A DNA stretch of 61,238 bases from Fibrobacter succinogenes (GTDB lineage Bacteria > Fibrobacterota > Fibrobacteria > Fibrobacterales > Fibrobacteraceae), in NCBI RefSeq assembly GCF_902779965.1, contig NZ_CACZDK010000035.1, positions 1 through 61,238 of the forward strand, given 5' to 3'. Positions within the stretch are counted from its first letter, which is position 1. Each line of letters starts with the position of its first letter. Positions 1 through 61,238 of this stretch are shown in pieces. A model generated the notes under the pieces. It was not told the origin of the DNA and ran no database searches. It saw nothing but the letters and a program-made list of their open reading frames with translations. Made by a program: the position numbers and the translations under genes.

Positions 1-1
1 G

Positions 2-820
2 GACGTTCCGGCTGGTGACCAGGGTACTGGCGCTCGCGAAATCGGTTACATGTTCGGTCAGTACAAGCGCATCCGCAACGAATTTGTGGGCGTTCTCACT
101 GGTAAGGGCCTCTCCTACGGTGGTTCTCTCGCTCGTACCGAAGCTACCGGTTACGGCCTCTGCTACTTCACTCGCGAAATGCTCAAGGACCTCGCTAACG
201 ACTCCTTTGAAGGCAAGACTGTCGTGATCTCTGGTTCTGGTAACGTTGCTCAGTTCGCTTGCCAGAAGGCAACTCAGCTCGGTGCTAAGGTTGTTACCGT
301 TTCTGACTCCAACGGCTACATCTACGACCCGAACGGCATCAATCTCGACGTCGTTCTCGACCTCAAGAACAACAAGCGCGCTCGTATCAGCGAATACGCC
401 AAGCTTGTTCCGGGTTCTGAATACCACGAAGGTTCTAAGGGCGTTTGGACGGTCAAGTGCGACATCGCTCTTCCGTGCGCAACTCAGAACGAACTCGACC
501 TCGAAGGTGCTGCTAACATGCCGTCTACTCCGGAAGCTATCGAAGCTTTCCAGAAGGCTGGCGTTCTCTTTGGACCTGCCAAGGCTGCTAACGCTGGTGG
601 CGTTGCTACCTCTGGTCTCGAAATGTCTCAGAACTCTGAACGTCTCTCTTGGACATTCGAAGAAGTTGATGCTAAGCTCGAAGGCATCATGAAGAGCATC
701 TACGCCGCTGCTTCCTCTGCCGCTGTCAAGTACGGCCAGAAGGGCAACCTCGTCATGGGTGCAAACATCGCTGGCTTCCTCAAGGTTGCCGACGCCATGA
801 AGTGGCAGGGCGCGGTGTAA
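2..820 (+). CDS. gdhA: NADP-type glutamate dehydrogenase, C-terminal part (5' end outside window)
   Basis: The frame is open from the first bases of the window, so this is the last 272 residues of a protein that usually has about 445. The first visible residues, DVPAGDQGTGAREIGYMFGQ, match the conserved core of hexameric bacterial glutamate dehydrogenases, which aminate 2-oxoglutarate to glutamate using ammonia. A Rossmann nucleotide-binding stretch (VVISGSGNVAQFA) and the late AKAANAGGVATSGLEM motif are present. The substrate-binding N-terminal lysines lie outside the window. A strong terminator follows 20 bases after the stop, so transcription ends here. Synonymous sites are C/T-biased, as expected for a highly expressed gene. 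Confidence 0.95.
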   Translation, partial: DVPAGDQGTGAREIGYMFGQYKRIRNEFVGVLTGKGLSYGGSLARTEATGYGLCYFTREMLKDLANDSFEGKTVVISGSGNVAQFACQKATQLGAKVVTVSDSNGYIYDPNGINLDVVLDLKNNKRARISEYAKLVPGSEYHEGSKGVWTVKCDIALPCATQNELDLEGAANMPSTPEAIEAFQKAGVLFGPAKAANAGGVATSGLEMSQNSERLSWTFEEVDAKLEGIMKSIYAAASSAAVKYGQKGNLVMGANIAGFLKVADAMKWQGAV

Positions 821-843
821 TTTCCGAAGGAAATTACCACTCT

Positions 844-882
844 AAAAAGTCCTCGGTCTCGAAAGAGCCGGGGGCTTTTTTT
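844..882 (+). terminator. Rho-independent terminator after gdhA
   Basis: A hairpin with the stem GTCCTCGGTCTC / GAGCCGGGGGC and a GAAA tetraloop is followed by seven T. It separates gdhA from dut. Confidence 0.85.
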
Positions 883-907
883 AATCGCATCTTTTGCCAA
901 CTATTTT

Positions 908-913
908 TATATT
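908..913 (+). promoter_or_regulatory. -10 box of dut, almost touching its start codon
   Basis: TATATT at 908-913 ends 6 bases before the dut ATG at 920. With usual spacing, transcription would begin at or next to the A of the ATG. No Shine-Dalgarno sequence is visible, so the mRNA may be leaderless. No convincing -35 box was identified. Confidence 0.4.
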
Positions 914-919
914 TGCGTC

Positions 920-1354
920 ATGGCTTCTCAGACAATAAAAATTCAGTATCTCGACGAATCGATCCCGAAACTCACTTACGTTGGCGGCAAATCCGATTGG
1001 ATTGACCTTGCTGCGGCAGAGACTGTGACGCTTAGGGCAGGGGAGTTCCGCTTGATTCATCTGGGAGTCGCGATGAAGTTGCCCGAAGGCTACGAGGCGC
1101 ATATTGCACCGCGCAGTTCTACGTTCAAGAACTTTGGCATCTTGCAGGCCAATTCCGTAGGCGTGGTGGATTCAAGCTACTGCGGTGCCAATGACTGGTG
1201 GAAAATGCCTGTGTACGCCACTCGCGATGTGACGATTGAAAAGGGGAGCCGTATTGCTCAGTTCCGCATTATGGAACAGCAACCGAAGATTGTGTTCGAA
1301 GAATCGGCGCTCGAAGATAAAGATCGTGGTGGCTTTGGCAGCACTGGTATTTAA
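920..1354 (+). CDS. dut: dUTP diphosphatase (dUTPase)
   Basis: The 144-residue protein hydrolyses dUTP to dUMP and pyrophosphate, keeping uracil out of DNA and feeding thymidylate synthesis. The trimeric dUTPase motifs are visible in order: AHIAPRSS (phosphate-binding Ser/Arg), GVVDSSYCG (a variant of the usual GVIDxxYxG uracil/deoxyribose loop, carrying the catalytic Asp), GSRIAQ, and the C-terminal P-loop-like RGGFGSTG arm. Length is normal for the family. It is a single-gene unit after the gdhA terminator. The start is the only ATG that keeps the conserved N-terminal strand, and it has no Shine-Dalgarno sequence. Confidence 0.95.
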   Translation: MASQTIKIQYLDESIPKLTYVGGKSDWIDLAAAETVTLRAGEFRLIHLGVAMKLPEGYEAHIAPRSSTFKNFGILQANSVGVVDSSYCGANDWWKMPVYATRDVTIEKGSRIAQFRIMEQQPKIVFEESALEDKDRGGFGSTGI

Positions 1355-1604
1355 TCTTTAAACAAACAAAATCTATTTCGTAAATCTTTTATTTTTGTGA
1401 TTTTGCAATCGGTTGTTTGCAAAATGTAGTCCTATTTTGTTCTAGAAATGTTTGAAATGTTAACTTTGAAAATGGTGTTTGTTTTTCAAATGGTGTTGGT
1501 GGTGTGAATGCAAGGCTATTTGAAAATGAATCAAAAAATAACGAACAAATGGAAGAAATGTTGGTGTCTTTTATGTTTAACTATTCGATGGAAATTTCAA
1601 AACT

Positions 1605-2588
1605 TTAGGTTTTGGTAGCCTTTTTATTGGGCTTTGTTTCGGGCTCTTTGTCTTGCTTGGGTTTGTTTTTTTTCGGAGAACCCTTCATTAGCATTTTTAT
1701 AGCCCTTTTAGCTTGCTCAATGCGTGTGTCAATTCGCTTTTGGAATTTGTTTGCAACTTTGTTGGCGCGACCAAGAATTCTGTTTTGGGTAAAGTAACCG
1801 ATTTCTCTCGAGTCTGCGCAGTGGCTAGACTTTTCGCAGATGAGATAGTAGCAATCCTCGGGAACGACGTAGAATGAAATCTTGGAGGAGTCTTTGGCGC
1901 TGTATAGTTCGCGCTTGATGCTGATGGGCGTGTTGCCCGGTTCTGCAAGGAATATCTGGAGTTCTACAAGGAATCGGTCTTGCCATGGCATGTAATCGAT
2001 TTCTTGCAAGCTGACAAGGCGGTTCCCGAGCTTGGTGGAACCGATGCGCTCGATGGGCATTTCGCGATTGCCTTGCCAAAGGCTGGACTTGACGTAGATT
2101 TTTTCGTTCTGCTCGTGCATGAGCGAAATCAAGTAGTCTTGTTCCACATCATTTAGTTTATCAAAACGTAATGTATCGCCCTTGCGCGGAATGTAGATGC
2201 TGCGCGTCTCGATAAAGGCGTCTTCACCGTTCCACTTGAAATTGCGGTGCGGTGTATAGACTTTGCCGTTGTTCGTGATGGTAATGGAATCGCCCGGCCC
2301 GCCCAAAACTCTGCGTACCATGTTGTCTTGGTTGTGCAAGATGCCCCAGACAAAATCTCCTTCCTTGATGTCGTCGGTGCAGCGGGGGAGTTTGCACATC
2401 CACAAAATGCTGTTCTTTTTGAACTTGGGATAAAGAGAATTGTCTTGGACGCGGACCGGTTCTATAACATAAGAGCGTACGCCAATCATGATGGCGAGAA
2501 CAGCACCGAGTATAAAGACGAGGAAAAATACGTGCGCCTTGGAATGGCGTCGTTGTAATGATTTGACTTTACGATCGAGTGCTGACAT
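1605..2588 (-). CDS. Signal peptidase I-like membrane protein lacking the catalytic lysine
   Basis: This 327-residue protein has one N-terminal membrane segment (about residues 19-40) and the S26 fold motifs. The nucleophile region aligns as NSLYP (usual SMxP). The box with the general base reads VRRVLGGPGD where active enzymes have IKRxxGLPGD, so Lys is replaced by Arg (codon 2313-2315). Box E is also changed: SSHCADSREIG keeps SxDSR but lacks GDN. The tail is Lys/Pro-rich. It lies directly downstream of lepA, as lepB does in Enterobacteria. A TTG at 2601-2603 immediately follows the lepA stop and could be used instead of this ATG. It may be a weak or inactive paralogue, with the main LepB elsewhere. 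Confidence 0.8.
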   Translation of the reverse strand: MSALDRKVKSLQRRHSKAHVFFLVFILGAVLAIMIGVRSYVIEPVRVQDNSLYPKFKKNSILWMCKLPRCTDDIKEGDFVWGILHNQDNMVRRVLGGPGDSITITNNGKVYTPHRNFKWNGEDAFIETRSIYIPRKGDTLRFDKLNDVEQDYLISLMHEQNEKIYVKSSLWQGNREMPIERIGSTKLGNRLVSLQEIDYMPWQDRFLVELQIFLAEPGNTPISIKRELYSAKDSSKISFYVVPEDCYYLICEKSSHCADSREIGYFTQNRILGRANKVANKFQKRIDTRIEQAKRAIKMLMKGSPKKNKPKQDKEPETKPNKKATKT

Positions 2589-2603
2589 GGCTCTATAATA
2601 CAA

Positions 2604-4424
2604 TTAATCGTTGTTGCCGTTGGAATCGTCGCTGAGCGAAAGCACGGCGAGGAACGCCTTCTGCGGCACTTCCACAGAGCCGATGCTCTTCATGCGCTTC
2701 TTACCTTCCTTCTGCTTTTCGAGGAGCTTACGCTTACGGGTGATGTCACCGCCGTAGCACTTGGCAAGCACGTCCTTGCGGACTGCCTTCACGGTCGAGC
2801 GGCTGATGATCTTGCCACCGATGGCACCTTGGATGGCAACGTCGAACTGCTGGCGTGGAATGAGGTCCTTGAGCTTGACGCAGATGGCGTTAGCGTAGGT
2901 GTTGGCCTTGTCGCGGTGGATAATCACAGAGAAGGCGTCGACCGGGTCACCGTTCAAGAGAATGTCGAGCTTGACGAGGTTGTTGCGCTTGTATTCGCTC
3001 GGCGTGTAGTCGAGGCCTGCGTAGCCGCGGCTCAAGGACTTGAGACGGTCGTAGAAATCGAACATGATTTCGGCTAGCGGGAGGTCGTACTTTAAGATGA
3101 CCTTCGTTTCGTCGATGTATTCCATCGTTTCGAACGTGCCGCGCTTTTCTTCGCAAAGCGTCATCATGGCGCCGACATATTCCTTCGGTGTAAAGATTTG
3201 GGCCTTCACGTACGGCTCTTCGATATAGTCGTAGCGGCTCGCGTCGGGGAGCTTGGACGGGCTTTCGATTTTCACCATGGAGCCATCGCTCATGTAAACG
3301 TGGTATTCCACGTTCGGCACGGTCGTGATGATGTCCACGTTGAATTCGCGGTCCAAACGTTCTTGCACGATTTCCATGTGCAAAAGTCCGAGGAAGCCCG
3401 TGCGGAAGCCAAAGCCGAGCGCTTCGGAAGTTTCCGGTTCCCAGCAGAGCGCGGAGTCGTTGAGGCGGAGCTTTTCGAGGGCTTCGCGCAAATCCTTGTA
3501 GTCTTCCGGGTCGATGGGGTAGATACCTGAGTAAATCATCGGGAGCACATCCTTGTAACCCGGGAGCGGTTCTTCGGCCGGGTTGGCGGCATCCGTGAGC
3601 GTGTCACCGATTTTCACGTCGCTAATCGTTTTGACGTTTGCAAGCACGTAACCGACCATGCCTTCGGAGAGTTCCGGACGCGGGTCGCGGCGCATGCTGA
3701 ATGTACCGACTTCAGTCACTACGTATTCGCCACCGGTCTTCATCATGCGGATTTTCATGCCCGCCTTGAGCGTGCCTTCCACAATGCGGATGTAGTTGAT
3801 CACGCCGCGGTAAGAATCGTAAACGGAGTCAAAGATGAGCGCCTTGAGCGGCTTGCCGGCGTCGCCCTTTGGGGCTGGGATTTCGTCGACAATCTTGTCG
3901 AGCACCTGTTCCACGTTGAGGCCAGTCTTTGCAGAAATGCGGGGAATTTTGTCCGGATCGTAGCCGAGCAGGTCTCCAACGAGTTCGGCGATGTGGTCGG
4001 GTTGTGCACCCGGAAGGTCTACTTTGTTCAAAACCGGAATAATCGTGAGGTCGTTTTCGATGGCGAGGTAGAGGTTCGAAAGCGTCTGGGCTTCGATGCC
4101 CTGGCTTGCGTCCACGACGAGAATTGCACCTTCGCAAGCGGCGAGGGAACGGCTGACTTCGTAAGTGAAGTCCACGTGCCCCGGGGTGTCGATCATGTTC
4201 AAGATGTATTCTTCGCCGTCCTTTTCGTAAACCATGCGGATGGCGTGAGCTTTAATCGTAATGCCGCGTTCGCGTTCCAGGTCCATATCGTCCAGGAGCT
4301 GGTTCATCATTTCGTTTTTGGAAACGGTCTTGGTCAGTTCGATCATTCGGTCGGCCAAGGTGGATTTGCCGTGATCGATGTGGGCGATAATGCTAAAATT
4401 ACGGATATTGTTGTTTTGCGGCAT
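2604..4424 (-). CDS. lepA: Elongation factor 4 (LepA), ribosome back-translocase GTPase
   Basis: The 606-residue length fits LepA (about 600). The G domain shows AHIDHGKST (P-loop), the RGITIKA switch I region, DTPGHVDF and NKVDLPGA, followed by EF-G-like domains II, III and V and the LepA-specific C-terminal domain ([20 protein letters not shown]). LepA acts on stalled or mistranslocated ribosomes. It is first in a two-gene unit with the signal-peptidase-like gene. The divergent cyclophilin gene starts 140 bases away, so both share the spacer 4425-4564 for promoters. Confidence 0.97.
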
Positions 4425-4564
4425 ATTAAAATGTTGAAGAGTTTTTGCGTAAATATAGAAATCTTGTGCCTGTTTTATGGAACTCGCTGTGAACCCTTTA
4501 AAAAAAAACTATATTCTAGTTGAACAATTTGTTCTTTTATAACGATAACGACGGAAGATAAGCT

Positions 4565-5089
4565 TTGTTTAAAAAGTTCATTATTTGCAGTGCTTTGTGC
4601 CTTGCCGCAAACGCTTTTGCCGCGGGTAAAGTTTTTAATAAGGATTATACGGGGACGACCCAAATTCTTGCCCTGATTAAAACTCATGAAGGGGTAATTG
4701 AGGTGGACCTGAATTTCAAGGCTGCACCCAATACCGTAGCCAACTTTATTGATCTCGCCAATTCTGGTTTTTACAACGGTCTTGTTTTTCACCGTGTCAT
4801 CCAGGGTTTCATGATTCAGGGCGGTGACCCGAATGCCGATGGAACGGGCGGTCCCGGTTACACCATCGACGATGAAAAGAACGATCTCAAGCATGAAACC
4901 GGCGTGATTTCGATGGCTAACAGAGGCCCGAATACCGGTGGCTCGCAATTTTTCATTACGCACCTGCCGCAGCCGCATTTGGACGGCAAGCACACGGTGT
5001 TTGGCAAGGTCATTAAAGGACACGACGTCGTATGCCGCATTGACCCGAATGATCCGATTTTGAACATTACAATTGTGGAAAAGAAGTAA
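4565..5089 (+). CDS. Secreted cyclophilin-type peptidyl-prolyl cis-trans isomerase
   Basis: The 174-residue protein begins with a signal peptide ([20 protein letters not shown]) followed by a cyclophilin domain, so it should help fold proteins in the periplasm by isomerising X-Pro bonds. Active-site signatures are [14 protein letters not shown] (catalytic Arg, Phe, Gln), GGSQFFIT and HTVFGKV. The start codon is TTG, chosen because it gives an intact signal peptide and has GGAAG about 10 bases upstream. The next gene starts 2 bases after the stop, so the two are probably cotranscribed and translationally coupled. Confidence 0.92.
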
Positions 5090-5091
5090 AT

Positions 5092-6180
5092 ATGAGTTCC
5101 AAAAAAGCGACATCTAAAGCGCCTGCAAAGGCGAGTGCTTCTGAAAAAAAAGCTGCAAAGCCAGCACCAAAAAAGGCTGCTCCGGCTAAGGCAGCCGCTC
5201 CGGCAAAGAAGGTTGCTGCAAAGCCCGCTCCGGCAAAGAAGCCGGCTGCAAAGGCTGCTCCCGCTCTTACAAAAAAGGCTCCGGTGAAGGCGGCGCCTGC
5301 AAAGGCTGCTCCGGCCAAGAAGCCCGTCGCAAAAAAGGAAGTTCCTGCAAAAAAAGAATCTGTAAAAGCTGTGAAGGCCGCACCTGCTCCGACAAAGAAG
5401 CCGGCTGCTAAGCCTGCTGCCGAAGTTTCAAAGAAACCCGCTCCGGCAAAAAAGGTTGAACCGGCAGTCGAGGCCAAGGCTCCTGCAGCTCCGAAAAAGG
5501 CTGTCGAAAAAGAAGTTGTAAAGGAAGTCGAAAAGAAAATTGAAAAGGAACCGGTCCAGGAAGTTGTAGAACAAATTTCCGAAAAGATTCCGGAGAAAGT
5601 TCCTGAAAAGGCTCCAGAAAAAGCTAAAATTGAGGCCCCCGAAAAAGTTGAAGTGAAGAAGGCATCTGTGAAGTCTGATTATCCGTATGCAGTTTTGCTT
5701 GAAGGTGGCAAGAAGCCTTGCAAGTTCATCATGTTTGTTGAAATTGACGAACAGGAAGAACGCGCCAACAAGAAGAAGGTTACCTCAGAAATGAAGAACC
5801 TTGAAAAGAAGCCTACTTCTGCAATCCGCCACAAGATTTCTCTTGCCGAAGAAACGCAGGAAGAATTGACGGAACGCATCTTGAAGGAACTTGAGGAACA
5901 GAACGCCGCGTTCACGCGCGAAGCTGCAACGCAGATTTGCACGCGCTGCAACAAGAACCTCGTGTCTCCGGAATTCTGGGTCGATAAGCATCTCGGCTAC
6001 TGCGAAGAATGTGCTGCTATTTTGCACTTGGGCCAGTCCAAGGAAGCCCGCAAGGTGGAATACCAGTTGGGCGCCATGGGCGGTGACTCTCTCGATGAAG
6101 TGGAGGACGATGATATCGAAGGACCGGATGCAGCAGCCTTGAAGGAAGCCGAAGAAGAACTCGCCGATTTCGACGATTAA
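5092..6180 (+). CDS. Histone H1-like Lys/Ala/Pro-rich protein with C-terminal CxxC...CxxC zinc finger
   Basis: The 362-residue protein is two-part. Residues 1 to about 125 are a low-complexity basic tract of Ala-Lys-Pro repeats (PAKKA type), resembling the DNA-binding tails of bacterial H1-like proteins. Residues about 126-195 become mixed-charge with many KVPEKAPEK-like units. The C-terminal part has a helical region (KISLAEETQEELTERIL) and a finger with CTRC and YCEEC, similar to DksA/TraR zinc fingers, then an acidic tail. DksA-type proteins act on RNA polymerase, while H1-like tails bind DNA. The combination suggests a nucleic-acid-associated factor, but its target is unknown. It is cotranscribed with the cyclophilin and followed by a terminator. 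Confidence 0.8.
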   Translation: MSSKKATSKAPAKASASEKKAAKPAPKKAAPAKAAAPAKKVAAKPAPAKKPAAKAAPALTKKAPVKAAPAKAAPAKKPVAKKEVPAKKESVKAVKAAPAPTKKPAAKPAAEVSKKPAPAKKVEPAVEAKAPAAPKKAVEKEVVKEVEKKIEKEPVQEVVEQISEKIPEKVPEKAPEKAKIEAPEKVEVKKASVKSDYPYAVLLEGGKKPCKFIMFVEIDEQEERANKKKVTSEMKNLEKKPTSAIRHKISLAEETQEELTERILKELEEQNAAFTREAATQICTRCNKNLVSPEFWVDKHLGYCEECAAILHLGQSKEARKVEYQLGAMGGDSLDEVEDDDIEGPDAAALKEAEEELADFDD

Positions 6181-6205
6181 TCCTTCAAGAGTTAGAATAA
6201 AATAA

Positions 6206-6236
6206 AAAACCGAGGTTGAATGCCTCGGCTTTTTTG
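6206..6236 (+). terminator. Rho-independent terminator after the zinc-finger gene
   Basis: Stem CCGAGG / CCTCGG with a 7-base loop, then CTTTTTTG. Confidence 0.85.
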
Positions 6237-6285
6237 TTAATTGTCATCGCACTGCGCGTTGTGTGGCATTGGCTTCTTTTATTGC

Positions 6286-6311
6286 GTCATGGCGGACTTT
6301 ATCCGCCATCT
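6286..6311. repeat. GTCAT...ATC palindromic element
   Basis: GTCAT, then the inverted pair GGCGGA / TCCGCC, then ATCT. An almost identical hairpin in reverse orientation occurs at 55592-55617. A further degenerate copy lies at about 6326-6378. Confidence 0.65.
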
Positions 6312-6398
6312 AGGTTGCGTTGCGTCATTCAGAGAAGTGACGCAAGCTCGTCTTGAGCTTGTCGAAGGAATGAATCCAATAAAATTATTGTAAATAAA

Positions 6399-7052
6399 TT
6401 AATTGACTTTTCTCATCACGCCGATGACGCGGCCTGCAATCGTAAAGTCTTTTTTGTTGTTCACAATAATCGGCTTGTACTTCGGGTTTGCCGGACGGAG
6501 TTCCACGTGGTCTGCGCTCGGGTGGTAGTACTTGACCGTAGCTTCGTTATCGATTTGTGCAACGACAATTTCGCCAAGGTCTGCTGTCTTTTGCTGACGG
6601 GCGAAAATCAGGTCGCCATCGAAAATGCCGGCGTTGATCATGGAATCGCCTTTGACGCGCAGTGCAAAAACATCGCTGCGGCATGCGAGAAAGTCTCTGT
6701 CGATTGTAACGGTCCCTTCGAGGTTCTGCACGGCAAGAATCGGCGTACCGGCGGCAACACGGCCAACAATAGGAATCTCAATCGTATTGCTTGCGACTTC
6801 CGTATTAGATTCTTTGTCGTCACTCAGAATCTCGATACCGCGGCTGAGACGCGGAGAGCGGTTGATATAGCCTTTCTTGATGAGGGCGGCGAGAATGGAA
6901 CGCACACCGTTCGTAGAAGAAATGTCGAAGTGGTTGCCGATTTCGCGGACCGTAGGCGGCATGTGGTTTTCTTTTGAATACTTTTTGATGTATTCGTAGA
7001 TTTCTTCCTGTCTGGCCGTCATTTCCTTGCGGTTTTCATTATTTTTTTCCAT
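6399..7052 (-). CDS. lexA: LexA SOS repressor/autoprotease
   Basis: The 217-residue protein has an N-terminal winged helix-turn-helix ([21 protein letters not shown]) and a C-terminal S24 peptidase domain. The self-cleavage Ala-Gly bond sits in RVAAGTP, the catalytic Ser in [15 protein letters not shown] and the Lys in ATVKYYH. When RecA is activated by DNA damage LexA cuts itself and SOS genes are released. A candidate LexA box lies about 50 bases upstream of the start, so autoregulation is likely. Length and motifs are standard. Confidence 0.97.
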
Positions 7053-7103
7053 TTTTTGCCTCTCGTCATAAAGGGTTCTGGAATTTATTCAATATAAATA
7101 TAA

Positions 7104-7117
7104 TGCACAACTGGGCA
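7104..7117 (-). promoter_or_regulatory. Candidate LexA box in the lexA promoter
   Basis: Read on the gene strand this is TGCCCAGTTGTGCA, which fits the TGCNCN4GTGCA motif that I recall as the experimentally defined F. succinogenes LexA operator. Its position upstream of lexA supports autoregulation. A half-site-like GTGCAC lies about 20 bases further upstream. Confidence 0.8.
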
Positions 7118-7220
7118 AATGTCAATATTTTCAGTGCACAAAAGTGAAGTTTTTTTGAAAATTTCTGTTTAAGATGAAATTTTTTTGCCAATAAGTTCAT
7201 TTTTTATTCCATTTTTTTGC

Positions 7221-7226
7221 TATATT
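7221..7226 (+). promoter_or_regulatory. -10 box of tRNA-Pro
   Basis: TATATT lies 11 bases before the mature tRNA 5' end, giving a leader of only a few bases. The spacer upstream is T-rich with no clear -35 box. Confidence 0.4.
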
Positions 7227-7236
7227 TGGAGCACTT

Positions 7237-7310
7237 CGGGGTGTAGCTCAGCCTGGTAGAGCGTCTGCTTTGGGAGCAGAATGTCGTCAGTTCGAATCTG
7301 GCTACCCCGA
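7237..7310 (+). tRNA. tRNA-Pro (anticodon UGG)
   Basis: The cloverleaf is complete: acceptor stem CGGGGTG / TACCCCG, D arm GCTC...GAGC, anticodon stem TCTGC / GCAGA around the loop TTTGGGA (anticodon TGG), and T arm GTCAG-TTCGAAT-CTGGC. The discriminator base is A and the CCA end is not encoded. UGG can read most Pro codons. Confidence 0.96.
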
Positions 7311-7347
7311 TACGAAAAAGGACCCCTCGTGGGTCCTTTTTTCGTAT
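7310..7347 (+). terminator. Terminator directly after tRNA-Pro
   Basis: A long palindrome ATACGAAAAAGGACCC, loop CTCGT, GGGTCCTTTTTTCGTAT starts at the last tRNA base. It would terminate in both directions. Confidence 0.85.
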
Positions 7348-7636
7348 CATAGGTAGCCAGATCAGCTTCACCGAAGGTGAAGCCCGGAGGGCAAAACGCG
7401 AAACGAAGTGAGCGTTTTGGCCATCTGGCTACCCCGCGATGCGTAAGCAGCGGCAAAACCGAAGCCGGCGCCGCCACAAAATTCGCCAATGATTAAACGG
7501 AGAGAAATCGTATGGAGAATTTTGCGCTACGTCGTAAGACGTAGCCCGTAGGGTTCGCGCCGCTCGGCGTAGCCGAATAGCGGCAAGAACAATCTGGGCT
7601 ACCCCTGACTAAAAACAATTCGAAATAAAACTTCAC
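7348..7636. other. Gene-free, hairpin-rich region with repeated tRNA-Pro 3' ends
   Basis: No gene is supported here. The last 14 bases of the tRNA, ATCTGGCTACCCCG (7296-7309), recur exactly at 7423-7436 and approximately at 7592-7605, and its inverse GGTAGCCAGAT is at 7352-7362. Between them are tight hairpins: GCTTCACC-GAA-GGTGAAGC (7365-7383), AAAACGC...GCGTTTT (7393-7418) and GCTACGTC...GACGTAGC (7526-7545). It could be the scar of past integration at the tRNA or a cluster of small dispersed repeats. Confidence 0.55.
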
Positions 7637-7667
7637 TGGATTCTTCCGCCTTCGGCGTCAGAATGAC
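7637..7667. repeat. GTCAT...ATCC palindromic element (reverse orientation)
   Basis: TGGATTC, an internal hairpin CCGCCTTCGG, then GAATGAC. It is a member of the dispersed spacer family. The rest of the spacer up to the xylanase start (7668-7927) is AT-rich and presumably holds the xylanase promoter, but no clear box was assigned. Confidence 0.55.
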
Positions 7668-7927
7668 GAACCACCCGGAGGGCAAAACGCGAATAGGTTC
7701 AATTTCCCCATTTATCGTTTCTAGATCTATTGTGTGTACACTTGCTACACATTTCTTTGCATTTACGTTTTTGTAAACTTAAAAATCGGCCCAAATAGCT
7801 CGAAAAATGCGGTTCGAGTATATATTTGGACCAGAAATAATTGGATCCTTCACTATCGTTCAGGACGGTAAAAACGTAACTAACGATTATAGAATGTTCC
7901 TGCTTGAATTATAAACGAGGAAATCGC

Positions 7928-9577
7928 ATGATTTTAATGAATAAGAAAGCCCTAGCATTTGTCGCTGCATTTGCCATGGCGTCCTCAATGCCGTCTTTTG
8001 CGCAGTTGAATAACGGCGATATGGAATACGGTGACGGTGGCTGGTATCTGTGGAATAATCCTGATGGCCCGGCAAAAGCGGAATCGCAGATTGCGGTGCA
8101 GGGGCTCGGCGTCGATGGATCGCAGGGCGCAAAGGTCGTCGTGAAGGAACTTCCGAATCCGTGGTGGGGCTTGCAGCTCCAGCCGCCTAAATTCTTGGCA
8201 GACTCCGGCTTTTACAAGCTCACGTTCAAGGCCAAGGGCAACATGCCCATCAATTCCGTGGTGCAGGGCGGCCCTCCGGACTACCGCCAAAAAGAAAGCG
8301 CTTCGTTTGATTTGACGGACAAGTGGCAGACTTACGAAATGATTTTCCTTGCCGACCAGAAAGGCTATGGTCTTAACAATATTACATTCCAGATTGGCCT
8401 CAAGAAGGGCTGGATGCAAATCGATGATGTAGAAGTCGAAAAAATGGACGAAATGTCGGACCCGGCATGGTTCGAAGGGGCTGACGCTCGCATTGATAGC
8501 CTGCGTAAAGCGGATTTCGTTGTCAAGGCAAATCCTGGTGAAAAAGTCCACGTGAAGCTTTTGCGCCATTCGTTCCCGTTCGGTACGGCGCTTGCGCTTT
8601 ACGATACCAAGGATAGCATTGAAAATTGGTACCGCAATGCCGCCAAAAAGTATTTCTGGCATGGCGTTTCCGAGAACCAGTTCAAGTGGCCGGAATACGA
8701 ACCGAAAAAGGGCAAGATTAAGCGTGAAGAAATGAAGGAATACACCGACTTCACGGCGCAAAATCATTGGAAACTTCGTGGTCACGCTCTCATGTGGAGC
8801 CATCAGGGCTATGGCTTCGACAAGCATTACAGCAACAAGGGTAGCTGCGAAGAAATGGCCGAAAAGCTCAAGGCCCGTATCTATCGCGACCTCAAGGAAT
8901 ACAAGGGTAAGATCACGGAATACGACGTGTGGAACGAACCGATTCACGAATCCTGGACGTTCAACAAGTGCGGTTGGGAAGTTCTCGACAGCGCTTTCGT
9001 TTGGGCTCACAAGGCTGACCCGAAGGCGATCCTTTACATCAACGATTACAACGTTGTGGCTGCTGGCGAAACGGATCGCTATTATGGTTTGATTAAGGGT
9101 ATGCTCGACCGCAAGGTGCCTGTGATGGGCATTGGCGTGCAGTGCCATTTTGGGCTGCGTCCGGTAATTCCGGGACTCATCAAGGCTCGTCTCGATAAAC
9201 TTGCATCTCTTGGCCTTCCAATTAAGGTGACAGAATTTGACGTTGGCGATTGGCAGGTTGGCATGAACGACTCCGAAGAAGTTCAGGCTGAAAAGTTCGA
9301 AACGTTTATCCGTACCGCATTCAGCCACCCGGCTGTGAATGGCATTGTGTTGTGGGGCTTCTGGGACAATCGTCACTGGGTCAAGAACGGTGGCATGATC
9401 GCTTCTGATGGTCGCGAAAAGCCTGCAGCAAAGTGCGTTTACGACTTGTGGCACAAGGTTTGGACAACCGACCTTTACGCTACTGCCGACGAAAATGGCG
9501 AAGCCAAATTCCGCGGATTCAAGGGCTATTACCAAGTCAACGCTGGCGACAAAAAGTACCAGATTACCGTGAAGTAA
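7928..9577 (+). CDS. Secreted endo-1,4-beta-xylanase, GH10, with N-terminal carbohydrate-binding-like domain
   Basis: The 549-residue enzyme should cut the xylan backbone. A signal peptide (MILMNKKALAFVAAFAMASSMPSFAQ) is followed by a beta-sandwich of about 150 residues with CBM4/9-like sequence, rich in Trp (WWGLQLQ). The GH10 barrel then shows RGHALMW, the acid/base Glu in WNEP (about residue 337) and the nucleophile Glu in TEFDVG (about residue 436), plus GIVLWGFWD. A short beta-rich tail (FRGFKGYYQV) ends the protein. The start is the ATG at 7928, 7 bases after GAGG; an earlier in-frame ATG at 7904 lacks a good ribosome site. It is monocistronic, with a terminator downstream. Confidence 0.95.
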   Translation: MILMNKKALAFVAAFAMASSMPSFAQLNNGDMEYGDGGWYLWNNPDGPAKAESQIAVQGLGVDGSQGAKVVVKELPNPWWGLQLQPPKFLADSGFYKLTFKAKGNMPINSVVQGGPPDYRQKESASFDLTDKWQTYEMIFLADQKGYGLNNITFQIGLKKGWMQIDDVEVEKMDEMSDPAWFEGADARIDSLRKADFVVKANPGEKVHVKLLRHSFPFGTALALYDTKDSIENWYRNAAKKYFWHGVSENQFKWPEYEPKKGKIKREEMKEYTDFTAQNHWKLRGHALMWSHQGYGFDKHYSNKGSCEEMAEKLKARIYRDLKEYKGKITEYDVWNEPIHESWTFNKCGWEVLDSAFVWAHKADPKAILYINDYNVVAAGETDRYYGLIKGMLDRKVPVMGIGVQCHFGLRPVIPGLIKARLDKLASLGLPIKVTEFDVGDWQVGMNDSEEVQAEKFETFIRTAFSHPAVNGIVLWGFWDNRHWVKNGGMIASDGREKPAAKCVYDLWHKVWTTDLYATADENGEAKFRGFKGYYQVNAGDKKYQITVK

Positions 9578-9587
9578 TGGCTCTTTC

Positions 9588-9624
9588 GTCATTCCGAGCC
9601 CTTTATGGGCGAGGAATCCAGTCA
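9588..9624. repeat. GTCAT...ATCC palindromic element
   Basis: GTCATTC, stem GAGCCC / GGGC, then GAGGAATCCAGTC, just after the xylanase stop. Confidence 0.6.
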
Positions 9625-9628
9625 AGTT

Positions 9629-9655
9629 TTAAAGCCGCATCATGCGGCTTTTTTA
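9629..9655 (+). terminator. Terminator after the xylanase gene
   Basis: AGCCGCAT-C-ATGCGGCT hairpin followed by six T. Confidence 0.9.
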
Positions 9656-9656
9656 C

Positions 9657-9662
9657 TATCTT
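9657..9662 (+). promoter_or_regulatory. -10-like box just before the small membrane protein gene
   Basis: TATCTT ends 7 bases before the ATG at 9670. It starts 2 bases after the terminator T-run, and no Shine-Dalgarno sequence is present. This is a candidate leaderless gene. Confidence 0.3.
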
Positions 9663-9669
9663 GCGTTTT

Positions 9670-9843
9670 ATGAAACAGAAAATTCCCGGAATCCTTTTTT
9701 TACTTGCCATGCCTCTTTCCGTCCTCCTTTACATCAAGGTGGAGGCTCTTTCGGGCTCTGAAATTCTCGGGCTTTTTTCTGCGGTGGCGCTTTACGTAAT
9801 TGTAGCGCTCGTCATTGCTTTGTTGTTTAATAAAAAAGATTAG
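9670..9843 (+). CDS. Small two-helix membrane protein, function unknown
   Basis: The 57-residue product has two hydrophobic helices, IPGILFLLAMPLSVLLYI and LGLFSAVALYVIVALVIALLF, joined by a short polar turn, and ends in NKKD. A longer upstream extension of the same frame runs through the xylanase terminator and is not credible. The family is not recognised. The gene sits alone between two terminator-like hairpins and converges with the OmpA/TSP3 gene. Confidence 0.6.
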   Translation: MKQKIPGILFLLAMPLSVLLYIKVEALSGSEILGLFSAVALYVIVALVIALLFNKKD

Positions 9844-9870
9844 GATTCTCCGATCTGGGAGAATCCTTGA
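9843..9870. terminator. Hairpin between convergent genes
   Basis: GGATTCTCC-gatct-GGGAGAATCC separates the small membrane protein gene from the opposing OmpA/TSP3 gene. It has no long T-run on either side, so termination strength is uncertain. Confidence 0.5.
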
Positions 9871-9873
9871 GCG

Positions 9874-12003
9874 TTATTCTTGAGCGAAATTGTGCGGAAT
9901 CAGTCGAACTCCAACGGGGTTCAGCTTTGTGTGCCCTCGTACATTTGACGGCAAGTGCAAACCGTATCCCGTTGCTTTAAGTCGTTCTTCCTTGATTCCT
10001 TTGTTCACAAGAAAATCGTAGATGACTGTCGCGCGAGCTTCTGAAAGCGATTGCGGAACCATCGCTTCTCCTTGCTTTACGCTGCACTGGATTTCGATGG
10101 CGATTTTTTTGTTGTGTCGCATAATCGAGACTACATCGCTAAATGCTGTATAAGCAGAATTTAGCGGCTTGTCCGTTCCCTTGTGGAATTGTATTCGCCT
10201 TGCGATTTTATCGAGGTTTTGCTTTTCGCGAATCGGGCATCCGTTGGCATCAACTTCTGTGCCGTCGAGTGTGTTGGGGCAGTTGTCGAGGTAATCGAAA
10301 ACGCCGTCTCGGTCAGAATCTATGGGGCAACCTTCGTTGTCCACAGGCGCATTTTCGGGCGTGTCGGGGCATTTATCGTTTTCGTTATAAACGCCGTCGT
10401 GGTCAAAGTCTAGGCGGCAACCCAGGCTATCCACCTTCATTCCTTTTTCCGTATTTTCACATCGGTCTCTGTAGTCCGGCACTCCGTCTTCGTCTGAGTC
10501 GATGGGGCATCCGTACATGTTCACAATTTCTTTTTCAAAACTGTTCGGGCACTTGTCCCATTCATCGGGAACGCCGTCGTTATCTCTATCCAAGAAACAT
10601 CCGTATTTGTTCACGTTGAGCCCTGCCGGTGTGTTGGGGCAAGAATCAAGTGCGTTTGGAACACCGTCTTCGTCATCATCGCGAACACAGCCGTTTTCGT
10701 TAACGTCTTCGCCGGCTTCTGAATGTGGGCATTTGTCTAGTTCGTCTGGAATGCCGTCTTTGTCTGCATCGCGAATACAACCAAATTCATCAACTGGGTA
10801 TCCTTGCTTTGTCTCGGGACAACTGTCCTTGTAGTCTGGAACGCCGTCTTCGTCGTGGTCGAACGGGCATCCGTGACCGTCGATTAGCACTTCTTCGGGG
10901 GTGTCGGGGCAAAGGTCCAAGTCGTCTGCAATGCCGTCGTTATCTTGGTCGGGAGCGCAACGGAATTTTCTTTCTTTTAAGGACAGGCCGGACTTGGGGC
11001 ATGAGTTCATGCGTTCCTTGTAATCTTCAATCCTGCCACTGAGGTCGAATGTGCGGCTGAATTTGATAGAGGCTGCAATGGGTGGGCTTCCAGGAACGGT
11101 GTAAGAATAGTGATGTCCTTTGTTTTTAACCGTGATGGCATGCCCATGGCTGACTTTACGCTTTCTGAACAGGTCCATGCCAAGGTCGGCGTTGATCGAA
11201 AGCGTCGTGAATTTCGGGAGCCTGACCTTTAAGCCTGGAGAAAATCTCAATTGATCGTTCATGAACCCACGTAAAATATCCTTGGAGCGGATCCATGTTT
11301 CTCCAGAAACTTCGAGGACCATTGAAACCCATTCGTATGGGAAAAGGTTAAAACCGGTACCATAGACAAAGATATTTTCGTCATTTCCAAAATTTCTCAA
11401 GACACCCGCATAGTTGTTCCAGTTCACGTTCCTGTGGATGTTCATGGTCAAATAGAGCGTTCCGGCCATGGAAAAGTCCGCTGAAGAATAGGAATGCGTG
11501 AGGTCGCCTTTATGGATGTACCAGAGGTGCCTTGGGCGCAGTCCCTTCTCGTTTGTTCCGCTTGGAATAAACACTTCGAGTGCGGCGGCGATGTTAAAAA
11601 GATCTCTTAGCGACTGGTTCGGAAGTTGAGCCTTGACCATAAGTCCGAGGTCGCCAAAACCCAAACCTTTGAGTCGCGTTCCGCCGGCATCGCCATCGTA
11701 GTGGACGTTGATGTTGAGCCCGACTTCGAGGTAATCGAGAACACCGTAGCCGATGTACCCTAGAACCGTATTCGATGGGGACTTGGTCAGTTCCCTTTGT
11801 TTGCCGTTTTCATCGACAATATAGCCTTCGAGACTGGCTGGCTTATTGCTACTGGCCATCTCGAATCCGCCCATAATAAACAGGTCGCCAGGACTTAGCG
11901 TTCGAGCTCCAGGAACGTGGATTCCGCTTGAGTTTATGGAAAAACCAGACTGCGCAAACGCAAAAACGGCGCAAACGAGAAGTGTTAATAGAAAATGTTT
12001 CAT
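9874..12003 (-). CDS. OmpA-family outer-membrane protein with eight thrombospondin type 3 repeats
   Basis: The 709-residue protein has a signal peptide (MKHFLLTLLVCAVFAFAQ), a beta-barrel-like region of about 320 residues, eight TSP3 repeats of about 30 residues with the Ca2+-binding pattern DxDxDGxxDxxDxCP and paired Cys, and a C-terminal OmpA-like domain (SLSEARATVIYDFLVNKGI). OmpA domains hold peptidoglycan, and TSP3 arrays form stiff Ca2+-loaded linkers. Proteins of this type are abundant in the Fibrobacter outer membrane and have been linked to envelope integrity and cellulose adhesion. An in-frame ATG seven codons upstream (12024) is an alternative start. Neither start has a clear Shine-Dalgarno site. 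Confidence 0.9.
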   Translation of the reverse strand: MKHFLLTLLVCAVFAFAQSGFSINSSGIHVPGARTLSPGDLFIMGGFEMASSNKPASLEGYIVDENGKQRELTKSPSNTVLGYIGYGVLDYLEVGLNINVHYDGDAGGTRLKGLGFGDLGLMVKAQLPNQSLRDLFNIAAALEVFIPSGTNEKGLRPRHLWYIHKGDLTHSYSSADFSMAGTLYLTMNIHRNVNWNNYAGVLRNFGNDENIFVYGTGFNLFPYEWVSMVLEVSGETWIRSKDILRGFMNDQLRFSPGLKVRLPKFTTLSINADLGMDLFRKRKVSHGHAITVKNKGHHYSYTVPGSPPIAASIKFSRTFDLSGRIEDYKERMNSCPKSGLSLKERKFRCAPDQDNDGIADDLDLCPDTPEEVLIDGHGCPFDHDEDGVPDYKDSCPETKQGYPVDEFGCIRDADKDGIPDELDKCPHSEAGEDVNENGCVRDDDEDGVPNALDSCPNTPAGLNVNKYGCFLDRDNDGVPDEWDKCPNSFEKEIVNMYGCPIDSDEDGVPDYRDRCENTEKGMKVDSLGCRLDFDHDGVYNENDKCPDTPENAPVDNEGCPIDSDRDGVFDYLDNCPNTLDGTEVDANGCPIREKQNLDKIARRIQFHKGTDKPLNSAYTAFSDVVSIMRHNKKIAIEIQCSVKQGEAMVPQSLSEARATVIYDFLVNKGIKEERLKATGYGLHLPSNVRGHTKLNPVGVRLIPHNFAQE

Positions 12004-12057
12004 TTTTATAAAGAATTTAGACATTTTTTTGGAATATCTGTTTGCATTTTAAAATTT

Positions 12058-12255
12058 ATGTATATATTTGACTTCCGAAGTGAGAAACAAGAACTCCGCA
12101 AACAAATTGCCATCATGGCATCGGAAATCGCAAAGGGCGTACAAGGTCAACAGGGTTATTATAATCTTGCAGATTGTAGCGGCATTTGCGATGTGTGGAG
12201 TTATTCTATATGGCATGAACAAATTGATGTAAAAACCGGAGGAATGCTTATATGA
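12058..12255 (+). CDS. Small protein of unknown function upstream of the lytic transglycosylase operon
   Basis: The 65-residue frame (start MYIFDFRSEKQEL) has a charged helix (KQELRKQIAIMASEIAKG) and a tail with two Cys (CSGIC) and two Trp. It overlaps the next gene by 4 bases (ATGA), typical of translational coupling, which is the main reason to accept it. The start has no Shine-Dalgarno sequence and is uncertain. The family is not recognised. Confidence 0.5.
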   Translation: MYIFDFRSEKQELRKQIAIMASEIAKGVQGQQGYYNLADCSGICDVWSYSIWHEQIDVKTGGMLI

Positions 12256-12467
12256 ATAAGGCTTACTATTGTGGTCGTCGTCCTAAGAGTGATGCGTTCG
12301 ATGATACGCCGGATCCATCATACTTGGGCGAAGAAGATGATTTGATCAAGGAAGAAGAAGAACCGCAAGAAGAAGAAGTAGACGAAGAAGTTGATTTTGA
12401 CAAGCCATCCTTTGGCCGTAACCCCATTTGGTCCGACTACGGCGAGGACATGGATTTCGACCAGTGA
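12252..12467 (+). CDS. Small highly acidic protein, function unknown
   Basis: The 71-residue product is dominated by Glu and Asp (EEDDLIKEEEEPQEEEVDEEVD) after a short basic start with one Cys (AYYCGRRPK). It has a good ribosome site (GGAGG, 8 bases before the ATG). It overlaps the upstream frame by ATGA and the downstream transglycosylase by GTGA, so three genes appear translationally coupled. Its role is unknown; a soluble, disordered regulator or partner of the transglycosylase is only a guess. Confidence 0.7.
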   Translation: MNKAYYCGRRPKSDAFDDTPDPSYLGEEDDLIKEEEEPQEEEVDEEVDFDKPSFGRNPIWSDYGEDMDFDQ

Positions 12468-14827
12468 TATGGTCGAAGACATTTCTTAGACTCGGCATTG
12501 CATTTGTTCTCCTAATGTTGACCGCCTGCGCGTCCAAGCAGGCGAATGTTGCCGCGTCACCACAGGGGAGGCCTATTCCGTCGGAAAAGGTCGGTATTGA
12601 TGTTCCCGGAACAAATCCTGGGAAAGAAATTGTTGGAGATTCTACAAGGCCTTCTTGGGTCTATTACCAATATGGTCTTCAGGCCATCGACAATCACGAA
12701 TGGGCGGTTTCCAAGCATTATCTCGAAGAATCGCTCCGTTTGCTCGTGACCGAAAAGTACGACCCTGCAAAGAGTCGTTTAACGCGTTCCGAAGACTCTA
12801 TTTATAAAATGCAGATGCCCGTGCGGATTGTCCAGGCGTTAGAAGATGTTTACCCGAACCTTTCTGAGCAAGAAGGGGAGGATTCGACTTATGTCGATAG
12901 CCTGTCGATTGATGGTGTGGACGCTTACGACGAAAATGCGGCCGACAGTGCCTCGATCCGTGTGATTGAAAACTTCCTGGATACCGTTGATGCCGGGCGT
13001 TTCTCGCTCCCCATTCGCTTTAACGAGCGCGTCATGCAGGAAATCTATTACATGACGACAACGGCACGAGGCTTCATTACAAGGTCGCTTTCGCGTAAAA
13101 CGGCTTACGATTCCTTGATTTATACAAAGCTTGCGCAAAAGCGCATGCCGCGAGACCTTATTTACTTGGCATTGGTTGAATCCGGCTTTAACGTAAAGGC
13201 TTATAGCCGTGCAAAAGCTGCTGGCATGTGGCAGTTTATCCCCGAAACGGGTATCCGCTATGGACTGGATGTCGATTTTTGGGTCGATATGCGACGCAAT
13301 CCAGAATTGGCGACCGATGCCGCTTTGAGCTACCTCTCGACTTTGTACGCTGAATTTGGCGATTGGCTTTTGTCGATGGCGGCTTATAACTGCGGTGAAG
13401 GCCGAATCCGTCGGTTGATTCGTGAAAAAAAGGCTGATTCGACATGGGGTGACCGTCCAGTAACGTATTGGGATTTGCAGCTCCCGCAAGAAACCATGCA
13501 TTATGTGCCGCGAATCCTTGCGGCGATGGTGATTGGGCATTTCCCAGATCATTATGATGTGGCGATAAATAAGCGCCATTTGCCGGCATTCGATACCGTG
13601 ACCGTCTATGATTCGTTCTCGCTCGATGAAATTGCAAAGTTCCTGAAGGTTCCCGAAGATACACTCCGTACGTTGAACATGGAACTGACCATGTGGTGCA
13701 CGCCGCCGAACCGCGATGCCTATTTGCTCCGCTTGCCGTATGGAACACGCGCCTCGTTTGTCCAGAACTACGACCGCATGGAAAAGAACGGCTTTTCGAG
13801 CTGGAGGCAGCATAAAGTCCGCAAAGGCGAATCGCTCGGGAATATCGCGCAGCAATATGGCGTCCGCGTGACTGAAATTCAGCGTGCAAACGAAATGAAG
13901 AAAAACGCAAGGCTTAAAGTGGGCCGTACGCTGCTGATTCCGATAAAGGTCGCTCCGCGCCGCTCTACAGGCAAAAAGCCTTCGAAAGTACGCACGTACA
14001 TTGTCCAGCTTGGGGATAACTTAGCCTCCATTTCTCGTCGCTTTGGCGTTTCTCAGGAATCTTTACGTATTTGGAATAACATTGAGCCTGGGTATAACGT
14101 TAAAAAAGGCGATACCATTTACGTTTCTAAACCAGACCTTAAGCCGACAAGCTTTGTGCAACAGCGTGTAGCGCTTAAGAAAGGTGAAAAGTACATCGTT
14201 AAGGCGGGCGATACCTATGCCCTCATCGCTAAACAATATAAAGTTCCAGTGTTCCTCTTGTTGCAGGCGAATAACGGCTTTACCAAGCGCCTGACCATTG
14301 GCGATTCCCTTTCTATTCCGGCGTATGTTCGCCCACCGCGCAAAATGTCCAAGGCAACCGATGACGAAATCCCGGTGATCGAAGCGTCTAAGGGCGTTGA
14401 TTCTTCCGATAAAAAGTCGAACAAGTCTAAAAAGACCGTAGAACCGGAGCCTTCTAAAAATTCCAAGAACCAGCCTGTCAGCACGACAATTATCTATACG
14501 GTCGAGCCCGGCGACAACTTGTATGCTATATCGAGAAGGTATTCAACAACGGTGAGCGCCATCCGTGAAATGAACGATATGGGCAATTCTTCGAACATCA
14601 AGGTCGGGCAAAAGCTCAAAATTCCGGGGGCTGCGGCTCCGGCGCCGAGCGGACCGAAGGTCGAAGAAATTATTCATGTTGTCAAAAGAGGTGAGGGCCT
14701 TTGGGATATTTCGCGCCAATACGGCGTGACCATTGAAGATATTGTGAAGTGGAACGACCTTAAAGACACGAAAATCAAGATTAACGAGAAGCTAAAAATT
14801 AGGACAACAAAGAAAATCAAGAAATAG
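12464..14827 (+). CDS. mltD: MltD-type membrane-bound lytic murein transglycosylase with five LysM domains
   Basis: This lipoprotein of 787 residues cleaves peptidoglycan glycan strands. The lipobox is LTAC after a hydrophobic segment. The GH23 domain (about residues 205-335) has the catalytic Glu in ALVESGFN, then AAGMWQFIPETG and AAYNCGEGR. Five LysM repeats follow, the first starting HKVRKGESLGNIAQQYG and the last HVVKRGEGLWDISRQYG, with a Lys/Ser-rich linker before the fourth. The start is taken as GTG at 12464, overlapping the previous TGA. A TTG 12 codons earlier is possible but would place a basic stretch before the signal. Five LysM is more than the two of E. coli MltD. Confidence 0.92.
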   Translation: MIWSKTFLRLGIAFVLLMLTACASKQANVAASPQGRPIPSEKVGIDVPGTNPGKEIVGDSTRPSWVYYQYGLQAIDNHEWAVSKHYLEESLRLLVTEKYDPAKSRLTRSEDSIYKMQMPVRIVQALEDVYPNLSEQEGEDSTYVDSLSIDGVDAYDENAADSASIRVIENFLDTVDAGRFSLPIRFNERVMQEIYYMTTTARGFITRSLSRKTAYDSLIYTKLAQKRMPRDLIYLALVESGFNVKAYSRAKAAGMWQFIPETGIRYGLDVDFWVDMRRNPELATDAALSYLSTLYAEFGDWLLSMAAYNCGEGRIRRLIREKKADSTWGDRPVTYWDLQLPQETMHYVPRILAAMVIGHFPDHYDVAINKRHLPAFDTVTVYDSFSLDEIAKFLKVPEDTLRTLNMELTMWCTPPNRDAYLLRLPYGTRASFVQNYDRMEKNGFSSWRQHKVRKGESLGNIAQQYGVRVTEIQRANEMKKNARLKVGRTLLIPIKVAPRRSTGKKPSKVRTYIVQLGDNLASISRRFGVSQESLRIWNNIEPGYNVKKGDTIYVSKPDLKPTSFVQQRVALKKGEKYIVKAGDTYALIAKQYKVPVFLLLQANNGFTKRLTIGDSLSIPAYVRPPRKMSKATDDEIPVIEASKGVDSSDKKSNKSKKTVEPEPSKNSKNQPVSTTIIYTVEPGDNLYAISRRYSTTVSAIREMNDMGNSSNIKVGQKLKIPGAAAPAPSGPKVEEIIHVVKRGEGLWDISRQYGVTIEDIVKWNDLKDTKIKINEKLKIRTTKKIKK

Positions 14828-14933
14828 GGGTTTATTTTCAATAAAAAAAGTGTAAATTCGTGTTTTTTTTGTTATAAATTGAAAAAAATAGTGTAGTTTT
14901 AACTTGAAAAATCAAAAATCATTGGAGTATAAT

Positions 14934-15674
14934 ATGAAAAAGAAACTCTTGGCTCTCTGTGCTGCTGGTCTTATTTTTTCCTTGACTGGCTGTGAAGAAA
15001 CCATGGACCCGAACGATCCGCAGTCTGTTCGCAGATATTTGACGAAAAAGCAGATTGGCTTTACGCCGAACCAGTTCGTCTCTTATGCCGTCAATAGCGA
15101 TACCGCCAAGATGACACTTTTCCTCCAGGCTTCTTTCGAAATCGACCAGCCGGCAGACAACGGTAACAACGCTGTCGCCATTGCTGCCAACAAGGGCAAC
15201 ATGATGGTGCTCAACTATTTGTTCGACCATGGCGCAAAGGCCGATGTTCGCAATGGTAATGGTGAACCGGTTATTGACAATGCTGTCATGATGGGCAACA
15301 AGGAAGTTGTCGTTCGCATTTTACAGCAACTCAAGAAAGAAAACGTAGACCCGCAGACTTTGGCCTCGGCTGTGCATATTGCCGCCAAGACCGGTAAGGC
15401 CGACATGCTCGAAGTGCTTGCTAATGCTGGCGCTCCGCTCGAAGCTCGCAGCCCGGATGGCTACTTGCCGATTCATTGGGCTGTCAAGTCTGGCAACTAC
15501 GATGCTATGATGTTCCTCATTGGCAAGGGTGTTGATATTAATGCCAAGTGTGGTCAGGGCTATTCTGTGCTCGACTGGGCAACGAACGAAGGCTATACTC
15601 GCCTTATCAATGCTTTGAAGAAGAAGGGCGCAAAGCTCACTCCAAAGTACAAGCTCGACTCTCGTGGCAGATAA
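14934..15674 (+). CDS. Ankyrin-repeat lipoprotein
   Basis: The 246-residue protein starts with a lipoprotein signal (MKKKLLALCAAGLIFSLTGC). About five ankyrin repeats follow, for example NAVAIAANKGNMMVLNYLFDHGAKADV and PIHWAVKSGNYDAMMFLIGKGVDINAK. Ankyrin repeats bind other proteins, and the lipid anchor places this one in the cell envelope, most likely facing the periplasm. The start follows GGAG by 7 bases; an earlier in-frame TTG would ruin the signal peptide. It is followed by a terminator. Partner unknown. Confidence 0.88.
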   Translation: MKKKLLALCAAGLIFSLTGCEETMDPNDPQSVRRYLTKKQIGFTPNQFVSYAVNSDTAKMTLFLQASFEIDQPADNGNNAVAIAANKGNMMVLNYLFDHGAKADVRNGNGEPVIDNAVMMGNKEVVVRILQQLKKENVDPQTLASAVHIAAKTGKADMLEVLANAGAPLEARSPDGYLPIHWAVKSGNYDAMMFLIGKGVDINAKCGQGYSVLDWATNEGYTRLINALKKKGAKLTPKYKLDSRGR

Positions 15675-15700
15675 GCGAATCTTTTTCGGCTTGAATTTAG

Positions 15701-15729
15701 AGGACGGGTTTAATGCCCGCCCTTTTTTT
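15701..15729 (+). terminator. Terminator after the ankyrin lipoprotein gene
   Basis: GGACGGGT...GCCCGCC hairpin (one mismatch) followed by seven T. Confidence 0.75.
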
Positions 15730-15734
15730 ACCTT

Positions 15735-15763
15735 GTCATGCCCGCCAACGAACGGGCATCTCC
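15735..15763. repeat. GTCAT...ATCTCC palindromic element
   Basis: GTCAT, stem GCCCG / CGGGC, ATCTCC, then a T-run. The same layout with a different stem (GCCCC / GGGGC) is at 54150-54177, and with GCCGGA / TCCGGC at 61111-61139. Confidence 0.75.
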
Positions 15764-15818
15764 TTTTTTTATGTGTAAATTACTATCTTGTCAATCGGAA
15801 AAAACAACAGGAGATTTT

Positions 15819-16649
15819 ATGTCCGTTCAAGTGATGGTTAATGGTATTCCGGGAAGCATGGGCCGTATTGTGGCCGAAACATGCGTAGCCCGTGGTTTGG
15901 AACTTGTCCCGTATTCTTTGACGGGCGAAATTATTGTCGAAAACGAAGCCGAAGTTGCTGGCAAGACGATTCAGCTCTTGAAGCCCTCCAACCGCGAAGC
16001 CCGCATTGGCGAAGTGCTTGCCAAGTATCCGAACATGATTTGCATTGACTACACGCACCCGAGCGCTGTGAACGACAACGCCGCCTTCTACGTGAACCAC
16101 AAGATTCCGTTCGTGATGGGCACCACTGGCGGTGACCGCGAAGCTCTCGCCAAGCTCGTTGCCGATGCCAACCACCCGAGCGTGATTGCTCCGAACATGG
16201 CTAAGCAGATTGTCGCATTCCAGATGATGATTGAATACCTCGCTAAGGAATTCCCGACAGCTTTCAGCGGCTACAAGCTTTCTGTGGTGGAAAGCCACCA
16301 GAAGACGAAGGCCGACACGAGCGGTACGGCGAAGGCCGTTGTGGGAGACTTCCAGAAGATGGGATTCGATTTCTCCGTTGACGATATCGAGAAGGTCCGT
16401 AACGAGAAGGAACAGATGGAACGCATGCACGTGCCTGAAGAATACCTCGGCGGCCATGCATTCCACACTTACAGCCTCGATAGCGAAGACGGCACTGTGC
16501 ATTTCGAATTCCAGCACAACGTGTGCGGCCGTAAGATTTACGCCGAAGGTACCGTCGATGCCGTTAACTTTCTCGCTTGCCACATTGCAAACGGCACCGC
16601 AAAGCCGTTCAACATGATGGACGTTTTGCGTTCTGGAAAAATGAGATAA
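15819..16649 (+). CDS. dapB: 4-hydroxy-tetrahydrodipicolinate reductase, plant-like subtype
   Basis: The 276-residue enzyme reduces the DapA product with NAD(P)H in the lysine/diaminopimelate pathway, needed for peptidoglycan. The nucleotide-binding motif is VNGIPGSMGRIV. The catalytic region reads VESHQKTKADTSGTAKAV, with the His and Lys of the E-x-H-x-x-K-x-D signature. It resembles the subtype described from plants more than the E. coli enzyme (GTTG then SPNMA in the latter; here MGTTGGDRE and APNMAKQ). The start follows CAGGAG by 6 bases. Heptamer repeats follow immediately downstream. Confidence 0.92.
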   Translation: MSVQVMVNGIPGSMGRIVAETCVARGLELVPYSLTGEIIVENEAEVAGKTIQLLKPSNREARIGEVLAKYPNMICIDYTHPSAVNDNAAFYVNHKIPFVMGTTGGDREALAKLVADANHPSVIAPNMAKQIVAFQMMIEYLAKEFPTAFSGYKLSVVESHQKTKADTSGTAKAVVGDFQKMGFDFSVDDIEKVRNEKEQMERMHVPEEYLGGHAFHTYSLDSEDGTVHFEFQHNVCGRKIYAEGTVDAVNFLACHIANGTAKPFNMMDVLRSGKMR

Positions 16650-16654
16650 AATAG

Positions 16655-16720
16655 TAGACAGTAGACGGTAGGAAGTTGGCTGTAATTGCGACCTTCCTAC
16701 TTCCTACTTCTTACTTCCTA
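16655..16720. repeat. Heptamer tandem repeats in two inverted arms, 3' of dapB
   Basis: Left arm 16655-16675 holds TAGACAG, TAGACGG, TAGGAAG. Right arm 16693-16720 holds CTTCCTA, CTTCCTA, CTTCTTA, CTTCCTA, the inverse of the left units. A 17-base loop separates the arms. The array begins 5 bases after the dapB stop. Confidence 0.85.
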
Positions 16721-16726
16721 CTGCCA

Positions 16727-17743
16727 ATGCGTTCTTATATCCTTCGTCGTTTGCTTTTGATGATTCCGACTTTAATCGGAATTTCATTGGTGTGCTTTAT
16801 CTTGATCCAGCTCTTGCCCGGCGGCCCTGTGGAAGAGTTGATTTCTCGTGCACAGCAAGCGGCTTCGATGAAGGGTGGGGTAGATGCGTCCAAGGCTCTA
16901 TCGCCGGATCAAATTGCGCAAATCCAGGCGTACTTTGGCTTTGACCAGCCCGCGTGGAAACGTTACCTCACGTGGCTTTGGAACGTGTTGCACTTGAACC
17001 TCGGGGAAAGCTATACGTACGGACTCCCGGTCTGGGACGTTATCGTTAGCCGATTCCCGATTTCCTTGTTCTTTGGCGTGACGTCGTTCTTCCTGAGTTA
17101 TCTTATCTGCATTCCGTTGGGGCTTTGGAAGGCTGTGCACCACGGAAGCAAACTCGATTCGTTTACGAGCGGTCTTATTTTTTCGGGCTACGTGATGCCG
17201 GGTTATGCGCTTGGCATTTTGCTTATCATCTTCTTGGCGGGCGGTTCGTACTTGGACATTTTCCCGCTAGGCGGGCTCACGAGCGATGACTTCGAGGATT
17301 TCACGTTCTTTGGGAAGGTCTTTGACTTGGCGCAACATTTGGCGCTCCCGATTTTCTGCTACATGATTAGCGAATTTGCGTTTCTCACGTTCCTCATGAA
17401 AAACTCTGCGCTTGAGGAATTAGGCCGCGATTACATGCGAACAGCTTTGGCAAAAGGCCTTAGCTTTAAGCAAGCGCTTGTTCGCCATGCTCTCCGCAAT
17501 GCGCTCATCCCGATAGCGACTCGCCTTTCCGAAATTTGCACACTCATGTTTGCAGGCGCACTCCTTATCGAAAAGGTTTTCGATATCGACGGCATGGGAC
17601 TTTTGTATTACAATTCCATGGTCAACCGCGATTACAACGTGGTTATGGGAATCATCTTCCTCAGCAGCCTCATGGCGATGGTAGGCCGCCTCTTCAGCGA
17701 TATACTTTATACGCTCGTTGATCCGAGAATCAAGTTCTCGTAA
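16727..17743 (+). CDS. ABC transporter permease, oligopeptide/YejB type
   Basis: The 338-residue protein has about six membrane helices and the DppB/OppB/YejB permease layout, starting YILRRLLLMIPTLIGISLVCF. The N-terminal periplasmic loop is long, as in YejB (DPxQIAxIQAYFGFDQP-like). The ABC-contact EAA loop reads DYMRTALAKGLSFKQALVRHALRNALIP. It would take up peptides together with another permease, a binding protein and ATPases, none of which are next to it, so it is an isolated subunit gene. The start is at the first Met of the first helix; heptamer repeats fill the 77 bases upstream. Confidence 0.88.
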   Translation: MRSYILRRLLLMIPTLIGISLVCFILIQLLPGGPVEELISRAQQAASMKGGVDASKALSPDQIAQIQAYFGFDQPAWKRYLTWLWNVLHLNLGESYTYGLPVWDVIVSRFPISLFFGVTSFFLSYLICIPLGLWKAVHHGSKLDSFTSGLIFSGYVMPGYALGILLIIFLAGGSYLDIFPLGGLTSDDFEDFTFFGKVFDLAQHLALPIFCYMISEFAFLTFLMKNSALEELGRDYMRTALAKGLSFKQALVRHALRNALIPIATRLSEICTLMFAGALLIEKVFDIDGMGLLYYNSMVNRDYNVVMGIIFLSSLMAMVGRLFSDILYTLVDPRIKFS

Positions 17744-17750
17744 ATGAAAC

Positions 17751-17781
17751 GCCGAGTGAGGAAATCTCATTCGGCTTTTTT
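17751..17781 (+). terminator. Terminator after the permease gene (twin of 18418-18452)
   Basis: GCCGAGTGAG-gaaat-CTCATTCGGC with TTTTTT. Nearly the same sequence recurs after the next gene. Confidence 0.9.
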
Positions 17782-17869
17782 AGTAACTATAAGAATTCTT
17801 ATTTTGCATGGCCTGCAATTGCCGAATTATGTATTTTTCTGTAAGGAATGAATATTTTTAAGGCGTAAA

Positions 17870-18409
17870 ATGTCACCGACGATGAAATACTTCTTGCTTC
17901 TACTTTTATTTGTTTTGAATGCCGCGGTGTTTGCTGCCGACAGTTGCGCAACGATTGTAAATAACGTTCCTAGCAAATGGGATTCTGTCGAGCATGAATG
18001 GATGGCGGTGAATGGGAAATTGGTTGAACTTCGGGTGTTCAAGAACGTGCATGATTCCGATTTCAGCGGAAATCCTGTCATAACGTTCCGCAAAAGAGAT
18101 GTAGAGAAAGGTTACAAGATCATAATAGATTCATTAGTCTATCATGATGGATCCTATGTTGTGGAAGAATCCAATTGGATATTGAATATCATAAGGCATA
18201 GGAATATAGATGGCGTTCTTCAGTATACCATTTTTGAAGGGGATAAAATAGCCCAAATGTACGAGGTTGGCCAAAAGAAAGAAAAACTGTACGAATCTGA
18301 TGGAAGCCTTCATCCAATGTATCGCGAGGTTCGGGGGGATACAGCTTTCTGGAATCTTAATTATCGAGCGCCTGGATGCGGCTTCGGTCTAAAATTAGAT
18401 GATGATTAG
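17870..18409 (+). CDS. Small secreted protein, function unknown
   Basis: The 179-residue protein has a signal peptide (MKYFLLLLLFVLNAAVFAAD; the frame starts four codons earlier with MSPT). The mature part is beta-rich, with conserved-looking aromatic pairs (SVEHEWMAVNGKLVELRVF, YEVGQKKEKLYESDG) and two Cys (DSCA, PGCGFG) that could form a disulfide. No family was recognised. It lies between two almost identical terminators (17751 and 18418), which may mark a duplicated or inserted cassette. Confidence 0.7.
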   Translation: MSPTMKYFLLLLLFVLNAAVFAADSCATIVNNVPSKWDSVEHEWMAVNGKLVELRVFKNVHDSDFSGNPVITFRKRDVEKGYKIIIDSLVYHDGSYVVEESNWILNIIRHRNIDGVLQYTIFEGDKIAQMYEVGQKKEKLYESDGSLHPMYREVRGDTAFWNLNYRAPGCGFGLKLDDD

Positions 18410-18417
18410 CTAAAATG

Positions 18418-18452
18418 AAAAAGCCGAGTGAGAAAATCTCATTCGGCTTTTC
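18418..18452 (+). terminator. Terminator after the small secreted protein gene
   Basis: AAAAGCCGAGTGAG-aaaat-CTCATTCGGCTTTT, almost identical to the terminator at 17751-17781. Confidence 0.88.
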
Positions 18453-18479
18453 TAGTAAATTCGCAGCACTCGCCTTACT

Positions 18480-18558
18480 GACGCTTATGCCTACGGCTTC
18501 AGCGTCTGCTTGTTCGCCTCGGTCATAAAAATGAGCAAGCACATTTTTGCGACACTCG
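18480..18558 (-). repeat. GAGTG...TGCTTGC...CCGAG spacer element, copy A
   Basis: Read on the minus strand it holds GAGTGTCGC, TGCTTGC, GACCGAG and a closing hairpin around GACGC / GCGTC. Related copies are at 38439-38494 and 40620-40684. Confidence 0.45.
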
Positions 18559-18566
18559 GCTCCGCG

Positions 18567-20402
18567 CTACTCCCACTCAATAGTTCCGGGCGGCTTGTGC
18601 GTCACGTCGTACCACAGGCTGCCAGCACCTTCTGCTTCGAACTTGCGCCAGAGTCCGGCCAGCATGCCCTGGTCGATTTCGGCGAAGTTTGCGGTCATGG
18701 CTTCGGTGGAATTCACCGGGCGCATCACGATGCAGGGCTTGTTTGCCGTGCGGAGCGGGACGAGTACCACAGGCATCTGCCAAATCTTTTCGTACAAGTC
18801 GTTTGCCTGCAAGAATTCAGTACAAATGTTGTCGAACTTGCGGAGCGTATCGAAGTTTTCGCGGGTAGCGTACTGTTCCACAAGCTTCGGGTCTTCATCG
18901 GCCATGCTACCAATCTGGTAAATCACGCGGTTGATTGCCTTGAAGCGGTTGGCAAGTTCGGTGGAGAACTTTTCGCAATCCTTCCAGCTTAAGCCCGGAG
19001 TGGTGATGAGGAACGGCTGTGCGTAAGTACGGCCATCGCCCTGCACGCCCACGCTCTTAATCGGGAGCAGGCGGCCTGCAATGTTGTTCGCCTTCAGGTA
19101 GTCGGCGAGGGACTGGCCAGAAGTATCCTTCACGTCTTCGAACTTCACCATGTCGCTGGAGAGCTTGCCGTCGCTGCAGAGCAGGCGAACGCCGAGGCCC
19201 GGACCCGGGAACGGGTGGCGCCACACGAGGCTGTGCGGAATGCCGAGTTCTTCGCCGAGCGCGCGGACTTCGTCCTTGTAAAGGTCGGCGAGCGGTTCGA
19301 GCACAAGGCCCTTTTCCATGAGGTCCAAGACTTCCTGCACGCGGTTGTGGTGCGTCTTGATCTTGTCGGCGTTCTTGGTGCCACCGCTTTCAATGGTATC
19401 GGGGTAGATGGTGCCTTGCGCCATCATCCACTGGTTCGGATCGAGGTTGAGCTTTGCCATTTCCTCGTCCTTCACTGTCAGGAATTCTTTACCGATGATG
19501 CCGCGCTTGGTTTCCGGTGCAGTCACTCCGGCCAGCTTAGCGAGGAAGTGTTCGCTTGCGTCGCGCACTTTAAGATTATTCATCCCCTCGGCCTTCAAAA
19601 ATTCCATAATCTTCTGGGATTCGCCGAGGCGCATCATGCCGTTATCCACGTGCAAGCCGAGAACCTTTTCGGGGCCCAGCACGCGATTCAAGAGCACGAA
19701 TGCCACAGTGGAGTCCACACCGCCAGACACGAGCAAGAACACCTTGCGGTCCTTGACCTGGTCCTTGATGCGCTGCGTAATGAGCGGCAGGTAGCTCTTC
19801 ATGTTCCAAGTCTTCTTCGCGCCCGTGAAGTCGATAAAGTTTTCGAGCAACTTCATGCCGAACTTGCTGTGCGTGACTTCCGGATGGAACTGGATGCCGA
19901 AAATCTGGCGTTCGGGCTTGTCGCTGTCGAACGCGACGGCCGCGATTTCGCAGTCCTTGGTGCTGGCCACGATCTTGTAGCCTTCAGGGAGCTTCGTCAC
20001 CTGGTCTCCGTGGCTCATCCACATGGGGCTAGCCTTCGGGAGGTCCTTCAGAATCGGGCACTTCTCGTCGCCCACGATAAGGTCGGCGATGCCGTATTCC
20101 TTGACCTTGCCCGGTTCCACGTGACCGCCCAACTGCTGGGCGATGAGTTGGTGACCGTAGCAGATGCCGAGCTTCGGCACCGGGAGGTCCAAAATCTCGG
20201 GATTGTATTCTGGGGCGTCGGCCGCATACACGCTAGATGGGCCACCACTGTAGATGATTCCCTTCACGCCTTCCAGTTCGCTGACCGGGGCGGCAGGGGA
20301 GTGGATTTCGGTAAATACGCCCAAACGGCGCACGCGGTTAGCAATCAGGTGGGCGTACTGCCCGCCAAAGTCCAAAACGGCAATTGTATCAACGTTCTTC
20401 AT
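18567..20402 (-). CDS. guaA: GMP synthase (glutamine-hydrolysing), long form
   Basis: The 611-residue enzyme converts XMP to GMP with ATP and glutamine. The class I glutaminase half shows GGPSSVY, the nucleophile Cys in GICYGHQ and the His/Glu pair in FHPEVTH. The ATP pyrophosphatase half has SGGVDST and HPFPGPGLGVR. It is about 90 residues longer than E. coli GuaA. The C-terminal half (SVGVQGDGRTY, QMPVVLVPL, KPPGTIEWE) resembles the enlarged dimerisation region of eukaryotic GMP synthetases. The start is the ATG at 20402, since a TTG three codons upstream has no better context. Confidence 0.95.
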   Translation of the reverse strand: MKNVDTIAVLDFGGQYAHLIANRVRRLGVFTEIHSPAAPVSELEGVKGIIYSGGPSSVYAADAPEYNPEILDLPVPKLGICYGHQLIAQQLGGHVEPGKVKEYGIADLIVGDEKCPILKDLPKASPMWMSHGDQVTKLPEGYKIVASTKDCEIAAVAFDSDKPERQIFGIQFHPEVTHSKFGMKLLENFIDFTGAKKTWNMKSYLPLITQRIKDQVKDRKVFLLVSGGVDSTVAFVLLNRVLGPEKVLGLHVDNGMMRLGESQKIMEFLKAEGMNNLKVRDASEHFLAKLAGVTAPETKRGIIGKEFLTVKDEEMAKLNLDPNQWMMAQGTIYPDTIESGGTKNADKIKTHHNRVQEVLDLMEKGLVLEPLADLYKDEVRALGEELGIPHSLVWRHPFPGPGLGVRLLCSDGKLSSDMVKFEDVKDTSGQSLADYLKANNIAGRLLPIKSVGVQGDGRTYAQPFLITTPGLSWKDCEKFSTELANRFKAINRVIYQIGSMADEDPKLVEQYATRENFDTLRKFDNICTEFLQANDLYEKIWQMPVVLVPLRTANKPCIVMRPVNSTEAMTANFAEIDQGMLAGLWRKFEAEGAGSLWYDVTHKPPGTIEWE

Positions 20403-20550
20403 ACGTGCCAAAAATAGAAAAAAAGGTCTATTTGCTTAGTGTTTTTTTTTACCCCCTATTGCTTTTTTCTGAAAAAAACTATTTATGATTTATCGGTTTG
20501 CATATCATTTGCAAGCAAATTGATTTTTTCAAAAGGGGAGCACTTTTAAA

Positions 20551-22050
20551 ATGATGAACCGGCTTTTATCGGCAATATTTTTATTGCTTTTACTCGTAAC
20601 AACGCCGTTTGCAAAATTTGTCGCCGTTCTCGAAACTATTTCTGACGACAAGGATTTGTTGACGCTTTCGGAGCGGCATTATCTCACTAACATGCTCCGA
20701 GAACAGGCCGTGCTTGAGCTACCAGCCGAATTGAACTGGACCATCATGACCCGTGAAAACATTTTGATGATGCTTCCTCCAGGAAAATCCATCGAAGAAT
20801 GCGAAGGAAGTTGCCTTGCCGAAACGGGTAAGAATATTTCTGCCGACTATGTGGCTCAAGCTAGAATTGGACGCGTCGGAACAAGTATCTCGATTAGTGC
20901 AGAACTTTATGAAACGGCGAGCAGCAAGTTAGTTGCAAGTTTCAATGGACTTGGAACAGACGTGAACGCATTGATGGAGGTTATCAAAGCCAAATCTCCA
21001 GAGTTCTTTAGAAAAGCTCGCGGCGGCGCCACTGGCATTATTCGCACAAGCATGGATGGACATGGCAACCAGTCTTTTGTTGTCAATGTATCGACGAATC
21101 CGTCTGGTGCAGCTCTGAGTATTGATGGAAGACCAATCCCGCAGTGTGCAGCAACTCCGTGTAAAATACTTGTAGAAGCGGGTTCTCACCGTTTTGTTGC
21201 GGTGTTGGAACATCATGAAGATGGAGAAGGTCAGTTTGCTATAAACGAAAATGGGCAAGATGTTTCGATAAATCTTGTGCCTCGTTACGGAACGTTGAAT
21301 CTTGATTTCGACTTCAAAATGGGCGGAAACTACGAGGATTTGAACATCAAAGTGGATGGTCGTCGGGTTAAGGCATCGAAAAAAGTTTTGATGGATCCCG
21401 GAACGCATGAAGTATCCATTAGCCACCGTTGCTATGCTTCGATGTCTTTTAAAATAGGCATGTTTAAAGACAAAGAAGAGACTTTCAAGGAATCATTAAA
21501 ACCGATAGAAGGAGGGCTTTCGCTCAAGGCTCATTCAATAGCAGGTGTCGAACAGTCGTTGCCTGTTTATGTTCGTGGAACGAAGGTTGGACAAACACCT
21601 TATCTTGGGACAATTCCGGTTTGTTCGAATATCGAAGTTGAGGATAGTAATGGTCGCCAAAAGATAGATGTTACAATGAATGCGGGCGAGGTTACTGAAT
21701 ATGATTATGTTGTACGAGAAAAAGAACGAGTGATTCCAGATTCTAGCAACGGAGATTTAATTTCTAATAATTTGAAAATTGGCGAAAGCATTCCCACGAA
21801 TGTGGAACAACCCCAAAAGAAATCGCGCACAGGGCTTAGAATTGCGAGTGGTGTTGTGTCTGCTCTTGGCATTGGTACATACATTTTCAGTGAAATCATG
21901 ATGAAGCGTCTCTCTGAAAGGGAACCTAGCGAAAAAAAGGAATACGATTCTCGACTAGACAATATCCATACTTTTATGATGGTTCGCGGAATAGGCTTAA
22001 TAACAGGTAGTATTGGACTTGTTGGTTTGGGCTTAACGTTCGTGTTTTAG
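20551..22050 (+). CDS. PEGA-domain envelope protein with C-terminal membrane segments
   Basis: The 499-residue protein begins with a signal peptide (MMNRLLSAIFLLLLLVTTPFA). Residues about 20-150 resemble periplasmic domains that monitor or bind (ETISDDKDLLTLSERHYLTNMLR). PEGA-like modules follow: VNVSTNPSGAALSIDGRPIP...TPCKILVEAGSHRFVAV, and a second around KVLMDPGTHEVSISH. Two hydrophobic segments lie at the C-terminus. PEGA modules are usually extracytoplasmic and linked to surface-layer or sugar-binding proteins. The ribosome site GGGGAG precedes the ATG. It is cotranscribed with the FISUMP gene 9 bases downstream, in an AT-rich accessory stretch. Confidence 0.75.
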   Translation: MMNRLLSAIFLLLLLVTTPFAKFVAVLETISDDKDLLTLSERHYLTNMLREQAVLELPAELNWTIMTRENILMMLPPGKSIEECEGSCLAETGKNISADYVAQARIGRVGTSISISAELYETASSKLVASFNGLGTDVNALMEVIKAKSPEFFRKARGGATGIIRTSMDGHGNQSFVVNVSTNPSGAALSIDGRPIPQCAATPCKILVEAGSHRFVAVLEHHEDGEGQFAINENGQDVSINLVPRYGTLNLDFDFKMGGNYEDLNIKVDGRRVKASKKVLMDPGTHEVSISHRCYASMSFKIGMFKDKEETFKESLKPIEGGLSLKAHSIAGVEQSLPVYVRGTKVGQTPYLGTIPVCSNIEVEDSNGRQKIDVTMNAGEVTEYDYVVREKERVIPDSSNGDLISNNLKIGESIPTNVEQPQKKSRTGLRIASGVVSALGIGTYIFSEIMMKRLSEREPSEKKEYDSRLDNIHTFMMVRGIGLITGSIGLVGLGLTFVF

Positions 22051-22059
22051 GGAGGAGTT

Positions 22060-23337
22060 ATGTTAGACGAAAGACAAAAGACCTTGTCATGCTGGAAAAA
22101 CTTTGCAACGATTGCATTTATTGCATTAATCTTTGCAGCGTGTACCGATTATGATGACGTATTCGAAGATAATTTTGGATATGGGCAAAGTAGCAAAGGA
22201 AGTGAATTTGATTCCAATGCAATGACTTTAAAAGACAATCGTGATGATCATGTCTATAATGTGGCTTGGGTGGGTTCTCTTTACTGGATGATGGAAAACC
22301 TCTCTTATGAGTACTACAGCACAGGCAAGGATTATTACCTTATTACAGCTTGCCCAACAGAGACTGTGAATGGAAAGGGCGATTGCGAATCAACCGGATT
22401 CCTTTATCCCGGTAAACGTCTTGAACATGCATGTCCGAGTGGCTGGCGCTTGCCTAGTCTTGAAGAATGGCATGAGTTTTATAACTCATCGGAATTTCAG
22501 AGCCAATCTGGAAGTGTGCCTTATAAGGGATACATTGGTGGAGACCATTCTTGGAACCAGAATAGAGAGGCTGCATTTTATTGGGCAAGCGAATACCGTA
22601 CGGGTAATTACAGAAATTGCATTAGCTTCACATCAGGGCGCAATTCTTTTGAATCCGGTAGCTTATGCCATGAACAGTGGAAAATGGCCGTTCGTTGCGT
22701 CAAGGAGGCTGGTGCGGAACTTCCTTCAATTGACAATGAACGTGTTAAAATAAATGTTTATGTAAAGCCAACAGCTTATCAAAATGAATCAAATTGTACT
22801 GTAGCAAATGGATGGCAAAATTGCAGTGATTTCTTTATTAAAGTTGAAAACATGAGTTCAATTGATTTGCCGGAAGTTCAACTTCATTTTTATCTTGGTG
22901 CTTATGATGGCCTAGAAACGTCTGTTAGTTGGATTAGTTCATCTTTCGATGCTAATGGGAAGGCTGCGTCTTTTCCGCAAATTAGTTTTGGCAATCAAAC
23001 GAAGGATGACTATAGAAGATATTATTTGCCCATCAATATTCAAGGTACGCTATATTCTGGAGGATATACTGTTTTTCAAGTAAAGTGGTTAAATGCAACA
23101 TTTGCTGAATTTGATCGAAAGGCGTGGTCCTTGATGCCGCAAACAGATGCTTATGCTCTTGAATATTTTGAAGGAATTGATCTCACGCAAGCTCCATATT
23201 TTACTGGTTCTGAAACCCAAGAAATCGAAAAGAATTCAAGTGGCGAAGAGGTAAATGCTTATACGCTTGATCCCTATATTCCCGTATATTATCGGGGTAA
23301 AAGGATTTCTGGTTATGCTCCAGGCGATAAAGAGTGA
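22060..23337 (+). CDS. FISUMP-domain lipoprotein with extra C-terminal beta domain
   Basis: The 425-residue protein has a lipobox (FAAC) after the first hydrophobic stretch, an acidic spacer, then the Fibrobacter major paralogous domain: VYWMMENL-like (LYWMMENLSYEYY), ACPSGWRLPSLEEWHEF, AAFYWASEYR and AVRCVKEAG. The remaining 190 residues (INVYVKPTAYQNESNCTVAN onward) look like a carbohydrate-binding-type beta-sandwich. FISUMP proteins are surface proteins of unknown role, expanded in Fibrobacter. A strong ribosome site (GGGAGGAG) sits 5 bases before the ATG, close behind the PEGA gene. Confidence 0.85.
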   Translation: MLDERQKTLSCWKNFATIAFIALIFAACTDYDDVFEDNFGYGQSSKGSEFDSNAMTLKDNRDDHVYNVAWVGSLYWMMENLSYEYYSTGKDYYLITACPTETVNGKGDCESTGFLYPGKRLEHACPSGWRLPSLEEWHEFYNSSEFQSQSGSVPYKGYIGGDHSWNQNREAAFYWASEYRTGNYRNCISFTSGRNSFESGSLCHEQWKMAVRCVKEAGAELPSIDNERVKINVYVKPTAYQNESNCTVANGWQNCSDFFIKVENMSSIDLPEVQLHFYLGAYDGLETSVSWISSSFDANGKAASFPQISFGNQTKDDYRRYYLPINIQGTLYSGGYTVFQVKWLNATFAEFDRKAWSLMPQTDAYALEYFEGIDLTQAPYFTGSETQEIEKNSSGEEVNAYTLDPYIPVYYRGKRISGYAPGDKE

Positions 23338-23698
23338 ATTTATGAGGAGCTAAAGAATTAGATATGTTCCTCCTCGCGGAGGACAAGGTTTTTATTACGT
23401 AATCTAAAATATCTAATAAGACATTTGTTTAATCGTAGAAATTAAATAAAATTTATCGAGTAAATTGTTACATAAATGTTATTTGAATAATGATTTTGTA
23501 AATAAGCTTGTGAATAACATGTTTGCAATTTTGTCTGTTTAATCCAAATTTTTATTCATTTGTCATTTAATTGTGAATTAAAGAAATTTTTGATACAGAT
23601 GAATTTGAAATTTTTTTTTGTTGCGTAATTCTTTTTTATTTCAAAAGTTTATATTCTCCCCGCCTTTAATAAAAAAGGCAAATACAAAGGATGATATA
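23338..23698. other. AT-rich spacer with one hairpin, no gene
   Basis: A hairpin TCCTCC-tcgc-GGAGGA at 23368-23383 followed by GGTTTTTATT probably terminates the FISUMP transcript. The rest is very AT-rich and should contain the promoter of the subtilase-like gene; no box is assigned with confidence. Confidence 0.5.
23366..23395 (+). terminator. Terminator after the FISUMP lipoprotein gene
   Basis: GC-rich stem TCCTCC / GGAGGA with a T-rich 3' side in otherwise AT-rich DNA. Confidence 0.55.
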
Positions 23699-25564
23699 AT
23701 GAATAAAGAATTACTAACAATTGCGTTAGCATTTGGATGCATTGCAGCCAATGCGGCTACAAATAACTATGACCTTCTTGGCCGTAAGGGAAGCAAAATG
23801 AACTCCCCGATGGTCTACAGGAACGTTGACTACTCCAAGGCAAAGAAAAACGAACAACAGAAATTGGGCGCTTCTTTGGCAAAGCAAGGCGTTGGACTCA
23901 CAGGCGATGCTAAAGCAATTATTGGATGGTCTAGCCCGAAAGGTTATGGCTTTAAAAAATGTACTAGTGGAACAAGCTGCGCTTCTTTAACTCTTGCTCC
24001 TAGTAGTTTTTCGAACATGAATATATCGGATTATCTGGATAAAGCGAATAAAGTTTTTATTCCCGTTTATTCGGATAATTTGCCGAAATATAATGATACT
24101 TATAGTTATCAGAGCGCTGGCGTGACTAGAAGTGGTTACAGCGGTTTTCAGTTGGGGGAAGCTCCTTATGATATGCCTCTTGATGAGTTCCAGTCGCATG
24201 CTTCGTATGGGACGATAAACAGCTTGTTGAAAAGAGAGCATAGTGCTAATTCGAATGTTGGCTTATATTTATCTGAAGAAGCAGTTCCGGTTAGATTAAA
24301 TAAAGATACAGATCCGAATCCTAATGCGCCGTTCATTATTGATGAACGGAATGAGGTGATGGAATCTTTTAACACGATGCCTGGATATGAAATGCGCGCT
24401 TCAAAAATGTATAAGCTTGTGCACAGTTTCTCGGATCGTTCTGTGGTTTATGTTACTCGTAATCGCCCGTCCAATCCTGCTAGTCATTCGCACGGACCGC
24501 AGACGTATATAGGCGTTCATGGTTATGGAGGTTCCGATAAAACGGCCTATAATTCGATGGCTCGAGATTTAGATAATTACATTTACAATAATCGTACCAT
24601 AGAAATTGTTGCAGCCGGTAATAACCCCAAAAAAATGTCTGCAAAAGGTTATGCTGTAAATGCGATTACTGTGGGTGCACTTGATCCCTTGACCGGTAAA
24701 GAGGCGAGCTATTCGGGTAAAAGCGGTAAAATTATAGATCCTATTTATTCAGAAGAATATGCAAAGCCTGACATCTATAATTATTCGAATTTTTATATAG
24801 ATGACTTTTATAGAGTTTATTCTTCATCAAGTCGTAAGTATGAATACAAGCCGTTTTATGAAGGCACTGAAGCGGCAACTGGTGTTACCGCTGGTATGAT
24901 TTCAGATATGCTATCTAAAAACGAATTCTACAAGTGGCATCCTGAAGTTGTAAAGGCTGTAATGCTGAATATAAAGGATGCTGAGATGTTTAATTACGAA
25001 GGTCTCGTGGGCAAAAGGCAGTCATCGCAAAAGGATCGTGAATATCAACATCTTTCGATGTATTTTGTAGGTGATGTTAATACGTTAATGAAGGAGGCTG
25101 AGTGTGAAGGTCGCTTAGAAAATTGCTATAGCTTTATTTCTTTTGAAGAAAAGAAGCAATTGACGATTAAATTGAGCAAAAGCCATCTTGAAGGATTTTT
25201 TGATGTTGAGAAAAGCCGATTAGATGGATTTCGAATTGCTATTTCATGGTTAAATAGTGGAAACGATATAGCCAATCTTGGGGATGTTCCGCAAAAATAT
25301 AGAATATATGTATATACACGAAATGTAGATAATAGTTATTTCATCCTTCGCAATTGGTCTGATGGAGCTTCAAGGGGGGATCACAGTGGTTATCCCAGCT
25401 ACCCTTATAATCAACTCTATGATGCTGGGTATTCACCTCGTCATAGTTATTTTGATAATCTATCAGAATTTAAAATTCAAATTGTTCTTGATGAAGAAAA
25501 TCCAAATTCCGAAAATTATGGTCAAATGGCTTTGGGCGTTGACATAATGCCTATTATATATTAA
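23699..25564 (+). CDS. Secreted subtilase-like protein with missing catalytic residues
   Basis: The 621-residue protein has a signal peptide (MNKELLTIALAFGCIAANAA) and an S8-like core. The oxyanion-hole region is IEIVAAGNNP, and the segment aligning with the subtilisin GTSMATPHVAG motif reads GTEAATGVTAG, so the nucleophile Ser is Glu (codon 24869-24871). No convincing Asp or His active-site motif (DSG, HGTHVAG) is visible. The C-terminal 150 residues (KQLTIKLSKSHLEG onward) look beta-rich. It may be a binding or scaffold protein derived from a protease. The start is the ATG giving the signal peptide; the earlier in-frame start at 23618 is unlikely. The gene is AT-rich relative to its surroundings. 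Confidence 0.7.
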   Translation: MNKELLTIALAFGCIAANAATNNYDLLGRKGSKMNSPMVYRNVDYSKAKKNEQQKLGASLAKQGVGLTGDAKAIIGWSSPKGYGFKKCTSGTSCASLTLAPSSFSNMNISDYLDKANKVFIPVYSDNLPKYNDTYSYQSAGVTRSGYSGFQLGEAPYDMPLDEFQSHASYGTINSLLKREHSANSNVGLYLSEEAVPVRLNKDTDPNPNAPFIIDERNEVMESFNTMPGYEMRASKMYKLVHSFSDRSVVYVTRNRPSNPASHSHGPQTYIGVHGYGGSDKTAYNSMARDLDNYIYNNRTIEIVAAGNNPKKMSAKGYAVNAITVGALDPLTGKEASYSGKSGKIIDPIYSEEYAKPDIYNYSNFYIDDFYRVYSSSSRKYEYKPFYEGTEAATGVTAGMISDMLSKNEFYKWHPEVVKAVMLNIKDAEMFNYEGLVGKRQSSQKDREYQHLSMYFVGDVNTLMKEAECEGRLENCYSFISFEEKKQLTIKLSKSHLEGFFDVEKSRLDGFRIAISWLNSGNDIANLGDVPQKYRIYVYTRNVDNSYFILRNWSDGASRGDHSGYPSYPYNQLYDAGYSPRHSYFDNLSEFKIQIVLDEENPNSENYGQMALGVDIMPIIY

Positions 25565-25607
25565 TTAAATTTAAATATCTGATTATATTGTGATATAAAA
25601 TAAATAC

Positions 25608-25637
25608 GGCCGGACATTCCCTGTTCCGGTCGTTTTT
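25608..25637 (+). terminator. Terminator after the subtilase-like gene
   Basis: GGCCGGA...TCCGGTC stem with TTTTT. A second hairpin CGCTTTTGGC...GCCAAAAGCG at about 25669-25700 probably serves the opposing pepA gene. Confidence 0.8.
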
Positions 25638-25714
25638 GCTTTAAGAAACGTTATTTAATAACACAACGCTTTTGGCGCTATTGAATTATGCCAAAAGCGC
25701 GCGGTTCAATTTTT

Positions 25715-27283
25715 TTAGCACACTTTGTATTCTTCGCACTGAACGGCGTCGGTGTCGATGCTTTCTTCGCCTTCGCTTTCGTCGCTTGCGCTAGACATTC
25801 TACGAGCAAGTTCAATGAGCGTCTGCACGCCAAAGCCTGTTGCGCCGTATTCGGTGTATTTCCAAGCTTTGTTCACGAATGCAGTGCCTGCGATATCCCA
25901 GTGAGCCCAAGCGGTGTTTTCTGGAACAAATTCTTGCAAGAAGAGCGCTGCGGCAATGGCGCCAGCGTCGCTTCCGGTGTTCTTGAGGTCTGCGAAATGG
26001 TCCTTCAATGCGTCGGCGTATTCTTCTTCCAGCGGCATGCTCCAGAACTTTTCGCAGCAGGCTTCGCCGCAGTTGATAACGTTCAATGCAAGGGCGTCGT
26101 CGTTGCTGAAGAATCCTGCAACGGCATAGCCGAGTGCGCGAACCATGGCTCCAGTGAGCGTGGCAAGGTCCACGATGTGCGTTGCACCGATGAGCCCTGC
26201 TTCGGCAAGGCCATCCGAGAGCACGAGGCGTCCTTCGGCATCGGTATTATCGACCATAACAGTTTTGCCGTTTTTCGCGGTAAAGATATCTCCTGGTAGC
26301 ACGGACTTGTTGCCAATTGCATTTTCTGCAAGGCAGCATACGGCGCTCACCTTAATGGGGAGCTCAAGCGTGGCGATGGCTTGGATGGCTGCAAGTGCTG
26401 TTGCGGCACCGCTCATGTCGCTAATCATCTCGGGCATGGATTTGGGCGGTTTCAGACAAAGTCCGCCTGTATCGAATGTAAGTCCCTTACCGACAATAAC
26501 CAAGTGGTCTGCAGAAGTGCGCGCTTTTTTATTAGCGTTTTTGACGGCTTTTTTCCCGCGAGCGGTCTTACTACCATCATAAGAGAGCGTAATCATGTAC
26601 GGCTCGTGCGAGCTGCCCTTGCCAACAGTCACATGTCCCATGAAGCCTTCTTTTTCGAGTTGCTTCATGTTGCGTACCTTGATTGAAAGTCCCGGCGTGT
26701 ACTTCGCAATCGTATTTGCATTTTCTACAAATTCAGCGGGGTAGAGGTCCGAAGCGCATGTGTTAATCAAGTTCTTCGCGAGGACAATAGCCTTGTTTTC
26801 GATGGCGACATCTTCTGCAATCTTCTTGAATTCAGTGGCATGATCGCCAGCGACGATTTCGAACGTAACCTGGAAGGCTTCTTTCTGCTTGCTCTTGTAA
26901 GCATCGAATTTGTAATCGGCGTAGTAGAGTCCGTGCAAAATGCTCTTGAACTGTTCTGGCGCCGCATCGGCAAGCATGATGGAAACCATCGGGATTTGGC
27001 GCTTGCTTGCTTTCTTGGCTAGGCGGTATGCTGCCATGCGCAAGTGGTCGAGCGAGGAGAGTCCGCGTTCCTTGGCGGCGTTTACAAAAATGGTAGGCTG
27101 GTTGTCGATTTCCAAAAATTCCAAATCTTCGAACGGACCCTCGTCCATGCCGTTCAGTACGGATTCGACTTGCTTTTCGGCTTCTTCCGAGAGAACGTTG
27201 GAAAATTGGACAGATTTTTTAACAAAAAATAGGGCGCTAGTATTGGCTTTGCCCGAAGCGGTATTCACAATAATTGTTTTCAT
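25715..27283 (-). CDS. pepA: Leucyl aminopeptidase, M17 family
   Basis: The 522-residue cytosolic metalloexopeptidase removes N-terminal amino acids from peptides. The two-metal site is recognisable: VGKGLTFDTGGLCLKP with its Lys and Asp, the signature NTDAEGRLVLSD, and VDLATLTGAMVRALG. The N-terminal macro-like domain (residues 1 to about 170) is more divergent, as usual. The tail (SDESEGEESIDTDAVQCEEY) is an unusual acidic extension. It stands alone, divergent from the beta-barrel gene at 27388. Confidence 0.95.
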   Translation of the reverse strand: MKTIIVNTASGKANTSALFFVKKSVQFSNVLSEEAEKQVESVLNGMDEGPFEDLEFLEIDNQPTIFVNAAKERGLSSLDHLRMAAYRLAKKASKRQIPMVSIMLADAAPEQFKSILHGLYYADYKFDAYKSKQKEAFQVTFEIVAGDHATEFKKIAEDVAIENKAIVLAKNLINTCASDLYPAEFVENANTIAKYTPGLSIKVRNMKQLEKEGFMGHVTVGKGSSHEPYMITLSYDGSKTARGKKAVKNANKKARTSADHLVIVGKGLTFDTGGLCLKPPKSMPEMISDMSGAATALAAIQAIATLELPIKVSAVCCLAENAIGNKSVLPGDIFTAKNGKTVMVDNTDAEGRLVLSDGLAEAGLIGATHIVDLATLTGAMVRALGYAVAGFFSNDDALALNVINCGEACCEKFWSMPLEEEYADALKDHFADLKNTGSDAGAIAAALFLQEFVPENTAWAHWDIAGTAFVNKAWKYTEYGATGFGVQTLIELARRMSSASDESEGEESIDTDAVQCEEYKVC

Positions 27284-27387
27284 ATAGCGTAATCTAGTAT
27301 TTTATAAATGGAACGCTGGCTTTTTGTATTGGTTTTTCGATTACAAAAATACTATAATATTACAATGATTATCATTGGAGGATCAAT

Positions 27388-28383
27388 ATGAATCTGAAGT
27401 ACACTGGAATTTTGACTGCTTTTGCAGTTTCTGCCGTGATGGCTCAGAATACGGCACCTGCTGAAACTGCCGCTCCTGCACCGGCCCCAGTCGCCGAAGT
27501 CGCTCCTGTTCAGGCTGAACCGATTGTTGAACAAGCTTCCGCCCAGACTGAAGACAAGTTTACTCAAGCCGAAAAAGAGCTTGCTCCCGAAAATCTCTTT
27601 TCGGAACCTACCGCAGTTCGCGGTGCCGACGCTGCAAAGCCCGTCCAGAAAAAGACTACCAAGAAATTCGTTTATCGCCCGGTCTATTCTCCGGCAGAAA
27701 TTGAACCTAGCCGTGGCAAAGTAAAGACAATTTACGTTTCCGAAGTTGCCAGCGCCGATACGATTGATATGGATCAGCTCCGCGGTCGCATTCCGCTTAA
27801 GTTTACGTTTGGTATCCAGGGTTTTGTCGGTAACGCTTTCCTTTCGGGCGATAACGGTCGTTATGAATATGACCGTTATTATGGCTTGACATGGAGTGCT
27901 GGTGCATTTGCCTTGTTCCCGTTGGATGAATACAATATGGCGTTCAAGACGGGAGTGTTGTTTGAACACGATAATGTCAGCAACAGCTATGTGGGTGAGG
28001 TTGATGACAAAGTGGGCGAATGGCGCATGTCGTTCAGTCGCAATCGCATTTCTTTGCCGCTCCTCCTTTCTTTGAAGAGCGCTAGGTCTAGCTTCTTCTT
28101 TGATGTCGGTGTGCAACCGTCTTTCGCTGTTTCGGACAATTTTAAAATGAAGTCTTCGGACGATAAAGTAAATGTCAAGGACGATATGATGGATAACGAT
28201 TGCCGCTCTGCGATTGATTGGTCTATTGTATTTGGCTTTGGTATTCGCGCTAATCGTTATGTTGGTTTCGAAGCCCGCTTTATTTGGGGACTCAACAACC
28301 AGTATGACGACTATAACCGCTGGCCGGTCAATAATCTGTCAACTAAGGCAGTCTCTGTTGGTGCAACATTCTACGCATTTTAG
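27388..28383 (+). CDS. Outer-membrane beta-barrel protein with Ala/Pro-rich N-terminus
   Basis: The 331-residue protein has a signal peptide (MNLKYTGILTAFAVSAVMAQ), a disordered Ala/Pro/Glu-rich stretch to about residue 90, and a barrel-like part with alternating aromatic strands (FTFGIQGFVGNAF, WSAGAFALFPLDEYNMAFKTGVLF, IVFGFGIRANRYVGFEARFIWGL) ending in YAF, a typical C-terminal aromatic for barrel insertion. It resembles PorT/OmpX-like small barrels, but the family is not certain. A strong ribosome site (GGAGG) precedes the ATG. The antiporter gene starts 8 bases downstream, so they are probably cotranscribed. Confidence 0.75.
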   Translation: MNLKYTGILTAFAVSAVMAQNTAPAETAAPAPAPVAEVAPVQAEPIVEQASAQTEDKFTQAEKELAPENLFSEPTAVRGADAAKPVQKKTTKKFVYRPVYSPAEIEPSRGKVKTIYVSEVASADTIDMDQLRGRIPLKFTFGIQGFVGNAFLSGDNGRYEYDRYYGLTWSAGAFALFPLDEYNMAFKTGVLFEHDNVSNSYVGEVDDKVGEWRMSFSRNRISLPLLLSLKSARSSFFFDVGVQPSFAVSDNFKMKSSDDKVNVKDDMMDNDCRSAIDWSIVFGFGIRANRYVGFEARFIWGLNNQYDDYNRWPVNNLSTKAVSVGATFYAF

Positions 28384-28391
28384 TTAAAAAT

Positions 28392-29402
28392 ATGATTCTA
28401 TCAGTTGCGGCCATTGTCGTGGGCCTTGTTCTTCTGGTCTGGAGTGCAGACCGGTTTGTGGATGGGGCCGTCGGCGTGGCCCAATTTTTTGGCATGAGCA
28501 CATTCCTTATCGGGATGCTGATTGTGGGGTTTGGAACGTCTGCACCGGAAATGGTCGTTTCCGTTTTGTCTGCAATGAACAACACTCCGCAACTTGCCCT
28601 TGGAAACGCTTACGGTTCCAATATTGCAAACATCGCGTTAATCCTTGGCGTGACGGCGCTGATTATTCCGGTAGTCGTAAAGAAAGAGGCGATGAAACGC
28701 GATATTCCGATTCTGATCGCAATGACTGTTTTGACGATTTTGTTGCTGATGGATGGAAATGTTTCGTTTGTCGATGGCGTAATTCTTTTGTTCGCATTCG
28801 CGGGGATTACCGCGTTCAACATCTTTACGGAACTGCATGCAAAGCGTAAACGAAAAAAATCGGCTGAGGATGCAGATTTGGAAACGCCCGCCGAAAAAGT
28901 TTCAATCGTCAAATCATCGTTGTTGTTGCTCTTCGGACTTGTTCTTTTGATTGCAAGTTCGAGAATGCTAGTGTGGGGGGCTATCAATGTGGCTCAGGCG
29001 CTTGGCGTGAGTGACTTGCTGATTGGGCTTACCATTGTAGCGGTTGGGACTTCGCTTCCTGAACTAGCGAGTTCTATTGCGGCAGCACGCAAGGGCGAGA
29101 ACGATTTAGCGGTAGGAAACGTTATTGGGTCTAATATTTTTAATACGCTTGTTGTCGTTGGAATTGCAGCTGTAATTACACCGATCAAGGCTATGGATGC
29201 AGAAGTGCTGAGTCGAGATTTGCCGATAATGTGTTCACTCACGCTTTTGCTTTTCTTGATTTGTTTCCCGTTTTTCAAGAGCAAACGCGCAAAAGCATCT
29301 CGCAAGAAGAATGAACAATTTGGTTTTGGCCGTATCGGCGGTGCTCTGTTCTTGAGCTTGTATGTTGCGTATCTCGTGTTGCTCGGTGTAACAACTGTGT
29401 AA
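28392..29402 (+). CDS. Calcium/sodium antiporter, CaCA (YrbG) family
   Basis: The 336-residue inner-membrane protein has about ten helices in two inverted halves. Each half carries the alpha-repeat ion-binding motif: GFGTSAPEMVVSV with GNAYGSNIANIALILG, and AVGTSLPELASSI with GNVIGSNIFNTLVVVG. The acidic Glu residues in PEM and PEL coordinate the cation. A cytoplasmic loop rich in Lys/Glu separates the halves. It exchanges Ca2+ (or another cation) for Na+ or H+. It follows the beta-barrel gene by 8 bases. Confidence 0.93.
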   Translation: MILSVAAIVVGLVLLVWSADRFVDGAVGVAQFFGMSTFLIGMLIVGFGTSAPEMVVSVLSAMNNTPQLALGNAYGSNIANIALILGVTALIIPVVVKKEAMKRDIPILIAMTVLTILLLMDGNVSFVDGVILLFAFAGITAFNIFTELHAKRKRKKSAEDADLETPAEKVSIVKSSLLLLFGLVLLIASSRMLVWGAINVAQALGVSDLLIGLTIVAVGTSLPELASSIAAARKGENDLAVGNVIGSNIFNTLVVVGIAAVITPIKAMDAEVLSRDLPIMCSLTLLLFLICFPFFKSKRAKASRKKNEQFGFGRIGGALFLSLYVAYLVLLGVTTV

Positions 29403-29470
29403 AGCCTTAGATCCTCGCCTTCGCGATGATGACGAGTTCTTAGATCCTTACTTACGTACCTTTGAATAAC

Positions 29471-29499
29471 AAAAAGAGCGGCTTTGCCGCTCTCTTTCG
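29471..29499. terminator. Bidirectional terminator between antiporter and porin-like gene
   Basis: AGAGCGGC-ttt-GCCGCTCT flanked by A5 on the left and a T-rich stretch on the right, so it can end transcripts from either side. Confidence 0.85.
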
Positions 29500-29502
29500 T
29501 TT

Positions 29503-29530
29503 CTAACCACTAGCCACTAACCACTGTTTA
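29503..29530 (-). repeat. Heptamer tandem repeat at the stop of the porin-like gene
   Basis: Plus-strand units CTAACCA, CTAGCCA, CTAACCA, CTGTTTA. On the gene strand these read TGGTTAG / TGGCTAG and begin right after the TAG stop at 29534-29536. Confidence 0.8.
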
Positions 29531-29533
29531 CTT

Positions 29534-31618
29534 CTAATTCCCGAATGTCCAGACGATGCCGTACGCAAAACGGAGACCTTCGGGGGTGTAGCCGGATTCT
29601 GGTGCATAGATGCTGTGGTTGAAATTCTCGATGCGGTTGTAAAGTTCAAACGAGAGAATCTGCATGCGCGCTTCGAAATCCATCGCGAGATATTTCTTGA
29701 GAGAGACGAGCTCCGGCTCGCCTTTTTCGTTGATGGTGCAATCGTAGCGGTTGTTGAACCACTGGAAGTCAACACGTACGCTTACGCCGAGCCTGTCCTT
29801 GACAAAGCGGTTTTGCCAATGGATGCTGCCTTTGTAATAAAGTGAAGGTGTGTCGATGAGCTTGGTGCGTGTGATTTTTTGCCCACGTTCTAAATAGAAT
29901 TTCCAGTTGCCCAAACGGAATCCCACTTGCATCATCCAGTCTAGCGTATGCGCATGGTCGAGGTTTTCGTAGCGGAATGCGGACCCCACAGAATCGGCAA
30001 CTTCGGCATACGTTGTATCTCTCACTTCCATGGTTTCGTAGTTAGCGATATACGTTGAATGTTTATCCGTTGTATCTAAGCCGCCATTAACAACCCACTT
30101 GGGTTTTATCAAATTATTAGCGTGTTCGTAACGCAACCCAAGTCCGTAAAAAACATCGCGTTTTTGCCATACGATATTGGCGGTCGCGCGGTCGCGTATT
30201 TCGTATTTCAGGTTCTCGTTAGGGAATGCGACTCGACCCGTTTCTATAAGCTTGAGCTGATTCACGTCGGGGAATTTGTTGTCGTGGCGGTAAGATGCCG
30301 TTGCTATCAAATGGTAGGGGAGGAGGTATGTGCCATCGAGCGAAAACGCGGGTGCAAATTCAACGGTATCCAAAAGTGAACTGTTGCGCTGCATGCCGGC
30401 TTGTACGCGGAACAGAGCCTTCCCGAAAAGCGTATCCGAAACTTCTGCATAGCCGATTTCGCGGTCTTGGTAATATTTTTGCTTTACCTTATCGTTGCCC
30501 GACTCTTCGGTATTCACGAATTCATATTCAAAATGGAGTCTTGGGTTCAGGAACATGTTGTAGCGAGCGTCGAAGTTCCCGAGAATCGTTTCGTAGTTGC
30601 GTACCTTGCTTGTGTCGTAATAAGTGCTTTTGATGATGCGAAGTCCGACGTCGTTATATGTCGTATCCTGGCTCTTCGTAATCTTGGGGAGATTGCGCAT
30701 TTCGATTTCGTGATTGCCGTAATGGATTTCGGTGCCGAGCGTCAAGCCCTTGATGGGGTAAAATTCAGCGCCACCGCCATACGTGCGTGTTTCAAGTATA
30801 ATTCTATATGGATCCGTCTGGAATTCACGAGATGTCGGGTCAAGTGTATCTAGCAAAACTTTGTGAGTCGAGTTGTCGGCGTTGTCGAGATTTAAATAGT
30901 TTATCTTAAAAAATGCCTTGCCATAGCCAAATCGCCAAGTGACAATCGGTTGGAGGTGTATGCTGTTCATCGCGATGTTTCGACCGCCAAACGGAATTTC
31001 TGTAGAGTCTCGCCCCATGGCGAAGAATGGCGAATGCGTTACCGGTTGGTATTCGAAAGGCTTGGAGAGCATGTTGGAATGGCTAGAAACTCCGAGGTCG
31101 AGGGTTACCGAGTCCGTAATCAGTCGGCGGAATTCAAGGCGGAGGGCGTTGCCTTCGAATGGACCGCGTTCCCAGTTCACATCGGTAATTGGCGTATCGA
31201 CCGGTATGCCGTGACGTTCTTCAAAGAGAATTCCGTTTTCGCCGTTGAGCGCAAGCGTGGAACCGTCATAGCTTAAACGTGTTGTGTAAATCCCGGCAAG
31301 CTTGCTCGGATAGCGCTTGCTAAGTGTTCCGATTCCAAGCGACCTTGCGGGGAGTTCCGGACTGCCAAGGATGGACGTGCCAAGCACCCATTCAGACTTT
31401 TGGCCCGAAACGTCGTAAGTGCGCTGCATGACTTCGCGCAGCGGAATGACCCAACGGCCTGCGTCCGTTTCTCTTGGCGCTGGGTCTGGGCCGTTCACCG
31501 TTTCAAAAATGGAATCCTGCGGAGTCGGGAGCACGCTTTTTTTGGCGTGAATGACATCGGCAAAAACGCTTGAAACAAGCGCTGACAAAACAGTAATTAG
31601 AAAAATTCCACGATTCAT
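29534..31618 (-). CDS. Putative outer-membrane beta-barrel (porin- or receptor-like) protein
   Basis: The 694-residue protein has a signal peptide (MNRGIFLITVLSALVSSVFA) and then long runs of alternating hydrophobic strands with aromatic girdles (AFFKINYLNLDN, LHFEYEFVNTEES, VSVRVDFQWFNNRYDC), ending RFAYGIVWTFGN, all typical of a large barrel. No TonB-box or plug domain was recognised, so substrate and exact family stay open. Its ATG overlaps the stop of the PHP gene by one base (TAATG), so it is translated as the third gene of a coupled operon. Upstream extensions of this frame lie inside the PHP gene and are not used. Confidence 0.8.
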   Translation of the reverse strand: MNRGIFLITVLSALVSSVFADVIHAKKSVLPTPQDSIFETVNGPDPAPRETDAGRWVIPLREVMQRTYDVSGQKSEWVLGTSILGSPELPARSLGIGTLSKRYPSKLAGIYTTRLSYDGSTLALNGENGILFEERHGIPVDTPITDVNWERGPFEGNALRLEFRRLITDSVTLDLGVSSHSNMLSKPFEYQPVTHSPFFAMGRDSTEIPFGGRNIAMNSIHLQPIVTWRFGYGKAFFKINYLNLDNADNSTHKVLLDTLDPTSREFQTDPYRIILETRTYGGGAEFYPIKGLTLGTEIHYGNHEIEMRNLPKITKSQDTTYNDVGLRIIKSTYYDTSKVRNYETILGNFDARYNMFLNPRLHFEYEFVNTEESGNDKVKQKYYQDREIGYAEVSDTLFGKALFRVQAGMQRNSSLLDTVEFAPAFSLDGTYLLPYHLIATASYRHDNKFPDVNQLKLIETGRVAFPNENLKYEIRDRATANIVWQKRDVFYGLGLRYEHANNLIKPKWVVNGGLDTTDKHSTYIANYETMEVRDTTYAEVADSVGSAFRYENLDHAHTLDWMMQVGFRLGNWKFYLERGQKITRTKLIDTPSLYYKGSIHWQNRFVKDRLGVSVRVDFQWFNNRYDCTINEKGEPELVSLKKYLAMDFEARMQILSFELYNRIENFNHSIYAPESGYTPEGLRFAYGIVWTFGN

Positions 31619-32490
31619 TAGAACCATTCTGCACGAGATTTTTCGCGCCTTTCTCGGAGTGCCTGGACGACGGTGTAGGGCATTTTCATGCAACCTGGGA
31701 GGTAGGTTCCGCTTTCGGTGTGAAAGTCTGAACCGCCGGTGCCCACAAGCCCGAACTTTTGCGCCATTTCTTTGTACTTGCGGCCAACAGCCCCCTTTTG
31801 CGCCGGGCTGTAGACTTCCATGCCTTGTATGCCCCATTCCACCATGTTTTCGATGAACTGGTCGCTGAGGCCGGACTTGTATGGGTGGGCGAGGACGGCA
31901 ATGCCACCCGCATTTTCGATCAAGCGAATTGTTTCTTGCGGGTTCAACCCCTTCTTTTCGACGAAGGCAATGCAGCCGTCGCCAAGGTATTTCGTGAACG
32001 CCTCGGAGAAGTTCGAAATGTATTCTTCATCGACGAGCGACATGGCGATGTGCGGACGCCCAATGATTTTACCCTTGCAGTATGAGTGCACTTTTTCGAA
32101 CGTGATGCCAATGCCAAGTGCGTTCAGTTTTTTGATAATCGCCTTCACGCGTGCAATGCGCTGCTTTGCGAAATCCTCAAGTTCCATGTTGAGGGCGAGG
32201 TTCGTCGGGTCGCAGAAGTAGCCTAGAATGTGGATGTCCTTGCCTTGCCATACCGCAGAAATTTCGATTCCCGGAATGATTTCGAGGCCGATTTCCTTGG
32301 CGGGTTCTTCGGCAAGCTTGTAGCTATCAAGATTATCGTGGTCCGTGATGGATATGCAGCGAAGTCCTTTGCGTTTGCAAAGCATGAGCAATTCATCGAC
32401 TGAAAGATTGCCATCCGAGAGCTTGGTGTGCATGTGCAAGTCCGCATAGCCGCCATTTTCAGTGATGATTGTCGAAAACATCTTTTGCAT
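31618..32490 (-). CDS. PHP-domain phosphoesterase (RNase AM / nucleotide phosphatase type)
   Basis: The 290-residue metal-dependent hydrolase has the four PHP motifs: DLHMHTKLSDG, ITDHDN, HILGY and VLAHPYKSG, with a last metal site GGSDFH. Length and order match YciV/TrpH proteins, which dephosphorylate 3',5'-nucleoside bisphosphates or trim RNA ends. It starts 2 bases after the upstream gene and overlaps the downstream porin-like gene, forming a tight operon. Confidence 0.9.
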   Translation of the reverse strand: MQKMFSTIITENGGYADLHMHTKLSDGNLSVDELLMLCKRKGLRCISITDHDNLDSYKLAEEPAKEIGLEIIPGIEISAVWQGKDIHILGYFCDPTNLALNMELEDFAKQRIARVKAIIKKLNALGIGITFEKVHSYCKGKIIGRPHIAMSLVDEEYISNFSEAFTKYLGDGCIAFVEKKGLNPQETIRLIENAGGIAVLAHPYKSGLSDQFIENMVEWGIQGMEVYSPAQKGAVGRKYKEMAQKFGLVGTGGSDFHTESGTYLPGCMKMPYTVVQALRERREKSRAEWF

Positions 32491-32492
32491 GG

Positions 32493-33059
32493 CTATTCCC
32501 CGTTATCCTTTGTAAAATAGCGAGCCATCATCCTTGCTGGTGAAATTGTCTTGAGCGTATGCAGACTGATGTTTAAGAACGGGTATTCACGAACGCAATC
32601 GAATCCAACGCGCAGCGAAGCTCCGCTGACTAAAGCGAGGTACAAAAATTGCGGCTTGTAAGGTCCAATGTAGACACAGGCGAGAGGTTCAAACGCTTTT
32701 ATTTGGGATTCTAGCTTTTCGAAAATAGATTCCCCGTAGCGGCAACCTTTATCGGTGTAGTAAGAGGCGTTTGCTTTTTTCTTTTGTAACAGAATCTCTA
32801 GATCGCCGTGGGCAATGAATAGAATGGACTTGAAACTTTCTTTGGGAAGTTCGTCCAGAATGACCTTTGCAATTTTTTTGTCCTCGGGCATAAAGAACAG
32901 CGTTTTTTCGTGTTCTTGTAGCGACTTTGGAAACGAAAAAGCCTTTGTGTTCTTGATTGGACCAGCCTTATACGCAAACCAGCGATACAGCAATGGTCTG
33001 CAAAGTAAGCGCATTGCATAATATTGTTTGTCGTCGGCGAAATACTGCGAAGAAAACAA
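32493..33059 (-). CDS. GT9-like (heptosyltransferase-type) N-terminal domain protein
   Basis: The 188-residue protein is unusually short. Its best clue is KPQFLYLALVSGASLRVGFDCVREYPFLNI, which resembles the segment of ADP-heptose:LPS transferases around 'LLSGAKRRVGFD'. IKAFEPLACVYIGPYKP fits the preceding strand. The C-terminal nucleotide-sugar domain is missing, so it may be a shortened paralogue or a different protein. The TTG start is supported by TAGGAG five bases upstream; the next ATG (33014) has no ribosome site. It is first in the operon with the PHP and porin-like genes. Confidence 0.6.
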   Translation of the reverse strand: MFSSQYFADDKQYYAMRLLCRPLLYRWFAYKAGPIKNTKAFSFPKSLQEHEKTLFFMPEDKKIAKVILDELPKESFKSILFIAHGDLEILLQKKKANASYYTDKGCRYGESIFEKLESQIKAFEPLACVYIGPYKPQFLYLALVSGASLRVGFDCVREYPFLNISLHTLKTISPARMMARYFTKDNGE

Positions 33060-33089
33060 AGGAACTCCTATTTTTTATTTCGATAAAAA

Positions 33090-33097
33090 TATATAAA
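33090..33097 (+). promoter_or_regulatory. -10 box of rnhA close to its start codon
   Basis: The TATATAAA stretch ends 8 bases before the ATG at 33106 and is followed by TTTGCGCC. The dut gene has almost the same arrangement (TATATTTGCGTC-ATG). No ribosome site is visible. Confidence 0.4.
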
Positions 33098-33105
33098 TTT
33101 GCGCC

Positions 33106-33690
33106 ATGCCTAAACAAAAGTTCTATGCTGTTAAAAGCGAAAATGAAAAGAAAATCGTGACCACGTGGACCGAATGTGAAAAACTGACTCACGGAGTTAA
33201 AGGTGTTTTGTTCAAATCCTTCGGTTCCCGCGAAGAAGCGCAAGCGTGGCTTGATGGGATGGAAGCGCCCGCTCCTGATGGAATCCGTGTATTTGTTGAT
33301 GGATCATTTTCTCCAGGCTTTGGCCCTGCGGGATGGGCTTTTGTTGTAACTGAAGACGATAAAGAACTTGCGCGAGGTTCTGGAATAACCGCATTCGATG
33401 CAGAAAGCCGCAATATTGATGGTGAAGTGATGGCATCATTCCAGGCGATGAGATGGCTCGATGCGCACGATATAAACGGCGTGATTTGCCATGACTACGA
33501 AGGCATAGCGCGTTGGGCCAAGGGCGAATGGCAAGCCAAGAGTAATATTGCCCAAATGTACGTAAAAGCGGCCAAGCCGTACTTGCACCGCGTTCAGTTT
33601 GAAAAAGTGGCCGCCCATACAGGCGTTAAATGGAATGAACTTGTAGATAAACTAGCGAAAGAAGCCATCGCAAAAGCAAGGAAAAAATAG
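33106..33690 (+). CDS. rnhA: Ribonuclease H with N-terminal viroplasmin-type hybrid-binding domain
   Basis: The 194-residue enzyme degrades RNA in RNA:DNA hybrids. The N-terminal 50 residues (KFYAVKSENEKKIVTTWTECEKLTHGVKGVLFKSF) match the viroplasmin/hybrid-binding domain of eukaryotic-type RNase H1. The catalytic domain keeps the acidic residues: Asp in VFVDGSFS, Glu in DGEVMAS, Asp in CHDYEGI and Asp in ELVDKLAK. The stop codon TAG is the first three bases of a heptamer repeat. The gene is divergent from the GT9-like gene, with 46 bases between starts. Confidence 0.95.
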   Translation: MPKQKFYAVKSENEKKIVTTWTECEKLTHGVKGVLFKSFGSREEAQAWLDGMEAPAPDGIRVFVDGSFSPGFGPAGWAFVVTEDDKELARGSGITAFDAESRNIDGEVMASFQAMRWLDAHDINGVICHDYEGIARWAKGEWQAKSNIAQMYVKAAKPYLHRVQFEKVAAHTGVKWNELVDKLAKEAIAKARKK

Positions 33691-33872
33691 ACGAGAGACC
33701 GCTTCGCTGGTAGACGAAAGACGAGAGAGGCGAATGCAATGGATACGCTTGCGTATACATTGCTGAGCCGACCTGTCTTGGCTTGAAGAGCAAAGACGAG
33801 AGATATGATTGCTATAGTTCTTATTTTCTTTCGTCTCTCGTCTATAGCCGCATTGCGGCGTTCTTTCGTCTA
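33688..33872. repeat. TAGACGA-type heptamer repeats between convergent rnhA and aguA
   Basis: Units TAGACGA / GAGACCG (33688-33701), TAGACGA / AAGACGA / GAGAGGC (33711-33731) and AAGACGA (33793-33799) read left to right. TCGTCTC / TCGTCTA (33831-33844) and TCGTCTA (33866-33872) read in reverse. The stop codons of both rnhA and aguA are formed by the TAG of an end unit. The middle (33732-33790) holds a hairpin-rich stretch around ATACGCTTGCGTAT. Confidence 0.8.
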
Positions 33873-34892
33873 ATCATTCTCATGCTTGCTCATGCAGTGG
33901 AGACTGCCGCCTTCTTCAATCACGGTGCGGCAATCAATGCCTATCACCTTGCGGTCTGGATATACGCTTTCGAAATAGCTCTTGGCCTTTGCATCGTTCG
34001 GGCTCTTGTATTTCGGGAAGATGAGTCCTCCGTTCACGTATATGTAGTTCATATACGATGCCGGGAGAATCTGGCCGTCATCGAGCACGCGCTGCGGTGG
34101 GAGCGGGAGCGTATCGACCTTGGCGTTTTCGTAATGATCCTTGAGCCAGCTTTCGATGAACTGTTTGGCTTCGGTCAAAATCGCGTAGTTCGGGGAGCGC
34201 TTGTTGTCGGTCATGCACATGACAACGCGGTCTTTTTCCACGAATCGTGCGACGTTATCGATGTGGCCGTCCGTGTGGTCGCCATGCAAACCGTGCGGGA
34301 GCACGAGCAATTCCTTGAGGCCAAAGGCCTTGCAAAGAGCCTTCACGACTTTCTTCAAGTCCTTTTCATCATTGCGGTTCTTGCCGACGAGGCAATCTTC
34401 GGTCGTGATTCCGAGACCGTCACCGTTGACTTCAATAGCGCCGCCTTCAAAAATGAACGGAACGCTTTCGTTGAGCGGGAGTCCTTGCTTTTCGGCAATT
34501 TTTTGCGGGATGGCGTTGTCGAGTCCCCATGGCGGGAACTTGGCGCCCCAGGCGTTAAACTGCGTTTCAGTGACAACCTTCTTGTCGCCCTTCTTCATAA
34601 AGAACGGACCGTAGTCGCGAATCCAGATATCGTTCGTCTTGATGACGATGAAGTTCACCGGGAACGGACGATTGGCGAGAGCCGCCTTTTCTTCGTCGGT
34701 CAAGAAGTTTTTGGCGGGGAGCAATAAGTTCACCGGCTGGAATTCCGTGATGTTACGGATAAGTTCTACGTAGAACTTGCGGATATTGATGCCGCGTTCA
34801 CCATACCAGTTCGTCTTGTTATGCGGGAATGCTAGCCATGTAGCGCTCTGCTTTTCCCATTCCGCCGGATAACGAATAGAATTTTTCGTCAT
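33870..34892 (-). CDS. aguA: Agmatine deiminase
   Basis: The 340-residue enzyme hydrolyses agmatine to N-carbamoylputrescine and ammonia. The guanidino-modifying fold is shown by WIRDYGPFF, EGGAIEVNGDG, HGDHTDGHIDNVARFV and the active-site Cys in GGSLHCMS. Length is normal for the porphyromonas-type agmatine deiminases. The next enzyme of the route, aguB, is encoded just upstream on the same strand, with 170 bases of repeats between them. Confidence 0.94.
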   Translation of the reverse strand: MTKNSIRYPAEWEKQSATWLAFPHNKTNWYGERGINIRKFYVELIRNITEFQPVNLLLPAKNFLTDEEKAALANRPFPVNFIVIKTNDIWIRDYGPFFMKKGDKKVVTETQFNAWGAKFPPWGLDNAIPQKIAEKQGLPLNESVPFIFEGGAIEVNGDGLGITTEDCLVGKNRNDEKDLKKVVKALCKAFGLKELLVLPHGLHGDHTDGHIDNVARFVEKDRVVMCMTDNKRSPNYAILTEAKQFIESWLKDHYENAKVDTLPLPPQRVLDDGQILPASYMNYIYVNGGLIFPKYKSPNDAKAKSYFESVYPDRKVIGIDCRTVIEEGGSLHCMSKHEND

Positions 34893-34926
34893 GGATTAAA
34901 TTCCTTTTTTATTTGCTTAGAGACTT

Positions 34927-34956
34927 GTCATCCTGGAGCGTAGCGACGGGATCCAT
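34927..34956. repeat. GTCAT...ATCC palindromic element
   Basis: GTCATCCTGGAGCG...GGGATCCA between aguA and aguB. Confidence 0.65.
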
Positions 34957-34976
34957 AAATATTTCCGTTTCATGTA

Positions 34977-35013
34977 TGGATTCCCTCCTGCGCTACGCTT
35001 AGTCGAGAATGAC
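34977..35013. repeat. GTCAT...ATCC palindromic element, inverted
   Basis: TGGATTCCC...GAGAATGAC, opposite in orientation to the copy at 34927, so the two could also pair with each other. Confidence 0.6.
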
Positions 35014-35021
35014 TATCACTG

Positions 35022-35049
35022 TCTACTTCCTACCGTCTACTTCCTACTG
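35022..35049 (-). repeat. Heptamer tandem repeat 3' of aguB
   Basis: On the aguB strand the units read TAGGAAG, TAGACGG, TAGGAAG, TAGACAG. They start 15 bases after the aguB TAG stop, behind a GCGGCGGAGCCGC hairpin. Confidence 0.8.
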
Positions 35050-35062
35050 CGGCTCCGCCGCT

Positions 35063-35926
35063 CTAGTCTGCCCAAATTTTTAAAATGTCCTTGTACAAGT
35101 CCACGCGTCTGTCGCGGAAATGCGGCCACCAGCGGCGATTTTCCTCGGTTTCGGCAAGGTCGAGTTCGACGTAACTTGCTCCCAAAAATTCAGGATCGCA
35201 CTTTTGCAAAATGTAACCGTCCGGTGCAGCGACAAAACTTGTGCCCCAGAACGTGAGGTGGCCTTCGACGCCCGAGCGGTTTGCTGCAATAACAAACGTG
35301 CGGTTTGCAATGGCATGGCCACGCATCACGGTCATCCAGCTGTCTTGCTGACGCGGGTAGATTTCCTTCGGCTCAGAATCCATCCAACCAATAGCGGTCG
35401 GATAAATTAATACATCGGCACCCTTCAAACTCATGATTCGAGCGGCTTCGGGGAACCACTGGTCCCAGCAAATGAGCACGCCGAGCGTGCCAGCGCTTGT
35501 CTTAATCGGTTCAAAACCGGTGTCGCCCGGAATAAAGTAATACTTTTCGTAGAAAGCCGGATCATCAGGAATGTGGCTCTTGCGGTAAAGGCCAGCGATG
35601 CTTCCATCGCGTTCGAACACGAATGCCGAGTTGTGGTAAATACCGCGAGCGCGCTTTTCGAAGAACGGGAACACGACAACGGCGTTCAGTTCCTTGGCGA
35701 TGGCCTGCCATTCGGCGACAATCGGATGATCTTTTTCGATAGCAAGGTCAAAAAAGTCCGCATTTTCCTCGAACGGGAAGTACGGAGTGTGGAATAGTTC
35801 CGGGAGAACCAAAAGGTCAATATCTTTACCTTTGAGCTTGAGAGCTTCGTCCTTATACCACTTGTTGTTGGAATCGAAATCCCCAGTCCATTTACCTTGC
35901 AGCGTATATACTTTTATTTTTTTCAT
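35063..35926 (-). CDS. aguB: N-carbamoylputrescine amidase (nitrilase superfamily)
   Basis: The 287-residue enzyme releases putrescine from N-carbamoylputrescine. The nitrilase triad is visible: Glu in LLVLPELFHTPYF, Lys in GLYRKSHIPDD and Cys in GVLICWDQWFPEAAR. GWMDSEPKEIYPRQQDSW is a region typical of the putrescine-specific subgroup. It pairs with aguA in making putrescine from agmatine. The start is the ATG directly before KKIKVYTLQGKW; a twelve-codon upstream extension exists but is not needed. Confidence 0.94.
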   Translation of the reverse strand: MKKIKVYTLQGKWTGDFDSNNKWYKDEALKLKGKDIDLLVLPELFHTPYFPFEENADFFDLAIEKDHPIVAEWQAIAKELNAVVVFPFFEKRARGIYHNSAFVFERDGSIAGLYRKSHIPDDPAFYEKYYFIPGDTGFEPIKTSAGTLGVLICWDQWFPEAARIMSLKGADVLIYPTAIGWMDSEPKEIYPRQQDSWMTVMRGHAIANRTFVIAANRSGVEGHLTFWGTSFVAAPDGYILQKCDPEFLGASYVELDLAETEENRRWWPHFRDRRVDLYKDILKIWAD

Positions 35927-36038
35927 GTGCAATAATTTAGCAAAAACAAGCCGTACATTCAATTTTCTGTAAGAACATTGTTTTGTTTGCGTAAAATCAC
36001 GCTGATGATACGCTCGCGCGTTGTAAGTTTTCTATATT

Positions 36039-36068
36039 AACCCTTGAATTTTAAAACCCTTGAATTTT
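36039..36068. repeat. Direct repeat of 14 bases (period 16) in the parvulin gene leader
   Basis: AACCCTTGAATTTT occurs at 36039-36052 and again at 36055-36068, between a TATATT box (about 36033-36038) and the start codon at 36085. Confidence 0.7.
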
Positions 36069-36084
36069 TATAAAAGGATAAATA

Positions 36085-37092
36085 ATGTCTCTTAAACTTA
36101 TTTCTCGTGGTGCTGCTGCCGTGCTCCTGACTGCCGGCATTGCCTCTGCTCAATTGATGAATTCGAAGAGCCTCGACGTTATTCGCGTCGAAAAGACTGG
36201 TATTTCTGGTGGTAAGATTGATAGCCTTGCAACCATGCTCGGCCAACAGCAGGCTCCGGGTCAGAAGTTGTCTGATGAAATGATGACTCAACTTCGCTAT
36301 GCGGTTGTAGATAATCTCGTGGGTCAGGAACTCATAAAGCTCGAAGCTAAGAAGATGGGTATCAAGGTCTCTGCTTCTAAGGTTGACAGCTTGACCAACC
36401 TCTTCAAGAAGCAGTTCCCGAGCGAAGACGCTTTCCAGAAAGAACTCAAGAAGTCTAACACGACGATGAAGCAGTTCAAGGAAAAGATTGAAGACCAGCT
36501 CAAGAGCGAAGAAATCCTCGTGAAGAAGGTTCCGTATCCGAAGGACCCGACCGAAAAGGATCTCGAAGCATTCTGGCAGCTCAACCAGTCTAAGGTTGCT
36601 ATCAACGACACCATCAGCGGTGCACGTATCTTCATCTCCACCAAGGGTAAGAGCGCTCAGGAAATCAGCGATGCCAAGGACATGTTGAAGGGTCTTGCTG
36701 CTCAGGTTCGCTCTAAGAAGGCAACTTTTGCTCAGCTCGCTGCTATCTATAGCGACGACAAGGAAGCAAAGAAGACTGGCGGCATCATGAATAAGTTTGT
36801 CGCTAAGTCCAAGAGTGCTGCTTTTGCTAAGGCTGTTGGCAAAATCAAGGTTGGTGAAATCTCTGAAGTCATCACCGAAAATGATGGCGTTTCTATCTTC
36901 ATGCTTACCGAAAAGAATGACGGCAAGTTTGAAAGCTACAGACACCAGATCGATTACATTTTGCGCGTGCAGCGTGAACAGGAACGCCAGGCTAAGCTCA
37001 AGGCTTACCTCGACGAACTTGGCAAGACCTACAAGGTGCAGTACCTCGACAAGAAGTACGAACCGCCTCAGGCCATCGGCGCTGCTAAGTAA
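36085..37092 (+). CDS. Periplasmic parvulin-type peptidyl-prolyl isomerase/chaperone (SurA/PrsA-like)
   Basis: The 335-residue protein has a signal peptide ending ASAQ, an N-terminal SurA-like helical region (residues about 25-170: VVDNLVGQELIKLEAKKMGIKVS) and a degenerate parvulin domain (ARIFISTKG, FAQLAAIYSDDKEAKKTGGIMNKF, VGEISEVITENDGVSIFMLTEK). It should assist folding of outer-membrane proteins, of which this window encodes several. Codon use is strongly biased to C-ending codons, suggesting high expression. The start follows AAAAGGATAAATA. Confidence 0.88.
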   Translation: MSLKLISRGAAAVLLTAGIASAQLMNSKSLDVIRVEKTGISGGKIDSLATMLGQQQAPGQKLSDEMMTQLRYAVVDNLVGQELIKLEAKKMGIKVSASKVDSLTNLFKKQFPSEDAFQKELKKSNTTMKQFKEKIEDQLKSEEILVKKVPYPKDPTEKDLEAFWQLNQSKVAINDTISGARIFISTKGKSAQEISDAKDMLKGLAAQVRSKKATFAQLAAIYSDDKEAKKTGGIMNKFVAKSKSAAFAKAVGKIKVGEISEVITENDGVSIFMLTEKNDGKFESYRHQIDYILRVQREQERQAKLKAYLDELGKTYKVQYLDKKYEPPQAIGAAK

Positions 37093-37100
37093 TTTAGAGC

Positions 37101-37210
37101 TATGAGGGCGGTCGCCTACGGCAACCTTTGAGGTATGAGCTCGGCACGAAGTGCCTTTGGGGTTTAACCCTCAAAGCGAAACGACCTCAAAGCACCAACG
37201 GTGCGACCCC
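37101..37210. repeat. Large imperfect palindrome with ACCTCAAAG arms
   Basis: The left arm (37101-37136, inverse orientation) and right arm (about 37184-37210) both carry ACCTCAAAG...GCGACC. The left arm shares 26 of about 28 bases with the 5' coding part of bioD (59447-59476). It lies between the parvulin gene stop and its terminator. Confidence 0.7.
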
Positions 37211-37217
37211 ATTACCC

Positions 37218-37246
37218 AAAGGATGCTGAACGGCATCCTCTTTTGT
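37218..37246 (+). terminator. Terminator after the parvulin gene
   Basis: AGGATGC-tgaacg-GCATCCT followed by CTTTTG. Confidence 0.75.
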
Positions 37247-37284
37247 TCTGGAAGATGAAAAAAATTTGAAAAATGGAGATGTAA

Positions 37285-38395
37285 ATGGCATTCAATACAA
37301 CTCATACCGGGCTTATCGAATTGCGCAGTCGCATAGATAAACTCTGGGGGTATCTTTGACTTAGAAGCAAAGACCGAAGAACTCTACGTCCTTGAAAAAG
37401 ATTCCGGCGACCCGAACCTGTGGAATGATCAGGAGAAGGCGCAGGCAATGATGAAGAAGATTGGGAACCTCAAGGGGCTCCTTGATTCCTGGAAAGAAGT
37501 TTCCCAAACGTGCGATGACCTTGCTGAACTTTATGAAATGAGCAAGGATGAGGAATCGGCGGACCTTACCGCAACGCTCGAATCCGATATCGCGGAACTC
37601 AGGGCGCGTGTGGAGAAGATGGAGTTCAAGAAAATGCTGAACGGGCCGGATGACGCCTGTGCATGCCTCATGTCTATCCATCCGGGTGCAGGCGGCACAG
37701 AATCCCAGGACTGGGCGCTCATGCTTTTCCGCATGTACACACATTTCTTTGAACGCGAAAACATGGACTTCAAGGTGGTGGATTTTCAGGAAGCAGAAGA
37801 TGCAGGCCTCAAGAGTGCAACGATCGAAGTCACTTGCGAAAACGCATACGGATTGCTGCGTTCGGAAATTGGCGTTCACCGCTTGGTGCGTATCAGCCCG
37901 TTTGATGCCAACGCTCGCCGCCATACGAGCTTTACTGCTGTTTATTTGTACCCGGAACATGAAGATATCGAATTTGATTTGGACATGTCCGAAGTGCGCG
38001 TCGATACATACCGCAGTAGCGGTGCAGGTGGTCAGTACATCAACAAGACCGATTCCGCAGTGCGTATGACCCACTTGCCGACAGGCATCATGGCGAGCTG
38101 CCAGACGGAACGTTCGCAGATCCAGAACCGCGAAACCTGCTATAAAATGCTCAAGACCATGGTCGCTGAACACTACCGCTTGGAAGAAGAAGCGAAGCGC
38201 GATGCTCGCATGGCCGAGAAGAAAAAGGTCGAATGGGGTAGCCAAATCCGCAGCTACGTGTTGCAGCCATACCAGATGGTCAAGGACTTGCGCACTGGCG
38301 TGGAAACCTCGGATACCGCAGGCGTGCTCGACGGAAAAATCCGCCCGTTCATCGACGCTTATCTGCTGAGCACTAGCGAAGGGAATAAGGGGTAG
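37285..38395 (+). CDS. prfB: Peptide chain release factor 2, expressed by programmed +1 frameshift
   Basis: The 369-residue product recognises UGA and UAA stop codons. The first 24 codons (from ATG 37285) end at an in-frame TGA at 37357-37359. Translation continues in the +1 frame from GAC at 37358 to the TAG at 38393. The slip site GGGGGTATCTTTGAC keeps the internal Shine-Dalgarno-like G-run and CTT-TGA-C of the classic RF2 site. RF2 hallmarks are the SPF anticodon tripeptide (VRISPFDAN) and GGQ (SGAGGQYINKT). When RF2 is scarce the ribosome pauses at TGA and shifts, giving autoregulation. The ribosome site GGAG precedes the ATG by 9 bases. Confidence 0.97.
37344..37360 (+). promoter_or_regulatory. 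Programmed +1 frameshift site of prfB
   Basis: CTGGGGGTATCTTTGAC: the G5 run lies 3 bases before the CTT slippery codon, followed by TGA and C, the weakest stop context. This matches the well-known bacterial RF2 recoding signal. Confidence 0.95.
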
Positions 38396-38427
38396 GAAGT
38401 TAGAAGTAGGAAGTAGACGGTAGACAA
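38393..38427 (+). repeat. Heptamer tandem repeat starting on the prfB stop codon
   Basis: Units TAGGAAG, TTAGAAG, TAGGAAG, TAGACGG, TAGACAA. The first TAG is the prfB stop. TAG trinucleotides fall at offsets 0, 8, 14, 21 and 28, covering all three frames. A further TAGACAG-TAGGAAG pair lies at about 38513-38526. Confidence 0.88.
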
Positions 38428-38438
38428 ATGCGTAGGGC

Positions 38439-38494
38439 GAGTGAAGCAGGATTGCTTGCAAGCCTATTTCCGAGCCTAGCATTTGGTGCTTGAG
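38439..38494 (+). repeat. GAGTG...TGCTTGC...CCGAG spacer element, copy C
   Basis: GAGTGAAGCAGG, TTGCTTGCAAG, then TTTCCGAGCC; related to 18480-18558 and 40620-40684. It sits between two heptamer blocks. Confidence 0.4.
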
Positions 38495-38526
38495 CAAAGC
38501 GAAAGCACAAAGTAGACAGTAGGAAG

Positions 38527-38550
38527 TGGCGGGTTTTGCCCGCCATTTTT
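38527..38550 (+). terminator. Terminator downstream of prfB
   Basis: TGGCGGG-ttttg-CCCGCCA followed by TTTTT. Confidence 0.85.
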
Positions 38551-38553
38551 CTT

Positions 38554-38724
38554 TTACTTTAAGTTGTACTTTTCCTTGATAGCGATGCGTTCTTCTTCTG
38601 AAAGGTTCTTGAGATAGTTCTTCCAGCCAGGGCAAAAGTTTATATGGAATCGCCAAATGCGTCCAATCAGCGACTTGGGGCTTTTGTCGTATTGTGCGCG
38701 GATTTTGCAATTTGCACAAGCCAT
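38554..38724 (-). CDS. Small Cys-containing protein (56 residues), function unknown
   Basis: The protein starts MACANCKIRAQYDKSPKSL, continues GRIWRFHINFCPGWKNYL and ends LSEEERIAIKEKYNLK. The CANC pair plus a later Cys and the Trp/His cluster suggest metal binding or a compact disulfide fold. AGGTG lies 7 bases before the ATG, giving a fair ribosome site. Codon use and amphipathic pattern look genuine. It is separated from pfp, encoded upstream on the same strand, by a terminator hairpin. The family could not be named. Confidence 0.7.
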   Translation of the reverse strand: MACANCKIRAQYDKSPKSLIGRIWRFHINFCPGWKNYLKNLSEEERIAIKEKYNLK

Positions 38725-38767
38725 TTTTTGACACCTTTTGTTGATTGTGATTCTTCTTAATATACAA

Positions 38768-38808
38768 TAAAAATACTCCCAGCGAAAGCCAGGAGTATTT
38801 TATTTTTT
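38768..38808 (-). terminator. Terminator after pfp
   Basis: On the minus strand AATACTCC-tggctttcgctg-GGAGTATT runs into TTTATT. The opposite strand also has a T-rich 3' side. Confidence 0.8.
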
Positions 38809-38829
38809 GAAAGCGTTTTGAAGTAAAAA

Positions 38830-40494
38830 TTACTTCATAGCACCGCGTTCGAGCTTGATCGTGAAGTTCGTGATATCGCAAACTTCGCTCGGACCCCAGT
38901 ACTGGATCGGACCCGGGTAGGTGTAGGATTCAGTCTTAGCCCATTCGTCGCGGCGAGCGGCGAAGTACTTGAACGGAGCGCTCATCGGGCCATCGAGTTC
39001 AACGAGAGCCTTGCGGATAACCGGCTTGTCTGCACCGTGACGGCGTTCGATGTTCATCATCATGGTAATCGGAAGGCCGCCAGCGACCCAGTTTTCGATA
39101 CCCTTGGTGACGTTGCGAACAGAGCTCATGTAGCCGTTCATGTTATTGAGGGCGAGAACGGATGCTGCAAAGCCGAGGCTGTAGCAGTAGTCAGCGTCGA
39201 AGTTGGACGGAGCTGCGCAACGGCCTTCGTAACCGAAGAAGTGGTTGAGAGCAGAGAACTTGCCCTTGAAGTCACCACGGTTCTTGAGTTCCTTCTTGAC
39301 CATTTCGATGATGAGCTTTTCAGTTTCGATGAGGGAAACCTGAACGTTGCCATGACTGTCGCGTTCGAGCATGAGCTGGGCCTGGATGCCAGCCGGGAGG
39401 CTCTTGAGGACTTCAGCGGATTCAGCGCTGACCCATGCGCAGAGCTTTTCGACCTTAGCAGCCGTGTCGAGACCTTCGACTTCGGCTTCGTGGTGGGCGA
39501 GGGCTTCAGAAAGTTCAGAGATAAGGACACCAACGTCCGGGATGAATTCGAGGAGGCCTTCCGGAATGAGGGCGACACCGAAGTTCTTGCCCTGAGCTGC
39601 ACGAGCGTAAACAACGTCAGCAACCTGGTTGATCACGTCCTTGAGCTTCATCTGCTTTGCCTTGACTTCTTCAGAGATAAGGCAGATGTTCGGGTGGGTC
39701 TGGAGAGCGGCTTCGAGAGCGATATGGGAAGCAGAGCGGCCCATGAGCTTGATGAAGTGCCAGTACTTCTGAGCGGAGTTAGCATCGCGCATGATGTTGC
39801 CGATGAGTTCAGAGTAGGTCTTCACAGCGGTGTCGAAACCGAAAGAGGTTTCGATGAATTCGTTCTTCAAGTCACCGTCGATGGTCTTCGGGCAACCGCA
39901 AACGCAGGTCTTGACGCCCTTGGACTGGAAGTATTCACCGAGAACAGCAGCGTTCGTGTTGGAGTCGTCACCACCGATGATAACGATAGCGTCGAGGTCG
40001 AGCTTGTTGGCAACAGCGATGCACTTGTTGAACTGTTCTTCAGTTTCGAGCTTGGTACGGCCAGACTGGATCATGTCGAAGCCACCGGCGTTGCGGTAGG
40101 CGTCCATCTTGGCGTCGTCAATTTCAATGTACTTGCCGTTTTCGAGGCCGCTCGGACCGCCGAGGAAACCGAAAAGGACGGAATCCTTGGAAACGGACTT
40201 GATGCCGTCGTAGATACCGGCGATAACGTTATGTCCACCCGGAGCCTGGCCACCAGAGAGAACCACGCCCATGCGGAGAGCCTTGCCAGCCTTGGCTTCG
40301 GCTGCTTCGAACTGAACAACCGGAAGACCGTAAGTGTTCGGGAAGAGTTCCTTGATCTTGGCCTGGTCGCTAACGGATTCCGTAGCAGCACCCTTGTTAA
40401 TCTTCACGCTGAGGGCGCCATTCTTGAGGGACACCGGGAGCTTCGGCTGATAGGCCTGACGGGCCTTGGTCAGTACAGAGAGATTTTCGGACAT
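38830..40494 (-). CDS. pfp: Pyrophosphate-dependent 6-phosphofructokinase, long form
   Basis: The 554-residue enzyme reversibly phosphorylates fructose 6-phosphate using pyrophosphate, the glycolytic control step in many anaerobes. The PPi-type signature is IIGGDDSNTNA (Asp where ATP enzymes have Gly) and PKTIDGDLKN (Lys of the PPi site). KLMGRSASHIALEAAL and the insert-rich C-terminal half match the plant/spirochaete-like long group. It is monocistronic with its own terminator. Codon use is highly biased, as for other glycolytic genes. Confidence 0.95.
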   Translation of the reverse strand: MSENLSVLTKARQAYQPKLPVSLKNGALSVKINKGAATESVSDQAKIKELFPNTYGLPVVQFEAAEAKAGKALRMGVVLSGGQAPGGHNVIAGIYDGIKSVSKDSVLFGFLGGPSGLENGKYIEIDDAKMDAYRNAGGFDMIQSGRTKLETEEQFNKCIAVANKLDLDAIVIIGGDDSNTNAAVLGEYFQSKGVKTCVCGCPKTIDGDLKNEFIETSFGFDTAVKTYSELIGNIMRDANSAQKYWHFIKLMGRSASHIALEAALQTHPNICLISEEVKAKQMKLKDVINQVADVVYARAAQGKNFGVALIPEGLLEFIPDVGVLISELSEALAHHEAEVEGLDTAAKVEKLCAWVSAESAEVLKSLPAGIQAQLMLERDSHGNVQVSLIETEKLIIEMVKKELKNRGDFKGKFSALNHFFGYEGRCAAPSNFDADYCYSLGFAASVLALNNMNGYMSSVRNVTKGIENWVAGGLPITMMMNIERRHGADKPVIRKALVELDGPMSAPFKYFAARRDEWAKTESYTYPGPIQYWGPSEVCDITNFTIKLERGAMK

Positions 40495-40957
40495 TGTTTA
40501 TTCCTTTTGTTAATCCCGCAAAAAAGCGGGTTTTGGTTAAAATCCGCGCGTAAATATAGTAATTATTCTTTTCAAGAATCAAAAAGTACGTTATGCGGGC
40601 GGGGCCCCAGCTCGGAGATGACGCCTCCGGCGTCAGCGGCTTCACTCGGTTATGCCGGTCTGCAAGCAGCTCGTCGCAACACTCGTTTTGCACGCTACTG
40701 CGAAGAAAATACCCTGGCCGACGCTTTTACTTTCTCTACGATATGCTTTTTATACATTTGTATATCAAATCACGCTGGATAAGAGTAATTTCAGAGATTT
40801 TTTTTACGAAATGTGATATTTGTCAAATTTTTGTACAAATTTTTTAGACAATTTCCCCAAATGAATGTAAATTTTTACTATATATTTCAAGCGTAATAAA
40901 AATGTAATATTCTGTATGGCGTTTCTTATTACGAAATACAATTAAGAAGGTGAGTGT
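40495..40957. other. Gene-free spacer with hairpins and a repeat element
   Basis: Near pfp there is CCCGC-aaaaaa-GCGGG (about 40517-40532), possibly a leader hairpin. At 40620-40684 lies a spacer element (copy B). From 40740 to 40940 the DNA is AT-rich without credible frames and presumably holds the promoter of the gene at 40958. Confidence 0.5.
40620..40684 (-). repeat. GAGTG...TGCTTGC...CCGAG spacer element, copy B
   Basis: On the minus strand it reads GAGTGTTGCGACGAGC, TGCTTGC, ATAACCGAG and then GACGCCGGAGGCGTC, a perfect hairpin. Confidence 0.45.
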
Positions 40958-41371
40958 ATGAATGTTTTGATATGGGGATCAGATACAATTTTAGGGCATG
41001 GATTGTTGTCCATGCTTAAAGAAATGAAAGATGGTGTGGTCAATGCCATCGGAAATATTGAAATCGGGGAAATATTTGCCTGCGATTCAAATTCCGAATT
41101 ATCCGATATTGATGAAGCCTGTGCTAACGCCGATTTCGTGTTCAATATGTCTTATGGTTTCAAGTCGGACAAGCTTATTGAAGGTTTGAACGTTCATAAT
41201 AATACTTGTCCAGTCCTTTTAAGCAATTCTGTGGGCGATATAAGACTATTCCGTGAATACGCTCAGAGCAACAATGTGCCGATCCTCGAATGGGCTCCTA
41301 ATTACGATATGGAGCTTTTGAGCATCGAAGCACAAGTCTATGACATTATCGGCGCGCTCCAATGCGCATAG
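40958..41371 (+). CDS. Small Rossmann-like protein, epimerase-domain fragment type
   Basis: The 137-residue protein begins MNVLIWGSDTILGHGLLSML, a Rossmann beta-alpha start whose loop resembles short-chain epimerases. DEACANADFVFNMSYGFKS and HNNTCPVLLSNSVGD resemble the middle of CapF-like sugar epimerases, where the Ser of the catalytic pair would follow. It stops before the rest of the domain, so no enzyme activity can be claimed. The ribosome site AAGGTGAG is good. It may be a minimal or truncated family member. Confidence 0.6.
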   Translation: MNVLIWGSDTILGHGLLSMLKEMKDGVVNAIGNIEIGEIFACDSNSELSDIDEACANADFVFNMSYGFKSDKLIEGLNVHNNTCPVLLSNSVGDIRLFREYAQSNNVPILEWAPNYDMELLSIEAQVYDIIGALQCA

Positions 41372-41373
41372 TT

Positions 41374-41410
41374 TAGACGAAAGAATGGACTGAGATTCTA
41401 CGGACGAAAG
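41374..41410 (+). repeat. Degenerate TAGACGA heptamers after the Rossmann-like gene
   Basis: TAGACGA / AAGAATG starts 2 bases after the gene's TAG stop, and GGACGAAAG recurs at about 41402-41410. It is much decayed. Confidence 0.5.
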
Positions 41411-41414
41411 ATAT

Positions 41415-41442
41415 CAGGCGGCCTTTGAGCCGCCTGTTTTGT
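41415..41442. terminator. Terminator between convergent genes
   Basis: CAGGCGGC-ctttga-GCCGCCTG followed by TTTTGTT. Confidence 0.88.
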
Positions 41443-41618
41443 TATTTTCCTCGAATCTGTTCTTCTGAGAGATTGAATCTTTTGATAAGAATTTCTATGG
41501 GGACGCCGTCTTCGTAAAGCCCTTGCGCTGTACGGAGCTTTTCTTCTGCTATTTGTGGGCGGAAATAGTCTCCAATACTAACGAAACCGTATTTTTGTCC
41601 GATGTTTACGAACGCCAT
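41442..41618 (-). CDS. Small protein (58 residues) with LSEEQI-type C-terminal helix pair
   Basis: The product starts MAFVNIGQKYGFVSIGDYF and ends YEDGVPIEILIKRFNLSEEQIRGK. It has an excellent ribosome site (AAAGGAG, 7 bases before the ATG). The tail resembles the 'GxxxxxIxxxxxLSxEEI' helix-turn-helix-like ending found on many Rpn-type PD-(D/E)XK proteins, here without the nuclease part. It converges on the Rossmann-like gene with a shared terminator. The function is unknown; it may be a regulator or a relic of a longer gene. Confidence 0.7.
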   Translation of the reverse strand: MAFVNIGQKYGFVSIGDYFRPQIAEEKLRTAQGLYEDGVPIEILIKRFNLSEEQIRGK

Positions 41619-41819
41619 GTTCAGCTCCTTTAGGAAATCTTTGCCAAATATATACTTGTTTTTTCAAGCAGACAAGACGCCTCGTTTCGCGGCATTTTTT
41701 AATAAACTCTTTTCGGGAAAACAAGAGATATTATGTGTCGGATTTATTTATCAGTGGTTTTTATAAAATAGTTTGACGTACTTTTTGCGTTTAAAAGGTG
41801 CTTTATCCAGTAAATTTTT

Positions 41820-42392
41820 TTATTCCAGTATTAATTCATTCGGTAAGGCTCCCTCCATGCAGAGGAGCCTTCTTTTTATGCCGACTCCAAGCGCGTAACC
41901 GCTCAAGTGCCCACGGCTGTCGATAACGCGGTGGCAAGGAATTACCACCTGTAGTGGATTGTTGTGCAATACATTCCCGACCGCGCGAACCGCCTGTGGA
42001 TGACCAACCTCGATTGCGACTTGCTTGTAAGTCCTGGTTTTCCCGTAAGGAATGTGCCGCGTGACTTCGAGAACTTTTTTCTGAAACTCGGTGCCGTAGA
42101 TTTTTATGGAAATAGAAAACTCGCAGAGCTTGCCTGCGAGGTACAAATTAAGTTCATTCACAGCCTTACGGTAGGCGTTGCGAACGCGGTTGTTTATTTG
42201 CAATTCCGAGTCTGGGCTTGCATAAGCGCATGCTTGAACATTGCTCGGAGTTGCTTTTACTTCGTCTGTATTTTCCTGAAATTTTAGACCACAAAGTTTA
42301 GATCCTTCGAAGATAAAGGTCCATTCGCCCCAGACATTCCGGTGGCTTATCTTTGTGAATTTCGGGTCATCAAACTTCATACCATGCGGCAT
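41820..42392 (-). CDS. ogt: Methylated-DNA--protein-cysteine methyltransferase
   Basis: The 190-residue protein removes alkyl groups from O6-guanine in a one-shot reaction. The acceptor Cys is in VVIPCHRVIDSRG. The helix-turn-helix with the Arg finger is PQAVRAVGNVLHNNP, preceded by IPYGKTRTYKQVA. The N-terminal domain is short and divergent. AGGAG precedes the ATG. It begins 5 bases after alr, so it is probably cotranscribed and coupled with it. Confidence 0.93.
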   Translation of the reverse strand: MPHGMKFDDPKFTKISHRNVWGEWTFIFEGSKLCGLKFQENTDEVKATPSNVQACAYASPDSELQINNRVRNAYRKAVNELNLYLAGKLCEFSISIKIYGTEFQKKVLEVTRHIPYGKTRTYKQVAIEVGHPQAVRAVGNVLHNNPLQVVIPCHRVIDSRGHLSGYALGVGIKRRLLCMEGALPNELILE

Positions 42393-42397
42393 ATCTC

Positions 42398-43621
42398 CTA
42401 GCGCAAGGGGTATTCCTTGTATTCCTGTACGCCGAATTCTTCCTTGAGGAAGTCCCAGCGCACAAGGCGGTTTTTCCAGTAATACTTGCGGTACAGGCGG
42501 CGTGCCACGCGGCTTGTTAGTTCGTATGGAATCGTGTGGTGTTCGTCGGCAACGCTTTCCATCGAAATGCGGAAGTCGAGTTCGCCGTTTACGACATCAA
42601 CTGTTTCGCCAACTTGCACATCTGGAATGTGGCTTACATCGACCATTGTCGCATCCATGCACACGCGTCCGAGAATCGGGCAGAGCTGTCCACGGATAAA
42701 AACAAATCCCTTGTTGTATTCGCCGCGGAGGTAACCGTCACCGTAACCGATGGCGATTGTCGCAATGCGCGTGAGCTGTTGGGCTGCCCAGTAACCGCCG
42801 TAGCTCACTGTTTCGCCGGGCTTCACGTCGTGCACGTGGCGGATAGTGGACTTGATTTTCATGACGGGCTTGAGCGGCCATGGTGATGGTGCTGCTCCCA
42901 TGCAGTTGTAACCGTAAAGGGCAAGGCCCGGACGCACCATGTCGAAGTGGCTTTCGGGGTGTGTGAGCGTGCCTGCGGAACTGGAGCAGTGGCAGATTTC
43001 CGGGCGCAGTCCTTCGGCTTCGAGAACGTCTACGAGACGGGAGAAACGTTGAATCTGAACTTCTGTTTTTGGATTGCCCGGCATGTCGGCTGTAGCAAGG
43101 TGCGTGAACATTCCTTCGAACTTCAAATGCTTGAGGGATAGTGCCGCGCGAATGTTGTTGAAGTCTTCGGCGTCAAAGCCGTAACGGTTCATGCCCGTGT
43201 CTATCGCGAGGTGCGCCTTGCAGGTGGTTCCCGTTTCGCCAAGGAATTGGTCGAATGCCATTGCTGTGCGGATGTCGGTAATGGCAGCCGTGAGCTGGAA
43301 TTCGACAAAGTAGGCGAAGTCTGCGGGCGTGCAAGGACCCAACACTAGAATTGGCAAGTCCATGCCATATTGGCGAAGAATCATGCCTTCGCTAATGTGG
43401 GCTACGCCAAGGTAGTCGGCACCACCGAACTTGGCGGCAAAAGAGCAGGCGAGGCTTCCGTGGCCGTAAGAGTCTGCCTTGACGGGGAGTAAAATCTTGG
43501 TCGAAGCCGGAATTTGGCTTCTGATAAACTTGATGTTTTCACAAAGGGCGTCTAAATTGATCTCAATCCAGTTCGGGCGCGCAATTTTATTTAAGTCGGG
43601 AGGAGTAGATAAAAGTTTCAT
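42398..43621 (-). CDS. alr: Alanine racemase
   Basis: The 407-residue PLP enzyme makes D-alanine for peptidoglycan. The PLP Lys lies in LLPVKADSYGHG, and the catalytic Tyr of the second base is in VSYGGYW; IAIGYGDGYLRG and GRVCMDATMVDV are family signatures. It is about 40 residues longer than E. coli Alr, mainly at the C-terminus (KNRLVRWDFLKEEFGVQEYKEYPLR). It is first in a two-gene unit with ogt. Confidence 0.95.
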   Translation of the reverse strand: MKLLSTPPDLNKIARPNWIEINLDALCENIKFIRSQIPASTKILLPVKADSYGHGSLACSFAAKFGGADYLGVAHISEGMILRQYGMDLPILVLGPCTPADFAYFVEFQLTAAITDIRTAMAFDQFLGETGTTCKAHLAIDTGMNRYGFDAEDFNNIRAALSLKHLKFEGMFTHLATADMPGNPKTEVQIQRFSRLVDVLEAEGLRPEICHCSSSAGTLTHPESHFDMVRPGLALYGYNCMGAAPSPWPLKPVMKIKSTIRHVHDVKPGETVSYGGYWAAQQLTRIATIAIGYGDGYLRGEYNKGFVFIRGQLCPILGRVCMDATMVDVSHIPDVQVGETVDVVNGELDFRISMESVADEHHTIPYELTSRVARRLYRKYYWKNRLVRWDFLKEEFGVQEYKEYPLR

Positions 43622-44309
43622 GATAGCAATAATATAGTCAAGTTTTAAGATTGTGTAGTGGATGGGAATAAAAGTTACTAGTTAATAGTTAGTAGTTACT
43701 AGAAGATTTTTGTTTGAAAAAGTCTAGTAACTTCAAACTCGGAACTTTTGCGAAGCAACCTCAGCAACTCAAAACGCTTAACTGTCGCAAAGCGGCTATA
43801 CGTTCCAAATTGGAATAAATTACACTGGGCTAAGTTTTGTAAAATTCAAGGGCTGTGATAAAATTCAAAATTGAGCGCGAACCCAATAACTACGCGCAAA
43901 GCCTTATTTTATCTAAGTTTACAAAGCGTCGTATGAAATTTTCTTTACTATTTTGCGCTGTTTTCTTGAAATTTTTATTGGTACTTTATGGGTGTGATAA
44001 GGGTTCGGGTTGTTTCTTACTTTTGATAAATGAATAAAAAAAGTAAGCGGTTTGAACAAAATAATATCCCTTATTTGGTGATACAGATTTTCTGACATTG
44101 TTATATACAAACGTGATAATTGCGTACCTCAAGTGCGTAGTTAAAGCGTGCGATAGTTTCGCGTAACAGTTCGATTAAAGGGCTTGCCTTAAAGTCCTGT
44201 TACGAAATGTTGCCATTCGGCAAAAGGATTGCTCCGCTCACGGAGTAGTTGGTTTGCTGATACCAAAAAACATAAACATCCAAAAATCCTGCAAAGGGAG
44301 GATAAAATC
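43622..44309. other. 688-base spacer: heptamer repeats, a structured leader candidate, no supported gene
   Basis: Heptamers lie at 43674-43701. At 44157-44209 an outer pair CGTAACAG / CTGTTACG encloses an inner imperfect pair TTAAAGG / CCTTAA; it may form a nested hairpin about 100 bases upstream of the TonB-family gene. A 60-residue frame at 43855-44037 lacks support. Confidence 0.5.
43674..43701 (+). repeat. GTTACTA heptamer tandem repeat upstream of alr
   Basis: Units GTTACTA, GTTAATA, GTTAGTA, GTTACTA, followed after about 20 bases by the inverse CTAGTAACTT. Both strands contain stop triplets in shifting frames (TAGTTAC on one strand, TAACTAC on the other). Confidence 0.85.
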
Positions 44310-45257
44310 ATGAAAACGACAAATAAAAAACAAGACGCGTTCATCGCATCCTTGATGCCTGATTCTGACAAGAAAATGGTGCGCATTGCAAGCTTATCGC
44401 TGATTGTCGCACTGGCTCTTGGCTTTTGGGCCACGACATATGAACGAGTAATCGACGAAGTGTTGTTTGATACACCAGATAGCATTACCGTCGCAAAAGT
44501 AACCATGGCAGATCCTGTCAAAAAAACGGATGAAAAAAAGCCTGATATAAAGAAGAATAAAACTGTTCCGCCGGATCATCGCAAAAGGCAAGGTGGTGGA
44601 GGAAAGCCGAGTGGAAAAGGAAATCCGAAAGCTGCTCTCGAACGAGGCGTGCTCAAGATCCTGACTGCTCTGAAAAATAATCCGTCCGCCGATGCTTTTG
44701 TTGCGCTGAATCAGAAAACGGCGAAGGACATTGACAAGGTTCTTTCAAAAGTGAATGGCCTTCAGACTCATGGAACAACAAAGCTTGGCGGACGTCGAGG
44801 TCCTGTAAATGCAGGATTCAACGAAGGGTCGTTTGCTGGTGGTTCCGGAGGAATTGGCGATGCGCTCGGTGGCTTAGTCGGTGGCTCAGCAGGTCCTCTT
44901 GGAACTAAGGCGATGAAAGGTCATATTAAGGCGCCAAATCCAAATGAAATTGATATGGGTGCTGGTGGCGGATCCCGCTCTGCATCTGATATCATGAAAG
45001 TTGTGCGTCAGAGAACACCTGGACTTCGTCACATTTACAATAAGCACTTGAAGAAAAATCCGGGATTCCAGGGCAAGGTCACATTGAGGTTTACGATTGC
45101 GCCGGGTGGTGAAATTATAAACATGGCTCTTGTTTCTTCTACAACGGGTTACAGCGCATTCGATAGCGATATCAAGAATGCAGTAGCTAAATGGACTTTC
45201 GGTGTAATTAAATCGGGTAATACGACAGTGACGATTCCATTTACCTTTACGGAGTAA
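44310..45257 (+). CDS. TonB-like C-terminal (AgmX/PglI-type) membrane protein
   Basis: The 315-residue protein has one N-terminal membrane helix (IASLSLIVALALGFWATTY), a basic, Pro/Lys-rich spacer, a Gly-rich region (GGSGGIGDALGGLVGGSAG) and a C-terminal domain: IMKVVRQRTPGLRHIYNKHLKKNPGFQGKVTLRFTIAPGGEI, ending with AVAKWTFG. This last part matches the energy-transducing TonB-like domain of AgmX/PglI gliding-motility or secretion proteins. GGGAGG lies 8 bases before the ATG. It may couple proton-motive force to an outer-membrane process; the partner ExbB/ExbD genes are not nearby. Confidence 0.85.
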   Translation: MKTTNKKQDAFIASLMPDSDKKMVRIASLSLIVALALGFWATTYERVIDEVLFDTPDSITVAKVTMADPVKKTDEKKPDIKKNKTVPPDHRKRQGGGGKPSGKGNPKAALERGVLKILTALKNNPSADAFVALNQKTAKDIDKVLSKVNGLQTHGTTKLGGRRGPVNAGFNEGSFAGGSGGIGDALGGLVGGSAGPLGTKAMKGHIKAPNPNEIDMGAGGGSRSASDIMKVVRQRTPGLRHIYNKHLKKNPGFQGKVTLRFTIAPGGEIINMALVSSTTGYSAFDSDIKNAVAKWTFGVIKSGNTTVTIPFTFTE

Positions 45258-45304
45258 TGAAATGGCGATTGGAGTAGAATAAAGACAAATAGATTTTTAA
45301 ATTT

Positions 45305-45334
45305 AAGTCGGCGATTTTTGTCGCCGACTTTCGG
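45305..45334 (+). terminator. Terminator after the TonB-like gene
   Basis: AAGTCGGCGA-tttttg-TCGCCGACTT followed by TC. Confidence 0.8.
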
Positions 45335-45358
45335 TGATTTTAATTTATGGGGTAAAGA

Positions 45359-46477
45359 ATGAAGGATCCTCGCATTACGCAACTTGCAGAAAATTTGATT
45401 AACAATGCTATAGCGCTCAAGGCTGGCGAAAACATTTTAATCGAAACGACCGATACACCGGACGAACTTTCGACTGAACTTATCAAGGCTGTCGCTAAAG
45501 CCGGTGGCAATGCATTTGTCCATAATTACAACAGCCGTGTCCGCCGCGAAGTTATCCGCTCGGCATCCGAAGAACAGATGAAACTTTCGGCAGAACTTGC
45601 TATGGATGAAATGAAGAAGATGCAAGCATATCTCTCCATCCGCGCCATGAACAACGCAATGGAAAACTGCGACATCGACGATAAGAAAATGCTTGCATAC
45701 AGGACCATCACGCAAGACGTTTTGAATTACCGCGTGAACAATACGCGTTGGTGCGTGCTCCGCTGGCCAAACCCGTCGATGGCTCAAGGCGCAAAGATGA
45801 GCACGGAAGCTTTCGAAGACTTTTACTTCAAGGCTTGCCTTGCCGATTATCCGAAAATGCAGCGCGCTGCCCAGGCGTTGGTCAATCTCATGAACAGGAC
45901 AAACAAGGTGCGTCTTGTTGCGCAGGATACGGACATCACGTTCAGCATCAAGGACATTCCGGCGGTGCCGTGCTGCGGCAACATGAACATTCCCGATGGC
46001 GAAGTTTATACGGCGCCTGTGCAGGGGAGCATCGAAGGCGTTATCCATTACAACACGCCGACGCTTTACGAAGGCAAGCAGTTCAGCAACATCCGCCTCG
46101 TCTTCAAGCAGGGTAAAATTGTCGAAGCCACATGCGAAACAGGTGACAACAAGAGCCTGAACGCAATATTCGATACGGATGAAGGCGCGCGTTATGTTGG
46201 TGAATTTGCAATCGGTTTCAATCCGTTCGTGCTTTCTCCGATGTGCGACATTCTGTTCGATGAAAAAATTGCTGGGAGCATCCACTTTACGCCGGGCATG
46301 TGTTACGAAGATGCTCCGAACGGAAACAAATCCGCTATCCATTGGGACTTGGTGCTGATTATGCGTCCGGAATACGGCGGTGGTGAAATTTGGTTCGACG
46401 ACAAACTCATCCGTAAAGATGGACTTTTTGTGGTTGATGAACTCAAGTGCCTAAATCCGGAATCGCTTGGCGGTTAG
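45359..46477 (+). CDS. Aminopeptidase, M29 (AmpS/aminopeptidase T) family
   Basis: The 372-residue metalloaminopeptidase shows the M29 layout: start with LAENLINNAIALKAGENILIE, middle metal ligand Glu in NIPDGEVYTAPV, later GEFAIGFNPF, and the C-terminal metal motif SAIHWDLV (His, Asp) followed by GGGEIWFDDKLIRKDG. It trims peptides in the cytoplasm. GGGG lies 8 bases before the ATG. It forms its own unit after a terminator. Confidence 0.9.
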   Translation: MKDPRITQLAENLINNAIALKAGENILIETTDTPDELSTELIKAVAKAGGNAFVHNYNSRVRREVIRSASEEQMKLSAELAMDEMKKMQAYLSIRAMNNAMENCDIDDKKMLAYRTITQDVLNYRVNNTRWCVLRWPNPSMAQGAKMSTEAFEDFYFKACLADYPKMQRAAQALVNLMNRTNKVRLVAQDTDITFSIKDIPAVPCCGNMNIPDGEVYTAPVQGSIEGVIHYNTPTLYEGKQFSNIRLVFKQGKIVEATCETGDNKSLNAIFDTDEGARYVGEFAIGFNPFVLSPMCDILFDEKIAGSIHFTPGMCYEDAPNGNKSAIHWDLVLIMRPEYGGGEIWFDDKLIRKDGLFVVDELKCLNPESLGG

Positions 46478-46533
46478 TTGCAAAAATATTATATTATTGC
46501 ATAAACCTCAAAAACTTATTATAAGGAAATCGT

Positions 46534-47826
46534 ATGAATATAAAAACGATGTTTGGCATTGGCCTTATAGGCTTCGGTCTCGCCTTTGCTCAGGATGGCT
46601 CTTCTGAATCTCGTTCCATGAGCGAACAGGAACTCCAGAAGCAGGAAGAACAGGCCGCCTCTTCTGAAAGCCTGACTTCTCCGGTTGCTTTTGTAAAACC
46701 CGATATTCCGAAGGAATCCAAGCGTTCCCCATTCAATGCTATTCTGCATGGCAAGTCCTATAACAGACATAGCAATATGGCTGCTGCTAACAACACGGAC
46801 CTTTTGCTCACGTACCCGAACTTGTTTGCTAACCGTAAGTTCTTCTACATCGAACCGACGAACAAACTCGGAATTCTCTCCCTTGGCTCGTTCTTTACGG
46901 CTTTCGATATTTCCAAGGCTACTCATGCGGACTCTACGGACTCCCCAAAAGAAGTCGGTCGCCTTACTCTTGGTTATGCCGCTCCTGGTTTCGGTGTCTA
47001 TATTAGAGCAGGCCTTGGTCGCGATAAAGTCACCAATGATAATAAACGTAACATTAATGTTGAAGGAAATCCAAAAGATGTGGTTGCGCCTGGTAAAAGA
47101 TCGAAAACTTTTGGTGGTGATGACTGGGCAGCATCTATTGCCAAGAGTTTCTTGGGCATGAATATCGCTGCAGATGTTGACTGGCTTACTGTTAAGAATC
47201 AGATTCACGTAGAACCGGATGTCGGTCCTGAAACTGAAGAACATTACGATAGCCTCACGGTTAACTTGAGCTTGACCAACGCTCCGACGGCAAAGAACTT
47301 TACCTGGACTCTTGGTGCAAGATTTATTAGCTTCAATGGCGAAAGAGAAGTTGATGACGATGTTGTTGCTGATAATGATAGCTTAGATTCCTTCTGGGAA
47401 ATTGATCCGTACATTCGCGCTGGTCTTTCTGTTCTTGAAAATGAAAATGCCCGTATTCTCCTTGGTGCTGCAGCAATCGTTTCTTACAGACACTTTGATG
47501 ATCCGCTTGATCGTTATGCTCTTACCACTGTTCTCCAGCCGAGCATGCTTGGTGAAGTTTTCTTAGGCGAAAACAAGAACTTCATGTTCTATGGAGAAGT
47601 CGGTTATGACTGGGTTGTTTTCCGTTACATGAAGGATGACGACGCTGATTATTCCAGGATGATGGATGTGATGAACTCCGTTAATGCTTCTGTTGGTTTC
47701 CGTTACCAGTACAAGGATTTCCTTGCTGTTGAACTCGGTCTCGGCGAAAAGCTCTTCACGGGTCTTGGAAACTTCTTCCAGGCTGATGGCACCTTCCTCG
47801 ACTTCAGCGCTATGATCCGCTTCTAG
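46534..47826 (+). CDS. Outer-membrane beta-barrel protein, function unknown
   Basis: The 430-residue protein has a signal peptide (MNIKTMFGIGLIGFGLAFAQ), a Ser/Glu/Gln-rich spacer, then regular beta strands (GVYIRAGLGRDK, TWTLGARFISFNG, FMFYGEVGYDWVVFRYM, VNASVGFRYQYKDFLAVELGLG), ending in Phe (FSAMIRF), the usual signal for the barrel assembly machine. No specific family is recognised. The ribosome site AAGGA is 7 bases before the ATG. Confidence 0.75.
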   Translation: MNIKTMFGIGLIGFGLAFAQDGSSESRSMSEQELQKQEEQAASSESLTSPVAFVKPDIPKESKRSPFNAILHGKSYNRHSNMAAANNTDLLLTYPNLFANRKFFYIEPTNKLGILSLGSFFTAFDISKATHADSTDSPKEVGRLTLGYAAPGFGVYIRAGLGRDKVTNDNKRNINVEGNPKDVVAPGKRSKTFGGDDWAASIAKSFLGMNIAADVDWLTVKNQIHVEPDVGPETEEHYDSLTVNLSLTNAPTAKNFTWTLGARFISFNGEREVDDDVVADNDSLDSFWEIDPYIRAGLSVLENENARILLGAAAIVSYRHFDDPLDRYALTTVLQPSMLGEVFLGENKNFMFYGEVGYDWVVFRYMKDDDADYSRMMDVMNSVNASVGFRYQYKDFLAVELGLGEKLFTGLGNFFQADGTFLDFSAMIRF

Positions 47827-47849
47827 TTGACGCTTAACAGTGTAAAAAG

Positions 47850-47878
47850 TAACGCCTCCCGGATGGGAGGCGTTCTTG
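47850..47878 (+). terminator. Terminator after the barrel protein gene
   Basis: AACGCCTCCC-ggat-GGGAGGCGTT, then CTTGTTTTTG. Confidence 0.85.
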
Positions 47879-47898
47879 TTTTTGTGCGTTAAACATTT

Positions 47899-47933
47899 GA
47901 AAAAAGAAACCCGTGCAGTAGAACTGCGCGGGC
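47899..47933 (-). terminator. Terminator of asd
   Basis: On the minus strand CCCGCGCAG-ttcta-CTGCACGGG is followed by TTTCTTTTTT. Confidence 0.8.
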
Positions 47934-47948
47934 TCGACAATGAAAATT

Positions 47949-47975
47949 GTCATCGCGAGAATGCCCGCGATTCTC
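47949..47975. repeat. GTCAT...ATTCTC palindromic element
   Basis: GTCATCGCGAGAAT-GCCCGCGATTCTC, 3' of asd: GAGAAT / ATTCTC and CGCG / CGCG arms. Confidence 0.6.
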
Positions 47976-47977
47976 AA

Positions 47978-48967
47978 TTACAGGCGTTCTGCAATCTGGA
48001 CGGCGTTGAGGGCTGCACCCTTGCGGATCTGGTCGCCAACAATCCAGATGTTCATGCCGTTGTCGCAAGCGAGGTCCTTACGGATACGACCGACGTAGAT
48101 ATCATCCGTGCCCATGAGGTTAAGCGGCATCGGGTAGACGTTGTTTGCCGGATCGTCGCAAAGCTGGAGGCCTTCGCCGTTCTTGATAGCGTTGCGGACT
48201 TCTTCGACAGAGAGTGCGCGTTCCGTTTCGAAGCTGATGGCTTCGGAATGGCAGCGGAGTGCAGAAACGCGGACGCAAGTAGCAGCGCAGCGGACGTCGC
48301 TGTGCATGATCTTCTGCGTTTCGTTGAACATCTTCATCTCTTCCTTGGTGTAGCCGTTGTCGGTGAACACGTCAATGTGCGGGATGAGGTTGTAAGCGAG
48401 CTGGTGTGCGAACTTCTTCACGGTGACCGGCTTGCCTTCGACGATTTCCTGATACTGCTGCTTGAGTTCAGCCATGCCTGTTGCACCGGCACCGCTTGCG
48501 CTCTGGTAAGAGGAAACGTGGATAGTCTTGATCTTGCTCAAGTCGTTGATCGGCTTGAGAGCGACAACCATCATGATGGTCGTGCAGTTCGGGTTAGCGA
48601 TAATGCCCTTGTGGAGCTTGATGTCTTCCGGGTTCACTTCCGGGACAACGAGCGGAACGTTCGGATCCATGCGGAAGAAGCTCGTGTTGTCAACGACGAC
48701 GGCGCCGGCATCAACTGCGATAGGAGCGAATTCCTTGGAAACGCTTGCGCCTGCAGAAGAGAGCACGAGGTCAACGTTCTTGAAAGCATCCTTGCAAGTG
48801 AGTTCCACTTTGAGCTTTTCGCCCTTGAATTCATATTCGCGACCGACGCTGCGTTCGGATGCGAGAAGCTTCAAGTTCTGAAGCGGAAAGTTACGTTGTT
48901 CAAGAATCTTGAGGAGTTCCTGACCTACTGCGCCGGTGGCGCCCATGATCGCTACGTTACGAATCAT
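47978..48967 (-). CDS. asd: Aspartate-semialdehyde dehydrogenase
   Basis: The 329-residue enzyme reduces aspartyl phosphate with NADPH, the shared step to lysine, diaminopimelate, threonine and methionine. The nucleotide-binding start is MGATGAVGQELL. The catalytic Cys is in IANPNCTTIMM, and a conserved His is in SALRCHSEAISFE. SSYQSASGAGATGM is another family motif. AAAGG precedes the ATG. It works upstream of dapB, which is encoded elsewhere in this window. Confidence 0.95.
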   Translation of the reverse strand: MIRNVAIMGATGAVGQELLKILEQRNFPLQNLKLLASERSVGREYEFKGEKLKVELTCKDAFKNVDLVLSSAGASVSKEFAPIAVDAGAVVVDNTSFFRMDPNVPLVVPEVNPEDIKLHKGIIANPNCTTIMMVVALKPINDLSKIKTIHVSSYQSASGAGATGMAELKQQYQEIVEGKPVTVKKFAHQLAYNLIPHIDVFTDNGYTKEEMKMFNETQKIMHSDVRCAATCVRVSALRCHSEAISFETERALSVEEVRNAIKNGEGLQLCDDPANNVYPMPLNLMGTDDIYVGRIRKDLACDNGMNIWIVGDQIRKGAALNAVQIAERL

Positions 48968-48988
48968 AGATTTAACCTTTGTTTTTAC

Positions 48989-49927
48989 TTATTGTTGAGG
49001 TTGATTGTTCGTTTTTAAATTTTGAATGATCTTGTTGAATTTATCGACATGCCTTTTTGCAATCACAATCAAGTCGTGAGCCTGTGCGTATTTTTTCCTT
49101 GCTTCTTCTGGATCTTCCAAAAGGCAATAAGAGTACAACACGTGGGTCGCGCTGCGAATTGTTTCTGAAGCTTGGACAAGTTCTGTATGAGCTTCACGTG
49201 CTTCAAGCGGATGGAAAATCCCAATAGCCTTGCGGTTCAGCGTTGTGGCCCTGTTGTTGATGGCAAGAGCCTGTTGGCTGCGATTTTCGCGTTCCATCTC
49301 GCCGGCATTGGCTTCCATGGGTTCGAATGAACTCACGGCACGCATGATGTCAAACATTTTGTCTACGAAAGATTCTGCCTTGTCTGCATAAGTATCAAGG
49401 CGGTCCATCACTTCAGGAGCGAGTTCAACATCGTCTTCGTCTACAGAATCGATTTGTTTATCGATGTTTTGCGCAGTGACTTGATTTTTACCCTGTTCCT
49501 TATTTTCGTTGTACGCATTATCAAAAGACGAAATGTAATCCTCGTACTTTTTGTTATGCGTAACGAGTTCGGTTGGAGAATAGGATGATGTAAGAACCAG
49601 GGCCGGACGTTCAAAGCATGCCGTTCCTATACAGCCGGTCAGCATGCAGAACGAGAAGAGAAGGTACTGTGCACGAGCGGACCATTCTTCGGTTTGCACC
49701 ATGCAAAGAATACCGAACAGGAAAAGCAAAAAGAACGACAATAAAATACCACCCTCGACATTTTGGACGATGATGGTATTTTTCACGAAATAGAATAAGC
49801 AGTCTATAATAATCGTCAGAGTTGAAAGAATAGCTCCGACAACTTTCGTATTACGCCCACTGGTCGTTGCCGTGGCGAATATCGTTACGAACGAGATTCC
49901 AAGCGGCAACGCATAGATAAGCGTCAT
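48989..49927 (-). CDS. Membrane protein with long cytoplasmic or periplasmic helical domain, function unknown
   Basis: The 312-residue protein has about four N-terminal membrane helices (TLIYALPLGISFVTIFATA, VVGAILSTLTIIIDCLFYFV, GGILLSFFLLFLFGILCMV, YLLFSFCMLTGCIGTACF). A soluble, charged, coiled-coil-like part of about 190 residues follows (RLDTYADKAESFVDKMFDIM, TIRSATHVLYSYCLLEDPEEARKKYAQAHDLI). No family was recognised. The start is the ATG with AAGGA eight bases upstream; one seven codons earlier (49948) is possible. It lies between ssb and asd on the same strand and may share their transcript. Confidence 0.65.
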   Translation of the reverse strand: MTLIYALPLGISFVTIFATATTSGRNTKVVGAILSTLTIIIDCLFYFVKNTIIVQNVEGGILLSFFLLFLFGILCMVQTEEWSARAQYLLFSFCMLTGCIGTACFERPALVLTSSYSPTELVTHNKKYEDYISSFDNAYNENKEQGKNQVTAQNIDKQIDSVDEDDVELAPEVMDRLDTYADKAESFVDKMFDIMRAVSSFEPMEANAGEMERENRSQQALAINNRATTLNRKAIGIFHPLEAREAHTELVQASETIRSATHVLYSYCLLEDPEEARKKYAQAHDLIVIAKRHVDKFNKIIQNLKTNNQPQQ

Positions 49928-49963
49928 TTCTGCAATTCCTTGATTCATTCAGAGAGTCTTTTA

Positions 49964-50443
49964 TTAGAACGGAAGATCGACGTCTTCTTCGGCCATGCCT
50001 GCGTCATAGGCTGGAGCGCTGTTTTGCTGCATTCCGTTGAAGCTGTTCGGTTGGAAACTGTTAGCTTGGCTATAGCCGCCTGCTGCCGGGGCGCCGCCCT
50101 GACCACGCGGAGTGAGGAGCTGGAACGTGTCCATGTTGATTTCGGTGACATAGCGCTTTTGACCGCTAGTCTGGTCGGTCCAGCTACGGTTGGTGAGGGA
50201 ACCTTCAACATAGAGGCTCATGCCCTTGCGAATACCAAGTTGTTCTACGATATCTGCTATTTTGCCCCAGCCAATAATGTTGTGCCAATCAGTCTGTTCT
50301 TTCTGTTCGCCATTGTTATCACGATAGCGGCGAGAAGTTGCAAGAGAAAAAGAAACACGCTTACGACCACCATTAGGATTGACACGGACTTCCGGATCTT
50401 TGCCAATGTTACCGATGAGCATAACCTTATTCAAATAAGCCAT
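49964..50443 (-). CDS. ssb: Single-stranded DNA-binding protein
   Basis: The 159-residue protein has an N-terminal OB fold (YLNKVMLIGNIGKDPEVR, WHNIIGWGKIADIVEQLGIRKGMSLYVEGSL), a Gly/Gln/Asn-rich flexible linker, and the conserved acidic tip EEDVDLPF that recruits repair and replication enzymes. It coats single-stranded DNA as a tetramer. The AT-rich spacer upstream (50444-50560) presumably holds its promoter; no LexA box was seen there. Confidence 0.97.
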   Translation of the reverse strand: MAYLNKVMLIGNIGKDPEVRVNPNGGRKRVSFSLATSRRYRDNNGEQKEQTDWHNIIGWGKIADIVEQLGIRKGMSLYVEGSLTNRSWTDQTSGQKRYVTEINMDTFQLLTPRGQGGAPAAGGYSQANSFQPNSFNGMQQNSAPAYDAGMAEEDVDLPF

Positions 50444-50562
50444 ATTATTATCCTATTTTTATTTTTGAATTTTCGGAATCAAAAATACAAAAAGTAATTT
50501 GACAGTTTTGTGTCAAAAAACAAAAAATTTGGCGAAAATCCAATAATTTTTGTGGATTTAAC

Positions 50563-50595
50563 AAAAAACCATGTGGAGTAAACCACATGGCCTTT
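50563..50595 (-). terminator. Terminator of the GH16 glucanase gene
   Basis: On the minus strand CCATGTGG-tttact-CCACATGG is followed by TTTTTTG. Confidence 0.88.
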
Positions 50596-50629
50596 GCGAT
50601 AAAGAGAATTATAAGAGAAACAGCCACGA

Positions 50630-51706
50630 TTAGTATTCAAAGTTCACGCGGTAACGCTTGTGGCCGTTTGGTGAAACCTTGGCGCCCTTGGCGTTAACAA
50701 GTCCACGGTTGTCCTTTGAAATAGTCGGGGTTGTGCGGACAGCGCGAATGGCATTCGTTTCGCTCGAAGAACTGGGCGGAATGATCTGTTCGCTGCTGGA
50801 TGATGCTACTGCGCTGCTCGAAGAAGCCGGTGCGCTAGAAGAACTGGAAGCTATGCTGCTGGAAGATGCCGGTGCTTGTTCGTTATCTTTTGGAACCTGT
50901 CCGTTAAATCCTTCTTGGCCTTTTTTGGTAAGTGCGATGATGGCCATTCCATCCTTGGTAAAGATGTTGCTTGGGCTGATGTCAACGCGGTTGCCATCGA
51001 ATGTCCAATCACCCTTGCTCCAACGGTTATTGTCGAAAGTGTCGAAATTATCGGTCCAAAGGAGTTTGAAGTCTGTGCCGTTGTCGCCTTCGCCCGGCTT
51101 ATATTCATAGACTTTTACCCAGTTGATGAACTGATAAACCGGCAGAATGTTGTCGTTCCATGCGCCGACCCAACCTGCGTCTTCGTGAGACCACAAGTTG
51201 AAACGGAGACCTTGCGGTTTCAAGCCGAGATCATTCACCTGATTTTTGTCGCCCTGACCCCTGACTGTCTTGCGGACAACTTTGCCGTCCAAAATCCAAG
51301 CAACGTAATCGGGAGTCCATTCCATGCCGTATGTGTGGAACGACTGATTTGATGCTGGATTGATGGCGTGGTGATCTTCGCTAGTCACCTTGCGGTCGGG
51401 CTGGCCGTTTCCAGGGCCAAAGCCGGTAATGATATTGGATTGGAAACTGCTGGGATTCTTGCCCAAAATTTCTATATCCACTTCGACCCAGGGTTCATTA
51501 CCGCCGAGATAAGAATCGTTGTGATAAAGAAACATGGAACTAACAGTTCCTGAGCCGGCAGCCATTTGCATACGGGCTTCGAACTTACCATACTTCCAAG
51601 TTTCGTTGGTATAAAGTTCAGCACCGCTGTAATTTTTAGCGCTAACGGCTGCAGTAAGGGCGGCTGCAACAATGGCGCTCTTGACTGCTGTCTTCTTGAT
51701 ATTCAT
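50630..51706 (-). CDS. Secreted 1,3-1,4-beta-glucanase (lichenase), circularly permuted GH16
   Basis: The 358-residue enzyme cuts mixed-linkage beta-glucan. It matches the F. succinogenes lichenase: signal peptide ending AVSA, then GAELYT...YGKFEARMQMAAGSGTVSSMF. The catalytic segment VEVDIEILGK holds the two Glu and the Asp. The strand order is permuted, so the segment TDNFDTFDNNRWSKGDW, which is N-terminal in Bacillus enzymes, comes near the end. Then follow the PASSSS-type linker repeats and a basic C-terminal module ending NPNGHKRYRVNFE-like (here SPNGHKRYRVNFEY). The ATG at 51706 has GGAGG 5 bases upstream. An upstream extension of the frame consists of leader repeats and is not coding. 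Confidence 0.96.
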   Translation of the reverse strand: MNIKKTAVKSAIVAAALTAAVSAKNYSGAELYTNETWKYGKFEARMQMAAGSGTVSSMFLYHNDSYLGGNEPWVEVDIEILGKNPSSFQSNIITGFGPGNGQPDRKVTSEDHHAINPASNQSFHTYGMEWTPDYVAWILDGKVVRKTVRGQGDKNQVNDLGLKPQGLRFNLWSHEDAGWVGAWNDNILPVYQFINWVKVYEYKPGEGDNGTDFKLLWTDNFDTFDNNRWSKGDWTFDGNRVDISPSNIFTKDGMAIIALTKKGQEGFNGQVPKDNEQAPASSSSIASSSSSAPASSSSAVASSSSEQIIPPSSSSETNAIRAVRTTPTISKDNRGLVNAKGAKVSPNGHKRYRVNFEY

Positions 51707-51733
51707 TATGCCTCCAACGAGAATTCGATAAAA

Positions 51734-51852
51734 ACATCCCACACACCAAGTTGGTCCCATGCACCAAAAGCATCCCACACACCAAAATATCCCACGCACC
51801 AAAGTGATCTAATGCAACAAAACATCCCATGCACCGACCAAACATCCTATCT
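51734..51852 (-). repeat. Tandem repeat of 17-18 bases in the leader of the glucanase gene
   Basis: About seven decaying copies of ATCCCACACACCAAAA (plus strand) fill most of the 120 bases upstream of the glucanase ribosome site. They include variants ATCCCACGCACCAAAG and ATCCCATGCACCGACC. They could lie in the 5' untranslated region or cover the promoter. Confidence 0.8.
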
Positions 51853-51933
51853 CACTAGTCAAAAAATAAGTTAGTTTGGATGCCTTACCAATGCTTTCAA
51901 ATGTGCTTGTGAAATATTCTGTATCGACTGTAT

Positions 51934-51962
51934 TGAAAAAGGACCCCTTGCGGAGTCCTTTT
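51934..51962 (-). terminator. Terminator of the esterase gene
   Basis: AAAAGGAC...GTCCTTTT palindrome with T-run on the minus strand. Confidence 0.85.
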
Positions 51963-51989
51963 GAAAACTTTTGTAAACAAAACTGATTT

Positions 51990-53324
51990 TTACTTGTTTA
52001 CGCTAAAGCGGATTACTTTTTCGCCTTGTACTTTCAGCATGTAAACGCCATTGCGGAGAGAACTCAAGTCAACGGATTCGCCGGCGGAGACGCGTCCAAT
52101 TAAAGTTGAACGGCCACGAAGGTCAACAACGCTGTAATTTAAGCTGTTCTCGCGAGAGACGCTAAAGCGCAAATTGCCATGGTCCATTTGGATTGCAGAA
52201 TGGTGGGCGAGGGCAAACGTGCGCGATTTGATGGCGGTTGTGCCCGTAGACGAGGCTAGCTTGTAAAGGAAATTGAAAACCTTTTCCTTCACCGGAGTTT
52301 CGTATTCGTCTTTATCGTAAAATTCGTGTTTAACGCCTTCGACAAAATAGGATTCGTGTTCGATGTTTTGGGCGGTTAAAATAGAGTCGATGACAAAGCT
52401 GCCGTAAAGTGTTGGGGTTTCGACGTTCAATTTCATGCCGTTCATAGAGATTCCGCCGCTGAGAGGGCGACCTGTCTTGAAGAGAACGGTTGCATCGGCT
52501 GTTCCGTGGGCAAGGAATACTGGAGTATTGTTGTTGCCTATGAGGTTTGGATTGTGAATGCCACCCCATAAAGCGACGACGCCGTTAGCGTGGGCATCAA
52601 AGCCTTGTTCGCCATAAAGATCAATGACGCCTAGTTCTGGTGCGCCTTCTTTTTTGATGTAGCTAGGAAAATCCGCTTCGGTTTGAGCGTAAATATTTTC
52701 GAGAGAAAGGATGGCGCCAGCGCTATTGCCCATGAGGTAAATGCGGTTTGGGTCAATGCCGAGCGTTGATGCATTCTTGCGCATGTAGCGGACTGCTGCA
52801 CCAATGTCTTGTACGCCGCGATAAACGGTACGTGCAAAATTGACGCTGTCGATGCTTAAGTCCGTGCCTGTTCCAGAAACTGTAACTCCGCGACGATACT
52901 GGATGGACGCAGTCACAAAGCCTCGTGCTGCAAGGGAATCGCAAAAGTTTACGGTTTGTTGGTCGGTGTCGTCTTTTGCTCCTGCGACCATGGAGCCTCC
53001 ATGACTAACAATGACGACAGCGCGGTTCGTTTCCGTATCACCCTTGGGCGTGTAAAGGTCCAACAACAAAGGCTTGTTTGCAACATCGGTTTCGCTAGTG
53101 TAGAAATAGATGTATTCTCCAGTACTGGAGTAAATCATATCCATCAGCGGATGAGGTGAATTTAGGTGTGGAACATCGGCTGCAAAAGCGATGTCTTTAG
53201 TCTTTTCGACTGTGAACATGCGGTCTTTGTAGCGGGTTTCTGCCGAATTTGCCGTTGTTGCGCATAAAGCGAATGTTGCAAATGTGACAAATATATCCTT
53301 CTTAATTGAGTTGTGAAAAATCAT
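51990..53324 (-). CDS. Secreted alpha/beta-hydrolase (carboxylesterase-type) with T9SS-like C-terminal domain
   Basis: The 444-residue protein has a signal peptide (to about residue 28, TTANSA). The hydrolase core shows the oxyanion hole VIVSHGGSM, the nucleophile Ser in YLMGNSAGAILS, an Asp in AHGTADATVLF and a His in GVKHEFYD. The last 80 residues (LRFSVSRENSLNYSVVDLRGRSTLIGRVSAGESVDLSSL...GVYMLKV, ending VIRFSVNK) fit a type A sorting domain of the type IX secretion system. It may remove acyl groups from plant polysaccharide; the substrate is not shown. It is monocistronic and divergent from the flavin reductase gene. Confidence 0.85.
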   Translation of the reverse strand: MIFHNSIKKDIFVTFATFALCATTANSAETRYKDRMFTVEKTKDIAFAADVPHLNSPHPLMDMIYSSTGEYIYFYTSETDVANKPLLLDLYTPKGDTETNRAVVIVSHGGSMVAGAKDDTDQQTVNFCDSLAARGFVTASIQYRRGVTVSGTGTDLSIDSVNFARTVYRGVQDIGAAVRYMRKNASTLGIDPNRIYLMGNSAGAILSLENIYAQTEADFPSYIKKEGAPELGVIDLYGEQGFDAHANGVVALWGGIHNPNLIGNNNTPVFLAHGTADATVLFKTGRPLSGGISMNGMKLNVETPTLYGSFVIDSILTAQNIEHESYFVEGVKHEFYDKDEYETPVKEKVFNFLYKLASSTGTTAIKSRTFALAHHSAIQMDHGNLRFSVSRENSLNYSVVDLRGRSTLIGRVSAGESVDLSSLRNGVYMLKVQGEKVIRFSVNK

Positions 53325-53457
53325 AGTCCTCTCCTATAAAAATGATATGAAAATATAGAATAAATTTATTCGCTTTATGAATTGTTTATTTTTTTTAGAA
53401 GTTGAATAATAACCTTGTAAATAAATATGATTATATTTTGTAAAACGGAGGTGCAAA

Positions 53458-54039
53458 ATGAAGGTTATCTTGTTTAACGGCAGCCGTCGCGAAAATGGCT
53501 GCACTTATACGGCTCTGAACATCGTCGCAAACCAGCTCAAGGCCGCTGGAATCGAAACGAAAATCGTGTTTGTCGGTGGGCGAGTGCTCAAGGGCGAGGT
53601 GAATGAAGTTGTCCACGAAGCGAAGGAACTCTTGGCATCGGCGGACGGCGTTGTTTACGGTTCTCCGGTTTATTACGCCTCTCCGAGTGGCGAAATGCTG
53701 ATGTTCCTTGACCGACTTTATGGTATTGCGGAAGCAAATCTGTTGTTCAAGCCGGCAGCAAATGTGGTCTCGGCTCGCCGCGCTGGTACAACAGCATCTC
53801 TTGATGTGCTCAACAAGTACCCAACTTATGCGCAACAGCCGCTGGTGACTTCGCGCTATTGGAACATGGTCCATGGTTCGAATCCGGAAGATGTGTTGAA
53901 GGACGAAGAAGGCGTGCAAATTATGAAGGAACTGGGCCGCAATATGGCATGGCTCCTCAAGAGCATAGAAGCGGGCAAACAGGCTGGCGTGACGCAGCCG
54001 GACGCCAAGCAGAAAGTCTATACCAATTTCATTCGATAA
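53458..54039 (+). CDS. NADPH-dependent FMN reductase / flavodoxin-fold oxidoreductase
   Basis: The 193-residue protein has the flavodoxin-like start VILFNGSRRENGCTYTAL, whose Ser/Arg-rich loop binds the FMN phosphate, and the second FMN contact YGSPVYYASPSGEMLMFLDRL. It probably reduces flavins, quinones or metals. This iron-sulphur-flavoprotein-like group often has Cys in the loop (CxxCxxC), absent here. The ribosome site GGAGG is 6 bases before the ATG. A terminator follows. Confidence 0.85.
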   Translation: MKVILFNGSRRENGCTYTALNIVANQLKAAGIETKIVFVGGRVLKGEVNEVVHEAKELLASADGVVYGSPVYYASPSGEMLMFLDRLYGIAEANLLFKPAANVVSARRAGTTASLDVLNKYPTYAQQPLVTSRYWNMVHGSNPEDVLKDEEGVQIMKELGRNMAWLLKSIEAGKQAGVTQPDAKQKVYTNFIR

Positions 54040-54064
54040 TTTTATCGGAATGATTTGTAGGGAT

Positions 54065-54090
54065 GCCGCGCGGTGAAAGCCGCGCTTTTT
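54065..54090 (+). terminator. Terminator after the flavin reductase gene
   Basis: GCGCGG-tgaaag-CCGCGC followed by TTTTT. Confidence 0.8.
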
Positions 54091-54149
54091 CGAAATGCCG
54101 CGGGGGAGTGCCATTGAAGAATGCGCGCAACCAGTCATACCCGCGACTT

Positions 54150-54177
54150 GTCATGCCCCACTTGATGGGGCATCTCC
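54150..54177. repeat. GTCAT...ATCTCC palindromic element
   Basis: GTCAT, stem GCCCC / GGGGC, ATCTCC and a T-run; same layout as 15735-15763. Confidence 0.75.
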
Positions 54178-54207
54178 TTTTTGATAGAAAAACACCGCGC
54201 ATTTTTC

Positions 54208-54213
54208 TATATT
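54208..54213 (+). promoter_or_regulatory. -10 box of bioA
   Basis: TATATT ends 9 bases before the ATG at 54223, so the leader would be only a few bases. No ribosome site is visible. Confidence 0.4.
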
Positions 54214-54222
54214 GCACAGCAA

Positions 54223-55578
54223 ATGAATACGCTATTGAATTTTGACAGCGAGCATTTGTGGCACCCGTATGCTGCGCTGAAAAATACCCCCGCAAGATTC
54301 CTTGCAAAGTCGGCTCACGGAACGACGATTGAAACAGCCGATGGATTGAAACTGATTGATGCCGTATCGAGCTGGTGGTGCATGGCTCACGGGCATAACG
54401 CTCCTGAAATTGTTGAAGCGATTTGCAAGCAAAGCGAAAAAATGTGCCACGTGATGTTCGGCGGTTTTACGCACGAGCCTGCAATTGAACTGGGTGAAAA
54501 GCTGGTGAACTTTTTGCCTGAGGGCTTGAACAAGATTTTCTTTGCGGATTCGGGAAGCATCGCCGTGGAATGCGCCGCCAAGATGGCGGTGCAGTACCAG
54601 CATTCGCTGGGTCGCCCGGAGCGCTGTAAGTTGGTCGCCTTGAAGGGCGGCTACCACGGCGATACGGCAGGCGCAATGGCTTTGAGCGATCCCGATGGCA
54701 TGCATGTGCTTTTCCGCGGAATCATGCCGCACCATTACTTTGCGGAACGCCCGAACTGCCGTTTTGACGAAGCCTGGAATCCAGCGGATTTTGCATCGAT
54801 GGAACGCGTTGTCGAAGAGCATAAAGATGAAATTGCGGCGGTCATTTGCGAGCCTGTTTTTCAGGGCGGAAACGGCATGTGGCTTTATAATGCGGGTTAC
54901 CTCAAGCGACTTCGTGAACTTTGCGACCGTTATGGCATCTTGCTTATTTTGGACGAAATTGCATCAGGATTTTACCGCACGGGCCCGCGATTTGCGATGA
55001 TGCATACTGCTGAAAACGGTGCTGGTAATTGCCGCGAAAATAAATGCGCCGACTTTATAAAGCCAGACATTATGTGCATCGGCAAGGCGCTTACGGGCGG
55101 CTCGATTACGATGGCGGCTTGCGTTGCTTCGGAGAAGGTCGCCGATACGATTACGAATAGCAAGATTCCGGCGTTTATGCATGGACCGACATACATGGCG
55201 AACCCGCTTGCGTGTGCGGCTGGGATTGCTTCGCTTTCGTTGTTTGAAAGTCGCGATTACGCGTCGAGCGTGGCGCGGATTGAAAAACGCTTGAAGCAGA
55301 ATTTGGAACCGCTACGTTCGCTTGAAAATGCGGCAGACGTGCGTGTGCTTGGGGCGATAGGTGTTTTGGAATTGAAGGCGAAACCGTCCGCAGACGACAT
55401 TCTGCGTGTGATTCGCGAGACCGGAGTGTGGCTCAGACCGTTCTGCAATTACGTTTACACGATGCCACCGCTCATTACGACCGATTCTGAAATCGACCGC
55501 ATTTGCGAAGCAATCAAGTTGATTGGTGAATGTGAACCCGCGCCAATTGTAGATGGCGAAGACGAATTCCATGAATAA
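54223..55578 (+). CDS. bioA: Adenosylmethionine--8-amino-7-oxononanoate aminotransferase
   Basis: The 451-residue PLP enzyme makes 7,8-diaminopelargonate from KAPA with S-adenosylmethionine as amino donor (biotin step after BioF). Signatures are LWHPY near the start, SSWWCMAHGHN, GGYHGDTAGAM, LDEIASGFYRTG and the PLP Lys in CIGKALTGGSITMA. It is separated from bioW-bioF-bioD by an opposing diguanylate cyclase gene. The start is the ATG giving the standard N-terminus; the frame's upstream extension covers the promoter. Confidence 0.95.
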   Translation: MNTLLNFDSEHLWHPYAALKNTPARFLAKSAHGTTIETADGLKLIDAVSSWWCMAHGHNAPEIVEAICKQSEKMCHVMFGGFTHEPAIELGEKLVNFLPEGLNKIFFADSGSIAVECAAKMAVQYQHSLGRPERCKLVALKGGYHGDTAGAMALSDPDGMHVLFRGIMPHHYFAERPNCRFDEAWNPADFASMERVVEEHKDEIAAVICEPVFQGGNGMWLYNAGYLKRLRELCDRYGILLILDEIASGFYRTGPRFAMMHTAENGAGNCRENKCADFIKPDIMCIGKALTGGSITMAACVASEKVADTITNSKIPAFMHGPTYMANPLACAAGIASLSLFESRDYASSVARIEKRLKQNLEPLRSLENAADVRVLGAIGVLELKAKPSADDILRVIRETGVWLRPFCNYVYTMPPLITTDSEIDRICEAIKLIGECEPAPIVDGEDEFHE

Positions 55579-55591
55579 ATTCTATTTATAA

Positions 55592-55617
55592 AGATGGCGG
55601 ATCGAGTCCGCCATGAC
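55592..55617. repeat. GTCAT...ATCT palindromic element, reverse orientation
   Basis: AGATGGCGGA-tcgag-TCCGCCATGAC, almost the same hairpin as 6286-6311, between convergent bioA and the diguanylate cyclase gene. Confidence 0.7.
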
Positions 55618-55618
55618 G

Positions 55619-56926
55619 TTAGCATTCAAACGGAACTAAGGTCACGCAGTTCCGTTTTTTCTTGGATACATAAAGCGCCTTGTCGGCAAAAGAGAGCATG
55701 TCTGAAACGGTTCCGTCACCGAATGTTCCGCCAAAGCTCATCGTCAACTTTACATCCGGGTAATCTTGCAAAATGATTTTTTCCGCCTCTGCACGCATCT
55801 GTTCAAGCCTGATTTTCAGGACTTTATGACTGATGTTTCTGAACGAAATTAGGAACTCGTCGCCTCCATAACGTACCACACGATCTAAATTACGAACAGA
55901 AAATCGCAAAATCGACGCCACGGCAGCAAGGGCTGCATCTCCACACTGGTGGCCGTAATTGTCGTTGATTTCCTTGAAAAAATCAATATCGGCCATGACA
56001 ACCGCTTGGCTATTACGTGAAGATAACTTATCATCAAAATACTTGCGGTTCATCACTTGAGTCAAGGAATCTTTATAGATTTTGTCGTTTATTTCTGTAA
56101 TTTCGCTATTTTTATTGGTAAAGCCGAATACTATTGATTCTTCGCCAGTTCGTACAACCTTCATCTCGACATATTGACCGAGCTCGTTGTGAAAGATTTT
56201 GGATAAACTACCGCCAACTAGCAAGTATTCCTTAATATAGGATTCGTCAATTACTTTTCGGAGGCTGTCTCGATCCTCTTCGTGAACCGTCCTGTTGATG
56301 TATTTTTCAACAAGGACTTTGAACGGTGGCGGTTCTTTCGTGAGGCCAAGTGCATTTTTGATTCGGTCATTAATGCGGAAAATTTCCACCTTTTCAGTTG
56401 TAAAATCGACACCGACAACAGAGGTATATCCGTTCATGAGCGCATTGATCATATTTTGTTGCTTGCGGTTTTGCTCCAAGAGTTCTTTCTCTTGTTCCAA
56501 CTTTGTCATTTGCTCATTTACATTTTCGACAAGGTAGAGAACTCGACGTAATGGCTTTTCTTCGCCAATGCGAACAAACATCGCCTTACTCCAACCGTGA
56601 ATCTTTCCATGAAAAATTTCTGAAATAACATTTGTATTTTTCAGGCGTTCTGGCAATGTGGAAAGAATCGTAAAATTTTTAATGGTTTCAACACTTTCCG
56701 GGCAAGCAAGGTTTACCATGATGTTGGTAATACTTGCTTGTAATGTATTAGCACATTTCATAAACTTATCGATGAATTCGTTAGTCTTGATTGGATATGC
56801 AGTCATATTCTCAAGATCGAGTACATGCATCGAAATGTACAGTTCAGTTGTGGCGTAAGTTATAGCTGTGAAAAACTCCGCAGAGTTCACAGGAAAATCC
56901 GCTATAAAATTTTTGTAATTATCCAT
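55619..56926 (-). CDS. Diguanylate cyclase (GGDEF) with N-terminal sensory region
   Basis: The 435-residue protein makes cyclic di-GMP. The C-terminal GGDEF domain is complete: DSLTQVMNRKYFDD, ADIDFFKEINDNYGHQCGDAAL and RYGGDEFLISF, with the inhibitory RxxD site (RNLD) just before. The N-terminal 250 residues have no membrane helix and include a coiled coil (QMTKLEQEKELLEQNRKQQNMINALM) and a PAS-like stretch (VGVDFTTEKVEIFRINDRIKN). The signal sensed is unknown. Start codon choice is uncertain: ATGs at 56947 and 56977 are also in frame. It lies between bioA and bioW on the other strand. Confidence 0.9.
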   Translation of the reverse strand: MDNYKNFIADFPVNSAEFFTAITYATTELYISMHVLDLENMTAYPIKTNEFIDKFMKCANTLQASITNIMVNLACPESVETIKNFTILSTLPERLKNTNVISEIFHGKIHGWSKAMFVRIGEEKPLRRVLYLVENVNEQMTKLEQEKELLEQNRKQQNMINALMNGYTSVVGVDFTTEKVEIFRINDRIKNALGLTKEPPPFKVLVEKYINRTVHEEDRDSLRKVIDESYIKEYLLVGGSLSKIFHNELGQYVEMKVVRTGEESIVFGFTNKNSEITEINDKIYKDSLTQVMNRKYFDDKLSSRNSQAVVMADIDFFKEINDNYGHQCGDAALAAVASILRFSVRNLDRVVRYGGDEFLISFRNISHKVLKIRLEQMRAEAEKIILQDYPDVKLTMSFGGTFGDGTVSDMLSFADKALYVSKKKRNCVTLVPFEC

Positions 56927-57035
56927 AATAGGTTCCGAAAAAATCATTGCTCTCGATAATACCCAAAATATATTCATTTCAATGAAAAAAGAATAAGGCT
57001 TTTTTCTAAATTGTGGCGCGTAAAAGAAGGCTCTT

Positions 57036-57863
57036 ATGGATTACTACAGTTTAAAAATGCGAGCCTCGCAGCATGTTGGCGAAGGCGAAAACTCCCATGA
57101 ACAGCATATTTCCGGTGCTGAACGTATTGTTGGTCGTGATTCCGTGGAAGCTGTGTGTGCGGCAATGGTGCGCCGTGCGATGAATCATTCCAAAGGCGAT
57201 CCGGATTTTATCAATGTGAAAATTGAAAAGGTTCACGAAAGCGACATCCAGATTTTGAAATCTTTACCGGTGACACGAATTGATGTGGAAACGTGGCAGG
57301 AAGGGTTGGAGAAAGCGTTTAGTCTTGTAAGTAAAGCTGTAAATGATGGATTGCTTCGCGACGATGTCGCTCGCAATGACGTTGAAGCCGAATGTAGCAG
57401 AAATGCTTGCAACGATAAAATCGCAGATTTTGCCCAAAAGCTTCCTGAACTTTTGCGGGCGACGTTCCCGATGCGCGGGGCGATGCTTTACGATATTGCA
57501 ACGGGCGAGCGCCTGGAACCAGACCACGAACGCGGAGTTCGTGCGACGTATATGGATGCGCTTCATTCGAGCGAAGTCGATGGATGCAAAAACCATTTTA
57601 ACGAAGCGATTGTGCTTGCGACCAAGGTGGCAAATGCGCCGGGAATGGTGGCGGAATTTTGCGTTTCGGACGACCCGAATTACATCACGGGCTATGTGGC
57701 GAGCAAGGAACTGGGTTATGTGCGCATCATGAAGATGAAGGAAATGGGCGATGAAAACGGAGGCCGCATTTTCTTGTTTGATTCCCGCAAGGCTTCGGCT
57801 GAAGAATGCATCGAGTACTTGCAGAAGAAAAAAGTGCTCGTGGATGTAGTTGGCAGAACTTAG
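57036..57863 (+). CDS. bioW: 6-carboxyhexanoate--CoA ligase (pimeloyl-CoA synthetase) with repeat-derived insert
   Basis: The 275-residue enzyme joins pimelate and CoA with ATP at the start of the biotin pathway. BioW motifs are MRASQHVGEGENSHEQHISGAERIV at the N-terminus (given here only in part: MRASQHVGEG), FPMRGAMLYDI, RGVRATYMD and YVRIMKMKEMGDENGGRIF. Residues about 105-116 (GLLRDDVARNDV) are encoded by a 33-base copy of a dispersed spacer repeat (57349-57381), in frame. The protein is somewhat longer than typical BioW (about 230-260). bioF follows by 105 bases filled with the same kind of repeats. Confidence 0.92.
   Translation: MDYYSLKMRASQHVGEGENSHEQHISGAERIVGRDSVEAVCAAMVRRAMNHSKGDPDFINVKIEKVHESDIQILKSLPVTRIDVETWQEGLEKAFSLVSKAVNDGLLRDDVARNDVEAECSRNACNDKIADFAQKLPELLRATFPMRGAMLYDIATGERLEPDHERGVRATYMDALHSSEVDGCKNHFNEAIVLATKVANAPGMVAEFCVSDDPNYITGYVASKELGYVRIMKMKEMGDENGGRIFLFDSRKASAEECIEYLQKKKVLVDVVGRT
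57349..57381 (+). repeat. GTCAT...ATC palindromic element inside the bioW coding region
   Basis: It starts GATTGCTTCGCGACGATG and ends CGCTCGCAATGACG. It is identical at 30 of 33 positions to the non-coding copy at 59364-59396. Confidence 0.85.
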
Positions 57864-57867
57864 TGAC

Positions 57868-57893
57868 GTCATCCTGAACGTAGTGAAGGATCC
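57868..57893. repeat. GTCAT...ATCC palindromic element between bioW and bioF
   Basis: GTCATCCTGAACG...GAAGGATCCA. Confidence 0.65.
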
Positions 57894-57918
57894 AGGGCAG
57901 ATTAGAATGAATAGATTG

Positions 57919-57953
57919 TCATTGCGAGGAGCGGAATGCGACGCGGCAATCTA
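57919..57953. repeat. GTCATTGCGAG...GCAATCT element between bioW and bioF
   Basis: GTCATTGCGAGGAGCGG...GGCAATCTA, the inverse of the type inserted in bioW. Confidence 0.7.
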
Positions 57954-57968
57954 TAAATTAAAGTAACT

Positions 57969-59216
57969 ATGAACGAACGAATTTTAGACCTTTTCACGAA
58001 AAATGCGCTTGAATCGGCGCGTGCGAACAATACGTACCGCACGTTGCGTCACATCTCGTCGCCAGAAGCATCGCATGTGACGATTGCGGGCAAGGATACG
58101 GTTTTGCTCGCGTCGAATTCTTACTTGGATTTGGCAAACGTTCCTGAACTCAAGCAGGCGATGGCGGATGCGGTCCTTGAATGGGGTACGGGGAGCGGTG
58201 GCGCTCGCCTCACGACCGGCAACAAGACTCCCCACGATGAACTTGAAGAATTTATTGCAAAGTTCAAAGGCGAAGAGGCGGCTATCGCGTTCAATACGGG
58301 CTACATGGCAAACGTGGGTACGATTTCGGCGTTGTGCGGCAAGAACGATTTTATTTTCAGCGACGAACTGAATCACGCAAGCATTATCGATGGCATTCGC
58401 CTTTCCCGGGCAAAATGCTTTGTGTACAAGCACAACGACATGGCTGATTTGGAACGTGTAATTGAGACGGCGAAAGCGGAATTCTTTGCACAAAGCGCAT
58501 CGACAAACGCTGTTTTAAGTGATGCGGAAAATGCGAAACAAGTTGCGCATCCCTTCCGCGGGCTCATTGTGACCGATGCCGTTTTCAGCATGGATGGCGA
58601 TTTGGCGAACTTGCCGGAGCTTTTGCGGATTGCGAAAGCGCATGGCGTGTTGCTCATGATTGATGAGGCGCATGCCACGGGCGTCCTTGGGCGCACGGGG
58701 CGCGGACTTGCGGAACATTACAATTGTGCTCATGCCGATGTGACTGTCGGGACTTTGAGCAAGGCCGTGGCCGCCGAAGGCGGCTTTGTCGCCGGTTCCA
58801 AGCAGTTGATTGAATTCTTGAAAAACAAGTCTCGCAGTTTCATTTTCACGACGGCGATGGCCCCTGCGGTGGCTGCTGCGGCTTGTCAGAATTTAAAATT
58901 CATTGATGCGCATCCGGAACGTGTTCAGCAATTGCGTGACAACGTGAAATTCTTTTGCGATACCTTGCGCCTGCACGGGTTACAAGTTCCGCAAACGGAA
59001 TCGGCGATTATTCCCATTGTCATTGGCGATGAAGCGAAGGCATTGCGGATTTCGGAAACGCTCCAGAATGAGGGCGTCTTGATTCCTGCAATCCGTTATC
59101 CGACGGTTGCAAAAGGGCAGGCCCGCTTACGCGCAAGCCTCATGGCAACGCATACAAAAGAAGAACTTCAAACTGCCGCGACAGCAATTGCTCAAATCAT
59201 AAAATCAACGAACTAG
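57969..59216 (+). CDS. bioF: 8-amino-7-oxononanoate synthase
   Basis: The 415-residue PLP enzyme condenses pimeloyl-CoA with L-alanine to KAPA. Motifs: ASNSYLDLANVPEL, TGSGGARLTTGN-like (GSGGARLTTGNKTPHDELE), DELNHASIIDGIRLS, IDEAHATGVLGRTGRG and the PLP Lys in GTLSKAVAAEGGFVAG. A stretch of about 20 residues before GLIVTDAVFSMDGD (SASTNAVLSDAENAKQVAH) is longer than in most BioF. It sits between bioW and bioD. Confidence 0.95.
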   Translation: MNERILDLFTKNALESARANNTYRTLRHISSPEASHVTIAGKDTVLLASNSYLDLANVPELKQAMADAVLEWGTGSGGARLTTGNKTPHDELEEFIAKFKGEEAAIAFNTGYMANVGTISALCGKNDFIFSDELNHASIIDGIRLSRAKCFVYKHNDMADLERVIETAKAEFFAQSASTNAVLSDAENAKQVAHPFRGLIVTDAVFSMDGDLANLPELLRIAKAHGVLLMIDEAHATGVLGRTGRGLAEHYNCAHADVTVGTLSKAVAAEGGFVAGSKQLIEFLKNKSRSFIFTTAMAPAVAAAACQNLKFIDAHPERVQQLRDNVKFFCDTLRLHGLQVPQTESAIIPIVIGDEAKALRISETLQNEGVLIPAIRYPTVAKGQARLRASLMATHTKEELQTAATAIAQIIKSTN

Positions 59217-59238
59217 TATCTCATTTGAAACTTTAATC

Positions 59239-59267
59239 GTCATTCTCGACCGAAGGGAGGGAATCCA
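59239..59267. repeat. GTCAT...ATCC palindromic element between bioF and bioD
   Basis: GTCATTCTCGACC...GGGAATCCA. An inverted relative lies at 59305-59334 (GGTTCCCCTACG...GAGGATGAC). Confidence 0.65.
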
Positions 59268-59363
59268 GTGAAAATCCCGTCGCAAATGTAGAACGAGAAA
59301 TAATGGTTCCCCTACGCTTCGCTTCGAGGATGACAGCTCAGGATGACGATACGTAAATGAATA

Positions 59364-59396
59364 GATTGCTTCGCGATAATATCGCTCGCAATGACG
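59364..59396. repeat. GATTGC...GCAATGACG element before bioD
   Basis: Non-coding twin of the element inside bioW (30 of 33 bases identical), 22 bases before the bioD start. Confidence 0.85.
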
Positions 59397-59418
59397 AATT
59401 ATAATTTAGGATGAAAAA

Positions 59419-60156
59419 ATGATTGATTTTTTATCTAAAGAATCTTCTCAAACCTCAAAGGGAGCCGTAGGCGACCGAGCCCGAACCTCATCGCCTAAAG
59501 GTTATTTCGTTACGGCGACGGGTACGGATGTCGGTAAAACTTTTATCACGGGTCTTTTGGTGAAAAAATGGCGCGATTCTGGCATTGACGCAGGCTATTA
59601 CAAGGCGGCGCTCAGCGGTGCTGAATTCCGTGAGGGCAAGTGGATTGCGGGCGACGCTGATTACGTCAAGCGCATTGCAAATCTCCCAGACACGCAAGAA
59701 CAGCTCGTCAGTTACGTTTACAAAGAGGCTGTTTCGCCCCATTTGGCGGCACGAAAAGAAGGCAATCCCGTTAATCTTTCTAAAGTTCAGGCGGACTTTA
59801 ACGCAGCCTGCTTCCGCCACGAATTCATCTTTGCCGAAGGTAGCGGGGGAATCATTTGCCCCATCCGCTATGATGACCATAAAATTTTCCTCGAAGATAT
59901 CATTAAGACGCTCAAGCTTCCGCTGCTTATCGTAACGACGGCGGCGCTCGGCTCCATCAACGCTTGCGTGCTCACTGTAGAATACGCCCGTAGCCGCGAC
60001 CTAGATATCCGTGGAATTATCGTGAACCGTTACGGCTGTAGTGGCAATTTTGAAATGGAAGATGACAATATCCGCATGATGCAGGACTTGACAGGGCTTG
60101 AAATTCTTGCAAAAGTCAAGGAAGGCGACAGCGATTTTGGCGTAGCGGTATTTTAG
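59419..60156 (+). CDS. bioD: Dethiobiotin synthetase with repeat-derived N-terminal extension
   Basis: The 245-residue enzyme closes the ureido ring of dethiobiotin using ATP and CO2. The P-loop is GYFVTATGTDVGKTF, followed by YYKAALSG (the usual YxKPxxxG) and GSGGIICP. BioD normally begins with the strand before GTDxGKT. Here about 27 extra residues precede it (starting MIDFLSKESSQTSKGAVG), and no ATG, GTG or TTG occurs between 59419 and the P-loop, so the extension must be translated. Bases 59447-59476 of it match a spacer palindrome at 37101-37136. A bidirectional terminator follows. Confidence 0.93.
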   Translation: MIDFLSKESSQTSKGAVGDRARTSSPKGYFVTATGTDVGKTFITGLLVKKWRDSGIDAGYYKAALSGAEFREGKWIAGDADYVKRIANLPDTQEQLVSYVYKEAVSPHLAARKEGNPVNLSKVQADFNAACFRHEFIFAEGSGGIICPIRYDDHKIFLEDIIKTLKLPLLIVTTAALGSINACVLTVEYARSRDLDIRGIIVNRYGCSGNFEMEDDNIRMMQDLTGLEILAKVKEGDSDFGVAVF

Positions 60157-60165
60157 AGTAACGAA

Positions 60166-60193
60166 AAAGAACTCCCACCCTTGGGAGTTCTTT
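60166..60193. terminator. Bidirectional terminator between bioD and the FISUMP gene
   Basis: AAAGAACTCCC-accctt-GGGAGTTCTTT palindrome between convergent genes. Confidence 0.88.
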
Positions 60194-60218
60194 AATTCTC
60201 AAAACCCATTAATGAGTT

Positions 60219-61187
60219 TTATTCAATTTTTGTACAACGAACTGAAAGTCCGTAGGATTTCTCATCTCCATCATTTTTTGTTGGAGAATCATTAACCAGA
60301 TTCATTACATACGCAAAATGAGCATACAATTTAAGGTCATAATCATCCTCTTCAGGATAATACCAGTATGCGACATTGTCTAACTTTTCAAACTTTCCCT
60401 TTTTTGTTCTTTTTCCGCCACCAATCAAAGAGAAACCACTAGCATTGCTTCCAAGAAAGCATTGCGAACGCAAGCCTTTTATCCCATCACCATATTTGTC
60501 ATTATAATCTCTAATTATTTCGTAATCATCCCAAGTAAACAAACGCCAACCTTCAGGACAAATACCTTGATGATCTCGTTCAATCCAATCAGAACAACTT
60601 TCGGTATTGCAGCGACTCGGTAACTGCATCATTTCAGCCCACTGGTACAACCCACCATACTTGTCACAATTCGTGGTATCGTTATTGTAGCAATAGCGTT
60701 CAATCTTCGTATCGTCATTTTGATCATTTTCACCAAGAACCATTTCACCGATATTCAGATTTTCGGCCATAACGGTTACCTTTTTTCCAGTCTTATGCGA
60801 AGTTGCTGTGTAGTAATAGTAGCTACGACCATTACGCGGATCGGTAAACTGCTTATAGATAGTATCCCTAAGATTCCAGTTATCAGCAAGACACCTAAAA
60901 TGGTCATACGGAACATACTCGCTACTGGAGGATTCAACCTTTTTACTAGAACTCGACGCAGGAGATACAGAAGACGACGAGGCTATCTTTTGGCTAGAAC
61001 TGGATGGATCCCCTTCGCTACGCTTCGAGGATGACGAAATGCTATTTGCAGACGATGATGAAGACGTTGCCTTCGCCGATGAAGAGGACTCTTTCGAAGA
61101 ACTGCTACTTGTCATGCCGGACTCCGTTCCGGCATCGCCTTTAAGTCCTTTAGGTAAGAAGCCGATGCGTAGCATCGGCTTTAACAA
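60219..61187 (-). CDS. FISUMP-domain protein with Ser-rich linker; 5' end abnormal
   Basis: The frame codes for up to 322 residues: a Ser-rich linker (about residues 27-90) and a FISUMP domain with VMAENLNIGE, KYGGLYQWAEMMQLP, GICPEGWRLFTWDDYEII and a C-terminal SVRCTK. The expected signal peptide or lipobox is missing. The first 25 codons run through hairpin repeats, and a stop lies upstream in frame, so the real 5' end may have been lost or shifted by repeat insertion. Two dispersed elements (61005-61036 and 61111-61139) are read in frame, the first within the linker (KRSEGDP). It may be a pseudogene or use the TTG at 61187. Confidence 0.7.
   Translation of the reverse strand: MLKPMLRIGFLPKGLKGDAGTESGMTSSSSSKESSSSAKATSSSSSANSISSSSKRSEGDPSSSSQKIASSSSVSPASSSSKKVESSSSEYVPYDHFRCLADNWNLRDTIYKQFTDPRNGRSYYYYTATSHKTGKKVTVMAENLNIGEMVLGENDQNDDTKIERYCYNNDTTNCDKYGGLYQWAEMMQLPSRCNTESCSDWIERDHQGICPEGWRLFTWDDYEIIRDYNDKYGDGIKGLRSQCFLGSNASGFSLIGGGKRTKKGKFEKLDNVAYWYYPEEDDYDLKLYAHFAYVMNLVNDSPTKNDGDEKSYGLSVRCTKIE
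61005..61036 (-). repeat. GTCATCC...GGATCCA element inside the FISUMP linker
   Basis: On the gene strand GTCATCCTCGAAGCG...GGGGATCCA; same family as 34927-34956 and 57868-57893. Confidence 0.75.
61111..61139 (-). repeat. GTCAT...ATCGCC element inside the 5' part of the FISUMP frame
   Basis: GTCAT, stem GCCGGA / TCCGGC, ATCGCC (plus strand), same layout as 15735 and 54150. Another hairpin CCGATGCG-tag-CATCGG lies just upstream in the frame. Confidence 0.75.
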
Positions 61188-61238
61188 CCACCCGCTATGC
61201 GGGTGAGATTAGAGCTTAAGCCATTACGAATAGAAGAG

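Follow-up and report, generated by a model that had tools for sequence, protein, structure and literature searches.

Spacer repeats as a probable source of the N-terminal extension of dethiobiotin synthase in Fibrobacter

The window, the 61,238-nt stretch of Fibrobacter succinogenes DNA analysed here, corresponds to contig C35 in a genome of 4.09 Mb and carries bioF and bioD with a spacer between them (Table 1). The bioD open reading frame, opened by the ATG at 59419, encodes 245 residues, and its product scores 133.7 bits against the dethiobiotin synthase profile TIGR00347, well above the curated cutoff of 83.3. The profile match begins at residue 30, and the alignment to BioD chains of known structure starts at residue 25-27; therefore, about 25 residues are extra. 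The initial annotation had put the extension at about 27 residues. The window BioD departs in this respect from the usual, although not required, BioD N-terminus, which begins directly at the P-loop strand. In an AlphaFold model, residues 1-23 have a pLDDT below 50, and this tail is probably disordered; model confidence is also low there because few alignment rows cover it. As claimed previously, no alternative start follows the ATG: codons 2-28 contain no ATG, GTG, TTG or CTG, the ATT at codon 2 being the only near-start, and translation would begin at 59419. Neither a clear sigma-70 promoter nor a clear terminator was found in the bioF-bioD spacer, the counts being within those expected by chance.

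Table 1. Features of the bioF-bioD junction and of the related parvulin-side repeat (window coordinates)
Feature	Position	Strand	Basis
Parvulin-side copy of the hairpin repeat, folding at -10.9 kcal/mol	37109..37139	-	alignment, folding
bioF, with its 3' end as the left part of the variable junction	57969..59216	+	TIGR00858, 430.9 bits against a cutoff of 426.45
bioF-bioD spacer, mosaic (left as L080, right near-identical to L079)	59217..59418	+	pairwise differences
Second spacer repeat, also within bioW at 57339-57381	59353..59397	+	89% identity, E=2.5e-8
AGGA, Shine-Dalgarno-like, 6 nt 5' of the ATG, outside the repeat	59409..59412	+	sequence
bioD, dethiobiotin synthase with N-terminal extension	59419..60156	+	TIGR00347; PDB BioD chains
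bioD start codon and codons 2-10 (MIDFLSKESS); hairpin repeat only at the last two bases	59419..59448	+	similarity listing
Hairpin repeat copy ACCTCAAAGG-NN-GCCGTAGGCGACC, in the reading frame	59447..59477	+	own-genome and genus pattern searches
Right flank of the repeat, AGCCCGAACCTCA, with words like AGCCCAT/ACCTCAT	59478..59490	+	comparison with L001, L007 and L115 flanks
TCG codon in place of the ancestral ATG	59491..59493	+	alignment with compact alleles and outgroups

Part of the extension is made of a dispersed repeat. Indeed, the bioD segment 59447-59477 is identical to the reverse complement of the parvulin-side copy at 28 of 31 positions (27 of 30 up to 59476). A match of 26 in about 28 positions had been described before, to the left arm of a palindrome; the match holds, but the bioD copy comprises the entire 17-nt hairpin and its ACCTCAAAG flank, which is more than one arm. 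The copy spans codons 11-20 approximately, and the flanking words AGCCCG and ACCTCA span codons 20-25. Thus, of the start region that the repeat was proposed to have supplied, codons 11-25 or so can be credited to it, while the first ten codons, the ATG included, and the AGGA motif lie outside. Among the matches listed, only L079/L174 (98% over 156 nt) shares the MIDFLSKESS-coding stretch; those others that cover the hairpin start near query base 93-103 or later. The hairpin fold is kept by the parvulin copy and lost by the bioD copy. We considered and rejected an action of the hairpin on bioD initiation, since the bioD copy does not form that hairpin and its folding lies within the shuffled range (z -0.96 and -1.23).

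We then carried out the genome search for ACCTCAAAGG-NN-GCCGTAGGCGACC that the initial annotation had proposed. The pattern ACCTCAAAGGNNGCCGTAGGCGACC, with at most three mismatches, has eight matches in the genome and none for the reversed control; in a whole-genome search, a copy on contig C29 was retrieved at E=1.7e-10 and the parvulin copy at E=4.5e-5. Together, these values exclude a chance match. Seven of the eight copies are intergenic, at about 10-55 nt from a gene edge, and only the bioD copy is intragenic; most intergenic copies end about 10-55 nt 5' of a start codon or, in reverse orientation, 3' of a stop, as placed with crude ORF calls and with some orthologous loci among them. The repeat is thus a multi-copy intergenic palindrome, as REP/MITE-type elements are. 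It is present in 24 of 61 Fibrobacter genomes (at most two mismatches), and a near-identical pattern was found in no genome of the family's other genera. No match to the leader and extension was found in the phage or plasmid collection, and such an origin was set aside. In the region 37101-37250 and in the L001, L005 and L008 spacers, we also observed chains composed of CCTCAAAG-(variable small palindrome)-CGACCTCAT, in which constant words alternate with different hairpins, with the left spacer half in inverted orientation.

A second type of repeat is abundant in the intergenic DNA of this genome. In a 461-kb sample of the same genome, the lag-7 signal amounts to 0.74 per kb in intergenic DNA versus 0.12 per kb in coding DNA, and lags of 5, 6, 8 and 9 are at zero in intergenic DNA. 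Cyanobacterial STRR are heptameric tandem repeats, and the 7-nt periodicity found here is likewise specific to intergenic DNA. The arrays are about 30 nt long, with three to five imperfect units each, in either orientation, and are built on words such as ACTTCCT, CTAACCA, AGTTACT, ACTTAGA and ACTGTCT. Arrays of the word TCTCGTC reach about 200 matches per Fibrobacter genome, and the CTAACCA array extends to two sister genera and, in rare cases, to other members of the phylum. No description of these Fibrobacter heptad and spacer repeats was found in the literature searched.

We compared bioD 5' ends across Fibrobacter, as had been suggested, using 55 distinct core sequences of sufficient length obtained from a genus search, further regions and named Fibrobacter genomes. 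A compact start, M(S/N)KGY or similar, placed directly at the domain, is found in 40 of the 55. In most outgroup genera, bioD also starts close to the P-loop, and the compact start, on this comparison of sequences, is the ancestral state. In eleven bioD, an extension of about 20 residues (19 in one), of the MTLKNLSSLVSRLSSKSKGY type, is read from TCTCGTC heptads; its length and frame are kept in all eleven species, with no broken copy and with an ATG in frame at the corresponding position in each. These heptad-type tails have a homologous start (ATGNNNNTCAAAAAT-like), so the type may have had a single origin and then spread. ACCTCA/hairpin-derived extensions number three (the window, L079 and G045). 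That of L079 (isolate RUG12208) equals that of the window with a single, silent base difference (CGA/CGT), and in that of G045, MFEEKLQAQTSEFANGERPHTSKPKGY, the same ACCTCA words enclose another hairpin. A short start, MTNSKPKGY, is found in one further bioD (L095). In the extended alleles, AAA, GAT, TCG or AAG stands in place of the ancestral ATG, and M-S-K-G-Y of the compact alleles corresponds to S-P-K-G-Y in the window. The residues of the extensions differ freely between species.

The alignment bears out that most relatives start at the P-loop domain without this repeat, but attributing the extensions to one palindrome family proves too narrow. Extensions lacking similarity to the hairpin repeat, which had been named beforehand as an outcome that would count against the claim, do exist in eleven species; these, however, are read from another spacer repeat. 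This strengthens the more general claim that spacer repeats supply bioD starts. Few candidates for other genes with TCTCGTC-coded starts appeared in the compared DNA, and several of them have a later alternative start, which suggests that bioD is unusual. A separate observation is a lipoprotein-like ORF on the minus strand of L163, near 1501-1529, whose signal-peptide n-region (LRRETKDERR) comes from the reverse strand of TCTCGTC heptads. We also observed that one Fibrobacter genome has two bioD that are separated by about 29 kb and differ in junction type (G010:C1:140075-140746 and 168997-169656). Length variation of an internal BioD loop was considered as a second repeat insertion and discarded, the loop sequence not being repeat-like.

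The junction between bioF and bioD appears to have a history distinct from that of the genes. Positions 59164-59313 show 0 differences in 150 from L080, and positions 59389-59538 show 2 in 150 from L079, while the gene bodies are 6-8% diverged. By these pairwise comparisons, the junction of the window is mosaic, combining two alleles present in other species, and the change-over lies near a repeated CAGGATGAC word. Mapped on a bioD core tree (a rapid tree from 675 columns in which several forks are weak, built mostly on metagenome assemblies), the extension type requires 15 changes, against a mean of 14.3 after shuffling, and thus carries no phylogenetic signal. Sister pairs, for example L017/L088 and L087/L022, have unlike extension types. 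The distances of bioF and bioD bodies agree (r=0.91), yet close neighbours differ in junction type. We did not retain a tie between junction type and either flank (the bioF or the bioD body), as 90-nt windows gave no clear linkage (z at most 2.3).

Other parts of the biotin genes vary as well. The bioF C-terminus differs between species, and in some of them it is repeat-like and seemingly rewritten by spacer repeats (ITGSFDFAQDDNT in L079, NLVPRT in L105). The window bioW (57036-57863) carries the in-frame insert DGLLRDDVARNDV that resembles the second spacer repeat, and in other species that bioW position is either free of inserts or occupied by different repeat-like ones (ALRQAQGP, SCHPREGG). 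A longer element, GTCATTCTGACC...GAATCCAGT...GGATCC...CAGGATGAC, is seen at 59239-59345 and in L097 and L090, and recurs in the bioF-bioD spacers of several species.

Altogether, we consider it quite probable that the bioF-bioD junction gains spacer repeats by exchange or insertion, and that loss of the original ATG together with use of an upstream ATG turns a repeat into a BioD tail. The junction would be a site at which short dispersed repeats are swapped or inserted, namely ACCTCAAAG-hairpin units, TCTCGTC heptads, CTAACCA heptads and GGATGAC-type palindromes, and this would probably proceed by homologous exchange, both between strains and at the repeats. In most cases, the repeat would come to lie in the untranslated stretch directly 5' of ATG-AGC-AAA-GGT. 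In some lineages, the original ATG would have changed to another codon (TCG in the window; AAA, GAT or AAG elsewhere) and an upstream ATG, that at 59419 in the window, would have taken over. As no stop interrupts the repeat in the frame required, it would be read through and become part of a tail of 15-25 residues, presumably disordered and tolerated on an otherwise ordinary BioD.

Instead of exchange between strains, mobile repeats might insert independently, in a MITE-like manner, at a preferred site. The same repeat types do precede bioD in distant clades (the CTAACCA type in L030, L101 and L105), and heptad arrays lie nearer to gene edges than random placement would give (mean of 34 versus 52 +/- 8.5 nt, 19 arrays). 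Insertion alone does not explain, however, why spacer flanks are 98-100% alike between species whose gene bodies differ by 6-8%, which exchange does, and we regard this alternative as rather unlikely.

It is improbable, in our view, that the extension is untranslated, with initiation at a non-standard codon beside the P-loop and the repeat merely forming a 5' UTR. The ancestral compact form and the usual position of the repeat, just 5' of start codons or just 3' of stops, would fit such an arrangement. Nonetheless, from 59425 to the P-loop strand no codon is ATG, GTG, TTG, CTG, ATT, ATC or ATA; the ATG and the AGGA motif open exactly the frame of the extension, also in L079, whose lone difference is silent; and the matching ATG recurs in frame in all eleven heptad-type species. 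Finally, selection of the extension for a function, for instance in regulating or localising BioD, seems very improbable, for although the heptad-type tails keep their length and frame, their residues vary freely, unrelated tails occur on the same enzyme, most species have none and the predicted model has no structure there; a probably disordered tail of freely varying sequence suggests tolerance rather than function.

Returning to the exchange of spacer repeats at the junction, we tentatively propose a broader possibility, namely that the diverse heptad arrays of about 30 nt and the ACCTCAAAG-hairpin units might be exchangeable cassettes that continually rewrite gene ends throughout the genus, as in one gene cluster with the N-termini of bioD, the C-termini of bioF and an internal loop of bioW, the repeat-coded stretches recombining independently of the gene body. 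If so, the proteins of close relatives would differ by repeat-coded stretches. Start-codon annotation and BioD N-termini are not transferable between Fibrobacter species. Moreover, one site offers a natural series, without tail, with a repeat before the start codon and with a repeat presumably translated, for which close relatives and outgroups are known; the steps from noncoding repeat to protein are thus directly testable.

The nearest known repeats that are read as protein are the Rickettsia palindromic elements (RPE; Ogata 2000, 2002, reviewed in PMC10969869). As with RPE, a dispersed palindromic repeat lies in frame within a housekeeping protein gene. RPE, however, are of about 150 bp (we applied a range of about 100-150 bp), encode a conserved peptide and have many copies inside genes, whereas the Fibrobacter unit is of about 25-45 nt, similar copies are mostly intergenic and only one of the eight hairpin copies in the genome is intragenic. 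In Fibrobacter, the tail is also N-terminal, through what would be a relocation of the start codon, and a single site hosts several repeat families in alternation. The enterobacterial RU-1, RU-2 and RU-3 (Delihas 2007, PMC2759123) are small intergenic repeats with open frames, some within annotated genes; they are MITE-like elements of 103-168 bp, in contrast to the short heptad and hairpin words of Fibrobacter and its junction mosaic between species. Heptameric tandem repeats enriched in intergenic DNA are described in Xanthomonas and Nostoc (PMC4692102); Fibrobacter differs by its many heptad words, its arrays of about 30 nt, their combination with hairpins and the use of TCTCGTC to code protein starts. 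By analogy, Fibrobacter bioD would work like an RPE fusion, the differences being the size of the repeat, the proposed start-codon relocation and the alternation of repeat families at one site.
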